In this document: piece after piece, positions 1 to 64,000 of the stretch
Layout of the letters: each line of letters opens with the position of its first letter
Numbering within the stretch: position 1 is the stretch's first letter
NCBI RefSeq assembly: GCF_001887775.1
Contig: NZ_CP015519.1
Coordinates: forward strand, 806,001 to 870,000
Direction of reading: 5' to 3'
Origin: Syntrophotalea acetylenivorans
GTDB lineage: Bacteria > Desulfobacterota > Desulfuromonadia > Desulfuromonadales > Syntrophotaleaceae
Length of the DNA stretch: 64,000 nucleotides
Translations under genes and position numbers: made by a program
The notes under the pieces: generated by a model
Databases searched by the model: none
What the model was told of the DNA's origin: nothing
Seen by the model: only the letters and a program-made list of their open reading frames with translations

Positions 1-735
1 TAGTTCTGAGGCCACCCGGGTTCTCGCTGTGTCCCATAGTTCAGCGTTAAATTGCTGGTAATATAGCCCAGAAGCAAAGGAGTGGGCGGTTTTCTTAAAC
101 GTTTGCTGACGCAGTTCACTAAGGGTTGATTCAACCCGATTGAGAATCTCAAAGTTATTTTTCTGTACATCCGTCGCATCCTTTTGCATGGATACCAGAG
201 GCGGAGAGGCTTCGCTGACACTTTCCAGAACTTGTTTGGTGATGGATTGAGCGTCCTTAAATGCCTGCTTAGAAACCTGTTGTTGCGCCCCGCTTAATTC
301 CACTTCCCATTTTTCCCAGAAGGATCTTTTCGCCTTCCATTCCTGACTAAGGCCGTCCAGATCCCCTAGCCGGGCCGACAAAACCTCCAACAGTTTTTGG
401 AGTGCGTTTTTTTGTTCCGTTAATCGGTAACGTTCGTCCTGAAGACTTTCAAAGCTCCAGGTCGTCAAGTCACCCAGTTTTGCAATTTGTTGTTCCAGCT
501 CTTCCTGGTTTTGACCGATAGTTTCGAGCTGAGCCGCAAATGATTTCGTATCCGCAATAGCCGTGATTCGGATTTGTATGGCGCTTGCTTGATCTTCCAA
601 TTCGGCAAGTCTGGGGATAAGCTCAGCCAGGCCGGGGAAAGGGACCTTGTCTGGCGGTGGGACGACTTGTTCTTGAGCGACAAGAGGAGAAACAAGTCCC
701 AGCAACAGTAATAAGCAGCACAATAGATATTTCAC
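1..735 (-). CDS. Exported coiled-coil protein, N-terminal part (possible MscK/KefA-like channel); runs off window
   Basis: The frame is open without a stop from a GTG at 735 to the window edge (245 codons), so this is the N-terminal part only. A GGGAGG ribosome site lies just upstream. Residues 1-20 form a hydrophobic signal peptide (KYLLCC..., cleavage near VAQ). The rest is charged, Gln/Glu-rich and heptad-like, indicating a long periplasmic coiled coil. It follows the MscS gene at 769-1893 with about 30 bp between them, so the two are probably one operon. Large MscK/KefA-type channels begin with such a periplasmic coiled-coil region before the pore. That assignment is inference, since no pore domain is visible here. 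No ATG near the start gives a better protein. Confidence 0.65.
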   Translation of the reverse strand, partial: MKYLLCCLLLLLGLVSPLVAQEQVVPPPDKVPFPGLAELIPRLAELEDQASAIQIRITAIADTKSFAAQLETIGQNQEELEQQIAKLGDLTTWSFESLQDERYRLTEQKNALQKLLEVLSARLGDLDGLSQEWKAKRSFWEKWEVELSGAQQQVSKQAFKDAQSITKQVLESVSEASPPLVSMQKDATDVQKNNFEILNRVESTLSELRQQTFKKTAHSFASGLYYQQFNAELWDTARTRVASEL

Positions 736-768
736 AACACCTCCCAGGTACATAGATAAACTTTCGCC

Positions 769-1893
769 TTACTCTTTCGTAACGTGGGTCGTGCCAAACG
801 CACAACTCCCATCTTCTCTTGCTCTTGCCACTGTTTTAAGCTCAGCTCGCACTTTCGGCAAGCTTTCAGGAAAATTCTTTTGCAGAAAGGCCAGGAGTTT
901 CTCTCGAACCTCGCAGCGAAGATCCCATGCCATGGAGGAATCGGGAGCGCTCATCAATGCACGGAATTCCACGGTTGTTGCCGTGGCATTGGTCGCTTGC
1001 AGCTTCCAAACTTTGCCGTCCCAATTTTCTGACCCAGCCAGAATCCGCTGTAACTCATTTCTGAGGGCCTCAACTGGCACGGTGTAATCGGCGTGGAGGA
1101 AAACCGACCCAAGAAGGTCGGCAGAAACCCGCGTCCAGTTCTGGAAAGGCTTTTCCAAGAAATAAGTGACGGGAAGGATAATCCGGCGCAAATCCCAGAT
1201 TCGGACTACCACATAGGTCAAGGTAATCTCTTCGATCCGGCCCCATTCGCCCTCTACGATCACCACGTCGTCGATACGGATCGGTTGGGTAATGGCGATC
1301 TGAAGGCCTGCCAGAAGAGTTCCGAGGCTGCGCTGAGCGGCGAAGCCGACGATGATCCCGATCACTCCCGCCGAAGCCAGAAGGCTGGTGCCCAGTTGTC
1401 GAATATTTTCAAAGATCATCATCATGCACGCTGCCGCTATAACACAGATGACAACCAGGGTTATTTTGACCAGTACATTAATCTGGGTGTGAACTGCCCG
1501 GGCCTTCAGATTGTCCCGGGCTGTGACATCGTATCGGCTAAGAACCAGGTCGCGAAAGATGAATACGGTGCTCCCAAGGAGCCAGGCAACACTGGCAATA
1601 AAACCGAGGCTGAAAATGCGTCGGCATACCATCACGGTCTCTTCTGGAAACTGCAGGGCAGGTGCGATCAACAGGATGGAAAGCAGGGGGATGACCAGAC
1701 CGGCGGGAGCGCGCAAATGCTTCAACAAGGTTACACTCAGGTTTTGCCTGCTATCTACCGCCCGACACTGAAGTAATCGGAAAACAAGAAAATGAATTAT
1801 TCGCCCAATGATGGCCGCCGCCAAAAGCCAGCAGACAGAAAACAAAATGTGATCCCAGCTTTGACTGTCTTCAAACAGCATACGCCAATTCAT
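769..1893 (-). CDS. MscS-family small-conductance mechanosensitive ion channel
   Basis: This inner-membrane channel opens under membrane tension and releases solutes on osmotic downshock. The 374-residue protein has hydrophobic segments near residues 15-40, 62-80, 92-114 and 138-160. The pore-lining helix and MscS signature follow at about 170-205 (Gly/Ala-rich, then GFAAQRSLG and TQPIRIDD). The beta domain follows with EGEWGRIEEI, and a soluble C-terminal domain ends the protein. The extra N-terminal helices make it resemble the YnaI/YbdG group more than minimal E. coli MscS. It is upstream of, and probably cotranscribed with, the exported coiled-coil gene at 1-735. The ATG at 1893 has only a weak GGTGGG upstream. 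Family is secure; exact subtype is not. Confidence 0.9.
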   Translation of the reverse strand: MNWRMLFEDSQSWDHILFSVCWLLAAAIIGRIIHFLVFRLLQCRAVDSRQNLSVTLLKHLRAPAGLVIPLLSILLIAPALQFPEETVMVCRRIFSLGFIASVAWLLGSTVFIFRDLVLSRYDVTARDNLKARAVHTQINVLVKITLVVICVIAAACMMMIFENIRQLGTSLLASAGVIGIIVGFAAQRSLGTLLAGLQIAITQPIRIDDVVIVEGEWGRIEEITLTYVVVRIWDLRRIILPVTYFLEKPFQNWTRVSADLLGSVFLHADYTVPVEALRNELQRILAGSENWDGKVWKLQATNATATTVEFRALMSAPDSSMAWDLRCEVREKLLAFLQKNFPESLPKVRAELKTVARAREDGSCAFGTTHVTKE

Positions 1894-2185
1894 TTACCCA
1901 CCCCGATGAAGTCCAAAACAGTAGCCACCCTAAAAAAATGACTCGAAATGAACAATGGTAAGGCCTCCTTGTTTTTGTCTAAATATGGCTTTTCGCTGAA
2001 AGTTGTTAGTTTCAGCCTTTTTCAAAAACCCTGACTTCAGGATAATTTCTGACAATTATAGGCTAAATGCAATGGAGTGCTAAATGAAATCACAAAAAAA
2101 CAGTGCAAAATTAGGCACAAAAGATTATATAGTGTCGCAAGAGGAAATTTTGTCATACTTTCAAACAATTAGCTAAGGCTCCTTG

Positions 2186-2629
2186 ATGGATAAAGTTCTT
2201 ATAGGCTGGCGGGAATGGGTATCATTGCCGGAGCTGAATATTCCCAGAATTAAGGCCAAAATTGATACCGGGGCCAGAACCTCGGCATTGCATGCTTTCT
2301 TCGTTGAACCTTTTGAAGAAGACGGCATTGAGATGGTGCGTTTCGGCGTACACCCTCTGCAGAAACGCCTCGACATTGAGGTGATCTGTGAGTACCCGGT
2401 AAAGGACTATCGTCAGGTCAGTGATTCCGGTGGGCACAAGGAAATGCGCTACGTAATTGAGACGACGGTTCAACTGGGGGAAAAATCCTGGCCCATTGAA
2501 ATGACCCTGACCAACCGCGACAGCATGAAGTTTCGGATGCTGATCGGCCGGACGGCAATGCACAACCTTGCGGTACTTCCAGACCAATCGTATCTATTCG
2601 GACGGCCCACCACTCAAACTGCCAAATGA
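2186..2629 (+). CDS. RimB-like retropepsin-fold protease (ATP-dependent Zn protease family, PF05618)
   Basis: The 147-residue protein belongs to the family once called ATP-dependent zinc proteases, now regarded as retropepsin-like aspartic proteases that process glutamate tails added by RimK. The aspartic-protease-like signature [13 protein letters not shown] is at about residues 25-37, and a C-terminal GRTAMHN segment closes the domain. The ATG at 2186 is chosen over the TTG immediately before it; the ribosome site is weak. rimK follows after 13 bp and an aspartoacylase-like gene after that, so the three form an operon. The RimB/RimK pairing is known in other bacteria. Which protein is modified here is not visible from sequence. 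Confidence 0.85.
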
Positions 2630-2642
2630 AAGGGAAGAAGAG

Positions 2643-3548
2643 ATGAGAATTGCCATTCTCTCCAGAAACCCCAAACTCTATTCCACGCGCCGGTTGGTTG
2701 AAGCCGGCACGGCGCTGGGTCACGAAATCAAAGTCGTAGACCCGCTTCTTTGTTACATGACCATCGCCAGCCAGCGCCCAACAATCCACTACAAAGGGGA
2801 AGAGCTGATTGGGGTCGATGCTATTATTCCGCGGATTGGCGCGTCCATCACTTTTTACGGCACGGCTGTGGTACGTCAGTTCGAAATGATGGGGATTTAT
2901 AGTGTCAATGAGTCGGTTGCCATCAGTCGCTCCCGTGACAAGCTGCGCAGTCTGCAGTTGCTGGCCCGTAAAGGCATTGGTCTGCCTGTGACGGGTTTTG
3001 CTCACTCAACAAAATACACCAACGATTTAATGGACCTTGCCGGCGGAGCGCCACTGGTCATTAAATTGCTGGAAGGCACCCAGGGAATCGGCGTCGTTCT
3101 GGCAGAGACTAGCAAGGCTGCTGAAAGTGTTATTGAAGCTTTTCGTGGTTTAAAGGAAAACATCCTGGTTCAGGAATTTATCCAAGAGGCTGATGGAGCC
3201 GATATCCGTTGTCTTGTCATCGGCGACAAGGTCGTGGCCGCCATGAAACGCCAAGGGAAAGAGGGTGAATTCCGCTCCAACCTGCACCGGGGTGGCCAGG
3301 CAAGTATTGCCCGACTAACCCCCGAGGAACGTTCAACGGCAACCCGTGCCGCCCGCATCATGGGTTTGAATATCGCGGGAGTCGATCTGTTGCGTTCTAA
3401 CCATGGCCCGGTTGTCATGGAAGTCAACTCCTCCCCGGGCCTGGAAGGAATCGAAACCGCTACGGGGAAGGATGTTGCCGCCATGATCATCCAATTTATT
3501 GAAAAACAAGCCAGGCCCGGTCGGACCAAAACCCGAGGAAAAGGATGA
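2643..3548 (+). CDS. rimK: RimK-family ATP-grasp alpha-L-glutamate ligase
   Basis: RimK adds glutamate residues to the C-terminus of ribosomal protein S6 or makes poly-glutamate, using ATP. The 301-residue protein begins MRIAILSRN, as expected for RimK. It carries the YSTRRL and PRIGAS segments of the N-terminal domain. The ATP-grasp core follows ([12 protein letters not shown], then [25 protein letters not shown]), with the metal-binding end [14 protein letters not shown]. Start: a longer open frame exists upstream, but the ATG at 2643 follows AAGGGAAGAAG and gives the conserved N-terminus. The stop overlaps the next gene's start in ATGA, indicating translational coupling. Confidence 0.93.
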
Positions 3549-4576
3549 AAAGCGCAAAACCCTTCGAGTTTGGTGGCGTCACGGTAAACCCTGGCAGCCG
3601 TGCGACTATCGCATTGCCCATGGCGCGCCTGTATACAAGTAACGAAATGACCCTGCCGGTTCAAGTTGTCCATGGTCGAAGCAGCGGACCGGTTCTTTTT
3701 GTCAGCGCTGCCGTTCATGGTGATGAGATCAATGGTGTAGAAATCGTCCGGCGTCTTTTAATTAGCCGTTCGCTTAAAAATTTGCGAGGGACGTTGTTGG
3801 CGGTTCCTGTTGCCAACCCCTTTGGATTTATCCAGCGATCCCGCTACCTACCGGATCGCCGTGATTTGAATCGCTCCTTTCCCGGCAAGGTAAAAGGCTC
3901 TTTGGCAGGACGCTTAGCACATCTGTTCATGACGGAAATCGGCAGTCGCTGTGATTTTGGCATTGACCTGCATACCGGATCTAATTTCCGTAGCAACTTG
4001 CCGCAGATTCGCGCTTGTTTGGACGATGCAAAAACCATTGAACTCGCTTCAGCCTTTGGTGCGCCCATCGTGGTCCCCAGTGAGTTACGGGAAGGGTCAT
4101 TGCGGGAAGCGGTTGCTGCCCTCGGAAAACCGGTATTGGTTTTCGAAGGTGGCGAAGCTTTATATTTCAACGAGTCCGTTATTCGTACCGGCTTGCGTGG
4201 CATTCTCAAGTTAATGCGACATACGGGAATGCTGGCGGCGGATAAACGGGCAAAATACCGGGAGCCCATTATCACAGACCGCACCAGTTGGGTCCGGGCG
4301 AATATGAGCGGAACCTTTTCGCTTAAAGTAAAATTGGGAGGCTTGATCAAAAAGGGGAATTTGCTCGGGGTTCTGAGTGATCCCTTTGGCGATGATCGCG
4401 AAGAAGTTATTGCACCATTTACAGGGGTGGTGATTGGCCAACTGAATCTACCCTTGGCCCACGAAGGGGACGCGCTGATTCATCTGGCAAAAGTCCCCGA
4501 CCATGATGAGGCCGAAGAAGTTTTGGACGAATACACATCAACATTAACCGAAGAAGATTTCGGTCTTGAACGATAA
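3545..4576 (+). CDS. Succinylglutamate desuccinylase/aspartoacylase-family metallohydrolase
   Basis: The 343-residue protein has the zinc carboxypeptidase-like motifs of the AstE/AspA family: [10 protein letters not shown] near residues 56-65 supplies the His and Glu zinc ligands, DLNRSFPG is a substrate-binding arginine segment, and GIDLHTGS supplies the third ligand. The last ~100 residues form a beta-rich lid domain with a biotinyl/lipoyl-like look. These enzymes cut amide or peptide bonds next to acidic amino acids. Its ATGA overlap with rimK and the nearby rimB suggest it works on glutamate-tailed substrates, perhaps trimming them. That role is inference. It is not the arginine-catabolic AstE, because no other ast gene is nearby. 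Confidence 0.85.
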
Positions 4577-4697
4577 TGTTTTTGCTCCCGGTGAATTGCC
4601 TCGAGTTTCATAACCACACCCAATCCATGCTAATGCGGTCCAGGTTTTTGTTTCAGAACGTTTCCTGGCGATTGCTGGTAGTTTTTCGTCCTGAAGT

Positions 4698-7600
4698 TTA
4701 ATGCAGTAATGCCTCCAGCGTTCCCGCCAAAGCCGTAAAGACGTTGTAACTTGGCAAAACTCCTTCTCGAATGCCATCCAGCAATTGACGGTAGCTTGCC
4801 AGACGGGTTGGCCGATCAGCGAAAAAGGCGCTTTGATCGCCGGCATTCTTGTTCCAGACGGCCAACGGCAAAGTAAAACCTAGTTCAGCGACCTTATCCA
4901 AGAGTGTACGGCGAGCCAAACGATCCCAGGGACTGCTGACCGGCACCTGCTGAAGACGTTGCTCTAAAGTTGCCAGTTCAAGGCCAGCTCTCACCTCTGC
5001 ATAAAGCTTGGCGGCATCGGCCAGGTCCTGACCGGTTTTGTTCATAAGAGACACCACGGGCAGAAAATGACGAAGCTGAGGCAACAGAACCACCTGCCAC
5101 GCGTAGTCGTCGTTAATCCCCGCCTCGCGCAAACGTTTTTGTTCCCCCTCGATCTCAAGCCGCGTAGCTTCAGGCAATAATTGCTTTTGAATGGCGGTAA
5201 AGCTCTTTAAATCATTGGCCAGGCGACCCAGTAACGGTTCGGCAGGCTCAATCTCCATGTCCTGCAGCAAACTCCAGCGACTCAAAGCCTCTAGACAGGA
5301 CTCCAACCGATGCAGCAAACCATACTGTTCAACAGGTGGCAAACGGTTGTCGAGATCAGCTATCTGCCGCCGTAATGCTCTCCCCCCCAGCAACAGATCA
5401 AAGGTCAGATAAGCCGAGACGAGTTCAGCGGTGGTCGCCCCTGTCTCTTCTGTCAGGCGATGTATAAAGGTGCAACCGGCCTGATTGATCAAAGAATTCG
5501 TTAAGACGGTGGCCGCAATCTCAGAAGCCAAGGGATGAGTGACTAAAAGACCGGAAAAGCGGTCCTGCAGCACTTGGGGGAAATATTTAACCAGACACTG
5601 TTGACCGACCGATTGCTGCGGCAGAGTGCTTTGCAGCAATTTATGTTTTAAATACATCTTGCTGTAGGCCAACACCGCCGAAAGTTCGGGCCTGGTCAGC
5701 GACTTAAATCCACGGTTCTGCAACTTCTCCACCGTCGGCAAGGTTTCGTTCTGTCGGTCGAGAAGTCCGCTGTTCACCAGATGCTCAATCAGTGCCATGA
5801 AGGGGGCAGGATCATCCTCACAGCGATGTTTATCGAGGCTAAGGCACAAGCCCTGGCCGTAGCAATCCGCCAGGACCGAGTCGCTTACCGCCTCAGTAAG
5901 ATCTTCCAGCAATCGATCCCGTTCTTCGCGGCAACCAAGAACCCCTTGCTCTTGTAATTGAAGCAACAGTATCTTGATATTAACCTCACGATCGGAACAG
6001 GCGACGCCACCGGCATTATCTATACCGTCGGTATTAATTCGCCCGCCGGCCAACGCGTAATCGATCCGGGCCTGTTGAGTAAAACCGAGGTTTCCGCCCT
6101 CCCCCACCACAGGTACCTGAAGTTGCTGGGCATCGACCCGCACACCGTCGTTGATGCGATCACTCACCTGCTGATGAGTTTCGCTACCACTTTTGACATA
6201 GGTGCCGATGCCACCGTTCCACAACAAGTCGACAGGTGCTGTCAGCAACAAACGGATCAAACCGGGGCCGTCCGTTGAAGCATGGGAGACTCCCAGCCAT
6301 GTCCGCATTTCATCGGAAAGGGGAATGTCCTTCGCATCCCGGGAAAAAACTCCTCCCCCTGGCGAAATGAGATCAGGATTGTATTCATCCCAACCCAGAC
6401 GCAAATTGAAAAGTCGCTGCCGCTCGGCAAAAGAACGCACTGTATCGGGGTCGGGGTCGATAAAAATATGCTGATGGTTGAAAGCTCCAAGCAAGCGGAT
6501 TTGCTGAGAACGCAACATGCCATTTCCGAATACGTCCCCTCCCATATCGCCGATACCTATCACCGTTATCGGCTGCCGTTGAATATCAATCCCCATTTCG
6601 CGAAAATGGCGTTGAACGCTGACCCAGGCCCCCCGCGCGGTGATACCCAATTTTTTATGATCATAGCCGTGAGAACCGCCACTGGCAAAAGCATCGCCCA
6701 GCCAATAGTGATATTTCTCGGCGATGGCATTGGCCGTATCCGGCAAATGAGAGGTCCCCTTATCGGCTGCGACCACCAGATAAGGATCCTCGCCATCGTA
6801 AACAACCACCCCCGGAGGATGCACCACCTTCCCGCCGACCCGGTTATCCGTTACATCGAGCAAGGCCTTCATAAAGTCGCGGTAAGCAATTTCAGACAGA
6901 GCGGCCCCTTCGTTTCGATCGATGAAAGGAGTTTTAACCCGGAAGCCGCCCTTTGACCCGGTGGGCACAATAAGCGCATTCTTGGTCATCTGGGTCTTCA
7001 TCAATCCCAGAATTTCGTTGCGCAGATCGAGCCGATCCGACCAACGAATACCACCCCGGGCAATATTTCCGCCGCGCAGATGAATGCCTTCCATAGTGGC
7101 GCTATGAACATATATTTCAAATCGCGACCGGGGATGGTCCAGATCCAGAATTCCCAGAGTATCCAATTTAATGGCCAAGGGATGTTGTTGAGACTCGGAA
7201 CAGAAAAAATTGGTCCTAACCGTGGCGTCGATAAGATTGAATAGCGAACGCAGAATGCGATCCTGATTAATATCCGTAACTTGCTTAAGAGCGACAGTCA
7301 GCTCATACCGCAGGGGCGGCAGCAGAAGCTCTTCTTTTTCTAAGGCTGCCTCGGCATCGGCCCCGTTGAAAAATCGAGCCGTAAAGTACCGGTTAAGCAG
7401 CAAAACAACTTGCGGATTATCAACCAGCGCTGCCATCAACCGGGCCTGGCCGTACGGACCACCCAACTGAATGTAATAATGAATGTAACAACGGAACACA
7501 TCGATCTGCCGCCATGAAAGTCCACAACTCAATAGCAGGCGGTGCAATGGATCATTGGCCACCAATTGCCTACGCACAGCCTGTAGAGCAAAGAGGAGTA

Positions 7601-9449
7601 GTTCGCGGACTTCATGGCTCAGGGGCTCCCGGTTCTCTTCGTAGCGGCGCACCGTAAAACTTTTGATGAAGACCACTCGCCCTTCGGCGGCCACCTCAAA
7701 GTCCATTTCTTCGACCACCGCCAAACCGAAATTTTCCAGGATCGGCATCAACTCATTGAGATAGGTTTCCTGCAGGCTGTAAAACTGCAGCCGGCAAAAA
7801 CCCTTTAAAGCGACGAAGGGCCCCCACAGGGCAAAATGTTCCTGACCATCGGTTAAAAGCTGCTCAATAGACTTGAGGTCGCGCAGGGCAAAACGGGGAT
7901 GAACCAAAGTAAGATATTCGCGACAAAAAGCGGTCTGATACCGGCGCCACAGCTTACCCCCCTCAGACAACCCATAATCCTTTTCCAGCAATTGACGCAA
8001 CTTGCTGTGCCAGGGTTGACCGATGCGACTTAAGCCTCGCTGCAAGCGAGACAGATCCAGACGTACTTCGCTCTGAGGAGGCGCCAGGGCCACATGCAGG
8101 GTTACATAATCGGAAAGAATCTGCATCACCCGCACATCGACGGCATCGCTATGGCAGCAGCGCCGCAAATATTGTTCCATCCGCCTCAAACTGTCACGAC
8201 TATGAAATTCACGGGGCATCATCACCACCAGAGTCAGGCCTTCAACCGCAAGACTAGGTACTGCGACGACTCGAACCGTTTCATATCGATAGAGGATAGT
8301 GAAGGAACGAACCACCTGCTGCAGCTCGGCCTGGGTCATAAAAAACAGCTCAACTTTGGGAAAGGAATCGAGCAGTTCAAAGGTTTTGCGATAGTCGTGA
8401 CTATCGGTGCGAATTGACAGGTCATGCAAAGCACTGGCAATGCGTCGACGTAAAGCCGGAACATCACTACTCTGTTGCAAACTGGCCTGTCGCGTAAATA
8501 CACCAAGAAAGGCGTGTTCGCACCAGCTATTAGCACCCGGTTCCCGTAGACCAATATAAAAAAGCTTTTCATCCCAGTGAAAAGGACTCGGCCGCTCGGT
8601 ATGAGCGACCACTACCGGCCCACTGCGCAGCAGTTGCTCTCCAAACCGGAGCTCCGTATCCACGGCCTCCCGATCTTCACAACAGGCTAACTCCCGCCAG
8701 TGAGTAGTCATGCCAAGAGCCGATCCGGGCTCCTGACAAATCCAAACCTTTTCCTGATCGTCGCGCCGAACCTCAATGGCACGATAGGACACAGGCTGAA
8801 AGTTGCCTTCATGCAACCATTTCCAGAAATGATGAAACTGTTGCTTGGAAGCGATACCGGCAAGGTGGGCCAGTTGCTTTTCCATGACACTGCGGTCTTC
8901 TTCAAGCAGCTGCATGGCATACAGTTGTTCCTGAACCCTCACCAACAAAGGACCAAGTTGTTTTTCAACAACCCCCTTGAGGGCTATCAGGATAAAAGAA
9001 TCAGCTTGGGCGTTATGGCCTCTCCCCGCGGAAAGGCGTCTGCCTTTGGCACTCATTCTAGTATGCAAAACGGGATGAGCGAAAACCCGAAAACGAACTT
9101 CACGGCGCTTAAGAAGGGTCTGGATGGAATCGAACAAAAAAGGAACGTCAGGAGCACAGATCAAAAGCAGCATCTGACCAGACACCCCTGAAGGCAGAAT
9201 CCGGGCCTCGCCTCGCTCGGGGCGGACCTCGATAAAATGTAAAAACTGTTTAAGCAGCTCGGCTAATTCAGGGGGAGAAAGCCCTTCAACCAGGGCGGGC
9301 GAAGCATGATCTTTAAAAGCTTTGATCAATTGTTTCAGACGGCGCAAGGTATCGCGAGTTGTATCCTGACCAAGCAGATTAAAAGCAAGATCAAGTTGCT
9401 CAGCCAGTTGCGCCCTGAGGTTGACACCGGTCTGCACCTGTATTTTCAT
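4698..9449 (-). CDS. NAD-specific glutamate dehydrogenase, large (L_180-type) class
   Basis: The enzyme oxidatively deaminates L-glutamate to 2-oxoglutarate and ammonia with NAD. At 1583 residues it matches the giant GDH class. The N-terminal ~700 residues hold ACT-like regulatory regions. The catalytic core begins near residue 797 with GGIRWSDR and continues with NALIVPTGSKGGF, which holds the catalytic lysine. A Rossmann motif GIGDMGGDVFG lies near residue 963. The last ~500 residues are helical, as in the family. It stands alone in a monocistronic unit with a weak ribosome site before the ATG at 9449. It would let the cell use amino acids as carbon source. No frameshift is seen along the whole length. 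Confidence 0.93.
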   Translation of the reverse strand: MKIQVQTGVNLRAQLAEQLDLAFNLLGQDTTRDTLRRLKQLIKAFKDHASPALVEGLSPPELAELLKQFLHFIEVRPERGEARILPSGVSGQMLLLICAPDVPFLFDSIQTLLKRREVRFRVFAHPVLHTRMSAKGRRLSAGRGHNAQADSFILIALKGVVEKQLGPLLVRVQEQLYAMQLLEEDRSVMEKQLAHLAGIASKQQFHHFWKWLHEGNFQPVSYRAIEVRRDDQEKVWICQEPGSALGMTTHWRELACCEDREAVDTELRFGEQLLRSGPVVVAHTERPSPFHWDEKLFYIGLREPGANSWCEHAFLGVFTRQASLQQSSDVPALRRRIASALHDLSIRTDSHDYRKTFELLDSFPKVELFFMTQAELQQVVRSFTILYRYETVRVVAVPSLAVEGLTLVVMMPREFHSRDSLRRMEQYLRRCCHSDAVDVRVMQILSDYVTLHVALAPPQSEVRLDLSRLQRGLSRIGQPWHSKLRQLLEKDYGLSEGGKLWRRYQTAFCREYLTLVHPRFALRDLKSIEQLLTDGQEHFALWGPFVALKGFCRLQFYSLQETYLNELMPILENFGLAVVEEMDFEVAAEGRVVFIKSFTVRRYEENREPLSHEVRELLLFALQAVRRQLVANDPLHRLLLSCGLSWRQIDVFRCYIHYYIQLGGPYGQARLMAALVDNPQVVLLLNRYFTARFFNGADAEAALEKEELLLPPLRYELTVALKQVTDINQDRILRSLFNLIDATVRTNFFCSESQQHPLAIKLDTLGILDLDHPRSRFEIYVHSATMEGIHLRGGNIARGGIRWSDRLDLRNEILGLMKTQMTKNALIVPTGSKGGFRVKTPFIDRNEGAALSEIAYRDFMKALLDVTDNRVGGKVVHPPGVVVYDGEDPYLVVAADKGTSHLPDTANAIAEKYHYWLGDAFASGGSHGYDHKKLGITARGAWVSVQRHFREMGIDIQRQPITVIGIGDMGGDVFGNGMLRSQQIRLLGAFNHQHIFIDPDPDTVRSFAERQRLFNLRLGWDEYNPDLISPGGGVFSRDAKDIPLSDEMRTWLGVSHASTDGPGLIRLLLTAPVDLLWNGGIGTYVKSGSETHQQVSDRINDGVRVDAQQLQVPVVGEGGNLGFTQQARIDYALAGGRINTDGIDNAGGVACSDREVNIKILLLQLQEQGVLGCREERDRLLEDLTEAVSDSVLADCYGQGLCLSLDKHRCEDDPAPFMALIEHLVNSGLLDRQNETLPTVEKLQNRGFKSLTRPELSAVLAYSKMYLKHKLLQSTLPQQSVGQQCLVKYFPQVLQDRFSGLLVTHPLASEIAATVLTNSLINQAGCTFIHRLTEETGATTAELVSAYLTFDLLLGGRALRRQIADLDNRLPPVEQYGLLHRLESCLEALSRWSLLQDMEIEPAEPLLGRLANDLKSFTAIQKQLLPEATRLEIEGEQKRLREAGINDDYAWQVVLLPQLRHFLPVVSLMNKTGQDLADAAKLYAEVRAGLELATLEQRLQQVPVSSPWDRLARRTLLDKVAELGFTLPLAVWNKNAGDQSAFFADRPTRLASYRQLLDGIREGVLPSYNVFTALAGTLEALLH

Positions 9450-9911
9450 TACATTTCACTTTCGATGGACATCAGGAAGGCAAGAACTACAAGTAATCCC
9501 TCGAACAGAACCTGTTTAAATCTTATCAGGATGCGTTCGCAAAAACCTTATGGAAAGCATAACAAACATTAGGAAACAGGCCAATAGCCAGGTATCTGTT
9601 TTAAGGGATTACAGGACAGGAAACAATTCAGAGACAACGACTCTGAAAGGTCTTTATAGCGGATTGACGCCAGAATGTAATTTCGTTAGCGGGGATTCCG
9701 GCCATCTCGCCGAAATTGCGGGCGACCTTAGCGTCAAATATCCACATGGATAAGGCAGTCCACCGATACACCGATTAAAGAGTATAAGATAGTTGTAAAA
9801 GCCGCCGATGCTGATTGTTACGCAGTGTTTTATTCATTTGACTGTCTGTTAGAGAACCGGATAGTATGACCGACTTGATATTTAAACCATTGAAACACCG
9901 AAAGAAACACC
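9450..9911. other. Intergenic region between divergent genes
   Basis: This 460-bp stretch separates divergently transcribed glutamate dehydrogenase and radical SAM genes, so both promoters must lie here. Short open frames are present but show no family features or ribosome sites. It holds a 74-bp imperfect palindrome at 9664-9737, listed separately. A TTCGCAAAAAC segment near 9536 resembles the left end of the ~140-bp repeats at 17608 and 20056. Confidence 0.6.
9664..9737. repeat. Imperfect palindromic (REP-like) element
   Basis: Two nested inverted repeats share one centre: TTGACGC at 9664-9670 with GCGTCAA at 9731-9737, and AATTTCG at 9679-9685 with CGAAATT at 9711-9717. The centre is GC-rich. 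It could be a REP-type repeat, a paired-end remnant of an insertion sequence, or a structured 5' region of the radical SAM transcript. No second copy was found in the window. Confidence 0.45.
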
Positions 9912-11672
9912 ATGAAATTAGCCTTGGTTTCTATCCACATCGATCATTCTTTACGAGCCATCCCCCTGGGCACGGCCATGCTTGCAGCGGCTGTTGAAAA
10001 GGACCTTGGAGAACAGGTCAACACTACCCTGATCGATTGTACCCTCCAGCAGTCCGTTACGGACTGTGCCAAAGAAATCCTCAGGCATCAACCGGACATC
10101 GTCGGGCTCTCCATAACGGTCTGGAATCGTGAATTGGCCCTGGATATCGCCCACCATCTGAAAAGTGCAAACCCCAACCTGATCCTGCTTGCCGGCGGTC
10201 CCGAGGCTACAGCCAATCCCCTCTCTCTGGAAGAAATCGTTGATCTCGATTTTGTTTTGACCGGAGAAGGAGAGCAAAAAGTCATTACATTCCTGGGCAA
10301 CTTACTTCAAGGTCAGGCACCAAAGCCTTCGGAACTGATGGCCGTTGAGAGCATTCCTGACTTGGGTGACCTCCCCTCTCCTTACCTTACAGGGATGTTG
10401 CGGCCAACCCCGGGCGGCGGTGTCTTGTGGGAGCTTTCCCGCGGCTGCCCCTACCGGTGTGATTTCTGCTTTGAATCCAGGGGCAGCGCCATTGTACGCC
10501 GCTTCCCCCTGCAGAGGGCACGCGCCGAACTTCAACTCTTTGCTTCTTTGGGAGTCAGGGAGGTTTTTGTTCTCGACCCGACCTTTAACTACCACAAGCA
10601 AACAGCTAAAGAACTTCTGGGAATTATGGCCAAAGAGGGTCAGGGCCTCCATTATAGTCTGGAAATCCGTGCCGAGCTCCTTGACCATGAGTTGGCGGAG
10701 CTGTTTGCCAGCATCGACTGTTCCCTGCAAATCGGCCTGCAGAGTGCGGATGCCAAAGTTCTTCGAATGATCAATCGTGATTTCGACCGGGAAGAATTCA
10801 CGGACAAGGTGCACCTGCTACATCTGGCGGGAGTAAGCTACGGTTTTGATCTCATCTATGGTTTGCCCGGAGACAGCCTGGCAGGGTTTCTTGCCAGTCT
10901 CGACTTCGCCCTTGGACTGATACCTAACCACCTGGACATCTTTCCTCTTGCGGTTTTACCGGGAACACGGCTGGCTGATACCGCCACCGGACTGGGGCTG
11001 GAATACCAACAGCATGCCCCCTACAAGGTGCGCTCTTCCAACACCTTCACCAGCGCTGAAATAACACAGGCGGCCCGAATCGGTGCCGCCTGTGACTTCT
11101 TTTATAATCGCGGACGGGCCGTCCCCTGGTTTGCCATGGTCCTGGATGGTCTGGATTTGGTACCGTCTGAATTCTTTTCTCGCCTTGCCTCGGTCCTGCC
11201 CGAAATACCTCCGGATGATCCGTTGCCCTTGCAGCAGAGTTTCGTCGCCGATCAGTTCAAACAGCGGCAGCAACCGGAGGTTGCCGCTTTGGCCTCCGAT
11301 CTGATTGCCTACTTCGGTGCCGTTGAGCCTTTACTTCGTGACCCAGTATTTAAAGCACCGTCTGGCTTGAAAGCAGGAGAACTCTATCTCAACCCGGACT
11401 CTGTCTTCGTCACCTTCAACTACGATCCAGAACAGCTATTGCAACACCTGGCGGACGGTATCACCGACCTGGAAGAGCTGACATTTTTTGCAGAGCCCGT
11501 TAATAGCGAATATTGTTGTTACCTTTATCAGGACGAACTGCAGCTATATCCCCTCACCCGGGAACAGGGCGATTTTTTAAAAAGCCTCGATTCCCATACT
11601 CCTGCCGAACCACCTTCAGCGAAATTTGTTGCCAAGGTCCTGGAAGCCGGGATGCTTATTCAGGCCCGTTGA
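9912..11672 (+). CDS. B12-binding-domain radical SAM protein with DUF4080 C-terminus
   Basis: The 586-residue protein has three parts. Residues 1-140 form a cobalamin-binding-like Rossmann domain (ALVSIHID..., GLSITVWN, LLAGGPEATA, VLTGEGE). The radical SAM core carries the cluster motif CPYRCDFC near residues 178-185. The C-terminal part resembles DUF4080. Such proteins use a 4Fe-4S cluster and S-adenosylmethionine, often with B12, for methylation or other radical chemistry. The substrate is not known. The B12 His motif (DxHxxG) is not obvious, so cobalamin binding may be base-off or lost. It is transcribed alone, convergent with the HDOD-GGDEF gene. Confidence 0.88.
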   Translation: MKLALVSIHIDHSLRAIPLGTAMLAAAVEKDLGEQVNTTLIDCTLQQSVTDCAKEILRHQPDIVGLSITVWNRELALDIAHHLKSANPNLILLAGGPEATANPLSLEEIVDLDFVLTGEGEQKVITFLGNLLQGQAPKPSELMAVESIPDLGDLPSPYLTGMLRPTPGGGVLWELSRGCPYRCDFCFESRGSAIVRRFPLQRARAELQLFASLGVREVFVLDPTFNYHKQTAKELLGIMAKEGQGLHYSLEIRAELLDHELAELFASIDCSLQIGLQSADAKVLRMINRDFDREEFTDKVHLLHLAGVSYGFDLIYGLPGDSLAGFLASLDFALGLIPNHLDIFPLAVLPGTRLADTATGLGLEYQQHAPYKVRSSNTFTSAEITQAARIGAACDFFYNRGRAVPWFAMVLDGLDLVPSEFFSRLASVLPEIPPDDPLPLQQSFVADQFKQRQQPEVAALASDLIAYFGAVEPLLRDPVFKAPSGLKAGELYLNPDSVFVTFNYDPEQLLQHLADGITDLEELTFFAEPVNSEYCCYLYQDELQLYPLTREQGDFLKSLDSHTPAEPPSAKFVAKVLEAGMLIQAR

Positions 11673-11718
11673 TCATCAGCAGCCGGGAGCCCCTTTACGT
11701 CCTTTAGGACTCCCAGAC

Positions 11719-13260
11719 TCAGCGGCCAAACCACTTCTTCTTACTGTTATAAACCACCACCTGATTTCGGCCTTTTTTCTTCGCCTGAAACATCGCCTGA
11801 TCGGCAAAACTGATCATTTCGTTTTTGGTAAAGGATTCCGTGGCCGGATTCATGGCGAAAATTCCGAAACTAGCCGTAACACGAAGGCTTTCATGGTCAT
11901 GCTCGAAGTTGTGCCGGGCAATAGCCAGACGGAGTTTTTCAGCTACCGCTTCAGCCTCCTTAATAGCAGTTTCAGGCAGCACCACTGCGAACTCCTCGCC
12001 ACCGTAGCGGGAAAACAGATCGTACTCCCGTAATTCGGCCCGGCAAACATCACAGAATTGGCGCAGTACCTCATCGCCGACCTGATGACCAAAGGTATCG
12101 TTAAGTTTTTTAAAATGATCGATATCGGCAAACAGCAGCGCCAGCGAGCGGCTATAACGCTTGGAGCGATTGATCTCCTGATCGAGAAAATTCTGGAAAT
12201 AGCGATGGTTATAGGCTTGAGTCAGTCCATCAATATTGGCCAAAAGTTCCAGCTGGTGGTTTTTCTTTTCCAATTCAGCGGTTAAAAGTTCAAGCTTGAC
12301 GGTCTTTTCCACCAGTGCTCGATTCATCTCCTCGTAACTGAGATTGAGCACGCTCAATTCAGCATTGGCGATCTGCAGAATTTCGGCAATGGATTTCTGT
12401 TCGTTAATACTGAATTCGAAATAGTCGGCGGTCTGGTTCACTTCGGCATGCACGTTATCGAGAAAATCCTTCAACACCCGCTCTTCCAAACCAAGAAATT
12501 TCTGCGCCTGCTCATGGAAACGCGCCACAATCGTATCGGGAGCGTTACTGCGGTAAACCTTGGATATCAATCCGGATAAATAGACGACCTGACAAAGCCT
12601 CTGAATGGTTGCGTCACAACCACAATCCGCTGGAGCGGAATGATAGCGCAAAGGCAATACCAGGGCGTCAGGAAACCCCCAACTGCGGGTCACCTCACTA
12701 CCGATATAGGCGTGATCGGCCCCGATCAATTCGTTTTCTACCTGGCTCCGGATCCTTCCTTCTTTTTCGATAATCTGCTCGACCTGCTGGTATTTTTCGG
12801 GGAAAGCGCGGGCCAGTATTAAGATCCCAAGGTTCTGCAGCAGGCCAGCCACAAAAGCCTCTTCGGCAGCGTCTTTATCGATAGCCGCCATCAATCGGCG
12901 GGCCGCGACCGCCTCGGTAAGGGACTGTTCCCAGAAAAGAGCATAGTCAAAACTGCCCTCATCACTACGACTGGGCTGCAGAAAAGAAAATGATAACACC
13001 AGACTGCGAACCGCATTGGTGCCGAGAATGGAGGCAGCCTGTTGAATGGTCACAATCGACTGGGGAAAGCTGTAGAAGGCCGAATTGACCACCTTAAGAA
13101 TTTTGGCCGACAGGGAGATGTCTTTGGACACCAAATCGGCAATATCGCTAATAGTGGTGTCTTCCTTAGCGGTAATGGTAATCAGCCGCGATGCCACAGG
13201 AGAAAGGGTCGGCAATACGTCCGAGTGCAATACCGACTCTAAGACTTCTTCTTTATTCAT
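11719..13260 (-). CDS. HDOD-domain diguanylate cyclase (HDOD-GGDEF)
   Basis: Residues 1-200 form an HDOD domain (LPTLSPVASRL, DISLSAKILKVVNSAFY, ILGTNAVRSLVL), a signalling relative of HD hydrolases. A coiled-coil linker leads to a GGDEF domain at about 345-510. This has the active-site loop RYGGEEF and the upstream DIDHFKKLND metal/substrate segment, so it should make cyclic di-GMP from GTP. A possible inhibitory RxxD is not clear. The ATG at 13260 is preferred over one at 13293 because AGGGAG precedes it at normal distance and the HDOD domain starts directly after. It is a single-gene unit, typical of the many c-di-GMP proteins in Desulfuromonadales. Confidence 0.92.
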   Translation of the reverse strand: MNKEEVLESVLHSDVLPTLSPVASRLITITAKEDTTISDIADLVSKDISLSAKILKVVNSAFYSFPQSIVTIQQAASILGTNAVRSLVLSFSFLQPSRSDEGSFDYALFWEQSLTEAVAARRLMAAIDKDAAEEAFVAGLLQNLGILILARAFPEKYQQVEQIIEKEGRIRSQVENELIGADHAYIGSEVTRSWGFPDALVLPLRYHSAPADCGCDATIQRLCQVVYLSGLISKVYRSNAPDTIVARFHEQAQKFLGLEERVLKDFLDNVHAEVNQTADYFEFSINEQKSIAEILQIANAELSVLNLSYEEMNRALVEKTVKLELLTAELEKKNHQLELLANIDGLTQAYNHRYFQNFLDQEINRSKRYSRSLALLFADIDHFKKLNDTFGHQVGDEVLRQFCDVCRAELREYDLFSRYGGEEFAVVLPETAIKEAEAVAEKLRLAIARHNFEHDHESLRVTASFGIFAMNPATESFTKNEMISFADQAMFQAKKKGRNQVVVYNSKKKWFGR

Positions 13261-13492
13261 AAACCCAATGCTCCCTTTAGTCCCATCAGTCATCGTTGAT
13301 GGCCGCCTTTGAATAATCCCTACAATCCCTCATTAGTCCATAAGAGCATTAATATTTCAACTATTTTCTTGTACCGTTCAATCCACGGGAGTGCCTAATG
13401 ACGCGATGCGTGCAGTAGCCTGGAAAATTTACGGTAATATATTACCAAGTAAAATCGACTAGGCGTTCCAAGGTCATTAATGAGGGAAGCGA

Positions 13493-14437
13493 ATGAAAAC
13501 ATTTCTGCTGGATTTACTGATTTGCCCGGCTTGCTTGCCGGATGAACGCCCCTTGCAACCTGACGCACTCCAAATACAACAAGAGGACATTATCTCTGGC
13601 CAGTTGACCTGTAAGACCTGCAGCCGCAACTATCCGATCCGCGAGGGGGTCGCTTTTCTGTCTGTAGCGAATCAGGTTCAGGGCTTTATACCTTCAAAAT
13701 ATGAAACAGCTTCAGTGCTGTCTTCTTACCTCTGGAGTCATTTCGGCGATCTCCTAAAAGACCCTGCTGCCTCGGACGCCTATCATCAGTGGGCTGCATT
13801 ACTTAACTCAAAAAACGGATTGGGTATTGATATCGGTGCCGCTGTCGGGCGCTTCTCATTTGAGTTAGCCCGAAAATGCGACCAGGTCATCGGTGTGGAC
13901 AACTCCTATGCATTTGTCAAGGCTGCCCGGAACCTGTTGTTAACTGGAAAGATAAAAGTCAACCTTGCCATCGAAGGGGTACTGACACGGGAAGAGACCA
14001 TCACTCTGCCCAAACAATGGCCAACGAAAAATATCGACTTTATCGTCGGCGACGCTCTCGCCCTGCCCTTTCGCCAAGACAGTTTCGCTACGTTGGCCTC
14101 TTTGAACCTGATAGACAAGGTACCCAAACCATTGCAGCATCTGACCGAACTTAACCGCATTGCCCGGGATGACAAAGCCCAATTGCTGTTTTCAGATCCT
14201 TTTTCCTGGTCGACGGAAGTAGCGGCAGAAGAAGATTGGCTGGGAGGAACTTCGAAAGGCCGCCATGCCGGACGGGGCATGGACAATCTCATAACCTTGT
14301 TGCAGGACCACGGAAATTTCTTAAAACCGGCCTGGGAAATTAATCAACAAGGACAGGTGTGGTGGAAAATACGCACCCACTGCAACCATTTCGAACTGAT
14401 TCGAAGCTGCTACATCAAGGCGGATCGTAATCCTTGA
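13493..14437 (+). CDS. Trm112-domain class I SAM-dependent methyltransferase
   Basis: The 314-residue protein begins with a Trm112-like zinc-finger domain: CPAC near residue 11 and CKTC near 43 with REGVAFL after it. A Rossmann methyltransferase domain follows, with motif I GIDIGAAVGRFS near 106-117 and the acidic GVDNS at the next strand. FIVGDALALPF and a LIDKVPKP segment complete the SAM fold. Proteins of this build include UbiE/BioC-like and peptide or polyketide methyltransferases. The substrate is not predictable. GAGGGAAGCG precedes the ATG. It is followed by the Mo/W enzyme gene 149 bp downstream on the same strand. Confidence 0.82.
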   Translation: MKTFLLDLLICPACLPDERPLQPDALQIQQEDIISGQLTCKTCSRNYPIREGVAFLSVANQVQGFIPSKYETASVLSSYLWSHFGDLLKDPAASDAYHQWAALLNSKNGLGIDIGAAVGRFSFELARKCDQVIGVDNSYAFVKAARNLLLTGKIKVNLAIEGVLTREETITLPKQWPTKNIDFIVGDALALPFRQDSFATLASLNLIDKVPKPLQHLTELNRIARDDKAQLLFSDPFSWSTEVAAEEDWLGGTSKGRHAGRGMDNLITLLQDHGNFLKPAWEINQQGQVWWKIRTHCNHFELIRSCYIKADRNP

Positions 14438-14586
14438 ATGGGAGCCCGTCAGGGTTACTATAAGCCGATTGCGAAATCGCTCGATCGGCATAGTTTCCAG
14501 ATAATTATCGCCAAATAGCCCTGTAATTTCCTCATAATTTTCGTTTCGGCGCGTCAAGACCGACAGCCACCCGGGAGACTTATGCC

Positions 14587-16650
14587 ATGCAAGTCGATAC
14601 TGTTTGCCGACTCTGTTCCTCCTGTTGCCCGATCACTGCCCATGTTGAACAAGGCCGAATTGTCGCCGCTAAACGAAAGACCTCTCTTCCCCCGGATAAA
14701 GCATGGCTATGCCCAAAGCTGGAGGCGTCAGCCGACATCGTCTATTCACCAGCAAGGCTGCGGCATCCCCTGATACGCCAGGCGGACAACAGCTACCTTG
14801 AAGCGTCCTGGGACGAAGCCCTTGATCTGGTGGCTAGCCGCCTGCTCCAATGCCGGCAACAGCATGGTGCCGAAACGGTGGCGTGGCTACGGGGTATGGC
14901 GGCAGATTGGGGAGCTCCCTGGGACTATGTCAACCGGCTGATGAACGCCTTCGGTTCGCCGAACAGCATCGGCAACGGCTCGGTCTGCCATGTCGCCAGG
15001 GAGATGGCTCACAACTATACCTACGGGGCCATGACCATCCCTCAGATACAAAAGAGCGACTGCATAGTAATCTGGGGGAAAAATGATCAGCACACCAATC
15101 CACCGGCCTACGATGCCATAATGCAAGCCCGGGAACGGGGCGCCCGACTGATCGTGGTCGATCCGGTTCGTACCGGACTGGCGGCTATGGCCGACATCTG
15201 GCTGCAGATAAAACCGGCCCACGACGGGCCGCTGGCGATGGCCATGATCGACCAGATAATCCGTTGCGGCTGGTACGACACCGAGTTTGTCGCCCAATGG
15301 ACTACCGGATTTGAAGACCTACGCCAGGCAGCCGCATTCTATCGAGCCGAAGACATCGCCGAACAGTTGTCCTTGCATCCGGCGGATATTCAAGCAGCCT
15401 CCCAACTCTACGCACAGAGTGAAACGGCCTGCATCATCGACGGCAACGGTCTGGATATGCAATTTGAAGTCTTCGATGCGACCCGGGCCGTAGCCATGCT
15501 CAGAGCCTTGAGCGGAAACCTCGACCGGGCCGGAGGCGATTTAATCCCTCAGCCGGTAAAGGCCCGCAACATCCAACTGAAGGAGTGCTTACCAAAGGAC
15601 CGTTGCCCGGTTACCAGCGACTATCCCCTGTTCAGCACTTTTCACCACAACTGGGGACTGCACGCCCAGTCCTGTGTCGTTGACGCCATTCTGGAAGGAA
15701 AGCCCTATCCAATAAATTCTCTGGTGGTCCAATCGGGCAATCCGGCGGTCACCATGACCGATTCAACTCGGGTCAATCAAGCGCTCTCCCAACTCGACTT
15801 TCTGGTAGTCATTGACCTGTTCATGACCCGCACCGCCCTGCATGCCGACGTTATTCTGCCGGCCTGCAGCTGTTTTGAAAAGACCCAACTCAACCGGGCT
15901 TATCTGCGCCACAGTCTAGTGGTTTTGCAAAATCAGGTGGTCGAACCGCTTCATAATAGCTGGCCCGACTGGAAAATCATCTTTGAACTGGGCCGAAGAC
16001 TCGGCCTTAAAGATGAGTTCCCCTGGAAATGTGTCGAGGAAGCCATTGACTATCAACTCGAACCTTCCGGTGTGACCGTCGCTGCCCTGCGTGAAGAACC
16101 AGAAGGCATTCGCACCGCCCCGTTAGAGCACCAGAAATACAGAGAGAAGGGATTCGCCACCCCATCCGGGAAGGTCGAATTCGCTTCCGAGCGCTTACAA
16201 AAAGCCGGGTTTTCAGCGGTGCCCTTCGCCGATGGTCGATTCGACAATCCCATCAGCTTCGCCGGGCAAGCTGACGACTATCCCTTGATCGGAATCAGCG
16301 GAGCACGCAGTAGTTGCTTCACCCATTCCCAGTTTCATCATGTACCGATGCTGCGACAACAAGAATCCTGCCCCACAGTCGATATTCATCCCAACGACGC
16401 AAAAAATCTCGACATCAGTAACGGCGACCAGGTCGAATTAACGAGCCCCCGGGGGAGAATAACCCTGACAGGTCGAATCGACAGGGATATGAAACCGGGC
16501 ACGGTGCGAATCGCCTGGGGCTGGGGAGAAAACGAGCCGTCTGCTAACCTTAATAACCTGACTGACGATTATCGTCGCAACCCCATTACCGGCACGCCAA
16601 GTAATCGCAGTTTCATGTGCCGGTTACGAAAGTTGCAACGTCACCCGTAA
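14587..16650 (+). CDS. Molybdopterin/tungstopterin oxidoreductase of the DMSO reductase family, acetylene-hydratase-like
   Basis: The 687-residue protein has one N-terminal 4Fe-4S site (C7, C10, C14, C42 in CRLCSSCC...LCP). It carries bis-MGD-binding motifs (WGKNDQHTNP, VVDPVRTG, IDGNGLDMQ) and a C-terminal dinucleotide-binding domain (RSSCFTHSQFH, GDQVELTSPRG). C134 in GSVCHVAR is at the usual metal-ligand position. The layout, including a LKDEFPWK segment and ATPSGKVEF, follows Pelobacter acetylenicus acetylene hydratase as remembered. However, the catalytic Asp after the second cluster Cys is Ser here, so acetylene hydration is not supported. There is no Tat signal, so it is cytoplasmic. 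No partner subunit is adjacent. The reaction is unknown. Confidence 0.85.
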   Translation: MQVDTVCRLCSSCCPITAHVEQGRIVAAKRKTSLPPDKAWLCPKLEASADIVYSPARLRHPLIRQADNSYLEASWDEALDLVASRLLQCRQQHGAETVAWLRGMAADWGAPWDYVNRLMNAFGSPNSIGNGSVCHVAREMAHNYTYGAMTIPQIQKSDCIVIWGKNDQHTNPPAYDAIMQARERGARLIVVDPVRTGLAAMADIWLQIKPAHDGPLAMAMIDQIIRCGWYDTEFVAQWTTGFEDLRQAAAFYRAEDIAEQLSLHPADIQAASQLYAQSETACIIDGNGLDMQFEVFDATRAVAMLRALSGNLDRAGGDLIPQPVKARNIQLKECLPKDRCPVTSDYPLFSTFHHNWGLHAQSCVVDAILEGKPYPINSLVVQSGNPAVTMTDSTRVNQALSQLDFLVVIDLFMTRTALHADVILPACSCFEKTQLNRAYLRHSLVVLQNQVVEPLHNSWPDWKIIFELGRRLGLKDEFPWKCVEEAIDYQLEPSGVTVAALREEPEGIRTAPLEHQKYREKGFATPSGKVEFASERLQKAGFSAVPFADGRFDNPISFAGQADDYPLIGISGARSSCFTHSQFHHVPMLRQQESCPTVDIHPNDAKNLDISNGDQVELTSPRGRITLTGRIDRDMKPGTVRIAWGWGENEPSANLNNLTDDYRRNPITGTPSNRSFMCRLRKLQRHP

Positions 16651-16697
16651 CAACCGTGTTAGCAACAGAACTGAGGGCGACAGCCCAAGGGATTGGT

Positions 16698-17600
16698 TCA
16701 GTTCAAACGGTAGTGTAAAACCGAGGTGCCGCGTTCAATATCGGCTTCAGGAAAGTCTTCATCGGGGGTGTGACGTTCCACAAGGCGGGCAGTCGGCAGC
16801 AGTTCGGTAAACATCTGCCGCAGTTGAGTGATGGTCATGGTCGGGGTGCTCAAACAAGCCAGCACCTCACCATGAGGAGTAAGAAGTTCGGGCAGACGGC
16901 GTATCAGTTTCGGCCAGTGACGCTCGGCGGTAAAACTCTTGCCCTGGCTGGCCGGTGGATCACATACGATCAAATCAAAGGGACCACAGCGTCTTAAGCG
17001 TCCGAAACTGCGAAACAACTCCATCGGCAAAAAGCTCGTCCGGCGAAGATCAATATGGTTGATGCGATGATTGAGGCGCCCCAATTCCAAGGCCCCCCGA
17101 TTCATATCAAGGTTGACCACCTGTTCGGCCCCGCCAACCAAAGCCGCGACAGAAAAAGAACAACTGTAAGCAAACAGGTTAAGTATCCGTTTATCCTTTG
17201 CGTTCTCCCGCAACAACCGCCTTCCTACGGCCATGTCGGGAAAAAAACCGACATTCTGCGCGTCACCCAGACGCAGACGATACCGCAAGCCATCTTCATT
17301 CGCTTCGACGTCGTCGGGGAGAATCCCCTGCAGCAGCCGGCTCGGCGCCCCCGAGCGAAAACGTTCCTGCAGCACGATACCTTCGGGAGCAAGGGGCAAC
17401 GCCGCCATCAACAATTCGGTCAACTCTATCAACCAGTCCTGAGGCCGCTCCCGGTAGAGAATAACCAGCACGATTGGCGGATAATAGTCGATGACCAGAT
17501 CGTTGAAACCGGCGAAACAATGGCCGCGACCGTGAAACAGACGTCGACTCTCTCCTGCCTTTGGCAGATGACGGAGTATTTCCCGAGCAATGATATCCAT
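16698..17600 (-). CDS. RlmI-like class I SAM-dependent rRNA methyltransferase
   Basis: The protein, about 300 residues, has the RlmI/RlmK-type catalytic half. SAM motif I is in LNLFAYSCSFSVAAL, the next acidic motif is VNLDMN, and DLIVCDPPASQGKSF is motif IV of m5C-type methyltransferases. It is shorter than E. coli RlmI and seems to lack the PUA domain, keeping only a partial EEHD-like N-terminal region. The ATG at 17600 is chosen over one at 17636, because the upstream codons lie in the ~140-bp repeat at 17608-17749. No good ribosome site is visible for either. It is convergent with the Mo/W gene and downstream of srkA in the same direction. Confidence 0.82.
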   Translation of the reverse strand: MDIIAREILRHLPKAGESRRLFHGRGHCFAGFNDLVIDYYPPIVLVILYRERPQDWLIELTELLMAALPLAPEGIVLQERFRSGAPSRLLQGILPDDVEANEDGLRYRLRLGDAQNVGFFPDMAVGRRLLRENAKDKRILNLFAYSCSFSVAALVGGAEQVVNLDMNRGALELGRLNHRINHIDLRRTSFLPMELFRSFGRLRRCGPFDLIVCDPPASQGKSFTAERHWPKLIRRLPELLTPHGEVLACLSTPTMTITQLRQMFTELLPTARLVERHTPDEDFPEADIERGTSVLHYRLN

Positions 17601-17607
17601 GAGGTAC

Positions 17608-17749
17608 TCGCAAAAACTTACAGGATGGCTAAGCAAAAATTTCGTCCGGCAATGCCCGGTGTTTTTTCAGGGGTAAAGGCATACATTTAGTATGTCGCGA
17701 TCTGAAAAACACCGTAACGCGGGAGGGCAGACTTTTTGCGACGCCATCA
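17608..17749. repeat. Interspersed ~140-bp palindromic repeat, copy A
   Basis: The element begins TCGCAAAAAC and ends with TTTTTGCGACGCCATCA, so its ends are inverted repeats of each other (TCGCAAAAA/TTTTTGCGA). Inside, GGTGTTTTTTCAG pairs with CTGAAAAACACC. Copy B at 20056-20188 matches along nearly its whole length. Both copies lie just upstream of minus-strand genes. It is probably a small non-coding palindromic element or MITE. Confidence 0.8.
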
Positions 17750-17768
17750 TCCATAACGGTAATATTGA

Positions 17769-18755
17769 TCAAGCCAGCTGCAATAAAGGCTCGTTAAGGG
17801 CGGCAATCTGTTCCCGCAGTTCAAGGATGTGATCGCCCCAGTAACGGGGGGTATTGAACCAGGAAAAATGATGAGGAAAAGTCGGATCGTTCCAGCGCCT
17901 TGCCAACCAGGCGGAAAAATGCAGGATGCGCAAGGACCGTAAAGCCTCGATCAACCGTAATTCTCGAGGTTGAAAATCGAAAAACTCGTTATAACCCTCC
18001 ACTAATTCCGCCAACTGGGCATGCTGCCGCGACCGGTCCCCGGAGAGCATCATCCATAGATCCTGAATAGCCGGAGCCATGCGGGCGTCATCAAAATCGA
18101 CAAAATGGGGTGCATCGTCGCGCCACAGAATATTGCCGCTGTGGCAGTCACCATGGGCACGGATATAGCGCAGGTCCGTTGTGTCGGCGAAGATGGCCTC
18201 GATAGCCTGCAGCAGGTCGGCGGTAAGGGCGTCGTAATTGGCCTTGGTTTCCGGAGGCACGAAGTTTTCACTGATCAGGGCGACACTGTCGTGTCCAAAG
18301 CTGCGACTATCGAGCCGGGGACGGTGTTGAAAAGGACGAAGAGCTCCGATGCCGTGAATACGCCCCAGAAGACGACCAAGAATCAGCAGATTATCGAGGT
18401 TGTCCAGCTCCGGGGCGTGGCCGCCCTGCCGGGGATAGAGGGCAAAGCGGAATGACCCGTGGATAAATAGGCTTTCACCTTGATCGTTCATCAAGGGAGC
18501 CACCACCGGCAGTTCATGGTCCATCAATTCAAAACAAAACTGATGTTCCTCAAGAATCTGTTCATCACTCCACCGTTCAGGGCGGTAAAACTTAGCAATT
18601 AACGGCGGTCCCTCTTCGAGGCCAACCTGATAGACCCGGTTTTCGTAGCTGTTCAAGGTCAAGGTACGGCAATCACAGACAAAGCCGCAACTTTCCACGG
18701 CATCCATGATAAATGACGGAGAAAGAGCCTGAAAAGGATGCTGCTTATCGGTCAT
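17769..18755 (-). CDS. srkA: SrkA/RdoA (YihE)-type serine/threonine protein kinase
   Basis: The family is a bacterial aminoglycoside-phosphotransferase-fold kinase that protects against stress-induced death in E. coli. The 328-residue protein has NSYENRVYQVG and LIAKFYRPERWS (phosphate and lysine segments). The catalytic loop HGDCHSGNILW is near residue 200, followed by FVDFDDARMAP, the metal-binding Asp motif. Length matches the family. The ATG at 18755 (MTDKQHPF) is preferred over a GTG eight codons earlier; neither has a clear ribosome site. In other bacteria it often precedes dsbA, but here a repeat and the methyltransferase follow. Confidence 0.9.
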   Translation of the reverse strand: MTDKQHPFQALSPSFIMDAVESCGFVCDCRTLTLNSYENRVYQVGLEEGPPLIAKFYRPERWSDEQILEEHQFCFELMDHELPVVAPLMNDQGESLFIHGSFRFALYPRQGGHAPELDNLDNLLILGRLLGRIHGIGALRPFQHRPRLDSRSFGHDSVALISENFVPPETKANYDALTADLLQAIEAIFADTTDLRYIRAHGDCHSGNILWRDDAPHFVDFDDARMAPAIQDLWMMLSGDRSRQHAQLAELVEGYNEFFDFQPRELRLIEALRSLRILHFSAWLARRWNDPTFPHHFSWFNTPRYWGDHILELREQIAALNEPLLQLA

Positions 18756-18913
18756 GGGAAATATAATCCGTTGTTTCACTGGAAATTAAAGACCACAGAC
18801 ACAAGACCTGTGGCCTTTGGAAAACTACCTTAAAAGGGCTCTGCAGAGCTTCCCCTGTTGCCAGTCCCTACAGCTTTTTGGGTTCAGAAACATATATGAC
18901 GCGTTCGCAATGA

Positions 18914-19195
18914 TCAATCGGTTCGGCTCAGTACTTGTATGAGATGATAACCGAACTCAGATTTCACCGGTCCGTGAACCGTGCGAAGCTCGCCATTGAA
19001 AACCACTTCATCGACTTCAGTAACCAGTTGGCCTGGCTTGACGATTCCCAAATTGCCGCCACGGCGCCCGGTGGGACACTTGGAATGCTTAGTGGCGCAA
19101 GCCGCAAAATCCTCGCCGGCTTCAATCTTGGCCTTCAATTCGATGCAGGCTTCTTCGGTAGCGACCATAATATGACGGGCATGAGCGTTTGACAT
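18914..19195 (-). CDS. ppiC: Parvulin-type peptidyl-prolyl cis-trans isomerase (PpiC)
   Basis: This 93-residue cytoplasmic protein is a single rotamase domain that speeds cis-trans isomerisation at peptidyl-proline bonds. The conserved parts are ARHIMVATEE, FAACATKHSKCPTGRRGGNLG, VDEVVFNGE and the ending FGYHLIQVLSR. No signal peptide is present, so it is the soluble PpiC type rather than SurA or PrsA. The start has a clear GGGAGAAACTAC before the ATG. It lies in a run of minus-strand single-gene units. Confidence 0.93.
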   Translation of the reverse strand: MSNAHARHIMVATEEACIELKAKIEAGEDFAACATKHSKCPTGRRGGNLGIVKPGQLVTEVDEVVFNGELRTVHGPVKSEFGYHLIQVLSRTD

Positions 19196-19258
19196 GTAGT
19201 TTCTCCCTGGTTATTTGTTTAGCGACCTTGCCATACTTTAAACCGAGATTCGAAAGCC

Positions 19259-19366
19259 ATTTACCGCAGAGATCGCCGAGGTCGCAAAGATAGTCAAAAA
19301 ACGATGTAAGGAACTTTCTCAGCGTTCTCTGCGTTCTTGAATGAGCTTAGCGAACGGGCGGTAAAT
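19259..19366. repeat. Palindromic CGCAGAG/CGCCGAG-type intergenic repeat, copy 1
   Basis: The segment is bounded by ATTTACCGC and GCGGTAAAT and contains CAGAGATCGCCGAGGTCGC on the left and TCAGCGTTCTCTGCG on the right. A related copy lies at 53929-54005. Such repeats are widespread in bacteria and are sometimes annotated wrongly as short proteins. It lies between ppiC and the exonuclease gene. Confidence 0.7.
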
Positions 19367-19378
19367 AGAACTTTCGGG

Positions 19379-20035
19379 TTATCGGCTCTTTGCTCCAAGA
19401 TCTGCGGCATACCGCCGCAGATAAGCATCCACCTGTTTTTTACTGACCTTGCTCAGCCCCTGAAGTATCATAAAGGGCACAGAACCACAGCCATAAGTCG
19501 AAGCTATATCATACCCCATTTGCCGCCACAGATGGGCAGTCATTTCTGCATCGGCCAGTGCTCGGTGAAATGTACCCTTGTGCGGCAAATCATGATAATG
19601 AACCAGGGTTTGCAATTTGTGGTTGGGCGCTTCAGGGTAGAGGCGTCTGGCCACCAGCAGGGAGCAGGCCATCTCCTGTCGACGCCTTAAGCCGATCAGG
19701 GCCAGCTCGGCATCGAGAAACCGGCGATCAAAAGCGGCATTATGCGCCACCAGGGGCGAGTCACCGATAAAATGGAAAAATTGGGACATAATCTCCGCCG
19801 CCGGTGGGGCCTCCTGTACCATGGCATTGCTTATGCCGGTCAAATCCTCAATGAAAGAGTTGATAAAACGCCCGGGATTCATCAGGCTTTGAAAGCGATC
19901 GACGATGCGGTCGCCAACTAATCGCACCGCACCGATCTCAATGGCCCGGTCGCCTTGTTCCGGAGACATGCCGCTCGTTTCAAAGTCAAAGACCACAACA
20001 CCGCCGTCGCTTTGATGTAAATTTTCTTCGCCCAC
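19379..20035 (-). CDS. DnaQ-like 3'-5' exonuclease (DEDDh family)
   Basis: The protein, about 218 residues, has the DEDD exonuclease motifs: Exo I VVFDFETSG near residue 15, Exo II in LVAHNAAFDRRFL near 100, and Exo III HRALADAEMTAHL with the DEDDh histidine. It resembles the stand-alone proofreading-like exonucleases related to DNA polymerase III epsilon and PolC. The GTG at 20035 is chosen because AAGGGA lies before it. A longer open frame to 20137 would take its N-terminus from repeat copy B, which is implausible. The last ~50 residues form a short helical extension. Confidence 0.88.
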   Translation of the reverse strand: MGEENLHQSDGGVVVFDFETSGMSPEQGDRAIEIGAVRLVGDRIVDRFQSLMNPGRFINSFIEDLTGISNAMVQEAPPAAEIMSQFFHFIGDSPLVAHNAAFDRRFLDAELALIGLRRRQEMACSLLVARRLYPEAPNHKLQTLVHYHDLPHKGTFHRALADAEMTAHLWRQMGYDIASTYGCGSVPFMILQGLSKVSKKQVDAYLRRYAADLGAKSR

Positions 20036-20055
20036 TTTGGTTCCCTTTGATACAT

Positions 20056-20188
20056 TCGCAAAAACATACAGGATGGCTAAGCAAAAATTTTGCCCTGGAA
20101 GGCTTGGTATTTTTTCACGGCTAAAGGCATGCCTCAATCCTGAAAAAACGCCGTAACGCCGTAGGGCAAACTTTTTGCGACGCCATCA
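20056..20188. repeat. Interspersed ~140-bp palindromic repeat, copy B
   Basis: It matches copy A (17608-17749) from TCGCAAAAAC through GGATGGCTAAGCAAAAATTT to the right end TTTTTGCGACGCCATCA. It has a deletion of roughly a dozen bases in the loop, and the inner stem is conserved (TTTTTTCA.../TGAAAAAA). It lies between divergent exonuclease and dihydrouridine synthase genes, so it may overlap their promoters. Confidence 0.8.
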
Positions 20189-20200
20189 AAGCTTGACAGC

Positions 20201-21256
20201 ATGACCTGTTTTCCCTTTAACTGCCACTGTCATCTTGTCCTTCAAACCGCCTCACAAGGAATAGTTTTTTTGCCTACTGACTCCACGATTATCAATTCCC
20301 CTCTGCCTTGGCGGTCCAACACCAAACCTTTAATGCTGGCCCCGATGCAGGGCCTCAGCAACCGCGGCCTGCGCAGCCTTTTTATCGAATGGGTGCGTCC
20401 CGATGTGGTGTTCAGCGAATTCATTCGCGTGGCAGGGGGCAAGCGTCGAAACCTGCGCCCGACTCAGATTCAGGACCTTGCTCCACATCGGCGTGGCGTC
20501 CCCTTGATCGCTCAGTTGATCGGCCACCAGCCGGACCTGCTGGCTGAGGCGGCCCAAGCCCTGCAGGATTCCGGCGTCGGACACATCAATCTGAACCTGG
20601 GATGTCCTTTTGGCCGCACCACCAGCAGCGCCATCGGTGGCGAACTTCTAAACCTCCCACAGCAGATTCCGCCCCTTCTCGCCGCCCTGCGCCAAGTGGT
20701 AACCGGCAGTTTCTCGGTTAAACTGCGAGCGGGTTACGATCAACCGCGGCAAATTTTCAAGCTGCTGCCCCTCTTCGAGGATACCGGAGTCGATTTTCTG
20801 GTTCTACATCCCCGTACTGTTGTACAGAAATATTCAGGCGCCGCCGATCATAACATAACCGCCGAGGCAGTGCAGCACACCCGGCTGCCTATTATCGCCA
20901 ACGGTGATATCACTACTGTCGCGCAGGGTCAGCAGCTATTAGAAAAGACCGGAATCGCCGGCTTGATGCTCGGTCGTGGCGCTCTGGCAGACCCAATGCT
21001 ATTTTCCCGCTTACGGAATGAAGACTCAAACGTGCCAACCGCCATAGAGTTACGGCACAATGCATTATATTTATTAGGCAAACTGCTACCGAACTATCGC
21101 CAGCGTTACTGTGGTCAATCCCAGGTGCTCGCCAAACTGCGCAGCTTGTTGCCCTATCTGCAAGAAGTGGGATGCGAATCTCTTTGCGACGCATTACGTG
21201 GAGCAAAAACCCTCGAAGCCTTTGAGGCTCAACTCAAACGGATGGAGAACCCGTGA
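20201..21256 (+). CDS. tRNA-dihydrouridine synthase (Dus family)
   Basis: Dus enzymes reduce uridine to dihydrouridine in tRNA with FMN and NADPH. The FMN-binding start is LMLAPMQGLSNRGLR. Next come VFSEFIRV, PLIAQLIGH, and HINLNLGCPFGR with the catalytic cysteine. SVKLRAGYD, LVLHPRT, IIANGDI and GLMLGRGALADP complete the TIM barrel. It is closest in layout to the DusC branch. The start is uncertain: the ATG at 20201 has no ribosome site, while a TTG at 20270 follows AAGGA at good distance and leaves the domain intact. The DUF3820 gene overlaps its stop. Confidence 0.9.
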   Translation: MTCFPFNCHCHLVLQTASQGIVFLPTDSTIINSPLPWRSNTKPLMLAPMQGLSNRGLRSLFIEWVRPDVVFSEFIRVAGGKRRNLRPTQIQDLAPHRRGVPLIAQLIGHQPDLLAEAAQALQDSGVGHINLNLGCPFGRTTSSAIGGELLNLPQQIPPLLAALRQVVTGSFSVKLRAGYDQPRQIFKLLPLFEDTGVDFLVLHPRTVVQKYSGAADHNITAEAVQHTRLPIIANGDITTVAQGQQLLEKTGIAGLMLGRGALADPMLFSRLRNEDSNVPTAIELRHNALYLLGKLLPNYRQRYCGQSQVLAKLRSLLPYLQEVGCESLCDALRGAKTLEAFEAQLKRMENP

Positions 21257-21477
21257 GCGAACTTGTCACCCTGGATTCGGCCTTGTTGCTTGAACTTGCG
21301 GAAATGCGCATGCCTTTTGGCAAGCATTGTGGGCAGCGCCTTATCGATCTGCCCGAGCCTTACGTCGTCTGGTTTTCCCAGCAGGGCTTTCCCGAGGGAA
21401 AACTTGGGCGCATGCTGCGGACTATTTATGAAATCAAACTCAACGGACTGGAATACCTTTTCGACCCCTTGCGCTGA
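21253..21477 (+). CDS. DUF3820 family small protein
   Basis: This 74-residue protein carries the DUF3820 signature: MPFGKHCGQRLIDLPEPYV near residues 18-37, then WFSQQGFP.GKLG. The family is widespread; its function is not settled, although a Pseudomonas member has been called a quorum-sensing-regulated virulence factor. The GTG start overlaps the dus stop codon in GTGA, so the two genes are translationally coupled. Confidence 0.85.
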   Translation: MSELVTLDSALLLELAEMRMPFGKHCGQRLIDLPEPYVVWFSQQGFPEGKLGRMLRTIYEIKLNGLEYLFDPLR

Positions 21478-21677
21478 AACGTGTTCATCCGTAGCTCAAA
21501 ACATCCAGGCCAGGTCCCTTGTTGCCGCTTCTCCCCTTCGATTAAATTCAACCGGCTGCTCCACGCAAACCATGCTTTTAAAAGTCCGATATGTTAGAAT
21601 TGCCCTTTCAACTGCAACGGCTGATTTGACTTTTGGCTTCGGCAGCCATTTTTACCAGATGTAGCAAAGGACCGATC

Positions 21678-22025
21678 ATGGCACGAGACGTATATGTAGC
21701 TAACATTTCTTTTGAAGCCACGGAAGAAGACCTCCGCAATCTTTTCTCCGTATCGGGAACGGTGAAATCCGTACGCCTGCTCAACGACCCACGCACCGGC
21801 CTGTTCCGGGGTACAGCCTTTGTGCAAATGGCGAATGCCGCCCAGGCAAAGGATGCCATCGTCACCCTGGACGGTGCCCTTCTGATCAATCGGGTTATCA
21901 GCGTCACTGAAGCCCTGCCCAAAAAACCCCGGGAAGCCACAACCGATCGCGAACAGAACAATTCGCGGCGCAAAGATACCGGGAACAACCGCCGTAAACC
22001 GGGCCGCAAAAGTCCACGGAAATAA
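21678..22025 (+). CDS. RRM-domain RNA-binding protein
   Basis: The 115-residue protein is one RNA recognition motif followed by a basic tail. RNP2 is VYVANISF near residue 4; RNP1 is FRGTAFVQM near 42, with the usual aromatic positions. Residues 80-115 are rich in Arg, Lys and Asn (RRKDTGNNRRKP), which should add nonspecific RNA binding. Small RRM proteins of this sort occur in cyanobacteria and many deltaproteobacteria, some of them cold-induced. The ATG at 21678 has AAAGGA at good distance; the open frame extends further upstream but without support. Confidence 0.92.
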   Translation: MARDVYVANISFEATEEDLRNLFSVSGTVKSVRLLNDPRTGLFRGTAFVQMANAAQAKDAIVTLDGALLINRVISVTEALPKKPREATTDREQNNSRRKDTGNNRRKPGRKSPRK

Positions 22026-22142
22026 CCTCGCATCGGGGCGGGGGCTGGCAATGGTCGTTTTCCTTAGAAGCCAGACCCACCATAACCTTCGTCTTGCGTG
22101 TACCCCCCACCTGAAACGCCATAAGCGTACCTACGTTCAATA

Positions 22143-22162
22143 AGCCGCTCTCAGGAGCGGCT
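22143..22162 (+). terminator. Hairpin downstream of RRM gene
   Basis: AGCCGCTC pairs with GAGCGGCT around a TCAG loop. The following sequence is only weakly T-rich (CAATTCATT), so this may be a weak terminator or a processing hairpin. Confidence 0.45.
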
Positions 22163-22255
22163 CAATTCATTAAACAGCCATCGTAGCTGCTCCTATTCGT
22201 TACGCGGAAAGTCTATCTTATTGACATAGGTGTCGTCGCCCCGTTGGTTAAGTGG

Positions 22256-22450
22256 AGGTGGCAACCATCCTGGATCAAAAGGAAGAACTCTTTTAAGGAA
22301 TACACTGAACACACTAAAACCTTTTAAATCTTCGGTGCTTTCCGTGTGTTCCGTGGACAGAAGCCCCTGATTATTCGATTGTTGAGGGATAAGGCTGTGG
22401 ATTTTCTCCGTGGCCTCTGTGAGCTCCGTGTTGAAAACAATTGTATTTTT
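22256..22450. repeat. ACGGAGG/CCGTGG-type intergenic repeat
   Basis: The stretch contains TTTCCGTGTGTTCCGTGG and CTCCGTGGCCTCTGTGAGCTCCGTG plus ACTGAACACACT, a degenerate purine/pyrimidine repeat. On the minus strand it reads as an open frame with TELTEATEKI and STEHTESTED, a pattern seen widely as spurious translation of such DNA. It separates the RRM gene from the AOR terminator. Confidence 0.65.
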
Positions 22451-22486
22451 AATTATCGCCTTGAGCAAAATGCATAACCGAATATA

Positions 22487-22523
22487 AAAGTGGTGAGCAC
22501 CTTTGTCGGGTGCTCACCACTTT
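22487..22523 (-). terminator. Rho-independent terminator of the AOR gene
   Basis: AAAGTGGTGAGCACC and GGTGCTCACCACTTT form a perfect 15-bp stem with a seven-base loop, 25 bp after the AOR stop. On the minus strand the stem ends with a run of T (ACTTTTATATT). Confidence 0.85.
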
Positions 22524-22547
22524 GATCAGTTTACTTTATCAAGAGTG

Positions 22548-24278
22548 TTAAAAATTCCAGAATTCGTCGATTTCTTCCGGGGTGAAGTCCCAGACGGCGT
22601 TGTGCGGAGGAACCGGCTCATACTCGAAAAACTCGGGCAAACGATCATCGGCTTTAGTAAAGCCGGCGGCGTCGTTGAAGGCCTTTTCAGTCTTCAAAAT
22701 GTACTTGCCGAGCTCAACGACGTCGTCGCCTGTAAGGCTGATGCCGTAGCGAGCGTTGATCATGTCGATCAGAGCCGGCAGACACTCGGGGATATCCAAA
22801 GCCGGAAAGGCGATGAAGATACACATACCGGTGCTGTCCACGGCAGCGGTAGCGATGGACAGGTTACGGGACAGTTCAACCTGTCCTTCCTTCTTCAGCG
22901 GATCGACGTGACCGCCAACCTGCAGGATGTTGGTAGCGATAGAATAACCGGCAGTGTGGTCGGCACCCATGGTGGAGGTAGCGTAGGTGATGCCGATCCC
23001 TTTAACCGAACGGGGGTCGTAAGCCGGGATGCCCTGCCCTTTGACAACCGGTACACGGGTCAGACCGTACGCATGGCCCACCGAAGCGGTGCCGTTACCG
23101 AGAATTCGACCGAGGGGTGTGGCCTTGCCGATTTCTTCGTTCATCACGCGCAGGGTTTCTTTGCCGTCACCCCACGGAATAACCCCGGCTTCCATGGCGA
23201 CGGCGATCAATACAGCACCTTCGATGGAGTCGATGCCGATGTTGTCCATGGCGTTGTCGATACGGGCGCAGTCGTCGAGACTTTCGATCATGCAGTTGAT
23301 GCCCAGCCCCCAGACAGTCTCATATTCGAAACCGGAGGTAATATATTCTTTGTTTTCGTCAACGTAGACCTGGGAGCACTGGATGATACAACCAGCGTGG
23401 CAACCGTGCTTGGTGTGGCCCCCGCGGCTGGAGATAATGTCGTGCATGGTCTCACCGGAAACCTTGTCGTGGTGCTCGCAGGAACCGTACATGAAGTTCT
23501 TGGTGGGCAGACCACCAGCTTCGTTCAAGATGTTGATCAGAACGTTGGTGCCGTAGATGGGCAGGCCTTCGCCGGTGACCGGATGATCGAGCATGGCCTT
23601 GGCGAAAACCTTGGCGGCAGCGCGGAACTTATCTTTATCGGCGATTTCAACCCGCTTGCCTTCGGAATCGTCGATGGTCATGCACTTGATTCCCTTAGAG
23701 CCCATAACCGCACCGAGACCGCCACGGCCGTGGCTGCGGATCTTGTGGTCGGGGTCTTTGACGGAGATGTTAGCAGCCATCAGGCGCTCTTCGCCGGGGA
23801 TGCCGATGGAGCAAACACCGATTTTCGGACTATATTTCTCTTCCATCTTGGCGATGACATCAAAATTCTGCAGGCCTTTGAGGGCCGAAGCGTCGTGGAA
23901 GGTAACTCCGTCATTGTTAACGTGCAGCTCATACCACTTGCCCGCTTCCGGCTTATCTTCAATGATCATGGCCTTGATGCCAAGCTTGGCGAACTGCTGA
24001 GCGCTGGTACCGCCGGCGTTGGACTCTTTAATGCCGCCGGTCAGAGGACTCTTGGCGCCTGCCGACATACGACCGGACTGAGCGGCCGGGGTGCCGGTCA
24101 GAAGGCCGGGAGCGAAAACCAGCTTATTGTTAGGACCGAGAGGGTGGCAGGTGGGAGGTACTTCAGCTGCAACGATCGTGGAAGTCAGGCCTCGGCCGCC
24201 GAGGCCGGCCCAGGCTTCCGGTACATCTTCGATCTTACAGGTGAGGTCTTTCATGTTAACGCGAAAAATTCTGTTCAT
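22548..24278 (-). CDS. aor: Tungsten-containing aldehyde:ferredoxin oxidoreductase
   Basis: The enzyme oxidises aldehydes to carboxylic acids, or reduces acids, with ferredoxin as partner and a tungstopterin cofactor. At 576 residues it has the normal AOR length. Family features: an N-terminal LGGRGLTST segment, LVFAPGLLTGT, and PKIGVCSIGIPGEE. RSHGRGGLGAVMGSKGIK is a pterin-binding segment. The cluster cysteines are in HGCHAGCIIQCS near residues 290-300, and a later Cys is in STGMCIF. A strong AAGGAGG precedes the ATG, suggesting high expression. No ferredoxin gene is adjacent. Substrate specificity is unknown. Confidence 0.95.
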   Translation of the reverse strand: MNRIFRVNMKDLTCKIEDVPEAWAGLGGRGLTSTIVAAEVPPTCHPLGPNNKLVFAPGLLTGTPAAQSGRMSAGAKSPLTGGIKESNAGGTSAQQFAKLGIKAMIIEDKPEAGKWYELHVNNDGVTFHDASALKGLQNFDVIAKMEEKYSPKIGVCSIGIPGEERLMAANISVKDPDHKIRSHGRGGLGAVMGSKGIKCMTIDDSEGKRVEIADKDKFRAAAKVFAKAMLDHPVTGEGLPIYGTNVLINILNEAGGLPTKNFMYGSCEHHDKVSGETMHDIISSRGGHTKHGCHAGCIIQCSQVYVDENKEYITSGFEYETVWGLGINCMIESLDDCARIDNAMDNIGIDSIEGAVLIAVAMEAGVIPWGDGKETLRVMNEEIGKATPLGRILGNGTASVGHAYGLTRVPVVKGQGIPAYDPRSVKGIGITYATSTMGADHTAGYSIATNILQVGGHVDPLKKEGQVELSRNLSIATAAVDSTGMCIFIAFPALDIPECLPALIDMINARYGISLTGDDVVELGKYILKTEKAFNDAAGFTKADDRLPEFFEYEPVPPHNAVWDFTPEEIDEFWNF

Positions 24279-24333
24279 TTTTTGGACCTCCTTAAGTTAG
24301 GTTACTTTTCTAGCTGTTTGTGAAAGTCTCCTT

Positions 24334-24387
24334 TTAAAGTCCGGAAGTTCCACTGTTTCCAACGGACTCCCTTCGTCTATCAACCAT
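24334..24387 (-). CDS. Possible 17-residue leader peptide upstream of AOR
   Basis: An ATG at 24387 follows GGAGGG at ideal distance and opens a 17-codon frame, MVDRRRESVGNSGTSGL, ending in TAA about 55 bp before the AOR ATG. The frame overlaps an AGTCCG/CGGACT stem. It may be an uORF controlling AOR translation or transcription. No family can be assigned, and the small size makes chance possible. Confidence 0.3.
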   Translation of the reverse strand: MVDRRRESVGNSGTSGL

Positions 24388-24761
24388 AAGGACCCTCCTC
24401 ATGAGTTGTAAAACGTAAAGGCTCTGAGAACATAAACGGCCACAAAAGAGCGTTTCGCCATCGCAAACCATCATCCTTGCCAAGAGTACCCAAGTAAAAA
24501 CGCTTCGCTATTTAGTTTACCACATAACGGAGAATGGTCAGCCAATAGCAATAATTCCTGAACCAGACCCTCCATCCATTTGTCGGGACAGGGCTATTAT
24601 ATTTTGGACTCCCCCTGTCCGTATGTGGGAAAATCGTCCAGGCCTATCGACCACAGTTGCAGACGCCCTTCAAAAGAAAAGGAGCGCACCCCAGTACGCC
24701 CCTCCCCTTTTGATTATTCAGCTGCTATCTCAACTCAACAGCCCCTATTATAAAAAACTCT
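24388..24761. other. Intergenic region upstream of AOR
   Basis: No gene is supported here. It should carry the AOR promoter. On the minus strand near 24675-24712 an imperfect AAAAGGGGAGGGGCG/GCGCTCCTTTT hairpin may end the upstream M48 transcript. Confidence 0.5.
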
Positions 24762-26309
24762 CTATTCGATCAATCGGGCACCGGTCACTGCCGCCTTTAC
24801 TCCATGCAGGTCATTGCTGACGGCAAAAGGGCCGATACCGGTAGCCACACGAGCCGTCTGCTGCGGGCCGATTTGCCCGGAAACACGCAATGGAATCTGC
24901 CGGCGACGACCGTAGGAATCGATGACCAGAACAACCACATCCACATTCGTCACCGCCAGCGGGGTGCTGTTGACCACCTCGGCTAAAAGATAGTTGCGGC
25001 GATCAAGGCCAAGCCTGACTTTGAGATACTGCTGTGGATTATCAGGCAGATCGAGGCGCACCAGCGAAGCGGCTGCCTCCTGCCCGTAGGAAGACCTGGA
25101 TTCAGCGGCAGCGGCAAAATATCGCTTGGCCTGCTCACGGTTTCCCTGTGCCAGACTCGACCTACCGAGAGCATTAAGGGCCGGCGCCGTAGGCAGCAAC
25201 TTGGTGCTGAGTTCCAGGTCCGCCACGGCCCTCTCCCTCTGACCCAGTTCCTGCAACGCCAGGCCTCGTTGCAGATAATAGTGAAAATAGGCATTGTTGC
25301 GCTGCACAGCCCGATCATAATTGACCACCGCATCCTGATAACGTTTTTGCTTGAAACGAACGTCACCACGCAGGGCATGGAACAGGGCTTCTCGTGGCTC
25401 AGCGGCCAAAGCCTGTTCGGCTAATTGAAGAGCTTTTCCAGTCTGACCTTCTTCCAGGGCTTTGCGTCCCTCATCGTAGGCGGCATAGGCATCCCTGGCC
25501 TTAACCAGAGGAGCGATCTTTTGCTGATAAAGGTCGCGCCCCACCTCCCCACCTGCAGCCAATAGTGCAGCCGTTCGACGATTGGCCTCCACTCGCTCCT
25601 GGGACGGCGGATGACTGGAAAAAAGCCCGGAAAGCCAGTCGCTGCGACGCCCTTCAGAGAGACGCACGAAGGTTTGTTGCAGATCGATGGCCGCCCTTGG
25701 GTCGTAGCCAGCCCGGGCCATATACTGCATCCCGTAGTAGTCCGATTCCCGTTCCGCATCCCGGCCGTATTTCTGGGTAATCAACCCGGCACCTACAGTG
25801 GCTCCACCGACCGCCATCTGGGCAAATTCACTATTTTGGGAAGCAATACCGACTGCCAGCACAGCCCCTTGCATCAATATCCCCCGTTCCATACCCTTGG
25901 CACTGTGACGCGCCGCGGCATGGACAATTTCATGGCCGAGAACCGCAGCCAACTCGGCCTCGTTGTTCAATTCGGTCAACAGACCACGATTAATCGCAAT
26001 CTTACCGCCTGGCAGAGCCCAGGCGTTGGGAGTAGAATCGTTGATAACATTAAATTCGTAAGGCAGCTTGCGATCGCTAACTGCCGCTAAACGCTGCCCG
26101 ACGCTGCTGACATAAGAACTGATCGATGGTTCGGTCGTATAGTCACCACCCTGCATTTGACGACTAGGCAAATACTGTTCCCGGCCGATATTCAGTTCGG
26201 TACTTTCAGGCACCAGGGCAAACTCTGATTTTCCGGTAACCGGATTGACCGCACAGCCGGAAAGGACAGAAAACGCCAGCAACAAGAAAATAAACAGACT
26301 CTTCGACAT
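24762..26309 (-). CDS. M48-family zinc metalloprotease lipoprotein with TPR repeats (BepA/YfgC-like)
   Basis: The 515-residue protein starts with a lipoprotein signal peptide and lipobox LSGC (Cys 19), so it is anchored to a periplasm-facing membrane. The M48 peptidase domain spans about residues 30-240. It has the zinc motif HEIVH near residue 127 and a third-ligand region RESDYYGM near 188. Residues 280-400 contain TPR-like repeats (ALFHALRGDVRFKQKRY, AYFHYYLQRGLALQELG, ALNALGRSSLAQG). This build matches BepA-type proteases for outer-membrane protein quality control. GAGGGTGAACT precedes the ATG. A second M48 lipoprotein without TPRs is in the island at 47294. Confidence 0.9.
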   Translation of the reverse strand: MSKSLFIFLLLAFSVLSGCAVNPVTGKSEFALVPESTELNIGREQYLPSRQMQGGDYTTEPSISSYVSSVGQRLAAVSDRKLPYEFNVINDSTPNAWALPGGKIAINRGLLTELNNEAELAAVLGHEIVHAAARHSAKGMERGILMQGAVLAVGIASQNSEFAQMAVGGATVGAGLITQKYGRDAERESDYYGMQYMARAGYDPRAAIDLQQTFVRLSEGRRSDWLSGLFSSHPPSQERVEANRRTAALLAAGGEVGRDLYQQKIAPLVKARDAYAAYDEGRKALEEGQTGKALQLAEQALAAEPREALFHALRGDVRFKQKRYQDAVVNYDRAVQRNNAYFHYYLQRGLALQELGQRERAVADLELSTKLLPTAPALNALGRSSLAQGNREQAKRYFAAAAESRSSYGQEAAASLVRLDLPDNPQQYLKVRLGLDRRNYLLAEVVNSTPLAVTNVDVVVLVIDSYGRRRQIPLRVSGQIGPQQTARVATGIGPFAVSNDLHGVKAAVTGARLIE

Positions 26310-26490
26310 AGTTCACCCTCGTTGGCAAAGGACTAACGCACCAGCTGATGTAAGATTTTGTTCATCATATAACCATAACACCTAACTCTATTTAAATTCA
26401 AACACCTTGACACATCCTGTAAGCTGGCAAAATTTTTCACAGTGAGGTCCAAATCTCAAAGTTAGTGGCGCCCTTACCTATGAAAGAAAA

Positions 26491-26515
26491 AGCCCGTCCA
26501 ATTCCTGGACGGGCT
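26491..26515 (-). terminator. Rho-independent terminator of the DEAD-box helicase gene
   Basis: AGCCCGTCCA pairs with TGGACGGGCT around ATTCC. On the minus strand TTTTTCTTTC follows; on the plus strand TTTTG follows, so it could act in both directions. It lies 57 bp past the helicase stop. Confidence 0.9.
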
Positions 26516-26571
26516 TTTGTTATTCGATAGACACGGAAGACACATGCCCGGTTGGACCTACCTCATCGACC

Positions 26572-28335
26572 TCAAGTCTGGCGTGCTTTTTTAGAGGCAC
26601 GCTTGGCTGCGGAGGGGTGCTTCTTAACCGGCTTATTTCCCTTGTATCCACCTCCGGATTTTCCTGCAGGGCGACGTTTGGGCGGCTTTCCCTGGCGCTC
26701 TACACCGGCATCGACACTCAGTTGCAGATGCTGTCCGCAGACCCACACCTTTTGCAGAAGGTGGAACGTGGCAGACGGCATATTTGCTGGCAAATCGACC
26801 AGACTGAAATCGTGGAAGATTTTTATCTGGCCGATATCGCGGTTGCTGATATTCGCCTCGTTGGCAATCGCCCCGACGATATGACCGGGCACAACACCGT
26901 GCACTTTTCCGACCTCGATGCGATAGCGTCGCAGCCCCTCATCGGCAGAACCGCGCTTGCCTGCAGAAACCCGGGGAGCGGATTGAGAAGGAGGCTCCAC
27001 ATAGGTCTCCTCTTCGGGCATCAGCGGACGATCCTGCTGCAGCAGATAAGCCATAGCGGCAGCAATTCGGCGCGGTTCAACCTCATATTCCTGCTGGCAT
27101 CCATCGATTAATTCTTCAAAGAAGGTCAGATCCTCACTCTTCATGACAGCAAGAATCTGTTCCTTGAACAGGCCGACGCGACGTTCGGTTATATCTTTAC
27201 GGGTCGGCAACTTCATCGGGGCAATCTTCTGCCGGGTCGCCTGCTCAATAGCGGCCAACATGCGACGCTCTCGCGGAGCCACAAACAGAATTGCAGAGCC
27301 TTCACGTCCTGCCCGGCCGGTGCGCCCGATACGATGAATATAAGACTCGGTATCGTAGGGGATATCGTAGTTTACCACGTGACTGATGCGCTGAACATCC
27401 AGGCCTCGAGCCGCCACATCGGTGGCCACCACGATATCAAGCCCCCCGCTCTTCAATCGATCAACGGTTTTTTCCCGTAAAGCCTGGGTCATGTCGCCAT
27501 TAAGCGCTGCACTGGAAAACCCCCGAGCTTCCAGTTTTTCAGCAAGCTCAACCGTAGCGATCTTGGTCCGGACGAAAATGATCATCGCATCGATATCTTC
27601 GGCTTCCAAAATCCGGGTTAACGCATCGAGCTTGGCCAGACCTTTGACCTGCCAGTATCGCTGGCTGATCGTAGCCACGGTAGACGTTTTACTCTTGATA
27701 CGGATCTCAACGGGGTCCTGCAAATGGCGTCGGGCAATTTTCAGTACTTCTTTAGGCATGGTGGCTGAAAATAGAGCCGTCTGACGTTCTTGGGGGGCAT
27801 GTTGCAGAATCTGCTCGACATCGTCGATGAAACCCATTTTGAGCATCTCGTCCGCTTCGTCCACCACGACGCACGAGAGGCGATCCAGCTTGAGAGTCCC
27901 TCGGCGCAAGTGGTCCTGAATACGCCCAGGGGTGCCGACGACTACATGCGTGCCTCGCTGCAGCTGACGAAGTTGCTGGCCCATATTCTGACCGCCGTAC
28001 ACCGGCAAGACGTGAAAACCTTTCAGATGGCGGGCATAGGTCTGCACCGCTTCGGCGACTTGCAGCGCCAACTCACGGGTGGGTGTCAACACCAACACCT
28101 GCGGATATCTGGCAGATAGATCAAGCCGACTCAGCAACGGCAGGGCGAAGGCCGCAGTCTTACCGGTACCGGTCTGGGCCTGTCCAAGCAGATCCCGCCC
28201 TTCAAGCAACGGAGGAATACTGCGCGCCTGTATGGGAGAAGGAGTTTCGTAACCGACCTCATCAATCACTCGCTTAATTTCGGGGGCAAGAGAAAGATCG
28301 GAAAAGCTGATAGTTGTTTGTGTTTCTTCAGTCAT
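26572..28335 (-). CDS. deaD: DEAD-box ATP-dependent RNA helicase (DeaD/CsdA-like)
   Basis: The enzyme unwinds structured RNA and takes part in ribosome assembly and cold adaptation. The 587-residue protein has the Q motif PSPIQARSIP and motif I AQTGTGKTAAF near 53. Motif II is VVDEADEML near 157 and motif III is SAT. Motifs V and VI are VVATDVAARGLDVQ and HRIGRTGRAGR. A DbpA/CsdA RNA-binding domain lies at about 475-550 (YRIEVGKVHGVVPGHIVGAI). A Lys-rich tail follows. Length and the C-terminal domain favour DeaD over RhlE. It is the last backbone gene before the island. Confidence 0.95.
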   Translation of the reverse strand: MTEETQTTISFSDLSLAPEIKRVIDEVGYETPSPIQARSIPPLLEGRDLLGQAQTGTGKTAAFALPLLSRLDLSARYPQVLVLTPTRELALQVAEAVQTYARHLKGFHVLPVYGGQNMGQQLRQLQRGTHVVVGTPGRIQDHLRRGTLKLDRLSCVVVDEADEMLKMGFIDDVEQILQHAPQERQTALFSATMPKEVLKIARRHLQDPVEIRIKSKTSTVATISQRYWQVKGLAKLDALTRILEAEDIDAMIIFVRTKIATVELAEKLEARGFSSAALNGDMTQALREKTVDRLKSGGLDIVVATDVAARGLDVQRISHVVNYDIPYDTESYIHRIGRTGRAGREGSAILFVAPRERRMLAAIEQATRQKIAPMKLPTRKDITERRVGLFKEQILAVMKSEDLTFFEELIDGCQQEYEVEPRRIAAAMAYLLQQDRPLMPEEETYVEPPSQSAPRVSAGKRGSADEGLRRYRIEVGKVHGVVPGHIVGAIANEANISNRDIGQIKIFHDFSLVDLPANMPSATFHLLQKVWVCGQHLQLSVDAGVERQGKPPKRRPAGKSGGGYKGNKPVKKHPSAAKRASKKARQT

Positions 28336-28637
28336 GAATAACCTGTTCGGAAAATGCTCGGAAGGCTAGGTAGAAAACAAGCGATGTGAGGATGACACAA
28401 GAAGTGGCCGACCCTGACCTTCTGAAAGGATAGAAAACTCCCCAATCTACCTCTTTACCATCTGAATTACCAGAACAATCGTGACCGGCAGTAATATTTA
28501 TCCAGAATTACAGTGAGATGGTGACCACAAATCAACAATTTCCATGAGTATGTAGTTAACTGCAGACGCCAACACTCCAATTTCTGCCTGAGATAAAAGC
28601 GGCTAATGGAAAACACCCTGCTGTATTCCAATAAAAA
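28336..28637. other. Intergenic region left of the island
   Basis: No gene is supported. It should contain the helicase promoter. Its right end is the original downstream flank of the tRNA-Leu gene, marked by the hairpin at 28638. Confidence 0.5.
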
Positions 28638-28666
28638 AGAGGTCAGCGATTGAATCGCTGACCTCT
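28638..28666 (-). terminator. Probable original terminator of the tRNA-Leu transcript
   Basis: AGAGGTCAGCGATT and AATCGCTGACCTCT make a 14-bp perfect stem. On the minus strand it is followed by TTTTTTATT. It sits next to attL, on the side away from the island. Before integration it would have lain directly downstream of the tRNA-Leu now at 52239-52325. Confidence 0.8.
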
Positions 28667-28674
28667 TAATTTTT

Positions 28675-28692
28675 ATGGTGCCGAAGGGGAGA
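28675..28692. other. attL: left attachment site copy
   Basis: This is the distal copy of the 18-bp repeat, in the same orientation as the tRNA copy. The sequence after it (TACGGCACC) no longer matches the tRNA. Confidence 0.88.
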
Positions 28693-28750
28693 TACGGCAC
28701 CCTTTCCAAGGTAGCTGATATCATTGAAGTTTAAAGAAGCGATTTCACCC

Positions 28751-28775
28751 CATTGTGTACTACCTTGTGTACGAC
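28751..28775. promoter_or_regulatory. Putative integrase arm-type binding site, left end
   Basis: CATTGTGTAC followed by two bases and CCTTGTGTACGAC contains two TTGTGTAC units. The same 25-bp arrangement, with two mismatches, occurs at 52148-52172 near the other end of the island in the same orientation. Its distance from att (58 bp) is similar to the right end (65 bp). Confidence 0.6.
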
Positions 28776-28989
28776 TTGTAAATATTGAAATGTCAAAAAG
28801 GTTCAGTTTTTACCAACCATCAGACATGGAAAGCCACCAAGCGAATTTGGTGATTTTCCAATATGTCAAGATTTATGAGAAGAGTCACTTAGTGACTGAC
28901 TTGCATCAACGGAAATATATGGCAAGCTACAAAACTATTTTTACCTATAGTGATAATCGCTAAACAGCGATATCAAATATCATACAAAT

Positions 28990-30849
28990 CTAGTGACTTA
29001 AAAAGAAGTTTCTAGCAATATCTTTGCTGGAATAGTGGTCTTCCCTTTTTATCAATTCCAAGGCATCAAAGGCTTTCCGAATGATTCTTCTGCATGCACT
29101 CTCTAACACATCAATATTTTGGTCTTTTAAAAATCCAGAATTGTATATTTCGGAAAACCTGTACTTATATAATGATTCTACAGTGTCTCCCCGAACTAAT
29201 CTACCACAACTTGAAACTGCTTTTCTGTCTTCAAGAATATAGTATTTCCAGAGAGCACACCAGTCTACTTTAACATTTCTGAATAGCTTATTATAATCTT
29301 CTCCAATTAGGTTAAAAAATAATCTCATTTTTTTGCTTCTGAATTTCGCCTTGGCGACCCTTGCATAACCGAATGATTCCGAAGTTGCTATTTCAATTTC
29401 TATATTAAAAAAGATATCATATACGTGCCTTCTAACATCCTGATTTACGTACTCCTCAAAGCTTCCTTTAACCCCAAGGACATCTTTCATAAGTGGTAAA
29501 ATGAAATACTTGCTGTATTGATATGGTTTAAGACTTGATAGGTATGCTAACTCCTCAAACCAGTCTCTATACCCATGCTTTATAAATAATGAGAACAAAC
29601 CCTCAACCCACTTGTCTTGTTTATTACTTATATATGAGGCTGAATAATATTCCTGGACACTTTTGTGTATAAACTTCAAGAACCTGCCCTCCTTGAGGAG
29701 AAGGCAGGTGACATTAACTATGTCGTCAATAAAATATTGCGGATCCGAATCGACATTAGTGTCCCTCAGTGCTTCTTTTGATATTTTTAAAATTTCATTA
29801 GGGCCAAACTGAAACCCATCAATTGTCTTTGAAAAGAAGCACAAGGCGTCAAAGCAATCCCTGAACTGTCTATCGGTTAACCCAGAGGTCCTTTCTCTCG
29901 GAGACATATGAATCTTGCTACTATCATGCCTATGAAGCAGCAACTCAAGAATAGAATCATAAAATTCTTCTAAATTACTCGGAATAAGTTTATAAGATCT
30001 ATACGTCACTAAAAGAAGTGTTATCAAAAGTGGGGTCTTTAACAATTCAATAACACCCATCTTATTTTTTTCTATGCTTTTGATAGCCATTTCTGCAAAT
30101 TGTAAATCACCAGAAAGTCTTTTCACATAGGACTTATACTCCTCGCTTTTCACACCATCTATTCTTACAACTTCAAAAAGTGGCGAGGTCCTTAATTCTG
30201 AATTAGGTCTTGAACTTGCTATGATTTTTACACATTTATTTTTTTTAGAAAAATCTTCTATTTGCTTGGTCAGTTTTTTCCTTAATCTTGTGCCTACCTC
30301 ATCAAATCCATCTAGTAACAATACTACTTTTCCTGTTGAAACTATTGTTTCATATATATTGCCTGCTTCTACATTGAACCCCAAATAAAATAACGTATTT
30401 TTCACTAAACAGTTAAAATCTATTTCTTCATCAAATTGTCTTAGCTCAATGAATAATGGTAGGAATCTTCCTAGTTCTAATTCTTTAACGCAAAGATATC
30501 TTAAAAAGATGGATTTACCTTGCCCAGCAATTCCCTCCACAAGAATATTACTGTCAATTTCAAACTCGGATAATGATTTAATGTTTATTCGTTTCTTATC
30601 TATTATGAGAAATGGGTCGCAGTAGAACCTTTTTATAGAGATTGCCCTATCCAACTGCCAAAAAGTCTTTACCTTGCCATAATCTTCAATTTTATTCTGC
30701 AAGTCATATAAATTCTGTTTAATTTCCCTAAGTTCAATAGCATCCTTAATAGTGCCCTTAATCTTGCTATAAATATCCTTACCAAGCTCTTCGAATGCGC
30801 TTTTTGCAATCAAGGCTGCCCCAGCAGCTAATTCTCCAACAGCATTCAT
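28990..30849 (-). CDS. NACHT-domain STAND ATPase, putative antiphage sensor
   Basis: The 619-residue protein has a helical N-terminal region (about 1-90) and then a NACHT ATPase. Walker A is GIAGQGKS at 106-113; Walker B is LLLDGFDE at 177-184, with the small residue and extra acid typical of NACHT. An IIASSRP sensor segment follows. Past residue 330 it is helical, with a KFIHKSVQEYYSASY segment typical of the NACHT winged-helix/arm region. No known effector (nuclease, TIR, protease) is recognisable at either end. Bacterial NACHT proteins (bNACHT) protect against phages. The ATG at 30849 follows GGAGGAACT and is preferred over one at 30882. It is AT-rich and is transcribed toward the island edge. 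Confidence 0.85.
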   Translation of the reverse strand: MNAVGELAAGAALIAKSAFEELGKDIYSKIKGTIKDAIELREIKQNLYDLQNKIEDYGKVKTFWQLDRAISIKRFYCDPFLIIDKKRINIKSLSEFEIDSNILVEGIAGQGKSIFLRYLCVKELELGRFLPLFIELRQFDEEIDFNCLVKNTLFYLGFNVEAGNIYETIVSTGKVVLLLDGFDEVGTRLRKKLTKQIEDFSKKNKCVKIIASSRPNSELRTSPLFEVVRIDGVKSEEYKSYVKRLSGDLQFAEMAIKSIEKNKMGVIELLKTPLLITLLLVTYRSYKLIPSNLEEFYDSILELLLHRHDSSKIHMSPRERTSGLTDRQFRDCFDALCFFSKTIDGFQFGPNEILKISKEALRDTNVDSDPQYFIDDIVNVTCLLLKEGRFLKFIHKSVQEYYSASYISNKQDKWVEGLFSLFIKHGYRDWFEELAYLSSLKPYQYSKYFILPLMKDVLGVKGSFEEYVNQDVRRHVYDIFFNIEIEIATSESFGYARVAKAKFRSKKMRLFFNLIGEDYNKLFRNVKVDWCALWKYYILEDRKAVSSCGRLVRGDTVESLYKYRFSEIYNSGFLKDQNIDVLESACRRIIRKAFDALELIKREDHYSSKDIARNFFLSH

Positions 30850-31696
30850 AGTTCCTCCATTCGCCAAGGTTTGATTATTCAAATATATCGGTAAGGGAAA
30901 TTTTTGTGAATTTTATCAGCACTGCCCGAAACAAAACCAGCATAACTGAACAGGCGCTTTAGGAAAATATACTTAATTAGCCACAGCTTCAATTGATAAT
31001 TACGTGGAAGAAAGGCGTGATTAATTTGATCGCTTTACAAAGTTGGTGCTTGCGAATTAGATTTTCTTGCCATTCTTTGGATCAAAAAAACTCAACAGGT
31101 GAATTTGGCGGACTTTATCATTGGTCACTACCTACCAGACAGGAAAAGTCCTCGATCTATGGACTGGGGATTTTCACGCAAATCAGAAATTTTAGTTAGC
31201 CCCTACTTCTCCCTTTTTCTACTGCCCCCAAAAGCGAGAGAACTTGTCAAATATCTTACTCTTGTTCTTCATTGGTTAGCTTGGCTGCATTGGCACTATT
31301 TCATTGTGGTGAATTCCAAAAAATAACTTGCTAACAAAGATCCCAACCTATCCCAATATAAAAGAGTTTCCAAACTGGAGAAGACTCGGTAAACGGACTT
31401 TTTTTCGTGCACGGTCATTGCTGTTTGCCACCGAACGTTAGTCGGTTTGTACAGTCTGTATAAACCAAGTAAAGCAAAAGTCCAGGCTTGTGCAATAACC
31501 TGAAAGAATTGGGGTTTTGGATGTTTTAACCTTGAAAATCGTCTTATATAGCCTGTAATGTGTTTGTGCTAGTAGTTTATACAAACTGCCAAAGCTTAGT
31601 TATGTGTAAATAAAGAGATCTACTCCTTTTGAACACAAGAAGTTGTCTACGCAATTTTATCCAATTTTTTACCGAGATAATAAAGAAGAAAAAACC
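30850..31696. other. Intergenic stretch between divergent NACHT and cassette genes
   Basis: Open frames at 30993-31326 have no recognisable features or good ribosome sites and are not annotated. The stretch contains a possible attC-like site at 31330-31443. It also has short inverted GTTTATAC/GTATAAAC motifs near 31455 and 31577 which may be an operator or hairpin arms. Confidence 0.45.
31330..31443 (+). repeat. Possible attC-like site (cassette junction 0)
   Basis: GCTAACAAAG on the left and AACGTTAGTC on the right supply the inverted CTAAC/GTTAG core ends expected of attC. The inner L boxes pair only loosely, so this is the least certain of the set apart from its placement before a cassette-like gene. 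Confidence 0.35.
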
Positions 31697-32317
31697 ATGA
31701 GTCCTGCATATAAATTCCCTTGGAAAAGAGCCTCTAGAGAGGATCTGTCTCCATATGCTTACCCTGGCAGACCTCAAAACAAAATTCTAACCTCAATAAG
31801 AGAAAAAGAAAAAGCTAATCCAGCGCCTTTCTCTGATAGAACCCTCATCCGTATGGACAATTCCGGGGCGCCAGATTTTGAAAAGCCTTTCAATTTTACT
31901 CCATTCTTACGAGCTGATTGGGTAGAATCCACTGAAAACTTGAATATTCCTGTATGCCAAATACTTGGTTGCCATAGCACTAATAACCTTGATAACTACC
32001 AACCCGGTGACACTTTCAAAGAAGTACTTTTCGAATCTTTACATGGTTTGGGCATTATTGAGGAAAGTAGTAAATTTTTAGTTGGCCCTGCTTCGAAAGA
32101 TATTGAAATGCCACACGTAAGAGACCCTGAAGTTCCCAAGTCAGGATCTCACGGACCTTTAATACTGTCTCAGTACGGGGATTGGTTTTTTATAAAAAAT
32201 GGGCAACAAAGGGGAATTATTGCAATGTATTTGATATGGCAGAAGTATGGAGATAAAGGTCTTTTAAAAAACGTCAAAGTTAATAGTTACATACCAAAAC
32301 ATGCTGGAGACGTATAA
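31697..32317 (+). CDS. Hypothetical protein in cassette-like unit
   Basis: The 206-residue protein has no family I recognise. It is soluble, without signal peptide or membrane helices. It begins MSPAYKFPWKRAS, contains a CQILGCHS pair of cysteines and an aromatic C-terminal part (SQYGDWFFIKNG). The ATG at 31697 with AAGAAG upstream is chosen; the open frame extends to 31643 without support. Only a few bases separate its stop from a well-formed attC-like site at 32321. This is the arrangement of an integron gene cassette. Confidence 0.6.
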   Translation: MSPAYKFPWKRASREDLSPYAYPGRPQNKILTSIREKEKANPAPFSDRTLIRMDNSGAPDFEKPFNFTPFLRADWVESTENLNIPVCQILGCHSTNNLDNYQPGDTFKEVLFESLHGLGIIEESSKFLVGPASKDIEMPHVRDPEVPKSGSHGPLILSQYGDWFFIKNGQQRGIIAMYLIWQKYGDKGLLKNVKVNSYIPKHAGDV

Positions 32318-32320
32318 ACA

Positions 32321-32423
32321 CATAACAAAAGTTTCAAGCGGATAGAAGACACAGAGGCGCATCACGAATAATGTCTACCAGTTTGTTCTGAGATGGCCTG
32401 CCGTTTAAATTAACCTGTTATGC
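32321..32423 (+). repeat. attC-like recombination site 1
   Basis: The left end CATAACA (R'') is perfectly complementary to the right end TGTTATG (R'). Next to them GTTTCAAGCGG and CCGTTTAAATTAAC form the L boxes. About 103 bp long, it starts three bases after the stop of the preceding gene and ends 26 bp before the kinase gene. This is a typical integron attC layout. Confidence 0.75.
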
Positions 32424-32448
32424 CACAAAACAAATAAAAGGGAAAAAT

Positions 32449-33783
32449 ATGCATTTCAATGTTGGTGATGTAATTGATGAGAGATTTGAAGTTACTGGGA
32501 CCTGTAGTGAGGCAGGGGGGATGGGTGCCATACTTTTCGTCAAAGACATTGAAGGTGAAATTACAGAAGAAATTGTTCTTAAGTATTGTAAAGAAGAAGA
32601 TGATGAGTACATAAAAAGATTCCGAAGAGAAGTCAGACTTCTAACTGAATTCGAAGGAAATTCTAAGGTTGTGCAGGTTTTGCATCACAATGTTAAACAT
32701 GATCCTCCATATTTTGTAATGCGGTACTACCCCGATGGTGACCTGACTAGTCTTGCTGATGAATTGGAAAGCGATCTTCAATGCCAGGAAGAAATCATCA
32801 ATGCAATGATAGCCTGCATTGCCGAGCTCCACTCCCAAGACGTATTTCACCGCGATATCAAACCTCAAAATTTCCTGTGCGATGGTGACAGCATTGTTGT
32901 CTCTGATTTCGGCTTGGGCATGGAGCCAAACTCAACCTCTAGGTTTACAAGTAGTTCAATGTTTTGGGGCACTCAGGGTTTTTTGCCGCCAGAATTTCAA
33001 AGAGGGGGCTTCAAGCATGCCGATGCCTCAGGCGATATTTTTATGCTTGGAAAAAGCGTATATGTTCTTTTGACCCGTCAAGATCCAACCTATCTTATGG
33101 ACGAGGGCCTTCCAGCTCCGCTTTTCCATGTGATTGAAAGATGCTGTGCCCTCGACAAGACACGGCGATATCAGTCGTTATCCGATTTAAAGCAAGCCTT
33201 AGGTCTGGCATTTGATGTAATGCTTAATCGCGGAGGACGTCTTGGGGAAGTCAATCAGTTGATTGCTACCATAAAGGATAGATTGGTAAATGAGGGCAAA
33301 TACAAATCCTCCGAGGTCATTGAATTTATTGAGAAATTGTCCTTACTGGAGCACGAGGACCAAGTTCGAATATGTCTTGATCTTGAAAAAAGAATGTTCG
33401 TTATTTTGACCCATGAGAAACTTAGAGGGCATGTTGATAATTTCTTGAAAATATATTTGGAAATGATTGAAAGTGAGAATTACGGCTGGTCCTTTGCTGA
33501 GAACATTGCAAACAATATGCAGATAATATTTAATGCAGAAGAAATACCTGCCAGGACAAGAGGAAAGGCACTTGATTTGGCAGTTGAGGCGGCAACAAGA
33601 ATGAATAGATTTGCGGCTATGGATACCTGTAATTCCATGATAACTTCTGTTGACAATAATGAACTGGGTGTTCACATAGCAGCAATAATCCAAGGAAAGC
33701 CAGACTCATTTCTCAGTGGAATAGAACCTTCGCAGTGTAAATGTGACAGCATAAGAGCTGCAATTAGGGCTATAAAAGAATAG
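32449..33783 (+). CDS. Hanks-type serine/threonine protein kinase (cassette gene)
   Basis: Residues 10-270 form a protein kinase domain. A glycine-rich loop (EAGGMGAI) is followed by the lysine in IVLKYC, the catalytic loop HRDIKPQNFL near 138, the metal-binding DFGLG near 155, and WGTQGFLPPEF as the activation segment end. The C-terminal ~175 residues are helical and unassigned, possibly a substrate- or partner-binding region. There is no transmembrane helix, so it is cytosolic, unlike PknB. AAAGGG precedes the ATG. Attachment-like sites lie on both sides, making it a cassette. Kinases of this kind occur in phage-defence systems (for example Stk2-like), but here a defence role is inference. 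Confidence 0.9.
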   Translation: MHFNVGDVIDERFEVTGTCSEAGGMGAILFVKDIEGEITEEIVLKYCKEEDDEYIKRFRREVRLLTEFEGNSKVVQVLHHNVKHDPPYFVMRYYPDGDLTSLADELESDLQCQEEIINAMIACIAELHSQDVFHRDIKPQNFLCDGDSIVVSDFGLGMEPNSTSRFTSSSMFWGTQGFLPPEFQRGGFKHADASGDIFMLGKSVYVLLTRQDPTYLMDEGLPAPLFHVIERCCALDKTRRYQSLSDLKQALGLAFDVMLNRGGRLGEVNQLIATIKDRLVNEGKYKSSEVIEFIEKLSLLEHEDQVRICLDLEKRMFVILTHEKLRGHVDNFLKIYLEMIESENYGWSFAENIANNMQIIFNAEEIPARTRGKALDLAVEAATRMNRFAAMDTCNSMITSVDNNELGVHIAAIIQGKPDSFLSGIEPSQCKCDSIRAAIRAIKE

Positions 33784-33786
33784 AGG

Positions 33787-33889
33787 TATAACCAATCGGT
33801 GGAGGCGGACGGATTTTACAAGAGTGCTTTTTAAAAAATGAGTACTAAATTGTTCTTCGTTCCGCCGCCGGTTACTCCAACCGTTAGCG
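33787..33889 (+). repeat. attC-like recombination site 2
   Basis: TATAACC at the left pairs in its TAAC core with CCGTTAGC at the right. Inside, GGTGGAGGCGGACGG pairs with CGTTCCGCCGCCGG in the typical L''/L' manner with an unpaired base. It starts three bases after the kinase stop. Confidence 0.78.
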
Positions 33890-33906
33890 CATAAGGGGTA
33901 GGCAAC

Positions 33907-35175
33907 ATGAATCAAACGGTTATTGATAAAATCACAAAGCATTATTTGGAATCAGGTGATTTTAATGGATATCCAGTTTATGCCCTAAAGAAGAAATATG
34001 AGATTAACGACGAATCAGCAAAAGCACTTCTCCGAGAATTGATTCTTTCCAGAAAGATCGATGTTGTATTCGGAAACATTCACCCAAATCCGCATATAAA
34101 GGCATTTTCGGATACATCAGCTGAACAACAGATCGAGTTTCTTGAACAGCTCGAGTTTGTCGACCATTTCTGTTTATACCCTTCCAAGGAAACATTGAGC
34201 CAGTTTGTGCAGCGCCCAGATTACAGTAGCGAGCCGTATACAGAGCAACTTGCGCTTGGCGAAGGGCAATTAGATTTTAGGGTGTTCGACCTGTCCGTGC
34301 TCGAATACTATAGAAACGATCCAAGGTACCACTATCAAACAGATTTCATAAACGGCCAGATTTCGGTAACAAATGAACACTACGAATCAGAATCCATGCC
34401 TGAACATGACCAGGTTCTGCTTCAAACCTTCGGATTTGCTCATGACAAAAACTTGAATAGAGCAGTTGCTGTTTTTTTGAGGTATCTATCGGATCTCAGC
34501 CCGGAGCACCAAGCGATTTGGAAATATAAAGAGTTGAAAGGTGATTACCAACTTCATCCCGACTATTTAAGAAATAGTATGGGGCATTGGGGCACAAGAA
34601 TATCAATTTTTGAAGCCTTCAGTCAGGAAATGCAATTGATCAACGAGATGGCAAACTTGATTGGGAAGCCACCTCTGTTTCGACAGACATATGAGCATGA
34701 ATACCCACGGAACTTTGGTTTCCTGCTTAGACCCACTCTGGCCGAGCTTAACGCTTTTGTTCTGTTATTAGATCAATTGATGTCTGATAATTTGAACAAG
34801 AAATTCTTTTCTCCAGAGTTGGAGCTTGAGCAAGATCATGCACGAGAAGATGGTCGGGTAGAGGTAAGGCGGAAAGGGACCATCGCGCTACTTGATGAAT
34901 GGGTACATCACTATTTTCAACCAGAAAACCCTGAGCCACTTGACCGCATGATTGCCACTTTCCGCAAGGTTCGCTCTCTACGGCAAAAACCCGCACATTC
35001 AATTAGAGAAGACGTATTCGATCAAAAATATTTTCGTGACCAACGGTCTTTGATTATGGATGCATATGGCGCAATACGCACTCTTCGGTTGGTGCTTGCA
35101 AATCATCCCAACGTCAAAGCTAATGCTCCAAAAATCAACAAATTCCTTTACGAAGGAAAAATATGGTCCATTTAG
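33907..35175 (+). CDS. Hypothetical protein, cassette gene, family not recognised
   Basis: The 422-residue soluble protein starts after AAGGGGTAGG. The first ~60 residues look like a winged-helix fold (NGYPVYALKKKYEINDESAKALLRELI). The rest is rich in aromatic and acidic residues without motifs I recognise, ending in a helical domain (LIMDAYGAIRTLRLVLANHP). No signal peptide, membrane helix or catalytic pattern is seen. It lies between attC-like sites 2 and 3. A DNA-binding role for the N-terminus is only a guess. Confidence 0.65.
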   Translation: MNQTVIDKITKHYLESGDFNGYPVYALKKKYEINDESAKALLRELILSRKIDVVFGNIHPNPHIKAFSDTSAEQQIEFLEQLEFVDHFCLYPSKETLSQFVQRPDYSSEPYTEQLALGEGQLDFRVFDLSVLEYYRNDPRYHYQTDFINGQISVTNEHYESESMPEHDQVLLQTFGFAHDKNLNRAVAVFLRYLSDLSPEHQAIWKYKELKGDYQLHPDYLRNSMGHWGTRISIFEAFSQEMQLINEMANLIGKPPLFRQTYEHEYPRNFGFLLRPTLAELNAFVLLLDQLMSDNLNKKFFSPELELEQDHAREDGRVEVRRKGTIALLDEWVHHYFQPENPEPLDRMIATFRKVRSLRQKPAHSIREDVFDQKYFRDQRSLIMDAYGAIRTLRLVLANHPNVKANAPKINKFLYEGKIWSI

Positions 35176-35257
35176 GCGTTTACAATGCCATTAATGCTGA
35201 CCTGTTTTCCGTTCTTGTTGCTCACTACAAATCCGCCGGTTATGGCTGGCGTTATCA
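35168..35257 (+). repeat. attC-like recombination site 3 (degenerate left end)
   Basis: The right end is clear: GGTTATGGCTGGCGTTATC ending just before the next gene. The left end, GGCGTTTACAATGCCATTAATGC, pairs with it only partly. It overlaps the preceding stop codon and ends a few bases before the DUF3800 start. Confidence 0.5.
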
Positions 35258-35263
35258 AAAAAG

Positions 35264-36004
35264 ATGATTTATCACTACCTAGATGAAACATTCCGCCAAT
35301 CAGGTGGCTACTGGCACTGTAGTATTGGGGGCCTCCTGGTACCTCCTAGTCAAATTGTTGATTTTGAAATCGAATTCTCGGAGGCAATAGAAAAATGTAA
35401 CTCTGAAATAGAAAGTTCTTCCTGTAACATAGAATTCAAATACTCTAATTTCTTCAGAGAAAATAGCGATACTTACAAGCTGGCAGTAATTTCTGAATTC
35501 GCCAATATTGTCCGAAGCCGTGGCCTTAATATATCAATAAGCCACGCGAAGATTGCAGAAGAAAATGTTCGTGTTTTTGGCGGATTCTTTAGTAGCCCGC
35601 AGATAGCAATTCAGTATCTTTCTGCCACAAACATTAAATATCATTTGATGGATATTACGAAGAATCAACAATTACAAATAGTTGTAGATCTTGGGTTAAG
35701 TGAATCGTTTCGCCCCATATACGATATACATTCTGGCTCAACAAGATCAATTCCATATATGAAGGCCATGGGTTTAAATGAGTCTGAAATAACATTTCCA
35801 AACTACAGGAATTTTCTGGCCCCTTTATATATGGATTCAAGAGACTCTAGAGCAATTCAGTTTTCCGACTTGGTTATTGGTCTTTCATTAGCCAGACAGA
35901 CAGGCGAACTAACTGGCTTCAAGGCTGATTTGTACCAAGCACTTGAGCCTATACATTCACACATCACAATAAACAGCATTGAATGGAATAAAGACAGGGC
36001 TTAA
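35264..36004 (+). CDS. DUF3800 family protein (cassette gene)
   Basis: The 246-residue protein has the DUF3800 signs: an early YLDET with the conserved Asp and Glu, a central helical part, and a C-terminal IQFSDLVIGLSLAR segment (conserved Asp). The family is thought to have an RNase H-like fold and may be a nuclease; members are frequent on mobile elements. The start has almost no ribosome site, as is common for cassette genes directly after attC. Confidence 0.85.
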   Translation: MIYHYLDETFRQSGGYWHCSIGGLLVPPSQIVDFEIEFSEAIEKCNSEIESSSCNIEFKYSNFFRENSDTYKLAVISEFANIVRSRGLNISISHAKIAEENVRVFGGFFSSPQIAIQYLSATNIKYHLMDITKNQQLQIVVDLGLSESFRPIYDIHSGSTRSIPYMKAMGLNESEITFPNYRNFLAPLYMDSRDSRAIQFSDLVIGLSLARQTGELTGFKADLYQALEPIHSHITINSIEWNKDRA

Positions 36005-36016
36005 TAAGGCCGTAAA

Positions 36017-36092
36017 CCATAACGCATTTTTCGCTCGTTTTACTCATTACTGATTCGCCGATTTGTGCATCCATTGAGAATATAGGAAAATG
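36017..36092 (+). repeat. Truncated attC-like site 4
   Basis: CCATAACGCATTTTTC follows the DUF3800 gene as a normal left end. Its complement starts (GGAAAATGC near 36087) but then diverges before GTTATGG. The right end seems lost where the resolvase-linked segment begins. Confidence 0.4.
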
Positions 36093-36279
36093 CTTTCCGA
36101 TAAAGCACAATCACCAGAACATGAACGGCCCACCCTTTTTGCCAATGTTTGGACCGGCTTATATATTTTCTCAAATGGGTCCTTAGACCACCTAGAACTT
36201 ATCAGTCGTCCTGTGTGGAACCAGGTGGACAGGTTCATGATATATAAGGTGGCCTTATTGGCATTAACCGGTAGCCACA

Positions 36280-36831
36280 CTAGTTTTTGTTTTTTAAGAT
36301 TCGATAAACGCTAGCAATTCCGATATCGAGTTGTTCAGCAATTTTCTGTTTTGTCATACCCGACCTGGCTAGTTCTATTACTTGTGGGGCCTTGGCCCTC
36401 GCGGTCGGCTTTCTCCCTTGATATTTCCCTTCCTGCTTTGCCTTCCGAATACCTTCTGCTTGGCGCTCCAAAAGCATTTCTCTCTCAAAGGTAGCTATTG
36501 CCCCTAACATGGTAAGCATGAGTTTTCCAGTAGGGGTTGAGGTGTCGAGGTTGATGTTAAGTACCTTGAAGGAGACACCTCTCTCTTCCAGTAGGTCTAC
36601 GATCTCCAAGAGGTGTTTGGTGCTACGAGCTATCCTGTCGAGTTTGGTAATGATAAGGGTATCTCCCTCCCTCATATAATTAAGCATTGCGGCCAATTGT
36701 GGTCGATCCCTTTTTACCCCTGAAATTTTCTCTTGGAAAACTTTGTTAACTCCGGCTGCCTGAAGTTGTTCAAGTTGGATATCAAGAGACTGGTCGGCGG
36801 TGCTAACTCGCGCATAGCCTATGATGGACAT
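36280..36831 (-). CDS. Serine recombinase (resolvase/invertase family)
   Basis: The 183-residue protein is a small serine recombinase. The catalytic domain starts IIGYARVSTADQSLD with the nucleophile serine in VST. It continues with ITKLDRIARSTKHLLE and MLGAIATFEREMLLER. The C-terminal ~45 residues form a helix-turn-helix (GMTKQKIAEQLDIGIASVYRIL) preceded by KYQGRKPTA. It resembles Tn3-family TnpR and DNA invertases. The ATG at 36831 has AGGAG five bases upstream. No transposase gene is adjacent, so the unit is a remnant or a resolution module. Palindromes upstream (36863-36912) may be its target. Confidence 0.93.
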   Translation of the reverse strand: MSIIGYARVSTADQSLDIQLEQLQAAGVNKVFQEKISGVKRDRPQLAAMLNYMREGDTLIITKLDRIARSTKHLLEIVDLLEERGVSFKVLNINLDTSTPTGKLMLTMLGAIATFEREMLLERQAEGIRKAKQEGKYQGRKPTARAKAPQVIELARSGMTKQKIAEQLDIGIASVYRILKNKN

Positions 36832-36862
36832 ATTTTCTCCTGTTGGTATCAAAAGAGTCTAG

Positions 36863-36912
36863 GACATAATGAGAATGTCCTATCAAAACCAACATGTCAA
36901 GCCTATTGATAG
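36863..36912. promoter_or_regulatory. Putative res site / resolvase promoter region
   Basis: AGGACAT and ATGTCCT face each other around 36864-36883, and CCTATTGATAGG is a perfect palindrome at about 36902-36913. They lie between the resolvase and a divergent short ORF, where Tn3-type res sites are usual. Confidence 0.45.
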
Positions 36913-36921
36913 GAGGTTTGC

Positions 36922-37080
36922 ATGAAACAGGAAGCTCTCACAGGGGTATGCTTTATTGAGAATTGGGGAACAGCGAAGGTAGATGGTTTGCAAAAAGCCA
37001 TGTTTTTATTAAAAAACATACCAGCCTTTGCACCTACTTCCATATTCGCCCTGCTCTTGCATAAGGGGAGTCTTGTATAG
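36922..37080 (+). CDS. Small ORF divergent from the resolvase
   Basis: A 52-codon frame starts with ATG five bases after AGGAGG, a stronger ribosome site than most in the island. The product has a hydrophobic second half (AMFLLKNIPAFAPTSIFALLL), so it could be a short membrane peptide. No family is recognised. The AGGAGG overlaps the putative res region, and the frame may be a chance opening. Confidence 0.35.
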   Translation: MKQEALTGVCFIENWGTAKVDGLQKAMFLLKNIPAFAPTSIFALLLHKGSLV

Positions 37081-37491
37081 TTTATGCCCCCACTTGGTAA
37101 GGCATGCTGAAAACTTAGGAAATGATAAAGTATGTCTTCAGGGAAAGGGATCAAAGTGGACATACAGTCTGTCTGCAATTAATTGATAGGGACCTAGAGA
37201 CACATTTCTAACATCGCCCTTGTGAGAGAAGATTGGCCATGATAAATTAAGCTACGTTTTTATGCTAGTCTTAAAGAAATGTTTTGCGATATCAGTTCTT
37301 TTTCTTTTTTATCCCTTTGTTTGTCAACTACCTGCCTTGCGGCACCAACCTTTTCTAGACGAAATGCCAGCATTACGATAGAAAAAAGCAGCTATAAAAG
37401 GAAGAAATGCATGTTCCATGAATATAGCTAAAGATACTTTTTTGGCTAAATTGTTGCCCGTTTGAGGATTCCAAAAACTTGAGGAGACATT
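37081..37491. other. Intergenic region
   Basis: No gene or clear repeat is supported. It should carry the promoter for the gene at 37492. Confidence 0.4.
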
Positions 37492-38835
37492 ATGAAACGG
37501 CCCGCCTACTTGGAGTCTGGTGAGTTAGCCCGACTGATACCAGTCGCAACTAAACCGGAACTGAGAAATACCTGCGTTACATGTGCCATGCTTATGGCTG
37601 TTGAGGAATTTGCTGAAGCTCTACTCTCGCCGTTTGGCGCCCCCACCGGCAAACGGGCCAAAATATATGTATGGGTTGAACCCGTCTTTAAGGGAGACAA
37701 GAATAGCACTAAAGAACGACCTGATGCTCTCATCATCGTGGACAACGGCAGAAGGATTTGGCGCGCTCTCGTGGAAGCAAAGGCCAAAAAGACAGACCTT
37801 GAGGCTAGCCAGGTCGAGCGTTATCTGGACATTGCCAAGGCGCAGGGGATCGAAGCAGTAATTACAATTTCAAACCAATTTGTGCCAACGCCAACGCAAT
37901 CACCCTGTGAAATCAATAGACAGAAATTAAAGAAAGTAGTTCTCTATCATTGGTCGTGGTCATACCTTCAAACTGAGGCAAAAATCCAGCTCTCCAAAAG
38001 TGCTGTTTCGGACCCTGATCAAGCGTATATGTTGAACGAGTATGTGCGGTATCTTGAGCATGATTCTGCAGGCGTTAGTGAATTCGAACAAATGGGCAAG
38101 GAATGGGTAGAATTCTGCAAACTATATTTCGCAAAATCTAAGTTGGACAAAAAATCTCCGATTGCTGCTGCTGTTGTTAGCGATTGGGGTGAATTAATGC
38201 GCTGTACTGCCTTACAAATGAGTCGGGAGCTTGAAACAAACGTAACTAAAGTACCGAGTGCAAAAGAACGTTCAAACCCAACCGCACGTGTTGAGGCAGT
38301 GAAAAACTCGCTCGTTAATACTGGTGTACTGGAGAGCCGCCTTAACATTCCAGATGCAGCATCCCCGATATCGGTTGAAGCAGACCTTACGCGGCGTTCG
38401 GTTACGGTTTCAATGACGGTAGAAGCCCCTCGTGACAAGAAAAGAGCTTCAGCAACGGTTACTTGGCTCTTGCGTCAGCTTGTGAAGACAGAAGACGGGA
38501 GCGTGCTAATCGTAGCTAAGTGGCCAGGTCGAACTCCAGACTCCTGTGCAGACCTCAGCAAGATCAGAGGGGATATTGACGCATTGGTTGGGGATCGCAA
38601 TGGCGCTCTTCCTAGGACCTTTGAAATCAAAACAGTCTCTGATTTGGGAGGGAAGTTCACGCAACGGAGAAATTTTGTCCCAGAAATTGTTTCGTGCGTA
38701 ACCAAGTTTTATGAGTCTGTTGGTCAATATATTGTGCCGTGGCAGGCACCTCCTCCAAGGCCGAAAAAAACGACTCTAAATGCTGAAGAAGATTCCCAAA
38801 GCCAAGATGCAACCGGTGATGAAGTTAATGCATAA
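37492..38835 (+). CDS. Putative PD-(D/E)XK-type nuclease-domain protein
   Basis: The 447-residue protein has a pattern like the PD-(D/E)XK nuclease core near residues 78-97: RPDALIIV with Asp78, then LVEAKAKK with Glu95 and Lys97, followed by VERYLDIAKAQGIEAVITIS as the expected helix and strand. The C-terminal half is unassigned and ends in an acidic Gln/Glu/Asp-rich tail. No signal peptide is present. GAGGAGACATT precedes the ATG. Its stop lies at the edge of an attC-like site (38831). Nuclease activity is inferred from the short motif only. Confidence 0.65.
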   Translation: MKRPAYLESGELARLIPVATKPELRNTCVTCAMLMAVEEFAEALLSPFGAPTGKRAKIYVWVEPVFKGDKNSTKERPDALIIVDNGRRIWRALVEAKAKKTDLEASQVERYLDIAKAQGIEAVITISNQFVPTPTQSPCEINRQKLKKVVLYHWSWSYLQTEAKIQLSKSAVSDPDQAYMLNEYVRYLEHDSAGVSEFEQMGKEWVEFCKLYFAKSKLDKKSPIAAAVVSDWGELMRCTALQMSRELETNVTKVPSAKERSNPTARVEAVKNSLVNTGVLESRLNIPDAASPISVEADLTRRSVTVSMTVEAPRDKKRASATVTWLLRQLVKTEDGSVLIVAKWPGRTPDSCADLSKIRGDIDALVGDRNGALPRTFEIKTVSDLGGKFTQRRNFVPEIVSCVTKFYESVGQYIVPWQAPPPRPKKTTLNAEEDSQSQDATGDEVNA

Positions 38836-38887
38836 CAAAGTGTTTGGGCGACTTGCATTCGGGGGCATCGTGACACAACGTTAACTT
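38831..38887 (+). repeat. attC-like recombination site 5 (short)
   Basis: CATAACA at the left and CAACGTTAAC at the right have the TAAC/GTTA core. GTGT and ACAC pair inside. At about 57 bp it matches the short attC class, and it overlaps the stop of the preceding gene. Confidence 0.55.
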
Positions 38888-38916
38888 TCATATAGATCTC
38901 AATTCATCAGACATTT

Positions 38917-38946
38917 AAGGCCCGTCAGAAGCACTTGGCGGGCCTT
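38917..38946 (+). terminator. Rho-independent terminator
   Basis: AAGGCCCGTC pairs with GGCGGGCCTT, followed by TCTCG. It is closely similar to the hairpin at 48704, including the CTTTCTCGT that follows. Confidence 0.7.
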
Positions 38947-39000
38947 TCTCGTATTGCAGTGGATAGGGAGAAACTTTATGTGATACATCTGGCAACACAA

Positions 39001-39363
39001 TTATTCATCTTCATCGATACCTAAGCTTTTTACTATGTCATTTAGCTCGTCACGATCAAACTTGGCAAGCCTATCCGTCAACCTATTGTATTGAGTTCTA
39101 GTCCATTTCCCCCCTTGCCTTGCCTCGATCCCCATCCTGTTTAACTCTTGAACAACTTCTCCCACGCTATTGTACCCAGCTTTATAAATATCTTTAAGTG
39201 GTTTAAGCATCTGCAATGCAAACCGATCGGCCTTTTCCTGCCTAGCCTTGTTTGCATTGGTTAAGTCGGAATTACGTGACACCTCGAGGGTCGGATTACC
39301 AAGCTTCACGCCTTTCTGCCTTGCCCTCTCTAAACCCTCCTTGATTTTCCTGCTTCTATCCAT
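39001..39363 (-). pseudogene. C-terminal fragment of a serine recombinase
   Basis: The 120-codon frame begins DRSRKIKEGLERARQKGVKLGNP, which is the linker region found just after the catalytic domain of serine recombinases (RTKAALAxAKARGVKLGNP in others). It goes on with a Recombinase-domain-like helical part (GYNSVGEVVQELNRMGIEARQGGKWT). The whole N-terminal catalytic domain with its serine is missing, and no such sequence lies upstream. It is probably a truncated pseudogene, although the ATG could still give a DNA-binding protein. Confidence 0.7.
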
Positions 39364-39376
39364 ATTTAAAGCCTAA

Positions 39377-39487
39377 GTTTAGCGAAACGTAACCAGGTTA
39401 AGTAAATACTAATGGGCTGCCAAAATATACTTTTTACGGCAACAATTATCATATGTTTAGCGAAATGTAACACAGGTGGGTAAATAA
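39377..39487. repeat. Two direct repeats of about 32 bp, 78 bp apart
   Basis: GTTTAGCGAAACGTAACCAG at 39377 and GTTTAGCGAAATGTAACACAG at 39455 are near-identical and each is followed by GTAAATA. They lie between the resolvase fragment and the Rep-like gene and could be iterons, res subsites or ends of a lost element. Confidence 0.6.
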
Positions 39488-39840
39488 ATATAAGGATAAA
39501 AATTAAGATATTGGGACAAACAAAACCTTCAAGCATCGCACTCCCAGCCAGGGTAAGCCCAAGGATGGGAAGAAGAAAAAAGTTTCCCGAAATCGAAAAA
39601 GTAAGATCGCCTAAAAGGGTAAATACTTATAGGGGTAAAAAAATCTGTACTGAATCTTTCATCCGTGGGTCTTTTTAAGGATTTATATCCGAGCAAAAGC
39701 GGCGGTTGCAGTCATCAAGTTATGGCAAATGAAAATTACTTACGGATACATAAAGCAACCAGGACAGTGTCTTATGACACTTGATTAGTATAACTGTATC
39801 TAAAGTATGATAATTAACAGACAAATCAAGGAGCTAACTA
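39488..39840. other. Intergenic region upstream of the Rep-like gene
   Basis: It is AT-rich and has no gene that can be supported. If the HUH protein is a replication initiator, its origin nick site could lie here. Confidence 0.4.
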
Positions 39841-40446
39841 ATGAATAACATTCAAAACAATATCAATCAACTTGAGTCACAGATTAATAAAATGAACAAA
39901 GAAAATATAGAGTACGATGGGGTTAAGCATATATGGCAAAAAATGAAAGAAAAGTCAGCGAGCATAGACTGGATAAATAATTTTGATTATAAATATTTTA
40001 CAACAATAACATTTATCAACGAACAAAAAGAGTCCACTTCTAAGAAACAACTATGTGAAATACTAAAAATGATAAATAAGGATTATTTCAAAAATAGGAA
40101 TAAAAACAAAGAGCATTTTGAGGGTTTTGTGTTTACTGAAAAACAGGCATCTGGAAATATTCACTTCCATATATTGTTTCGTGAAAATATTGTATTTAAT
40201 GCAAAAAGAAATAGAAACAAGGAATTTGAAAGGGTTTTTAAGGAGAAATGTAGATTGATCAGAAATGCGATACCTCTAAAGGATGGAATTGAATATATTG
40301 GAAAAAATACTATCGATCCTGACATTGGAGTGGATGTTCAAGAAGTCTATGACGAGAATATCGTGGAATATTGCATGAAGGATCATCCTCTTTTTAGTAA
40401 AAATATAGATAATGTGGGAATCTTAAATTATGATGGATTCGAATAG
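39841..40446 (+). CDS. HUH endonuclease / replication initiator-like protein
   Basis: The 201-residue protein has the three motifs of rolling-circle Rep proteins in order: motif I FTTITF near residues 53-58, motif II HFHILF at 108-113 (the HUH histidines), and motif III VEYCMK at 175-180 with the catalytic tyrosine 177 and lysine 180. Such proteins nick one DNA strand and bind covalently to it, in plasmids, small ssDNA phages or satellites. Length is near the minimum for a nuclease-only Rep, and no helicase domain follows. AAGGAG precedes the ATG. It is strongly AT-rich, suggesting a different source than its neighbours. Confidence 0.65.
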   Translation: MNNIQNNINQLESQINKMNKENIEYDGVKHIWQKMKEKSASIDWINNFDYKYFTTITFINEQKESTSKKQLCEILKMINKDYFKNRNKNKEHFEGFVFTEKQASGNIHFHILFRENIVFNAKRNRNKEFERVFKEKCRLIRNAIPLKDGIEYIGKNTIDPDIGVDVQEVYDENIVEYCMKDHPLFSKNIDNVGILNYDGFE

Positions 40447-40801
40447 ATATTTTCAACATAGACTTATGATTGCGCTAAATTCTTCACGCATCGCGAACTA
40501 CCCACACAAGCCTCAATGAACAAAACAAGAAGAATTGACTGTCCGATAATTCCTTTGGTGAAGTACGAAGCAAGTTGGGACAAAATGTAAGACGGCCCAA
40601 CCTATGCAGAATAGGTTGGGCCGATCATGTTCCGGTGAGCGTGACTTGTGAGACGTCAACAGCATGGATCGCAAGTGTCTAGAAAACCAAGGGCGATTCA
40701 CTGACTCGCTGATGACCTGTCGCTCATTCTCTAGGTACTTAGGCAGAGCCTTTATATTTAAAACCCATACGTAAGCTGTAATAGCACACAAGTAGATTTG
40801 A
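40447..40801. other. Region downstream of the ubiquitin-like operon, with hairpin
   Basis: No gene is supported. An open minus-strand frame crosses it but is a shadow. It holds the hairpin at 40593-40623 and a segment shared with 36108-36135. Confidence 0.5.
40593..40623 (-). terminator. Strong hairpin, possible operon terminator or mobile-element end
   Basis: CGGCCCAACCTAT and ATAGGTTGGGCCG form a 13-bp perfect stem with a GCAGA loop. No T-run follows directly on either strand, so termination is not certain. The flank reads, on the minus strand, CACCGGAACATGATCGGCCC, which recurs in altered form at 36112. Confidence 0.5.
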
Positions 40802-41074
40802 TTATTTAAGGTTCTTCCACTTTCTAATGGATTGTGGTTTTTCTCTTGTGTCTGGGGATTCTTCTTGGCAATCGGGACCAGTGTGTTTTGTTTTGAGATA
40901 TTTAAAATAGCGTAAGCCGGTTCCAGGAAGCCCAAACGAAGCCCATCTTCTGCCATTTGGCGACACTCCAAAACGCAACCCAAGTGCCCCCCATGACCAA
41001 CCGACTCCCCTGCCTGATAGATTCGCATTTAAACCACCAAACAAACGAATCCTTCTATACCAACGCCAAGCCAT
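40802..41074 (-). CDS. DUF4236 protein, last gene of the ubiquitin-like operon
   Basis: The 90-residue protein has the DUF4236 pattern at its N-terminus: an aromatic/basic start (MAWRWYRRIRLFGGL), LSGRGVGWSWG, LRFGVSPNGRR and the conserved FGLPGTGLRY. The function of this family is unknown; members are common in accessory regions. The ATG at 41074 lies inside the 3' end of the JAB gene (20-bp overlap), so it is coupled to the operon. The C-terminal 35 residues are polar and not conserved. Its place in the operon suggests a role with the conjugation system, as substrate, effector or adaptor. That is inference. Confidence 0.8.
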   Translation of the reverse strand: MAWRWYRRIRLFGGLNANLSGRGVGWSWGALGLRFGVSPNGRRWASFGLPGTGLRYFKYLKTKHTGPDCQEESPDTREKPQSIRKWKNLK

Positions 41075-41624
41075 CAATCGTCCTTAAAATATTGTCAGCA
41101 GACAGTTCGACAGATTCGCTCCCTCTAAACCAACGCTCCTCTTTTCTGATAGGGTCAACAACTAAGCCAAGGCTGTAGCTATTAGTAAAAAAGTTTTTTT
41201 GAGTACTTCTGTCTGTTCCACTAAAAAAAGCTCCTAAATTTGGGTGGCTATGGTACCAACCAACGACGAAATTCGTAGCGTCCCCATGTATATTTGCATC
41301 CTGCCACACATTAGCGTCCATACTTAAAGACACGCATGAGGATTTAAATGTTTGGCTTGGTACGGCTTGCGTGATTTTAATAGCAACAATTCCATCAATA
41401 AGGTCTTTATTGCTAATTACGTTTCCCAATAGTAAACCACCAAGCTCAACATTTTTTGTAGATAGATGCTCCGAGATGGCTTTGCGAACCAGGCCGCCAA
41501 AGAGGACGATTGGCTCATGTTGGGTAAAATTTAATAGCTCAAGGACATCAAATGCCGACCAGTTTGAAGCTATTGAACCTAAAGACAGAGCCCTAATATC
41601 AGATCTTACATTGTTCCACTTCAT
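41055..41624 (-). CDS. JAB/JAMM-family metalloprotease (ubiquitin-like deconjugase)
   Basis: The 189-residue protein has a full JAMM zinc site: Glu61 in VELGGLLLG and the HSHPNLGAFFSGTD motif (HxHP, six residues, S, two, D) near residues 124-137, so it should be catalytic. JAMM proteases cut isopeptide bonds behind ubiquitin-like C-terminal glycines. The Ubl in this operon already ends in glycine, so maturation cleavage is not needed. Removal of Ubl from targets is the better guess. The start overlaps the E2 stop in ATGA. Order E1-Ubl-E2-JAB agrees with bacterial Ub-like systems such as Bil. Confidence 0.93.
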   Translation of the reverse strand: MKWNNVRSDIRALSLGSIASNWSAFDVLELLNFTQHEPIVLFGGLVRKAISEHLSTKNVELGGLLLGNVISNKDLIDGIVAIKITQAVPSQTFKSSCVSLSMDANVWQDANIHGDATNFVVGWYHSHPNLGAFFSGTDRSTQKNFFTNSYSLGLVVDPIRKEERWFRGSESVELSADNILRTIDGLALV

Positions 41625-42259
41625 GTTCTTATAAAGAATTTTTCGTTACATTTAGGACAAAAAACATTGCCACTTTTCCCAACAGGAACCCGAAGTGAAG
41701 CGTTACATTTAGGACAAGAAACTAAAGTCCTCTCTTCCCCTCCTCCCTCAACATTTTTCCAAGACATTGTCGTTTTTTTAGTCTCCCGGACGACTAATTT
41801 GTCTGTGGGGAAAGCATTAGGGTTTTTGCTTATGGCTCCCCTGTACCAGCGTAAAGCATCACTATTTGCAGGAGATTTTTCGTTCAATATTGTCTCATCA
41901 AATGTGATGATTTGAATAATTCTCTTTGTTAGCAAGTCTAGCCCTTGCGTAGGAAGCCATTTTGTACCAAAACAGATTTTCCCAGAGGTATAAACATTAG
42001 GATGATAAATAGGCGTTATAATTGTAGCTGTTGGCTCCTGAAAAGGGTAACGACTTAATAGCTCTATCTTGACCTCTGTAGTGTCTTGCACTTTATCCGG
42101 GTAAGCTTTTGATGGCGCAGTTGGGTATTTAATTTCGAGTACTATTTTATTTATAGGGCTACCTTCAGTACTCTTGATTTTAATTCTTCCATCAAGAGAT
42201 TTAGCAAGCTCCTCAATTTTCCTTAAGTCCTGTTTCACTCGTTCAGAAAGTGCGCTCAT
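41621..42259 (-). CDS. E2-like ubiquitin-conjugating enzyme with C-terminal zinc ribbon
   Basis: The 212-residue protein has an E2 (UBC) fold. YPFQEPTATIITP is the core strand region, followed by the HPN motif in YHPNVYTSG. The active cysteine is C96 in GKICFGTKWLP, with the conserved Trp after it, all as in eukaryotic E2s. The C-terminal 40 residues form a zinc ribbon (C182, C185, C201, C204 in CPKC...CPKC), an addition not part of the usual E2 core. The ATG at 42259 follows AGGG. A TTG at 42277 would overlap the Ubl gene by 14 bp and is less likely. It would accept Ubl from the E1 and pass it to a target; no E3 gene is seen. Confidence 0.93.
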   Translation of the reverse strand: MSALSERVKQDLRKIEELAKSLDGRIKIKSTEGSPINKIVLEIKYPTAPSKAYPDKVQDTTEVKIELLSRYPFQEPTATIITPIYHPNVYTSGKICFGTKWLPTQGLDLLTKRIIQIITFDETILNEKSPANSDALRWYRGAISKNPNAFPTDKLVVRETKKTTMSWKNVEGGGEERTLVSCPKCNASLRVPVGKSGNVFCPKCNEKFFIRT

Positions 42260-42263
42260 TGAT

Positions 42264-42515
42264 CTACCCTGCCACAAGAACGGGTTGTACTTCTAAAACA
42301 TCGCCATCTTTTACCCCATACTCGCCAAGTGTTGAATTGGGGGGCAAGGTCTTGCCAGTAGCGGTGTTCACAAGACTATAGTCCGTATCAGTGGGTAGAG
42401 ACCAGTTATCTACAGATGCCTGAATTACGTCTGATCCCGTATTGTCTGTGTCGAGAGCAACTTCTGCCTTTCTAGTCTGGTCTGCTGTTCGTATGATAAT
42501 ATTAACCTCTGGCAT
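42264..42515 (-). CDS. Ubiquitin-like modifier protein (beta-grasp) with free C-terminal glycine
   Basis: The 83-residue protein has the ubiquitin-like beta-grasp pattern: two N-terminal strands (VNIIIRTAD, RKAEVALDT), a helix around SDVIQASVDNW, and the closing strands DYSLVNTATGKTL, STLGEYGVKDGDVLEVQPVL. It ends Val-Ala-Gly with the glycine as last residue, ready for adenylation by the E1 without processing. A single ubiquitin-like domain is present, not a tandem. A strong GGAGG lies six bases before the ATG, and the gene overlaps the E1 end by 14 bp. Sequence identity to ubiquitin itself is low; the call rests on fold pattern plus E1, E2 and JAB neighbours. Confidence 0.9.
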   Translation of the reverse strand: MPEVNIIIRTADQTRKAEVALDTDNTGSDVIQASVDNWSLPTDTDYSLVNTATGKTLPPNSTLGEYGVKDGDVLEVQPVLVAG

Positions 42516-43638
42516 AATAATCCTCCAATTCTATAATTGTGGTTATGTTTCCTGAGTCATAGCGAAGAAACTTACACGGAAATTCGTATCCTTGATAATT
42601 TTTCTTTATTTCAGAAATTGAAAAACTGTCTTTAATAATTACTTCAACAGATTCTTTTTGACATTTATCACACTCTGTGATCGTTGAATCAAATTTAGAT
42701 GCATTTTTAAAAATGATTGTATGAGTACTTAGTTCAGGATCACACTCGATACATCTTTTTGAAACTAAAATAGGGTCACTAGTAATAAAACTACCATTCT
42801 TTAAAGAAACTTTTTCACCAAAGACACTTTCTATTTTTGACCTACTGCTAACAATCGATATGTGTTCTTTAACTGAAGAACATGCTACACAATCATTATT
42901 TTTATCTAAATCGCTTATCATTGATCTTCCGGTAAATGAATCGATTAGAGTCCTTGTAGGCTTAAATTCATCTTTATTCTTCAGAAAGCTAATTGCATGA
43001 GAACATGCAATTGCCCCTGTAATACTTGATGTCAATATTGTTGTTGGAATCTTTTTCTCCACAAAGGAAATCTTTTTCAGCCAGCCACATGAGTATCTCT
43101 TCTGGATTCTTTCATATGCAGTGCTTGGCAGATTGCACTCATAGCACGGCAAAAAATGAATTTCCCTGAATGGAAAAACCTCTATTTGGCAGAATTTACT
43201 ATCTATCCCGGTGTTAATCAGATTTGTTTTAGTAAAAACACATATTTGATTTAATTTTATTCTTGCTTCAAAATTGTCTACACAACACAAAATACAGTCA
43301 TACGTTTTAGCTTGAGAAAGTGAGAGTTTTTCCCAAAAATCACCAACAAAAAACTTAACATCAATATTAGGGTCAAGCTCTTTAATTCGAGATGCACAAA
43401 CCTCCGCCTTGCTTTTACCAACATCACCCTCTCTAAACAAAACACTTCTTGTTAAATTATGAATTTCTATACTGTCAAAATCATATAAATCAATCTTGCC
43501 AACACCAAGCAATGCAAGGTTTTTAGCAACTTCGTTGCCAACAGCTCCACAACCCACTATGGCAAAAGATGAAGACTTCACGTCCTCTTGAGAGAACCAA
43601 TCTATAAGCGAATGTCTTAGATACCTATCTGTGGACAT
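42502..43638 (-). CDS. E1-like ubiquitin-activating enzyme (ThiF family) with extra zinc-binding C-terminus
   Basis: The 378-residue protein carries the adenylation domain: ATP loop GCGAVGNEV at 29-37, acidic DFDSIEIHNLTRS at 53-65 with the arginine finger, and CCVDNFEARI near 118. Zinc ligands are CYEC (165-168) and CVAC (250-253). C184 in RYSCGW, before the PTT...TSSITGAI segment, is placed like the thioester cysteine of E1 enzymes. The last ~120 residues add another CIEC/CDKC pair (296-299, 323-326) and may bind the Ubl or E2. It would adenylate the Ubl C-terminal glycine and pass it to E2 C96. GAGGAAAA precedes the ATG. Confidence 0.95.
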   Translation of the reverse strand: MSTDRYLRHSLIDWFSQEDVKSSSFAIVGCGAVGNEVAKNLALLGVGKIDLYDFDSIEIHNLTRSVLFREGDVGKSKAEVCASRIKELDPNIDVKFFVGDFWEKLSLSQAKTYDCILCCVDNFEARIKLNQICVFTKTNLINTGIDSKFCQIEVFPFREIHFLPCYECNLPSTAYERIQKRYSCGWLKKISFVEKKIPTTILTSSITGAIACSHAISFLKNKDEFKPTRTLIDSFTGRSMISDLDKNNDCVACSSVKEHISIVSSRSKIESVFGEKVSLKNGSFITSDPILVSKRCIECDPELSTHTIIFKNASKFDSTITECDKCQKESVEVIIKDSFSISEIKKNYQGYEFPCKFLRYDSGNITTIIELEDYYARG

Positions 43639-43642
43639 TTGT

Positions 43643-43882
43643 CTATTTTCCTCTTATTTGGGAAACTGCCTCATTCAAGAGCTTTATTACCTCTTCACTA
43701 TATTCGGACATGAAAGCATCCGTCTTGTCTGGATGATATAAAAGGACCTTTTGTCGATATGCTTTTTTAACATCTTCCGTAGATGCCCCCTGGTCTATCC
43801 CAAGCCGTTCGTGGGGAGATTGCTGTTTAATCTTTTCAAGCTGGCTAGAATAGTTTGTTTTTAAATTTTTCCACTTCATCAT
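43643..43882 (-). CDS. J-domain (DnaJ-like) co-chaperone in the ubiquitin-like operon
   Basis: The 79-residue protein is essentially one J domain: HERLGIDQGASTEDVKKAYR, then the HPD motif in LLYHPDKTD, then a final helix. The HPD triad shows it should stimulate DnaK-type Hsp70 ATPase. About 25 residues precede the domain (KNLKTNYSSQLEKIKQQ), perhaps a partner-binding helix. It overlaps the stop of the OB-fold gene in ATGA and ends four bases before the E1 gene. A J protein in a Ubl conjugation operon suggests a link to unfolded or disassembled protein complexes; this is inference. Confidence 0.9.
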   Translation of the reverse strand: MMKWKNLKTNYSSQLEKIKQQSPHERLGIDQGASTEDVKKAYRQKVLLYHPDKTDAFMSEYSEEVIKLLNEAVSQIRGK

Positions 43883-44631
43883 TTAGCACTCAAAATCATC
43901 GACTTTTCAGATACAATAATTTCGTAGCCGAAAGTTTGATGTTTAACAATTAGCCCTCTAACTTTCACAGTTTTTCCATTCAATGTACTTATAAAACGTT
44001 TCCCACCAACACGGCTAATTGCTGTTCTGAAAAATACCAACTTGAATCCCTTGGTCCATGACTTGTCCTCGAACATCACCGCAAAATCGTTCCCTCTACG
44101 ACTTTCTCGAACCTTAACAACCCTACCTTCAAAAGTAACAACTGATCCAACATGCTGCTTGTAATCACTCAAAGTAACGACATTAGGAGTATAATCTCTA
44201 CCTTGTGCTTTTTTCCCACCAGCAAGAGCAACTATATTTGTTGACTGACATGAAACGCACCTTGAATCATTTACTTCACGTAATACCTGCAGACTTTCAG
44301 TGTGATAAAAAACAGTACAAGATTGACATTGATGTAAGCCAAGCGTCCTATCAAGAGGAGCGCCTGTAAATGCGTCATGCAAACCTGAAAGGTCTAGTTT
44401 GGCCAAATCTGTTGTTGTACTGCTTGAGGCAGAGGAATCTCTGAACTTGATATTTGACTTAGCTCTAGATTGCGAGGCAGGACGAAAAGTTTGACTCTCC
44501 TGCCTTTTTCTTACTGTTCTGGGATGGGAAGCAGACGAAGAATTAGTACTTGGTGGCCGATCCTCCCCCTTAAAGGCGTTTATAATAACAACTAAGAGCC
44601 AGATTCCCCCGACAACTAAAAGTACTTCCAC
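43879..44631 (-). CDS. Membrane-anchored zinc-ribbon/OB-fold protein, first gene of the ubiquitin-like operon
   Basis: The protein, about 250 residues, starts with one transmembrane helix (VEVLLVVGGIWLLVVIINAF). A Ser/Arg-rich disordered linker follows to about residue 85. Next is a zinc ribbon (CQSC and CVSC, about residues 100-135). The last ~100 residues have the strand pattern of an OB fold (SVVTFEGRVVKVRE, FAVMFEDK, LNGKTVKVRGLIVKH, YEIIVSE), similar to nucleic-acid or tRNA-anticodon-like OB domains. The GTG at 44631 follows GGAGGGG and is preferred over a TTG four codons earlier. It could tether the conjugation machinery to the membrane while sensing nucleic acid or a protein partner. 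That is a hypothesis. Confidence 0.75.
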   Translation of the reverse strand: MEVLLVVGGIWLLVVIINAFKGEDRPPSTNSSSASHPRTVRKRQESQTFRPASQSRAKSNIKFRDSSASSSTTTDLAKLDLSGLHDAFTGAPLDRTLGLHQCQSCTVFYHTESLQVLREVNDSRCVSCQSTNIVALAGGKKAQGRDYTPNVVTLSDYKQHVGSVVTFEGRVVKVRESRRGNDFAVMFEDKSWTKGFKLVFFRTAISRVGGKRFISTLNGKTVKVRGLIVKHQTFGYEIIVSEKSMILSAK

Positions 44632-44691
44632 CCACCCCTCCAAGCTAAATGTATCTTAATACGCAATCATATCAAGCTGAGAAATCATCGT

Positions 44692-44997
44692 TTAAAAAGG
44701 AGGGACATCAAGAGGTACTTCTCCATTTTCTGACGGAGGATAGCCAAAAATAGCTATCTCCTCTGGGGAAATTTCTTCAGATGCAAAACCTTTAAACTTT
44801 TTAGGCTGTGAAAGGACTTGCATCTGGCTTGCTATAACCTCAGTGATGTGCCTCTTATTTCCATTGCGATCATCATATGACCGTGTTTGCAGCTTTCCTT
44901 CTATGTAAACCTGTGATCCCTTTATTAAATCCTGACTACATATTTCTGCCAGTTTTGACCAAGAGACAACATTATGCCATTCGGTACTCTCTTGCTG
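44692..44997 (-). pseudogene. ssb: 5'-truncated single-stranded DNA-binding protein (ssb) remnant
   Basis: The minus-strand frame reads [18 protein letters not shown], then [18 protein letters not shown] and an ending DVPPF, the C-terminal tip by which SSB recruits partners. This is the SSB OB-fold from about its middle onward plus the full tail. The first ~45 residues are gone: a TAA lies directly before the homology, and no SSB N-terminus is found upstream. It is in the same direction as, and directly upstream of, the ubiquitin-like operon. It could be the scar of an insertion or recombination at a cassette-like junction. Confidence 0.85.
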
Positions 44998-45060
44998 TTA
45001 GCCTAATTTATTGTTGTAGCGTTCTGATGTAGCTAACGGTGAGTATTGAGACGTTTTTTC

Positions 45061-45132
45061 GGCTTAACGTCTTGCTCACCACATAATCAGGAGCGCAGCG
45101 AGGAGTTTTTCAGTAGGCAGCAACTTGTTATG
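45061..45132 (-). repeat. attC-like recombination site 6, minus orientation
   Basis: Read on the minus strand it starts CCATAACAAGTTGCTGCC ten bases after the GIY-YIG stop and ends GTGAGCAAGACGTTAAGCC. CATAAC/GTTA and GTTGCT/AGCAAGAC form the R and L pairs. A CTCGCTGCGCTCC segment in the loop is common in attC sites. Confidence 0.65.
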
Positions 45133-45141
45133 GGGGAAATC

Positions 45142-46035
45142 TCAATTTTCGGCCAAGGTTGCAGCTTCCCACTCTTTATAGGTTTGCTTTGTGCCCTTTA
45201 CTTTCCAAGCGATTGGGCCCGCAGTAGATCTTCCATTGCATACTGCACCTGCTGCGCTGGTGCTCGGGAATGCGTAACTTTGTGTAAAAACCTTGTGTTT
45301 TCCATGATCAACTAAAATCCCTTGTTCTACAAGCTTGTCGTGGTGCTTCCAATAGTATGACTTTTCGCTTCGATCACCTATGTAAGTTGCTCTAGCTAAA
45401 GAACCCTTCTGAACCACAAATTCACCATCTTCCAGTATCGCCGTAGCAACTATCCCTTCTTTTTTTAAGGTTAGCTCGAAGACAGGGCTTTCTGTTGATT
45501 CTTTGGATTTTTCTATTTCGCTTTGTTTGTCTGGCTTGGCTTTACTTGTGAATAAATCGACTCGTATTGCAGGAAGCACCATTAGCAATTGCGAAATGAA
45601 TGCTTCCATATTCGCTTGCGCTGCCTCTGAAAGACTCGGAAGGGATGGATTCGTGCCGTTTTCCAACTTTGTGTTGGCAGCAGATATTCCTTCTTGAACA
45701 AGCCGCGACTCAAGATATTGCACATGAGCCTTATGTAGGTTATTGGCGGCGGATGTAATCAGAATAATCCTAGTCCACCAGTCCTTTTTTGCATCGTGGC
45801 TTTTAATTCTGGCAGCAATGCTCTCACCTTCACCAATATACGCCAGTGGATCCTCATTTAGTTCACCGAGAAGGATATACACCCCAGTGTATGAGCTTTC
45901 TTTTCGCTTCAAAGCTTCAGGTAGCCGCGTCCTTGGCGCAACGAGAATATGCCCCGTCCAACCGAAAACTTCCGCAGTAAGCATGCCATCTGGTTTTCCA
46001 TCGATAAAAAATAGTTCTAGTGTGGTTGCGCTCAA
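45142..46035 (-). CDS. GIY-YIG nuclease-family protein with DUF4357 domain
   Basis: The 297-residue protein has a GIY-YIG-type domain at about 45-140 (TGVYILLG, then AYIGEGESIAARI, then DWWTRIILIT and YLESRLVQEG). A DUF4357 domain follows at about 215-290, with LARATYIGDRSEKSYYWKHHDKLVEQGIL. Proteins of this build are common in prokaryotic mobile regions and their biological role is open, possibly nuclease-based defence. The start is TTG at 46035 with GAGGCAAAATA before it. The attC-like site just after its stop marks it as a gene cassette in the reverse direction to the others. Confidence 0.88.
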   Translation of the reverse strand: MSATTLELFFIDGKPDGMLTAEVFGWTGHILVAPRTRLPEALKRKESSYTGVYILLGELNEDPLAYIGEGESIAARIKSHDAKKDWWTRIILITSAANNLHKAHVQYLESRLVQEGISAANTKLENGTNPSLPSLSEAAQANMEAFISQLLMVLPAIRVDLFTSKAKPDKQSEIEKSKESTESPVFELTLKKEGIVATAILEDGEFVVQKGSLARATYIGDRSEKSYYWKHHDKLVEQGILVDHGKHKVFTQSYAFPSTSAAGAVCNGRSTAGPIAWKVKGTKQTYKEWEAATLAEN

Positions 46036-46528
46036 TATTTTGCCTCAAGGTTTCAGTCTAGTTTAAGGGGAAGTCTATGCTGTGGCCCCATAGCAGCGCC
46101 TATGCAGACTGCATAAGCCGACCAAAAATTGTTCCAAACAGCAATGCCTGACCTAGTGGAAAAACCGCCTATCGGATCTTCTCGAATCTAGACGCTTTTT
46201 TGAGAGGTATCGCCTTGTCTCTTTTCAAGCCAGTATTCTTCTGGAACACAACAATATGAATCAGGGCCAATGTAGCCAAATTAAGCTGCAGCGGTCAAGA
46301 GCATGATGTCCGATATTTTGTTTCGGATTATTTTCATGCAAAGGAGGAAGGGAAATGCCGAGTTTATTAAAATTCCTTCAATGTGAGAAAAGCCCACCAA
46401 GGTTGCTTGTTGGGCTTTTGCCATTTGATAGATGGTGAATTTAGGGATAAAATTTTCTTCGGATCAACGTAAAGCCAACCAGTATAGCTTTCCGGATTAT
46501 TTATTTAAGCACATGGTTCAGTTGAATT
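46036..46528. other. Intergenic region
   Basis: No gene is supported. A terminator lies at 46388-46419. The sequence before it (CAATGTGAGAAAAGCC) recurs at 50174 after the SNase gene. Confidence 0.45.
46388..46419 (-). terminator. Rho-independent terminator
   Basis: AAAAGCCCA pairs with TGGGCTTTT around a 14-base loop that itself has a short CCAA/TTG pairing. On the minus strand TTTTCTC follows. It probably ends the transcript of the gene at 46529-47050. Confidence 0.75.
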
Positions 46529-47050
46529 TCATGTCCTCATGTCTGATATTAAAACAGGGTAAATTTTTGTGCGGAAATAATCGTTAAGAGTTTCAGAATT
46601 TCTTTGAGAAATACGTGTTGGTGCAGTATCAAAAATGACTTTTGTAGACTTGTGTTCTTGCTCTGTAAACTCCCATGAAACCTTGGTTTTATAATTTGAG
46701 CCGAGGAACCCACCCTTCCAATCCACCATAATTTCTACAAGAATACTATTGTTTAATTTTGATACAGTATATTTATCTAATATTGGTTCCTTACCTGTTG
46801 GATGAGAAATATCTAGTATTGCCTTTGAAATTTTATTTTTATTTCGATCTATAAGTAGTCTTGTCATTGTGTCTGCACGATCTTCCCAAGGAATGGCTTG
46901 TTTCAAAACTCCGAGTTTATTAATGGCATCTTTACCTTTTTGGTCTGTGAAATGATAAAATGCAAACACTCCGACAAAAATCGTAACGGCAATACAGACT
47001 AGCTTACCTAGGATTAAAAGGTTCTTCCTTGGGTCGAGGAAAGCAGACAT
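46529..47050 (-). CDS. Hypothetical membrane-anchored protein
   Basis: The 173-residue protein has one N-terminal transmembrane helix at about residues 11-31 (ILGKLVCIAVTIFVGVFAF). The rest is a soluble domain that should face the periplasm. It has beta-rich segments (LNNSILVEIMVDWKGGF, TKVSWEFTEQEHKSTKVIF) and no cysteines of note. No family is recognised. AAAGGGAG precedes the ATG. It is followed by a good terminator and stands alone. Confidence 0.7.
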   Translation of the reverse strand: MSAFLDPRKNLLILGKLVCIAVTIFVGVFAFYHFTDQKGKDAINKLGVLKQAIPWEDRADTMTRLLIDRNKNKISKAILDISHPTGKEPILDKYTVSKLNNSILVEIMVDWKGGFLGSNYKTKVSWEFTEQEHKSTKVIFDTAPTRISQRNSETLNDYFRTKIYPVLISDMRT

Positions 47051-47200
47051 CTTATACTCCCTTTAAAGAATTTTATCATGTTCAAATGCAGCCCCCCTCC
47101 AAGGGAACTGCAATATTTTGTGAGCATCGAGTCGCCATCCAATGGAACCGGATTATTTAGAAAACAAAGTTCAATTCATCCAAGAATAGCGTATTTTCAT

Positions 47201-47209
47201 GGGGGGGGG
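47201..47209. repeat. Homopolymeric G tract (9 bases)
   Basis: Nine consecutive G lie about 150 bp upstream of the gene at 46529-47050 and 85 bp past the M48 stop. Such tracts may slip and vary in length; here one could alter promoter spacing or simply be a sequencing-length ambiguity. Confidence 0.7.
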
Positions 47210-47293
47210 CACCCTCTTACCGTGCGAAATCGGTAAAAGTAGTTTTCTCAGTCTGCCGAACTCCAAGCGCCCCACCAGTCCATTGCTCACAAC

Positions 47294-48532
47294 TCATAAT
47301 GCTTTGGCGTTGTCATACATGAAGGCGATATCGTTCGAGTTCGTATGGTATGCGTCCAATTCAGGAGAGGAAAAATCGACATAAAAAGTAGTATTTGGGT
47401 TAAGCACCCCGTCAAGCCCCTGGGTAATAGTCAGCGGAATTTTGGAACCATTCCGAATTATTGCCTTGAAACTTAAATCCGTAAGAGGTCGGTTTCCACG
47501 ATAAAGAATGGTGAACCGCCATTTGTTGGCTGACATTGCTTCAGACCCAACAATTTTAGAAACCCGGTGAACTGATCGCATAAATTCTATTCGGGCCTTC
47601 TGTCGGCGTTCTTCCAACTTGGCTTTCTGTTTTTGCTGGTATGTCGATAACGCTGCGTCTAATGCAGCAAAAAAACCGCCGCCCTCACCGGCGGCCAACT
47701 CGGATTTTTGCAATGAAAATAATTCGTTATCTTCAAGAATTTGCTGGTAATTTGAATTTATAGTTCCCGGAACATAGTATTTTTGTACCAAATCAGCTAC
47801 ACGCTTTGCCTCTGCCGCACGCTCTTCGTTCATCGGATGATCGTGTATAAATAACGCATCATTTCCACTTTTTTTGTGCATCCTCTCCCAAATGCGGCCT
47901 CCTGCGTAGGGATCGAAGCCAGCCAACGAACAATAAAGAACGGCAATTTGGTCAGCTTCCGTTTCATTCTCATGTGTAAATGCCGCTTGAAAAGTATCAC
48001 GCTTTGCTGACTTTGAACCAGCGAGAGCATTAATTTGTTGAAAATCACGGCGCTCGAATGCATGGTTGGCGACGGTATGAGCCATTTCGTGTGCAATGAC
48101 GTTTGCTAGCTCAGAGTCGTCTTTCAAATCCTTTTCAAGTGCTGAAAAGATTACAAAGTAGGTTCCTCCTGTTGTAAAGGCATTCCAGCTGTCTTCTTCA
48201 ATAATTACCGGCGTCCATGCCTCTTGCCTTAAATGGCTTACTTGATGAAGCTGTTCAAAAATTCGTTTGATTCGTTTATATGCAGCAAGGTCATATTCCT
48301 CATTTACTTTTTTCCCTTCTGCCCTCGCTTCAGCAATAAATTTTTCGACAAACTCGTTTCCTTTTAAAGTTTGTTCTTCCCTATCAGCAAGACAGAGTGA
48401 TCTTTTTCCAGAAAGGCGATCGCGCTCTGTAACCGTTTCTGTCGCGGAGTAAAGACCTTGATCAATTGCTTTCATTGTTGCGCAACCGGATAGTACTGAC
48501 GTCAACAAAAGCAATGTCATGAAAAATTTCAT
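47294..48532 (-). CDS. M48-family zinc metalloprotease lipoprotein (island copy)
   Basis: The 412-residue protein begins with a lipoprotein signal and lipobox VLSGC (Cys about 17). The M48 zinc motif HEMAHT lies near residue 150 with a third ligand in ENETEADQIA near 190 and a HDHPMNEERA segment. The C-terminal ~130 residues form a coiled segment (QQKQKAKLEERRQKARI) and a beta domain, unlike the TPR domain of the backbone paralogue at 24762. The ATG at 48532 has GGGAG at good distance; a GTG four codons earlier overlaps that site. It probably degrades or checks proteins in the cell envelope. Its role in the island is unknown. Confidence 0.88.
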   Translation of the reverse strand: MKFFMTLLLLTSVLSGCATMKAIDQGLYSATETVTERDRLSGKRSLCLADREEQTLKGNEFVEKFIAEARAEGKKVNEEYDLAAYKRIKRIFEQLHQVSHLRQEAWTPVIIEEDSWNAFTTGGTYFVIFSALEKDLKDDSELANVIAHEMAHTVANHAFERRDFQQINALAGSKSAKRDTFQAAFTHENETEADQIAVLYCSLAGFDPYAGGRIWERMHKKSGNDALFIHDHPMNEERAAEAKRVADLVQKYYVPGTINSNYQQILEDNELFSLQKSELAAGEGGGFFAALDAALSTYQQKQKAKLEERRQKARIEFMRSVHRVSKIVGSEAMSANKWRFTILYRGNRPLTDLSFKAIIRNGSKIPLTITQGLDGVLNPNTTFYVDFSSPELDAYHTNSNDIAFMYDNAKAL

Positions 48533-48832
48533 TATGATGTCCACTCCCAGTCTTATAATTTTAAAAAATCAATATGAGTGTTGGGACTTTCCTGATAACA
48601 GTCTTTTTAAAAGGTAGAGTTTTGTTTTATGTTTGCCTTTGGCCCTGTTTGGTTTTGGGCGAAGACAATCAGGCAGGCCCATTCTCACACCCCTTACAAA
48701 TAGGAAAGGCCCACCGACTCTCCTGGTGGGCCTTTCTCGTCTGACGAGTGGTTGGAAAAGAACTTTCCCCATTTCCACGCTTACAAAGAAAAACCGTCTT
48801 ATTTTCGAGCGGAGTACTATATGTTATATGGG
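48533..48832. other. Intergenic region with terminator
   Basis: No gene is supported; short frames on both strands cross the hairpin at 48704-48736 and are not real candidates. Confidence 0.5.
48704..48736 (-). terminator. Rho-independent terminator
   Basis: GAAAGGCCCACC and GGTGGGCCTTTC form a 12-bp perfect stem. It is similar to the hairpin at 38917 together with the following CTTTCTCGT. It lies downstream of the PEGA-like lipoprotein gene, with TTTCCTATTT on the minus strand. Confidence 0.8.
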
Positions 48833-49231
48833 TTAATTTTGACTGACCCTAGTTTCAGGAAACAAATCAATATGAATGTTTGTTTCATCCAAAGAATAGG
48901 CTCCGGGAGAAGCTAAACCGACAAACGGAACTAGCCAGACAACGCCACCAACAATATCCCACACACCTGAACCGTTCATGTGCGAATCAATGCTTCTATA
49001 GTAAGTTTTATAGCCTTCCCTGTTGGCCGTGACGCTCACACCGTTGTCTCTCCTAACAGCTATTTGGCCGGGGCAAGCAGCCTGCTGCCCATTCACGTGA
49101 ACCAAAACCCCTTCTTGATCACAAGCTAGGTTAAGGGTTTGAGTAGATGACCGGAAACACGAACATCCAAAAGAAAAAGTGGTGAGACATACCATTAAGC
49201 CCCATACAACTACATTTTTAAGCAACTTCAT
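48833..49231 (-). CDS. PEGA-like small lipoprotein
   Basis: The 132-residue protein starts with a hydrophobic signal and a lipobox-like SFGC (Cys about 23). The next ~50 residues match the PEGA pattern: a small beta domain with VLVHVNGQQAACPGQIAV and VTANREGYKTYYR. A hydrophobic GGVVWLVPFVGLASPGAY segment near the end may be a second membrane-associated helix, as seen in other small PEGA lipoproteins. The ATG at 49231 has AGGAGATGTT before it and is preferred over one at 49270. Function is unknown; a cell-envelope role is likely. Confidence 0.75.
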   Translation of the reverse strand: MKLLKNVVVWGLMVCLTTFSFGCSCFRSSTQTLNLACDQEGVLVHVNGQQAACPGQIAVRRDNGVSVTANREGYKTYYRSIDSHMNGSGVWDIVGGVVWLVPFVGLASPGAYSLDETNIHIDLFPETRVSQN

Positions 49232-49715
49232 AACATCTCCTCTTTGAGTTAATTTGCTCTCTTTGAGCACCTAATTTTAAGTTGCAAGAAATTTTTCCAA
49301 TTCAGGATTATCTTATAAATGATCTGTATAAACTCTGCGGAGCACAGACGATCCATGCCTAGGCACATGAGATGTGCGTTGCTATAGGTTTGCTGTGGGG
49401 CTTGAGGCATTTAGAGACAATTTTTCTCTGTGGGATTAGGCGGCTTTAAATTATTCTAGCCTGGGAAAAAAATCAATAATTCTAATTATTTTTCTTGAAA
49501 TAATTACACAAGGCTTATTTTATTTGGGCCAAACTGTATTACGGATTCAGTGTTTCTGGATTCCTGCAAAAAAAGAATGGTCTACTAGGTTCCTGGGCGT
49601 GCATTCGCGCCTGAGAAGTGATGGCATTACAATTGGCCAGGCAGACCCTTTCTTGTATTATGCCTGTTGAATTGGCCCCCTATCGTGCCCTACATCTTTC
49701 CTAAGGAGTTCTCTT
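49232..49715. other. Intergenic region between divergent lipoprotein and nuclease genes
   Basis: No gene is supported. It is AT-rich in its middle and should carry two divergent promoters. Confidence 0.45.
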
Positions 49716-50153
49716 ATGAAAACGTCCCGCCTGTTGGTCTGTATCGTCCTCTTGCTCCTAGCATCTACGTCCCTAGCCGCTTCATCAAAAATCTATGGTG
49801 ACGTTGTAGTAGCCGAAGTAACAAGCATTTACGATGGTGACTCTTTCAAAGTTAACCTCAAGGGATACCCGCCAATTGCAGGAGAGCGGATCGGAATCCG
49901 GATCAATGGCATAGATACCCCAGAAATGAGGGATAACCGACCAGAGATAAAGGCTTTAGCCCGAAAGGCAAAGCAGTACACCGTTCAGCGTTTGCGGGAA
50001 GGCCAGCAGATCATCCTGCGTAACATGAAGCGAGGAAAATATTTTCGGATCGTTGCCGATGTTTACGTGGATGGGAGCAATTTAGGGCAGGAGTTGATTT
50101 CAGTTGGGTTGGCTAAGCCCTATGGCGGTGGGAAGAAGCCGAAATGGGAGTGA
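49716..50153 (+). CDS. Secreted thermonuclease-like (SNase) endonuclease
   Basis: The 145-residue protein has a signal peptide (residues 1-22, ending in SLAAS). It carries one staphylococcal-nuclease OB domain: SIYDGDSFKVNL with the calcium-binding Asp, RINGIDTPEMR with Arg and Asp, then the YFRIVADVYVDG strand and an ending GLAKPYGGGK. Length is close to the minimal SNase domain. It should cut DNA or RNA outside the cytoplasm. In the active-site pattern a catalytic Glu-Arg pair is not as clear as in the Staphylococcus enzyme. AAGGAG precedes the ATG. Confidence 0.9.
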   Translation: MKTSRLLVCIVLLLLASTSLAASSKIYGDVVVAEVTSIYDGDSFKVNLKGYPPIAGERIGIRINGIDTPEMRDNRPEIKALARKAKQYTVQRLREGQQIILRNMKRGKYFRIVADVYVDGSNLGQELISVGLAKPYGGGKKPKWE

Positions 50154-50539
50154 TGCGTTTGTCAGACAGTCCCTGCAATGCGAGAAAAGCCAGCCTAGAA
50201 AGAGGTCACGCCTTTTGGCTGTAAAAATGATGATCTGTGAGTCAACCCCAGGGCACAATCAACTTCAGGGCCGTTTGGAGAACCTCAACCACAAACCCTC
50301 CCCCTACCCTTCACAGACAAAAAAAAGGACCCACACGGAAAGCTAGAGACTGCAACACCAACAATTCATAGCGGGAACGCTATTCAAATTACTTCTTTTC
50401 ACCTCTAGCAAAACAAACCCTACCAAACCCAGTACCAAAGCCCCCTTGGAAGCCATTTCTGAATAATCTTTTAGCAGCCAACGTAGTATTAACAGAAACA
50501 TAGAACTTAGCGCGGTAGCCTTTAAAGTGAACTACAGAA
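50154..50539. other. Intergenic region between the SNase and integrase genes
   Basis: No gene is supported. A weak AAAAGCCAGCC/TTTTGGCT hairpin near 50178-50220 may end the SNase transcript. Confidence 0.4.
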
Positions 50540-52150
50540 TCACCATTTAAGTTTCTTTATCTTTTTCCAATCAACTGAACGAAAACTTAACTTATTAATA
50601 GCTTTTTGCATTACTAATGGCCCAACATCTTTAATATAATTTTCTACTAAAAAACTACCTTTAAATTTGTGCCCAACAATAGCACATGCGACCCTATCAG
50701 ATATGTTTGAATTGGCAAAAAAGTCCACTACATTGTGTCGAAATGAGTGAAATGATGTTTTTTCACTCGTCACACCACATTTCCACTTCCAACCATATTC
50801 ATTTTTCCTATTAAAGTTATTTCCAAATCCTTTGTAGTTTTTCCCGTTCTTATTTTTAAGTTCTCCGAACAGCATCTCTTCCTTTGGTCTACTTTTTACA
50901 TAATCTAAAAATCCAAGCGATATTAGTTTTGAATGTATAGGTAAAACCCTTGGCGCTGTCTCATTTTTCAATCCTTGGTTCCGTTCTTCATTCTCTCTTA
51001 AACGAATTACATAGACATCTGTACCATTATATTTTTCAATATCATCGGTATAGAGTTGTGCTAACTCCTCTCCTCTTGCACCAGTAAATAAAGCTAACAA
51101 AGGCAACCAATATCTTGATGGTTTTTTGAATTTTCCATTTTCGTATACTTCATTATTAAACAACAACCTAAGTTCATCATCAGTAAATGGATCTTTTTTT
51201 TCATTTGCTTTTATATAGTCTGGGGCATATTGAAGAAATTTTTCCATATCATTAAGAACATAACCTTCTAGGTCAGCCCAACGTAGAAATTGCTTTACCC
51301 GCATTACATGTTTATTGATTGTACCTGGCTTCCTTTTATCTTCACTAGGTATATCCATATTTAGAATTTCATTAATACTTTTGTTTTTATATTTTGATTT
51401 ACGGGTGTGGTTTGTTGGAATTCCCCAAACTGCTTTTTCATAATTTCTTATGACCTTTCTACTTAGATCACAGCATTTTAAATCATTTCCAACAATTAAA
51501 ATGAATTCCCTAAAAATCCCAACATACTCTTTAATGGTTTCATCTGGTGCAGATTTACCTAGCCTATCTTTCCTTTCAAAATGACACTCTAAAAACTCTT
51601 TAACCTTATCAGAAACCAACTCTGTGGACAGCCGGTTCTTTTCAGTAGCTGATTGTTCAGGCTGCAACTCTGATATATCCGGCAGACTGGGTATGGCTTT
51701 AACTTTGAGCTCCTCAAGTACAGTATCTTTTCTTGATTGAGGCAGATCGTTCCAATCATCTAACTCCTTATTGAGTAGATCAATCCCTTCTGGTGTCAAT
51801 CCGCCTACAAAAGCCTCTACAGTTAGTTCTTCATCGTAATCTCGCAAATATGATTCATCATCGCTTCCCATATCCGCAATAAGATATTCCTTCAGTAATT
51901 TCCTGCCTTCATTAGCTTCCTGAAATTCCCGATCCGAATCTTTCATTTTATAGTCACTAGCCTCCATCAAAACCCACAATTGCCTCGCCCGTTTCTGTGC
52001 TATTGAAATATCACGAGTGCGCAAAGACGATCTAACCTCTTTTCGAGTGGTGCCGTATTTCTTCCGAATGTAACCTGGAATCCGAACACGGAAATAATAT
52101 ATACCACGAGGAGTTTTGAACAAATAGGTTGGGTTTCGTTTCAGTATCAT
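50540..52150 (-). CDS. int: Tyrosine site-specific recombinase (island integrase)
   Basis: The 536-residue protein has an N-terminal arm/DUF6538-like start (LKRNPTYLFKTPRGIYYFRVRIP). A SAM-like core-binding domain lies in the middle and a tyrosine recombinase catalytic domain at the end. Catalytic residues: Arg in FTGARGEELAQL, the HxxR in HSFRHN, the later His in GHKF, and Tyr in VENYIKD. It is followed by the tRNA-Leu on its upstream side; this is the position of an integrase for the flanking att site. The ATG at 52150 is favoured over a start at 52189 by alignment with the family start. The start codon lies in the right-end TTGTGTAC repeats, so it may repress itself. Confidence 0.93.
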   Translation of the reverse strand: MILKRNPTYLFKTPRGIYYFRVRIPGYIRKKYGTTRKEVRSSLRTRDISIAQKRARQLWVLMEASDYKMKDSDREFQEANEGRKLLKEYLIADMGSDDESYLRDYDEELTVEAFVGGLTPEGIDLLNKELDDWNDLPQSRKDTVLEELKVKAIPSLPDISELQPEQSATEKNRLSTELVSDKVKEFLECHFERKDRLGKSAPDETIKEYVGIFREFILIVGNDLKCCDLSRKVIRNYEKAVWGIPTNHTRKSKYKNKSINEILNMDIPSEDKRKPGTINKHVMRVKQFLRWADLEGYVLNDMEKFLQYAPDYIKANEKKDPFTDDELRLLFNNEVYENGKFKKPSRYWLPLLALFTGARGEELAQLYTDDIEKYNGTDVYVIRLRENEERNQGLKNETAPRVLPIHSKLISLGFLDYVKSRPKEEMLFGELKNKNGKNYKGFGNNFNRKNEYGWKWKCGVTSEKTSFHSFRHNVVDFFANSNISDRVACAIVGHKFKGSFLVENYIKDVGPLVMQKAINKLSFRSVDWKKIKKLKW

Positions 52151-52172
52151 TGTGTACGGCCTTGTGTACGAC
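52148..52172. promoter_or_regulatory. Putative integrase arm-type binding site, right end
   Basis: CATTGTGTAC, two bases, CCTTGTGTACGAC matches 28751-28775 in 23 of 25 positions. It covers the integrase start codon. Confidence 0.6.
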
Positions 52173-52181
52173 CAATGATAC

Positions 52182-52236
52182 CAAACCAAAAAAGGGATCC
52201 CCTAAGTCCTTGTTATGACTTAGAGAATCCCTTGAA
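52182..52236 (-). terminator. Island-borne terminator after tRNA-Leu
   Basis: On the minus strand AAGGGATTCTCTAAGTC pairs with GACTTAGGGGATCCCTT across ATAACAAG, with one mismatch, and TTTTTTGG follows. It replaces the terminator that was displaced to 28638 by the integration. Confidence 0.75.
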
Positions 52237-52237
52237 A

Positions 52238-52255
52238 ATGGTGCCGAAGGGGAGA
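52238..52255. other. attR: attachment site in the 3' end of tRNA-Leu
   Basis: It is the same 18 bases as at 28675-28692. All but the outermost base lie in the tRNA, covering the CCA end and the acceptor stem into the T arm, so the tRNA is kept whole. Confidence 0.9.
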
Positions 52256-52325
52256 CTCGAACTCCCACGTCCCTGCGGACACTAGACCCTGAACCTAGCG
52301 TGTCTACCAATTCCACCACTTCGGC
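52239..52325 (-). tRNA. tRNA-Leu (anticodon CAG)
   Basis: The 87-base gene folds as a class II tRNA. The acceptor GCCGAAG pairs with CTTCGGC and is followed by ACCA, with CCA encoded. The D arm is GGTGGAATTGGTAGACAC. The anticodon stem CTAGG/TCTAG has loop TTCAGGG with anticodon CAG. A long variable arm (TGTCCGCAGGGACG) and the T arm GGGAGTTCGAGTCTCCC complete it. It reads CUG leucine codons. Confidence 0.97.
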
Positions 52326-52548
52326 TTGAAGCGAAGAAACTTATAACAAAACGGTTATTTGAATGCAACAAAAAAATATCAGTGGTCCCACTATCCCTGA
52401 CCGAATCAATAGTCGCAACGAACTTATCAAATGGCCATCTATCGACAATGTCCACAGCAGGCACGGCGTTTAAGCTGCAAGACCTTAACCGGGAGTACGA
52501 AGCGGACCAGGTTATAAAAGCTAATTTATCTGTCGCAAAAGCCCCTTG

Positions 52549-53865
52549 CTATAAAGCCCAATAAGACAGTCCGCTAGCGGAGATATCATCTCCATTAAGA
52601 ACTGCTTTGACATCAATTACAACGCCCTGCTTATTTCCGTTAGAACAAAGCTGCTTGAATTGCGCACTGGACATGTTTATAAAATCATTGTGAGCCACCG
52701 CCAGGATAACGCCATCGACGGGACCAATCTCTTCCAGACTCTGAAGTTCGATACCATACTCCTTGCGCGCTTCCCCCACTTCGGCCACCGGATCATGCAC
52801 CAGCACCTCAACTTGAAAGTCCTGCAATTCGGCGATGATATCCACTACCTTGGTATTGCGGATATCAGGGACGTTCTCCTTAAAGGTCAGACCAAGAACC
52901 AGCACCCGGGCCCCCTTGACCGCCTTATCCGCCCGAATCAACTGCTTAACAGTCGTCTCAGCAACGTACTTACCCATGCCGTCGTTGATGCGACGGCCAG
53001 CCAGGATAACCTGAGGGTGATAACCGATCTCCTCTGCTTTATAAGTGAGATAAAAGGGATCGACACCGATGCAATGGCCGCCTACCAGACCGGGAGTGAA
53101 CTTAAGAAAATTCCATTTAGTACCGGCCGCTTCGAGTACGGCTTGAGTTGGAATCTCAAGCCGATTAAAGATGATAGCCAATTCGTTCATCAGGGCGATA
53201 TTGAGATCGCGCTGAGTATTTTCGATAACTTTAGCCGCCTCGGCCACCTTAATTGAAGCCGCCCGATAAACACCGGCCGTCACCACCAGTTCGTAGACTT
53301 TGGCTACCATGTCAAGGGTCTCGGCATCCTGCCCTGAAACCACCTTGATGATTTTGTCGACCGTATGCACCTTATCCCCGGGATTAATACGCTCCGGTGA
53401 ATAGCCAACCTTAAAATCAACACCGCAGCGCAACCCGGACTCCTGTTCCAGAATAGGCACGCAAACGTCTTCTGTGACACCGGGATAAACCGTCGATTCA
53501 TAGACAACGACAGACCCGGGAGTCAGGTGGCGGCCGATGGAGCGGGAAGCCGACTCGACAGGAGTCAGGTCCGGTTTTTTATGATCATCGATGGGTGTCG
53601 GAACAGTGACGATAAGGAAGGACGCTTCGGCCAGGCGTGAGGCATCGGCGGTATAATCGATGTTTGTGGAGGCCAGATCCTCACTGGTCAGCTCTCCTGT
53701 GGCATCATAGCCGTCACGCAACTCGCCAATCTTTTCATTGCTGATGTCAAAGCCGATCACTTCGGCCTTGCGACCAAAAGCAGCAGCCAGGGGCAGGCCG
53801 ACATAGCCGAGACCGACCACGGCAATCTTTTTCTGCTTTTTCTGAATTTGTGCAAAGGTAATCAA
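52549..53865 (-). CDS. Nucleotide-sugar dehydrogenase (UDP-N-acetylglucosamine/galactosamine type, TviB/WbpO-like)
   Basis: The enzyme oxidises the C6 hydroxyl of a UDP-sugar to an acid with NAD, for capsule or O-antigen. The 438-residue protein starts with the Rossmann motif VVGLGYVGLPLA. It has VTVPTPID, the middle segment GYSPERINPGDK, and the catalytic cysteine in GGHCIGVDPFY. LTFKENVPDIRNTKV is the C-terminal domain signature. The GYSPERINPG and GGHCIGVDP motifs mark the TviB/WbpO/WecC branch, not Ugd. The start is TTG at 53865, six bases after GGGAGG. It is followed downstream by the tRNA-Leu transcript region. Confidence 0.92.
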   Translation of the reverse strand: MITFAQIQKKQKKIAVVGLGYVGLPLAAAFGRKAEVIGFDISNEKIGELRDGYDATGELTSEDLASTNIDYTADASRLAEASFLIVTVPTPIDDHKKPDLTPVESASRSIGRHLTPGSVVVYESTVYPGVTEDVCVPILEQESGLRCGVDFKVGYSPERINPGDKVHTVDKIIKVVSGQDAETLDMVAKVYELVVTAGVYRAASIKVAEAAKVIENTQRDLNIALMNELAIIFNRLEIPTQAVLEAAGTKWNFLKFTPGLVGGHCIGVDPFYLTYKAEEIGYHPQVILAGRRINDGMGKYVAETTVKQLIRADKAVKGARVLVLGLTFKENVPDIRNTKVVDIIAELQDFQVEVLVHDPVAEVGEARKEYGIELQSLEEIGPVDGVILAVAHNDFINMSSAQFKQLCSNGNKQGVVIDVKAVLNGDDISASGLSYWAL

Positions 53866-53928
53866 AGAAACCTCCCTAGGATGAAATCGAATCCAAATTC
53901 ATATCGAAATAACTTCAAAAATCAGTCG

Positions 53929-54005
53929 TTCACCGCCGAGGTCTAAAAAACCGCCGAGAAAAATTCCCAAGATATCGTTTTACCTCAGCGTTCTCGGCGG
54001 TAAAC
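53929..54005. repeat. Palindromic CGCAGAG/CGCCGAG-type intergenic repeat, copy 2
   Basis: TTCACCGCCGAGG at the left and TCGGCGGTAAACT at the right are inverted, with CCGCCGAGAA and CAGCGTTCTCGGCGG inside. It matches the design of the copy at 19259-19366 (ACCGC...CTCAGCGTTCTC...GCGGTAAA). Confidence 0.7.
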
Positions 54006-54088
54006 TGCCCTTAGAGCGGCCTTGAAAAATGTAGCACAACACAAGGGAAACCTGCCCAAAAGATTGCGCCCTTCAGACTTGCGCAACC

Positions 54089-55099
54089 CTAGACCTGGTA
54101 GTACTCCCGGTACCACTCCACAAACCGCTGAACCCCTTCGGCAATGGGCGTGGCGGGCTTAAAGCCGACATCCCGCATCAAATCGTCCACGTCCGCATAA
54201 GTCGCAGGGACATCACCAGGCTGGATGGGCAGCAGGTTTTTCTCAGCGCTTTGCCCCAGGGCCTGCTCCAAGGTACCGATCAGGTCCATTAGCTCCACGG
54301 GGTTGTTGTTGCCGATATTATACAGCCGACTTGGGGCACTGCTGGTACCGGGGTCGGGCTGCGCTCCATCCCAATCAGGATTGGCGGTAGCGGTGTTGTC
54401 CAAGGTACGCATTACGCCTTCGACGATGTCATCAACATAGGTAAAGTCGCGCCTCATCTTGCCGTAATTGAACACATCGATCGGCTTTCCGGCCAGAATG
54501 GCCTTGGTGAACAGGAACAGGGCCATATCCGGCCGCCCCCAAGGCCCATAGACGGTAAAAAAGCGCAGCCCGGTCACCGGCAGACGATAGAGATGGGCGT
54601 AGGTGTGGGCCATCAGCTCGTTGGCCTTTTTCGAGGCTGCATAAAGAGACACGGGATGATCGACATTGTCGTGCACCGAAAAAGGCATGCTGGTATTGGC
54701 GCCGTAAACCGAGGAGGACGAGGCGTAAACCAGGTGCTCTACCTCATTGTGCCGGCAACCTTCAAGAATATTCACGAACCCGGTGAGATTACTGTCGACG
54801 TAGGCGTGGGGGTTAATCAATGAATAACGCACCCCGGCCTGGGCAGCCAGGTTCACGACCCGATCAAAACGCTGCTCCGCGAACAGGGCGGCGATTCCTT
54901 CACGGTCGGCCAGGTCGAGCTGAACGAACCGGAAATTATCCTTGCCCTGCAGGCGAGCGAGACGCGCTTCTTTAAGGGTAACATCATAATAGTCGTTGAG
55001 ATTGTCGAGACCGATGACCTCATCGCCCCGTGCAAGCAGCCTCTGAGACAGATGAGAACCGATAAACCCGGCAGCGCCGGTAACTAAGATTTTCGCCAC
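54089..55099 (-). CDS. NAD-dependent epimerase, probable UDP-glucuronate 4-epimerase
   Basis: The 336-residue protein is an extended short-chain dehydrogenase. It starts with the NAD motif [12 protein letters not shown], followed by [21 protein letters not shown] and YASSSSVYG. The active-site YxxxK is in [11 protein letters not shown], followed by [15 protein letters not shown], typical of the UDP-glucuronate 4-epimerases (LpsL/Cap1J). It would make UDP-galacturonate from the product of the Ugd next to it. The GTG at 55099 follows GGAGGAAAAT and is preferred over a TTG four codons before, which is part of the ribosome site. Confidence 0.9.
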
Positions 55100-55183
55100 A
55101 TTTTCCTCCAAATCGGGCAGTAACCTGGTACCCGTATAAACCTAATACTTCAACAGGGGCAAAGTCTAGCAAAGGGACCTCTG

Positions 55184-56521
55184 TTAGCCGCGACGACCAA
55201 TCCCCAGATATTCAAAACCGGCTTCGCTCATCTGCTGCGGATCATATTGGTTTCGTCCATCGATAACAACGGGCTGCTTCATAATTTTCTTCATGGCCAT
55301 AAAGTCGGGGGTGCGGAAAGGCTTCCATTCGGTGACCAGCACCATGGCATCAGCAGCCTTAAGAGCATCATACTGATGATCCGCCAGCACCAGATCGCAG
55401 TTATCAAACCAGGCCTTGGGCAAAAGTTTACGAGCCGCATCCATGGCGATAGGGTCGTAGGCCTTGACCCGGGCGCCCGCACCGATAAGATCGTGCAACA
55501 AGACCAACGATGTCGCTTCGCGCAAATCATCCGTACCCGGTTTGAAAGCCAGTCCCCAAACACCGATGGTGATACCGCTCAGATCGGAACCGAAGCGTTG
55601 GCAGATTTTCTCGAACAATACTCTCTGCTGGCGTTTGTTCCGTTCATCGACGCTGCGCAATACCTGGGAATCGTACTGACAACTTTCCGCCAGATGAATC
55701 AACGCTTTGACATCCTTGGGAAAGCAGGAACCCCCGTAACCGCAGCCGGGGTAGATATAGGAATAGCCGATACGGCTATCGGAGCCGATACCGCGCCGCA
55801 CATTTTCCACATCGACATCGAGGCAATCGCACAGATTGGCGATTTCATTGATAAATGAGATTTTGGTCGCCAGCATGGCATTGGCGGCGTACTTGGTCAT
55901 TTCCGCATCACGCACCCCCATATACACCGTGCGATCCCGATTCATATTAAAGGGCATATACAGTTGCCGCATAAGTTCACGGGCTCGGTCGCTGTCGGTA
56001 CCGACAATAATACGATCGGGTCGCATAAAGTCTTCGATAGCCGCCCCCTCCTTGAGGAATTCAGGGTTACTGACCACATCAAAATCGATCTCCACATCTC
56101 TCTTTTGCAGTTCAGCCTCGATGACGGCCCGCACCCGGTCCGCGGTCCCTACAGGAACCGTCGATTTATCGACCACCACGGCATAATGGTCCAAATGCTG
56201 ACCGATTTCTTTGGCTACCGCCAATACCTGGCTGAGGTCCGCAGAACCATCGTCGTTAGAAGGAGTTCCGACGCCGATAAAGTAAAGACTGGAATCGGCC
56301 ATTGCCTCAGCGAGGGAGGTGGAAAAGTGCAACCGGTTTTCCCGGGCATTGTTGCTGACCAAGACTTCCAGTCCCGGCTCATAGATGGGAATCTTGCCGT
56401 CCTTCAAAGCGGCGACTTTGTTCGGATCCGCATCGACACAGGTGACATTATTTCCCATCTCGGCAAAACAGGTTCCGGTAACAAGCCCCACATATCCTGT
56501 TCCAATGACGGTTATATTCAT
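55184..56521 (-). CDS. ugd: UDP-glucose 6-dehydrogenase
   Basis: The enzyme makes UDP-glucuronate from UDP-glucose with two NAD. The 445-residue protein has VIGTGYVGLVTGTCFAEMG at the start, GVGTPSNDDGSADLS, STVPVGTADRV, SNPEFLKEGAAIEDF, and the catalytic Cys in YGGSCFPKDVKAL. The C-terminal domain has GLAFKPGTDDLREA. The motifs are those of true Ugd and differ from the TviB-like enzyme at 52549. With the epimerase gene after it, it forms a two-step route to UDP-galacturonate. Confidence 0.95.
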   Translation of the reverse strand: MNITVIGTGYVGLVTGTCFAEMGNNVTCVDADPNKVAALKDGKIPIYEPGLEVLVSNNARENRLHFSTSLAEAMADSSLYFIGVGTPSNDDGSADLSQVLAVAKEIGQHLDHYAVVVDKSTVPVGTADRVRAVIEAELQKRDVEIDFDVVSNPEFLKEGAAIEDFMRPDRIIVGTDSDRARELMRQLYMPFNMNRDRTVYMGVRDAEMTKYAANAMLATKISFINEIANLCDCLDVDVENVRRGIGSDSRIGYSYIYPGCGYGGSCFPKDVKALIHLAESCQYDSQVLRSVDERNKRQQRVLFEKICQRFGSDLSGITIGVWGLAFKPGTDDLREATSLVLLHDLIGAGARVKAYDPIAMDAARKLLPKAWFDNCDLVLADHQYDALKAADAMVLVTEWKPFRTPDFMAMKKIMKQPVVIDGRNQYDPQQMSEAGFEYLGIGRRG

Positions 56522-56770
56522 CGAAAATCCATCCTTAAAAAATAGTTAAATGATTGCCTTAACACCCTATAATTGAATTAACTGAAAACACTCTATTAAA
56601 ATACCCCTAACGCTTTGTGTCAAGCCCCTGTCCCGTCTTAACAAAAACTTTCAGACAGGTGCTAAGCATGAATACGAAAGAGGAATATGATTAGCGTGTT
56701 AAGCAGGGTCACCCGGAGGTTCGGAATAGCGCCTTAAGGTGGAGTGGGAGCATGTATCTATTTCCGTTTA

Positions 56771-57595
56771 TTATGAAGACATTGGCGTTTGCATATCACC
56801 ATTATCTTCTATCGCTCCGGCCAAACTGGACCCCGAATCGAGAATATCCAATCCACCTTCGTGGTTGGTCAAGATCTGCAGTGCCGGCAGAAGAAAGGCT
56901 TCCAGGGATTCGACGCCATGCCCATCGGTTGCAAAACACGAGTAAAGACCTTGGGTAAGATTAGCCTCCGCCCGTTTTTGCACTTGCTTGCCGTAACGCC
57001 CTGAAAAGCTGAGAAGGTTGCCCTGGAAAAGACCTCCCGTACCTTTGAGTTCATCCTGTAAAAATAAGTCGGATGGAGCTGCCCCGGGAAAAGAGGATGT
57101 TGTATTCGAGGGGAAAAACCTTTTAAAAACGCCATTAAAAGGCCACCTTATGGGGCAAAAATCGCCCTGGGCTAGAAGATCTGTGCGTTCAGGGTGAGCC
57201 ATTAAAGGTATCAGACCACGCTGGATGATACGCTGAACATTATCCCGAACCAGCTCAGATGAAGCCTCACGGGGAACCTCAACCAACAGCAACCGACTAT
57301 CCCCCAGGCATTGCGGCTTTTCAAGCAATACCGGAAAGTATTCGTCCAGGAAATATTCCATTCCAGGGCTCAGCAACAGAGGAATTCCTGCCCGGTTCAA
57401 CTCTTTTTGCAGCGTGGATGTCGCTTTTTGAACCTGCGACGGTCGGTTGTCGAAACGGCCGAGAATGCAGTGGGGTGTACAATGTACCTGACGAAAACCG
57501 GCGGCCGCAAGCAGCCTTGCCATCTCCAGAGATTCAGCAAGGGTTTCGGGGCCGTCATCTATTCCAGGTAGAATATGACAATGCCAATCAATCAT
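56771..57595 (-). CDS. CpsB/CapC-type protein tyrosine phosphatase (PHP fold)
   Basis: The 274-residue protein has the PHP metal motif at its start, DWHCHILPGIDDGP, then HCTPHCI, LSPGMEYF, and LMAHPERTD. A final SCFATDGHG supplies the last metal ligands. CpsB/YwqE proteins dephosphorylate a tyrosine kinase that controls capsule chain length. No such kinase gene is adjacent in the window. An internal region near 165-200 is less conserved but in frame. It belongs to the polysaccharide gene set of this flank. Confidence 0.88.
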   Translation of the reverse strand: MIDWHCHILPGIDDGPETLAESLEMARLLAAAGFRQVHCTPHCILGRFDNRPSQVQKATSTLQKELNRAGIPLLLSPGMEYFLDEYFPVLLEKPQCLGDSRLLLVEVPREASSELVRDNVQRIIQRGLIPLMAHPERTDLLAQGDFCPIRWPFNGVFKRFFPSNTTSSFPGAAPSDLFLQDELKGTGGLFQGNLLSFSGRYGKQVQKRAEANLTQGLYSCFATDGHGVESLEAFLLPALQILTNHEGGLDILDSGSSLAGAIEDNGDMQTPMSS

Positions 57596-57694
57596 AGAGT
57601 ATTAAAACCAGGCGAATATTTATCCGGAACTCAAGAGCGGTGAGATCTAGATTTTGAAATGTAATTCAGGCTGCAAACGCGGGGAATTGAACTC

Positions 57695-58558
57695 TTATTT
57701 ATCGACCTTGATCCAGACGGTCTGCTCTTGATGAAGATTGCTGGTACGCCAGGTAAGAATCCCGCGAGAGACTTCATCCCCTTCCCGGAGATGATGGCCA
57801 AGATCGACCCATTTACCAAGGGGGACCCGCACCGTGCTCATCAACTCTTGCAATTTAACGGGCGACGGCATGCCCATCATGCGGGCACTACTGCGCTGAA
57901 ACCCCTCCAGATAGGGGCGGATTTCTAAAGTAGCATAGCCCCGTTCCAGAATCGGCCTTACCCAGAAACCGGTATTGACGGCCTGAAACTCAACGGTCTG
58001 ACCATAACCGGCATAACGACGGGCCAGCAACAACATCTCCCGCACATAGGGCACCATCTCCCCCATCAAAATAAACCCTTTGCTGCCATCCCGCAGCCGG
58101 AGGGTCTGCGTAGTCTGCTCGGCAGTATTGCCAAGACGCCGCGCTCCCGATGAGTAGGCAGGACCATTCTCAGCCCCATTGGCCCCTCCAGAGGATGCCG
58201 CAGAGCCATCGGGTTTTACCGTGCCGGGTACGGAGGAGTTGGACAGCACCGCCCGATTGCCGGTCCGACCATGGCGATCTTCCTGGCGCACACTGATACG
58301 CAGCATGGTCGGAGGGACGTCGATCTGCTGAAGCACCTCCTCGAGGGTGGCAATTTCCTCCGCCGAAGCGTTGACGATCAGACGATTATCCCAGACGCTA
58401 ATTTTGCCCTGCCCTTCAAGGACATCACGAACTACCGGCAAAATTTCTTCCGCTGCAACATGTTTCAAAGCCATTACTTTGATAGCTGCCTGACAAGGCC
58501 GGGCGGCTACCAGCGAGAGCAACAGCAAACAACAAAACAGTGTAAACCTGCCGGACAT
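57695..58558 (-). CDS. Exported secretin-N (NolW-like) domain protein
   Basis: The 287-residue protein has a signal peptide (about 1-24, ending CQA). Residues 26-80 match the secretin short N-domain (IKVMALKHVAAEEILPVVRDVL, IVNASAEEIATLEEVLQQID). Secretins have several of these before an outer-membrane ring domain, which is missing here. A Gly/Ser/Asn-rich linker lies at about 110-145. The C-terminal ~130 residues are beta-rich without a family I recognise. GGGGAG precedes the ATG. It may help assemble an envelope complex; the partner is unknown. Confidence 0.8.
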   Translation of the reverse strand: MSGRFTLFCCLLLLSLVAARPCQAAIKVMALKHVAAEEILPVVRDVLEGQGKISVWDNRLIVNASAEEIATLEEVLQQIDVPPTMLRISVRQEDRHGRTGNRAVLSNSSVPGTVKPDGSAASSGGANGAENGPAYSSGARRLGNTAEQTTQTLRLRDGSKGFILMGEMVPYVREMLLLARRYAGYGQTVEFQAVNTGFWVRPILERGYATLEIRPYLEGFQRSSARMMGMPSPVKLQELMSTVRVPLGKWVDLGHHLREGDEVSRGILTWRTSNLHQEQTVWIKVDK

Positions 58559-58909
58559 ATCCGTCTCCCCCTATCTGTTCATCCCTCAAAGTCCACCTGA
58601 CAAATCCAGAATACCCATTGGCTGAAGGGCACTATACCAATTCCATATCGTCCCATAAACATGTTTTGTTAATGATTGTCGCCCCTGATTCGGAAAATAC
58701 GTCCATCTTCTCCATAAAGAGATTGGTTAACTTTTTGATCGGGCCGGGATTTCCTTGTCGGCGTGCTGACTGAACTCTTTGGTTGCACGCCAGGGATTTA
58801 CTGCTGGTCACTACTGCCAGTGAACCATTTATTTGATATACTTCTTGCTCCGGGCGGTACTCCGTCACAACAAAGACCCGGGACCTGCCGTCCTAATAAA
58901 GGAGGCCCC
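58559..58909. other. Intergenic region between divergent genes
   Basis: No gene is supported. It should hold promoters for the secretin-N-like gene and for the DUF362 gene. A longer frame upstream of the DUF362 ATG has no ribosome site. Confidence 0.45.
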
Positions 58910-59842
58910 ATGGACCGTCGACGCTTTCTGCATGATGCTGCGTTCTGGTCGCTTTCCTGGTCGTTGGCTCTACAATGGCCCTTCTTATCCGCCGCCAATC
59001 CCCCCGCCCATGCCGCACCGGGCAATCTTATTCTGGCAAAAGTCGGTATGGGGAAAGGAAAGGACTACCCAAGGTTGGTGCGACAAGTGGTTACCTTGGT
59101 CGGTGGCATGCACGCTTTTGTCAAGCCGGGCGCTCGGGTGGTTATTAAACCCAACATCGGCTTTGACCGTCCGCCGGAAATGGCTGCCACCACCCACCCC
59201 TTAGTCGTTCGTACCCTGGCGGAAATGGCGCTGGAAGCAGGAGCCGGCCAGGTAAGAATTTTTGACCGTACCTGCTATGAGGCCCGCCGCTGCTATCAGA
59301 ATAGCGGCATCTTGCCGGCAATAAAAGCCATGGACCACAGCAAGGTGCGCTGTGACTATATTGATCGCAGAAAATTCGTCACTATAAACATTCCTCAGGG
59401 CCGGAACATAAAAAGCTGGGATATCTATCGCGATGCATTGGAGGCCGATTGTTACATCAACGTACCTGTCGCCAAACAACACGGGCTGGCCGGATTATCC
59501 CTCGGACTGAAAAATAGCATGGGAGTGCTCGGAGGAAATCGGGGCCATTGGCATCGCCAACTTGAGCAAAACCTGGCCGATCTGGCCACCGTTCTTCGCC
59601 CCACCCTGACCGTTATCGACGCCACACGAATGTTGCTTCGCAACGGTCCTCAAGGCGGCAACCTTCGGGATGTTAAAATCAACGATACCATCCTCGCTTC
59701 CTCCGACCCTGTAGCCGCAGACGCCCTGGCTACAATGCTCTTCAATCGTACTCCCGCAGAAATCGGCAGCACCGCAGCGGCGGCAAAAATGAGCCTGGGT
59801 ACAATGGAATTGAACCGAATCCAAAGTGTTGTGGTGCCATGA
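58910..59842 (+). CDS. Tat-exported DUF362 domain protein
   Basis: The 310-residue protein starts with a twin-arginine signal (DRRRFLHDAA then a hydrophobic stretch to AHA near 35), so it is exported folded. The DUF362 domain follows: VVIKPNIGFDRPPEM, TYEARRC-like cysteine positions, INVPVAKQHGLAG, SLGLKNSMG and SDPVAADALA. The family is often linked to iron-sulfur proteins. AAAGGAGGCCCC before the ATG at 58910 fixes the start. It is coupled to the next gene by an ATGA overlap, so the two probably work as one redox unit. Confidence 0.9.
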   Translation: MDRRRFLHDAAFWSLSWSLALQWPFLSAANPPAHAAPGNLILAKVGMGKGKDYPRLVRQVVTLVGGMHAFVKPGARVVIKPNIGFDRPPEMAATTHPLVVRTLAEMALEAGAGQVRIFDRTCYEARRCYQNSGILPAIKAMDHSKVRCDYIDRRKFVTINIPQGRNIKSWDIYRDALEADCYINVPVAKQHGLAGLSLGLKNSMGVLGGNRGHWHRQLEQNLADLATVLRPTLTVIDATRMLLRNGPQGGNLRDVKINDTILASSDPVAADALATMLFNRTPAEIGSTAAAAKMSLGTMELNRIQSVVVP

Positions 59843-61416
59843 AAGTCCGCCTCCGTGCCATACAGTGGCGACGCATGAGCCAGGGGCTGTTTTTGATATT
59901 ATTCCTGGTTCTGTTTCTGCGGACTGACTATCAGGGGCAGGACCAACTTTCCGGGGTCGTCAACCTGATCTTTCGCATCGATCCGCTGGTGGCTCTGGCC
60001 GCCACTCTCGCCACCCGCAGTTTTATCTATCTGGTTATGCCGGCAGGCCTGTTATTGCTGTCCTGCCTGCTTTTAGGGCGCTGGTTCTGTGGCTGGGCCT
60101 GCCCGATGGGCACCCTCCTCGATGCGTCTCGATCTTTGACCGGCAGCAAAAAAACAGCTCTGCCGGGGGCGCTGCCCAGACTACGCTACATCCTGTTGTT
60201 TTTGATTCTGGTCGGCGCTCTCTTCGGCCTGCCCCTGGTCGGTTTTTTCGATCCCTTTGCTATTCTGGTTCGAGGCTTGACCATGGCCGTCTATCCCGCC
60301 GTTGCCATGGCCATTGAGAGCTTCTTTACGCTGACCTACCAACAAGGCCCTGTCTGGCTGAACCTATGGACCGAACCCCTGTATCAACTTCTAAGACATA
60401 CAGTTCTGCCCTTTGAGCAAAAGGTTTTTACTTTGGCCTTGCCGGCCATGCTAATGCTTCTGAACCTTTTTTTATTGGAGATAATACAAAGTCGGTTTTT
60501 CTGCCGCACTCTGTGCCCTCTCGGTGCACTGCTCGGTCTTGCGGCACGCATTGCTCCCTGGCGAATAGCAAACCGGCAGCCGACCTGCCAGAATTGCAGA
60601 CAGTGCACCCCCCTGTGCCGAACGGGCGCGATCGATGGCCAGAGCCAAGTAAACCAAGAACGGTGCATCCTCTGCCTCGATTGCCTGTCCGACTGTCCCA
60701 AAGACCACTTTCATTTTGGAAGAGTCCCAAAACACACTATACCCTTGGCGGAAGGTCTCAGCCGCCGGGCATTTGTCGGCACCACCCTGACAGGCATCAC
60801 CCTGCCCTTCATGTTCGCCGTGCGACCCTTTAAACGGCACCCCAATCCAGCCTTGATCAGACCCCCTGGAGCACTTTCAGAGGATCAATTTCTCGGCCGC
60901 TGTGTGCGCTGTGGAGAGTGCATGCAAGTCTGCATCGGCAATGCCCTGCATCCGACTCTGATAGAAGCCGGCGCCGAGGGACTCTTTACCCCCAAATTGA
61001 TTCCCCGGATCGGCTATTGCGAATACAATTGCACCTTATGCGGGCAGGTCTGTCCTACCGGAGCGATAAAAAAACTGCCCGTCTCCGAAAAACAAGCCAC
61101 CGTCATTGGCCGGGCTTTTATCGACCGCAACCGTTGCCTGCCTTATGCCAAAGGAGTGCCCTGCATCGTCTGCGAGGAACTCTGTCCTACTCCGCAAAAA
61201 GCCATCGGCTTTCGTGAGGTGTCCGTTCAGAACGAGCTTGGCCAAACGGTACGGGTCAAACAACCCTATGTAATCGATGATTTATGTATTGGCTGCGGGG
61301 TCTGTGAAAACAAATGCCCCTTACCTGGACGCGCCGCAATCCTGGTCACCTCGGCCGGTGAATCGCGGAAGAAAAAGGATCTATACCTTGACGGTTATGG
61401 GCGTGAGGCAGGATAG
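59839..61416 (+). CDS. Polyferredoxin membrane protein (NapH/YccM-like)
   Basis: The 525-residue protein has an N-terminal membrane domain (hydrophobic segments near 12-30, 45-75, 105-130 and 190-220) with CGWACPMGTLLD after the second region and CRTLCPLGALLG after the last, as in NapH. Ferredoxin clusters follow: CQNCRQCTPLC, CILCLDCLSDCP, CVRCGECMQVC, CNCTLCGQVCP-like, CIVCEELCP, and CIGCGVCENKCP. It should move electrons between quinone and a periplasmic or cytoplasmic partner. A Tat-like RRAFVGTTLTG segment near residue 310 may be a fused signal of a NapG-type half. Confidence 0.9.
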   Translation: MKVRLRAIQWRRMSQGLFLILFLVLFLRTDYQGQDQLSGVVNLIFRIDPLVALAATLATRSFIYLVMPAGLLLLSCLLLGRWFCGWACPMGTLLDASRSLTGSKKTALPGALPRLRYILLFLILVGALFGLPLVGFFDPFAILVRGLTMAVYPAVAMAIESFFTLTYQQGPVWLNLWTEPLYQLLRHTVLPFEQKVFTLALPAMLMLLNLFLLEIIQSRFFCRTLCPLGALLGLAARIAPWRIANRQPTCQNCRQCTPLCRTGAIDGQSQVNQERCILCLDCLSDCPKDHFHFGRVPKHTIPLAEGLSRRAFVGTTLTGITLPFMFAVRPFKRHPNPALIRPPGALSEDQFLGRCVRCGECMQVCIGNALHPTLIEAGAEGLFTPKLIPRIGYCEYNCTLCGQVCPTGAIKKLPVSEKQATVIGRAFIDRNRCLPYAKGVPCIVCEELCPTPQKAIGFREVSVQNELGQTVRVKQPYVIDDLCIGCGVCENKCPLPGRAAILVTSAGESRKKKDLYLDGYGREAG

Positions 61417-61496
61417 AAAAAGGAATAGATGGGAAAGATGGTGGTTATTTAGCGAAAAAAAGCCCAGCAAAACAAATGGAGTTTTGGATCGAGCAG

Positions 61497-63656
61497 CTAT
61501 GATGTGCCGCTATCCACTAGAAACCTTCGCCCGGCACAATCTCCTATCGGCTCCGCCGGAGGCCAGTCATCCCCAGACAACAGTCCGTCAAGGTCAAAAC
61601 CCAATCCCCGGCCAGGCAAAGTAAAAGTCACCTTGGTTCCACTGCCTACTTCGCTGTCGACCCATATGTCGCAACCATGGGCTTCGATAATGTTCTTAAC
61701 GATTGCCATCCCCAGGCCGAGGCCCTCTTTGGCCGTATTCGAAGCATCGACCCGATAAAACTTGTCGAAGACCCTTTCTACCTGCTCAGGGGTCATGCCG
61801 ACACCTTCATCGCTGACAGAAATTCGCAGGTTTCCTTCTGACGGCTCGCAAGCCACACGAATCACACCCCCGGGCGGAGAAAATTTTACTGCGTTTCCGA
61901 GCAAATTTTCCATCACTTGAAAAAGTTTCCGATCATCCAGAAATACCATCAGTGGCATTTCAGGAAGCACAGCTTCAAAATGATGGTCCGGGCAGGCCCG
62001 TTGAAAATCGTTTGTGCTGCGCTCAATGATCGACCTTATATCAGCCCAATCTTTTTTCAAGCGAATAAGGTGTCCGGAATCGACACGGGAAAGATCCAGA
62101 AGGTCACCGACGATTTTTCCCAGAATTTCGGCCTTTTTATGAATAACGGAAAGAAACTCGGCCTGCTGCTCCTCATCAATACCTTGTTTGCTCAACAAAA
62201 GCTCGGAAAAACCCATGACTGCCGTTAAAGGAGTACGCAGTTCGTGGGCCGCTGTAGCAATAAACTCCCTCTTCATCCGGTCAAGCTCTCGTTCCCGACT
62301 CACATCCCGAAGCAGAGTGATGACACCAACTTCTTTGCCGCCCTTGTCCTTGACAATCGCGGGTTTTGCCTGAATCGTACGAACCTCGTCCTCATTATCA
62401 CCGGGCAACTCCAGGTCCACCAGAGTTTCATCTTTGGCCCCGGATTGAACCGACACCAATTGTTTCGCTAACTGCTTGTCTTCAATCGCGGTATCGATAG
62501 GCATAAAATAGACGTCTTCAAGCCGTTTACCCAGCATTATTTCGGCAGAAGCACTCATCAAAATAATACGATTCTCCATATCGGTGAAAACCAGCCCATC
62601 GGCTACCGATCGGAGAATGACTTCGATCTTTGCACCGACCCGCTGGGAATCAGCCAGAGCCTTTTTAAGGGCCGCTTCGTCTCTTTTACGCTGAATGATC
62701 CGCCACACATCATTCAACACCAGATACAACTGTTTTACATCTTCGTCGGTGTAATCCTGCTCCTTGTTTCCCACTCCAGCCAAAAGCACTATTTTGCCAT
62801 TATCTTCAACGGGCAGATTCATATGCCGCTTCAGTGGCAAATGCCAACCTGGGAGCCCCTGTTTTAAAGAACTGGCCTTACAATCATTTGTAATTATCGG
62901 TTTGCGTTGCCGTATTGCCTCGCCCCACAACCCCGTCTCAGACACCTTATAAGCTTGGGGGTAATCCGTGACCGAGCATTGCTCGATTGCCGACTTTGAC
63001 CAGGCGTGAAAAGTGATTTCCGACTCGTCATTATTAACAAAACAGAGGTAGCCAATTTGGCTGTCGGTAAGTCGCACGCATGCTTCAAGAGCATAGTCCA
63101 AAATATACTTCTCAGACTCATTAATCATTTGGCTAAGATTATACAAGGCCTGAAACCTGATTTCATCGAGCTCAAGGGTTCGCTGAGCCCTTTTTTGCTC
63201 ACTGACATCGATGAAACTCTTTAAAAGCAGTGGCCTGCCAGCATGGTTAACAGGAGTCACGGTCTTATGAACGGGAATCGTCGTGCCGTCACTCTTAAGC
63301 AATTGATTCTCACAAATTTCCATATCCTGAGAGAAGTTGGTGAGCGAACTACTTCCCTGTGCCTCAGCGCAAACATAGTCGTGGCAGATATGACCGATCA
63401 AATCTTCTTTGGGCCGCCCGAGCATATTAGTAGCATAGGCGTTGACATCGACAATCCGATTCGTTTCCGGATCGACAAGCAGGACTCCGGCATGAAGGGA
63501 GTCCAAAACAGTATTGCCCATGGTGTCCTGGGTCCTGCGATTCTGCCCGGCAAGCCGCTGTTTAGCTTCTCTGGCTTCCAGTTCGGCAATACGTTGACGA
63601 GCGGCCGTCAGTTCAGCGATAAGGTCCTGTCTATTTTCGAAGGTTTCCCTGAGCAT
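61497..63656 (-). CDS. PAS-GAF-PAS sensor histidine kinase
   Basis: The 719-residue protein has no membrane segment. A coiled coil (1-40) is followed by a PAS domain (about 45-150), a GAF-type domain (about 185-320), and a second PAS (345-455). The HisKA phosphoacceptor is in ATAAHELRTPLTAV with His near 470. The ATPase has NLLGNAVKFSPPGG (N box), SDEGVGMTPEQ (G1) and GLGLGMAIVK (G2). The last 30 residues are nonconserved. A response regulator gene is not in the window. GGGAAAAA before the ATG at 63656 is an acceptable ribosome site. Confidence 0.93.
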   Translation of the reverse strand: MLRETFENRQDLIAELTAARQRIAELEAREAKQRLAGQNRRTQDTMGNTVLDSLHAGVLLVDPETNRIVDVNAYATNMLGRPKEDLIGHICHDYVCAEAQGSSSLTNFSQDMEICENQLLKSDGTTIPVHKTVTPVNHAGRPLLLKSFIDVSEQKRAQRTLELDEIRFQALYNLSQMINESEKYILDYALEACVRLTDSQIGYLCFVNNDESEITFHAWSKSAIEQCSVTDYPQAYKVSETGLWGEAIRQRKPIITNDCKASSLKQGLPGWHLPLKRHMNLPVEDNGKIVLLAGVGNKEQDYTDEDVKQLYLVLNDVWRIIQRKRDEAALKKALADSQRVGAKIEVILRSVADGLVFTDMENRIILMSASAEIMLGKRLEDVYFMPIDTAIEDKQLAKQLVSVQSGAKDETLVDLELPGDNEDEVRTIQAKPAIVKDKGGKEVGVITLLRDVSRERELDRMKREFIATAAHELRTPLTAVMGFSELLLSKQGIDEEQQAEFLSVIHKKAEILGKIVGDLLDLSRVDSGHLIRLKKDWADIRSIIERSTNDFQRACPDHHFEAVLPEMPLMVFLDDRKLFQVMENLLGNAVKFSPPGGVIRVACEPSEGNLRISVSDEGVGMTPEQVERVFDKFYRVDASNTAKEGLGLGMAIVKNIIEAHGCDIWVDSEVGSGTKVTFTLPGRGLGFDLDGLLSGDDWPPAEPIGDCAGRRFLVDSGTS

Positions 63657-64000
63657 CGGTTTTTCCCGAAAGGTTCTGATCGAAGCAACTGCAAACGAAG
63701 CATCAAAATTGCGCGATCGAAATCCAAACTTAAATATAACGATGTTTTAACTTACGAAGATTACCAAAACATCTCCTGATTGCAAAAAGTTTTTTTTGGC
63801 AAAGAAAATACCATGCCTCAAAGAGTATGGCTGGCGTAACCTTGAAACAACGATGAAACCAGCAATCCGGCCGCAGAGACATATCCTGAAACAATCGCAA
63901 ATATGCTGGTCTTGCGGCAACTTACAGAAGAAACTTTAAGCAGGGGTTAAAGACGGGATCGGTGAAATATAGGCGAGATGCTTACTCCATGAAGACACCG
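63657..64000. other. Region upstream of the histidine kinase, to window edge
   Basis: No gene is supported. It should hold the kinase promoter. Confidence 0.4.

What the first reader, a model, noticed from the sequence alone, without database searches (positions are those of the whole stretch)
43643..43882. J-domain protein inside a Ubl conjugation operon
A single J domain with intact HPD overlaps the OB gene (ATGA) and nearly touches the E1. Known J proteins bring clients to DnaK. Combined with E1/E2/JAB this suggests chaperone-guided modification or removal of unfolded or assembling proteins, an idea resembling eukaryotic quality control. The function is inference.
Basis: partly seen in the sequence, partly recalled or inferred. 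Interest (0 to 1): 0.7.

Follow-up and report, generated by a model that had tools for sequence, protein, structure and literature searches.

The report
Chaperone-linked bacterial ubiquitin-like conjugation operon
A small protein that can call on the cell's main folding machine (DnaK) is a conserved part of a bacterial ubiquitin-like tagging operon and carries the same short tryptophan motif as the operon's other enzymes, which suggests that some bacteria couple protein folding to protein tagging, possibly in virus defence.

Summary
Confirmed: 43643-43882 (-) is a 79-aa J-domain gene (Pfam DnaJ 6.2e-11, HPD intact), overlapping the upstream gene by ATGA and ending 4 nt before the E1. The order RING/OB-J-E1-Ubl-E2-JAB recurs in Pseudomonadota, Thermodesulfobacteriota, Verrucomicrobiota and a prophage: J is in 12 of 16 members of this E1 clade, but in only 2 of 69 more distant E1 loci (apparently separate gains). 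Found here: (1) the "OB gene" is an anchored RING/U-box-like module plus a nucleic-acid-type OB fold, an E3 candidate; (2) a motif learned from E2 tails (Phi-x-W-x-[DEN]-Phi) recurs at the J N-terminus (W in 13 of 13) and JAB N-terminus (16 of 16); its wider enrichment weakens when families are collapsed; (3) the Ubl is the most conserved part and has VLVAG in 17 of 17; (4) several members lie beside Qat, Kwa-like or R-M genes or in a P22-like prophage. Best reading: J is a tagged adaptor that brings DnaK to the conjugation machinery so that chaperone-held, perhaps phage, proteins are modified. That J belongs to the system is well supported; client delivery, the motif's partner and defence are inference. 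Known kind of system, new chaperone-linked variant.

The parts
43643..43882 (-). J-domain protein, 79 aa: N-terminal W motif (MMKWKNL), linker, J domain with HPD; no G/F region, zinc domain or client-binding domain
   Evidence: PF00226 6.2e-11; W and HPD invariant in 13 of 13
43879..44643 (-). Likely start GTG 44631. E3 candidate
   Evidence: AF2 model pLDDT 75; OB Z 11.3; RING-like: hhalign 97.5%, E 7.5e-12 to cyanobacterial RING-like proteins, fold matches
42502..43638 (-). E1: one ThiF domain, Cys184 invariant, C-terminal zinc-binding part
   Evidence: PF00899 3.8e-47; C184 in 17 of 17 clade E1s
42264..42515 (-). YukD-like ubiquitin-like protein, 83 aa, C-terminus VLVAG
   Evidence: PF08817 4.6e-6; VLVAG in 17 of 17, residues beyond the G in 4 of 17
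41621..42277 (-). E2 with HPN and Cys102, then W motif (TMSWKNV) and C-terminal zinc ribbon
   Evidence: PF00179 3.7e-11; HPN-Cys in 13 of 15, NPN-Cys in 2 of 15
41055..41624 (-). JAB/JAMM isopeptidase, W motif at its N-terminus (MKWNNV)
   Evidence: PF14464 2.3e-8, PF01398 4e-8; E/H/H/S/D residues in 16 of 16, N-terminal W in 16 of 16
40802..41077 (-). DUF4236 protein overlapping the JAB end; C-terminus RKWKNLK, like the J N-terminus
   Evidence: PF14020 4.9e-14; homologues after JAB in L126 and L050 only, of 16 other clade loci searched; PSSM score 6.2, below the threshold used
40593..40623 (-). Terminator-like hairpin (13 pairs) after DUF4236, probable operon end
   Evidence: 4 such sites found against 3.5 expected in shuffles
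44648..44675 (-). Promoter-like TTGATA-16-TACATT just upstream of the RING/OB gene
   Evidence: no more such sites in the region than chance (9 against 10.6)

Best explanation
The J protein is a dedicated adaptor of a ubiquitin-like conjugation system. Its N-terminal W motif docks it onto a shared hub of the system, most likely the Ubl itself, and its J domain recruits and activates host DnaK there. DnaK then presents non-native or assembling proteins, by context perhaps those of an infecting phage, to the membrane-anchored RING/U-box-like E3 candidate and the E2, which attach the Ubl through its C-terminal glycine; JAB trims the Ubl precursor and can reverse the mark. Shown by sequence: the operon, intact active-site residues, conserved order, motif, folds. 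Inferred: DnaK recruitment (from J-domain biology), the motif's partner, E3 activity, the clients, and the defence role.
For: J domain with invariant HPD. RING/OB-J-E1-Ubl-E2-JAB order in 11 loci besides the window (L041, L042, L043, L045, L048, L050-L053, L120, L126), with L040 cut off in E2 by its contig end. J in 12 of 16 of the clade, lost with the RING/OB gene in one nested subclade, gained apart in L097 and L035. A PSSM trained only on E2 tails gives p <= 0.015 at the N-terminus of each of 12 clade J proteins and of the L097 J, against 468 background N-termini, and p <= 0.02 at the JAB N-terminus in 26 of 35 W-group loci. In the window, J (11.7) and JAB (15.3) score above 9, as does 1 of 47 other ORFs. 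The Ubl, the obvious common partner, is the most conserved component: mean identity 70% against 47-56%. E3 candidate. Ubl residues beyond the G in 4 of 17 fit JAB processing. Defence context: QatA/C/D beside L050, KwaB-like and integrase beside L045, type I restriction enzyme and PDC-S28 beside L043, type II R-M and P22-like portal beside L120, PDC-S14 beside the window operon.
Against: No experiment. J is missing from 67 of 69 more distant E1 loci and from 4 of 16 clade members, so the core works without it. The J of L035 lacks the motif (p 0.29). Motif enrichment in neighbouring genes is strong raw (35 of 135 against 9 of 212; same-strand runs 30 of 80 against 8 of 235) but weak with one protein per family (median p 0.10; median 0.028, highest 0.21), and a column-permuted PSSM reached a larger excess in at least one of 200 trials. 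The 12 clade J proteins are related, so their p-values are not independent. The window RING/OB protein scores low (2.6) and DUF4236 6.2. E2 tails of L042 and L043 lack the W. The RING-like fold matches are weak (best Foldseek E 0.076, best Z 6.3). The defence context has no random control and was tested on proteins I chose; L126 lies among housekeeping-looking genes with one HNH gene.
Confidence: 0.42

Rival explanations
1. Disassembly, not delivery: J recruits DnaK to proteins that already carry the Ubl, through the Ubl-binding motif, and DnaK pulls these assemblies apart, after which JAB recycles the Ubl.
For: The motif is as constant on JAB (16 of 16) as on J (13 of 13); J has no client-binding domain of its own; adaptor-type J proteins that send Hsp70 to one assembly are established (auxilin, recalled).
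Against: J is coupled to the RING/OB gene and the E1, not to JAB, and in one subclade J was lost with the RING/OB gene while JAB stayed.
Confidence: 0.2
2. Assembly factor: J brings DnaK to help fold or mature the operon's own zinc-rich E1, E2 and RING/OB proteins.
For: Translational coupling of J to the RING/OB gene; in Pseudomonadota the E2 zinc ribbon is present where J is and absent where J and RING/OB are absent.
Against: L051, L052 and L053 have J without the E2 zinc ribbon; most E1/E2/JAB operons examined have no J.
Confidence: 0.15
3. Bait or sensor: phages use host DnaJ/DnaK, and J is a look-alike that captures phage proteins bound for the chaperone and so triggers conjugation.
For: Defence and prophage surroundings; phage use of DnaJ/DnaK is recalled from lambda biology.
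Against: No phage link of J itself was tested; all 13 J proteins keep the HPD that a passive bait would not need.
Confidence: 0.13
4. Hitch-hiker: J sits beside the E1 without working with it.
For: J is rare outside the clade: 2 of 69.
Against: Place, overlap, HPD and motif are kept across three phyla and a prophage; no J match elsewhere in the loci.
Confidence: 0.03

Closest known systems
Prokaryotic Ubl/E1/E2/JAB systems with RING-type E3 (Iyer 2006; Burroughs, Iyer and Aravind 2011)
   Same: E1, E2, beta-grasp Ubl, JAB and RING-like protein in one operon. PMC7159879 (passages) describes operons with JAB, E1, prokaryotic RING-type E3 and a Ubl-E2 protein and cites the 2011 paper.
   Different: I found no mention of J or DnaJ with such operons in the passages seen (PMC1779556: 0 occurrences of DnaJ). 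The RING-like module here is a one-zinc variant fused to an OB fold. The 2011 paper itself was not held; its YukD-RING proposal is recalled.
Bil (bacterial ISG15-like) anti-phage system
   Same: Ubl, E1, E2 and JAB in one operon.
   Different: BilA has two ubiquitin-like domains and the Bil E1 has an inactive plus an active adenylation domain (PMC11354881, passages); here one 83-aa Ubl and one ThiF domain.
Bub (bacterial ubiquitination-like) operons
   Same: Ubl conjugation operon, suspected immune or stress role (PMC13373217, passages).
   Different: Could not be compared gene by gene: the defining papers are not held.
DnaJ-containing bacterial conflict systems (GAP1-N2 GTPase systems)
   Same: A DnaJ domain in a conflict operon (PMC7159879, passages).
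   Different: Those carry their own HSP70 and GrpE and, in the passage seen, no Ubl enzymes.
CHIP (eukaryotic U-box E3 bound to Hsp70)
   Same: Works-like comparison only: a U-box-like protein tied to the Hsp70 machine (recalled).
   Different: Link through a J protein instead of TPR repeats; no homology claimed.
LIR/AIM (Atg8-binding WxxL) and SIM (SUMO-binding) motifs
   Same: Short aromatic or hydrophobic beta-type motif on E2, protease and adaptors of one Ubl system (recalled).
   Different: Binding to the Ubl is not shown here.

Membership tests
Prokaryotic Ubl conjugation system (E1/E2/Ubl/JAB) | ThiF-type E1 with nucleotide-binding residues and a conserved cysteine | tested here: met
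   PF00899 3.8e-47; Cys184 in 17 of 17
Prokaryotic Ubl conjugation system (E1/E2/Ubl/JAB) | UBC-fold E2 with catalytic cysteine | tested here: met
   PF00179 3.7e-11; Cys102 in 15 of 15, HPN in 13 of 15
Prokaryotic Ubl conjugation system (E1/E2/Ubl/JAB) | Beta-grasp Ubl with terminal glycine | tested here: met
   PF08817 4.6e-6, just above its cut-off; VLVAG in 17 of 17
Prokaryotic Ubl conjugation system (E1/E2/Ubl/JAB) | JAMM metalloprotease residues | tested here: met
   16 of 16
Prokaryotic Ubl conjugation system (E1/E2/Ubl/JAB) | Covalent protein conjugation | not testable with these tools
   needs biochemistry
RING/U-box E3 | RING sequence and zinc pattern | tested here: inconclusive
   No Pfam RING match in the window protein at E 0.1; L081 homologue PF14446 E 0.014, below the cut-off; hhalign to cyanobacterial RING-like proteins 97.5%, E 7.5e-12; one CxxC/H/CxxC site only
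RING/U-box E3 | RING/U-box fold | tested here: inconclusive
   Many RING/U-box chains among the best matches, but Foldseek E >= 0.076 and Z <= 6.3
J-domain protein (class C type) | J domain with HPD, without other DnaJ domains | tested here: met
Bil | Ubl with two ubiquitin-like domains; E1 with inactive plus active adenylation domains | tested here: not met
   83-aa single-domain Ubl, 378-aa E1 with one ThiF match; definition from PMC11354881 passages
Type II CBASS / 6A-type E1-E2 fusion | E2 and E1 in one polypeptide | tested here: not met
   separate genes
Bub | Bub gene content and E2 type | not tested
   defining papers not held
Anti-phage defence system | Protection against phage | not testable with these tools
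   only gene neighbourhood seen

The most novel reading that the evidence does not exclude
These bacterial systems use a short aromatic motif, Phi-x-[W/F]-x-[DEN], as a system-wide tag that binds the Ubl, as LIR/AIM binds Atg8 or SIM binds SUMO. The tag is W-type in the proteobacterial/cyanobacterial half of the E1 tree and F-type in planctomycetes, and is carried by E2 tails, JAB N-termini, RING-like proteins and other accessory proteins. The J protein is the adaptor that plugs Hsp70 into this hub: a bacterial counterpart of chaperone-guided ubiquitination.
Probability: 0.33. Interest if true: 0.86.

Novelty: new variant of a known kind. Interest (0 to 1): 0.62.

Why it matters
If right, Hsp70-coupled protein modification with an E1-E2-RING-like-JAB cascade, often treated as a eukaryotic feature, exists in a seven-gene operon that fits on one plasmid. 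It gives a compact, testable model of how a chaperone chooses targets for a ubiquitin-like mark, offers a candidate rule (a W tag) for which genes belong to such systems, and points to a possible chaperone-based route of phage defence.

Tried and rejected
Module swap between E2 and RING/OB: in L052/L053 the E2 lacks the zinc ribbon and the RING/OB protein has an N-terminal CxxC pair. An HMM of the E2 zinc ribbon gave only E 6.9 and 25 there, so homology is not supported and the idea is dropped.

J and E2 zinc ribbon as a strict pair: rejected, because L051-L053 have J without the ribbon.

Family-wide J: rejected, since 67 of 69 E1 loci outside the clade show no J. Some of these loci are short contigs, so a few J genes could be missed.

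Motif enrichment in all neighbouring genes: strong raw, not robust when families are collapsed, and not clearly above column-permuted PSSMs. Some raw hits lie inside RING-like domains (for example QDSWQEI, L104). I rest the claim on J, E2 and JAB, not on this test.

A WVEV motif at the start of the RING/OB gene: dropped, because the likely start is GTG 44631, behind it.

Searches with no result: E1 and E2 single-protein scans of viral contigs, RING/OB in phages, J in plasmids, RING/OB profile in PDB sequences. The E1 search in phages gave 16 records, and the ten listed looked like MoeB/ThiF-type or unannotated partial matches.

The genome scan returned the best 80 of 418 E1-encoding loci, so 338 were not examined. 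The E1 tree has long branches, L097 and L035 among them, so 'separate gains' is the parsimonious reading, not proof. In one search, L051 was left out of the RING/OB set (its frame ends before the OB part) and is absent from the E2 set; L040 has no complete E2 or JAB. The identity means leave out L044, L046, L047, L048, L049, L051 and L053.

Neighbour proteins for the defence check were chosen by me (19 proteins, plus 10 window proteins); no random control was run.

Full report
The observation. The minus-strand ORF 43643-43882 encodes 79 aa with a J domain (PF00226, E 6.2e-11, 42.7 bits, cut-off 27.8). It overlaps the upstream gene by ATGA and ends 4 nt before the E1 start. The host has at least two other J proteins, 35 and 42% identical over the matched part, so this one is extra. 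The operon reads, 5' to 3' on the minus strand, RING/OB, J, E1, Ubl, E2, JAB and DUF4236, with a 13-pair terminator-like hairpin after DUF4236 and a promoter-like site before RING/OB (neither kind is more frequent than in shuffles). Active-site residues are intact: E1 Cys184 in 17 of 17, E2 Cys102 in 15 of 15, JAMM residues in 16 of 16, Ubl VLVAG in 17 of 17. In 4 of 17 the Ubl has residues beyond that glycine, which fits processing by JAB (inference).

Distribution. A scan of genome contigs with a three-sequence E1 alignment gave 418 E1-encoding loci, of which the best 80 were kept; a viral scan gave two. With local HMMs and an E1 tree of 85 rows, the window lies in a clade of 16 (100/100) in which 12 have J. 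The four without J (Porticoccaceae and a Cellvibrionales MAG) are nested inside (96/88) and also lack the RING/OB gene; a search of those four whole genomes found no RING/OB protein (7 of the 12 genomes searched had one). Outside the clade 2 of 69 rows have J: L097 (Acidobacteriales, J directly before E1) and L035, where a J with zinc ribbon and hydrophobic segment follows the E2 in a larger operon with FHA, RING, AAA and subtilase genes. The tree needs at least 4 changes for J, against 13.3 in shuffles. A later search of 196 genomes of one genus (L045's) found the RING/OB protein in 4, three full-length and one module-only; one of the three, G640, was new and carries the full operon with J. 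Counting it, J is in 13 of 17, but that locus was found through RING/OB and so is not an unbiased addition. The operon is sporadic: none of 57 relatives of the host has a close E1 (best E 3.8e-18 against 7.4e-257 for itself), and of 395 genomes of the phylum 12 match the E2, all but the host weakly.

The upstream gene. The AlphaFold2 model (pLDDT 75) shows an N-terminal helix, a disordered stretch (28-79), a compact module (about 84-140) and a beta domain. The last is an OB fold of the nucleic-acid-binding type: Z 11.3, 2.1 A over 89 residues to the anticodon-binding domain of Thermus AsnRS, with RPA, CST and PolC OB folds near Z 9. The middle module is RING-like. It matches cyanobacterial proteins that follow JAB in related operons (hhalign 97.5%, E 7.5e-12 over 56 columns). 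The Pfam family Prok-RING_1 is hit clearly by the RING of L035 (1.4e-8) and only weakly by L081 (0.014) and L115 (0.066). A model of the module alone (pLDDT 86) has Ring1b/Bmi1, TRIM69, RNF4 and the Prp19 U-box among its best structural neighbours, but none is significant alone (best E 0.076, best Z 6.3). One zinc site remains (C106, C109, H114, C129, C132 in 12 of 12, L051 left out). I call it a RING/U-box-like E3 candidate. That the N-terminal helix is a membrane anchor is my reading of its hydrophobic sequence; no membrane predictor was run.

The tag. Thirty-four of 58 stand-alone E2s have a W in the tail behind the UBC core. A PSSM trained on those tails alone (28 distinct 7-mers) was applied to other proteins. 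Each of the 12 clade J proteins has a match in its first 30 residues at p <= 0.015 against 468 background N-termini, and so has the J of L097; the J of L035 does not (0.29). JAB N-termini match at p <= 0.02 in 26 of 35 W-group loci. The W is invariant in J (13 of 13) and in the clade JABs (16 of 16), and present in 13 of 15 clade E2s. In the window, J and JAB score 11.7 and 15.3, while 1 of 47 other ORFs reaches 9. RING/OB linkers carry a phenylalanine at the like place (F67 in 12 of 12) but score low. Planctomycete E2 tails end in forms such as VVFID and ITFIE, and their JAB N-termini carry forms such as EIVFDDV, which I read, without a test, as an F-type of the same motif. Against this, the broad enrichment in neighbouring genes (35 of 135 against 9 of 212; 30 of 80 against 8 of 235) shrinks with one protein per family (median p 0.10; 0.028), and column-permuted PSSMs did as well in at least one of 200 trials.

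Mechanism. The J protein has a tag, a linker and a J domain, and nothing that would bind clients. Established J-domain biology says that HPD-bearing J domains stimulate Hsp70 and that the rest of the protein decides where. Here the rest is the tag. Its partner must be common to E2, JAB and J and was scored as untagged itself, so Ubl or E1. The Ubl is the most conserved component (mean identity 70% against 47-56% for the others), as expected of a hub, so I favour the Ubl. J would then bring DnaK to the Ubl machinery, next to the RING/U-box-like protein with which it is co-translated, and DnaK-held proteins would be marked. The opposite direction, DnaK dismantling marked assemblies, is the strongest rival. 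The surroundings suggest conflict with phages: QatA, QatC and QatD genes beside L050, a KwaB-like gene and an integrase beside L045, a type I restriction enzyme and PDC-S28 beside L043, a type II R-M pair and a P22-like portal beside L120, and PDC-S14 beside the window operon. L126 shows only an HNH gene among housekeeping-looking genes, and no random control was run.

Comparison with what is known. Ubl/E1/E2/JAB operons were predicted in 2006 (PMC1779556, passages; no occurrence of DnaJ), and RING-containing ones are described in PMC7159879 (passages), which also mentions a DnaJ domain in an unrelated GTPase conflict system. Bil differs in its two-domain Ubl and its E1 (PMC11354881, passages). 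Bub could not be compared (PMC13373217 and PMC12687455 read as passages only; the defining papers were not held). Seven paper searches (listings seen) showed no paper that by title or abstract describes a J protein in such an operon; the 2011 RING paper and the Bil and Bub primary papers were not available, so a mention there is possible. The verdict is a new variant of a known kind.

Noticed in passing
window 40802-41077 (-), L126 5084-5374 (-), L050 12558-12791 (+): DUF4236 gene overlapping or following JAB. In the window and L126 its C-terminus ends in a W motif (RKWKNLK, IRWNDLK); in L050 it does not.
   Followed up: partly
L020 5953-6165, L021 5956-6156, L125 1465-1677: Stand-alone 66-70 aa copies of the RING-like module with an F-type motif at the N-terminus, on Vibrio and Teredinibacter plasmids and in one genome of the Vibrio set; they could be decoys or regulators of the system.
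   Followed up: partly
L035 2904-14595: Large operon in the window's phylum: Ubl, E1, JAB, FHA, Prok-RING_1 protein, E2, J with zinc ribbon, AAA ATPase and subtilase, with a trypsin-like gene upstream (by reading): here a protease is present.
   Followed up: partly
E2 C-terminal tails of L059-L116: E2 tails are lineage-specific: W motif in cyanobacteria and the window clade, DDxGINIL-type ends in Chloroflexi, acidic-Phi-x-F ends in planctomycetes.
   Followed up: partly
L019 9489-11219 and homologues in L054, L057, L060, L063, L084: A T4SS-coupling-protein-like ATPase directly after JAB in cyanobacterial operons; all six members score 9 or more for the W motif, five of them near the C-terminus.
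   Followed up: no
window 44692-44976 (-): An SSB-like coding stretch without its start, directly upstream of the operon (the name is recalled, not searched).
   Followed up: no
window 45142-46035 (-): DUF4357/GIY-YIG-like gene matching the candidate defence family PDC-S14 at 2.3e-111.
   Followed up: no
window 39001-39363 (-) and 39841-40446 (+): A recombinase-like helix-turn-helix fragment and a replication-associated ORF2/G2P-like gene next to the operon: signs of mobility.
   Followed up: no
L120 1069-13506: The six-gene operon lies in a P22-like prophage region between a UmuC-type gene and a type II R-M pair.
   Followed up: partly
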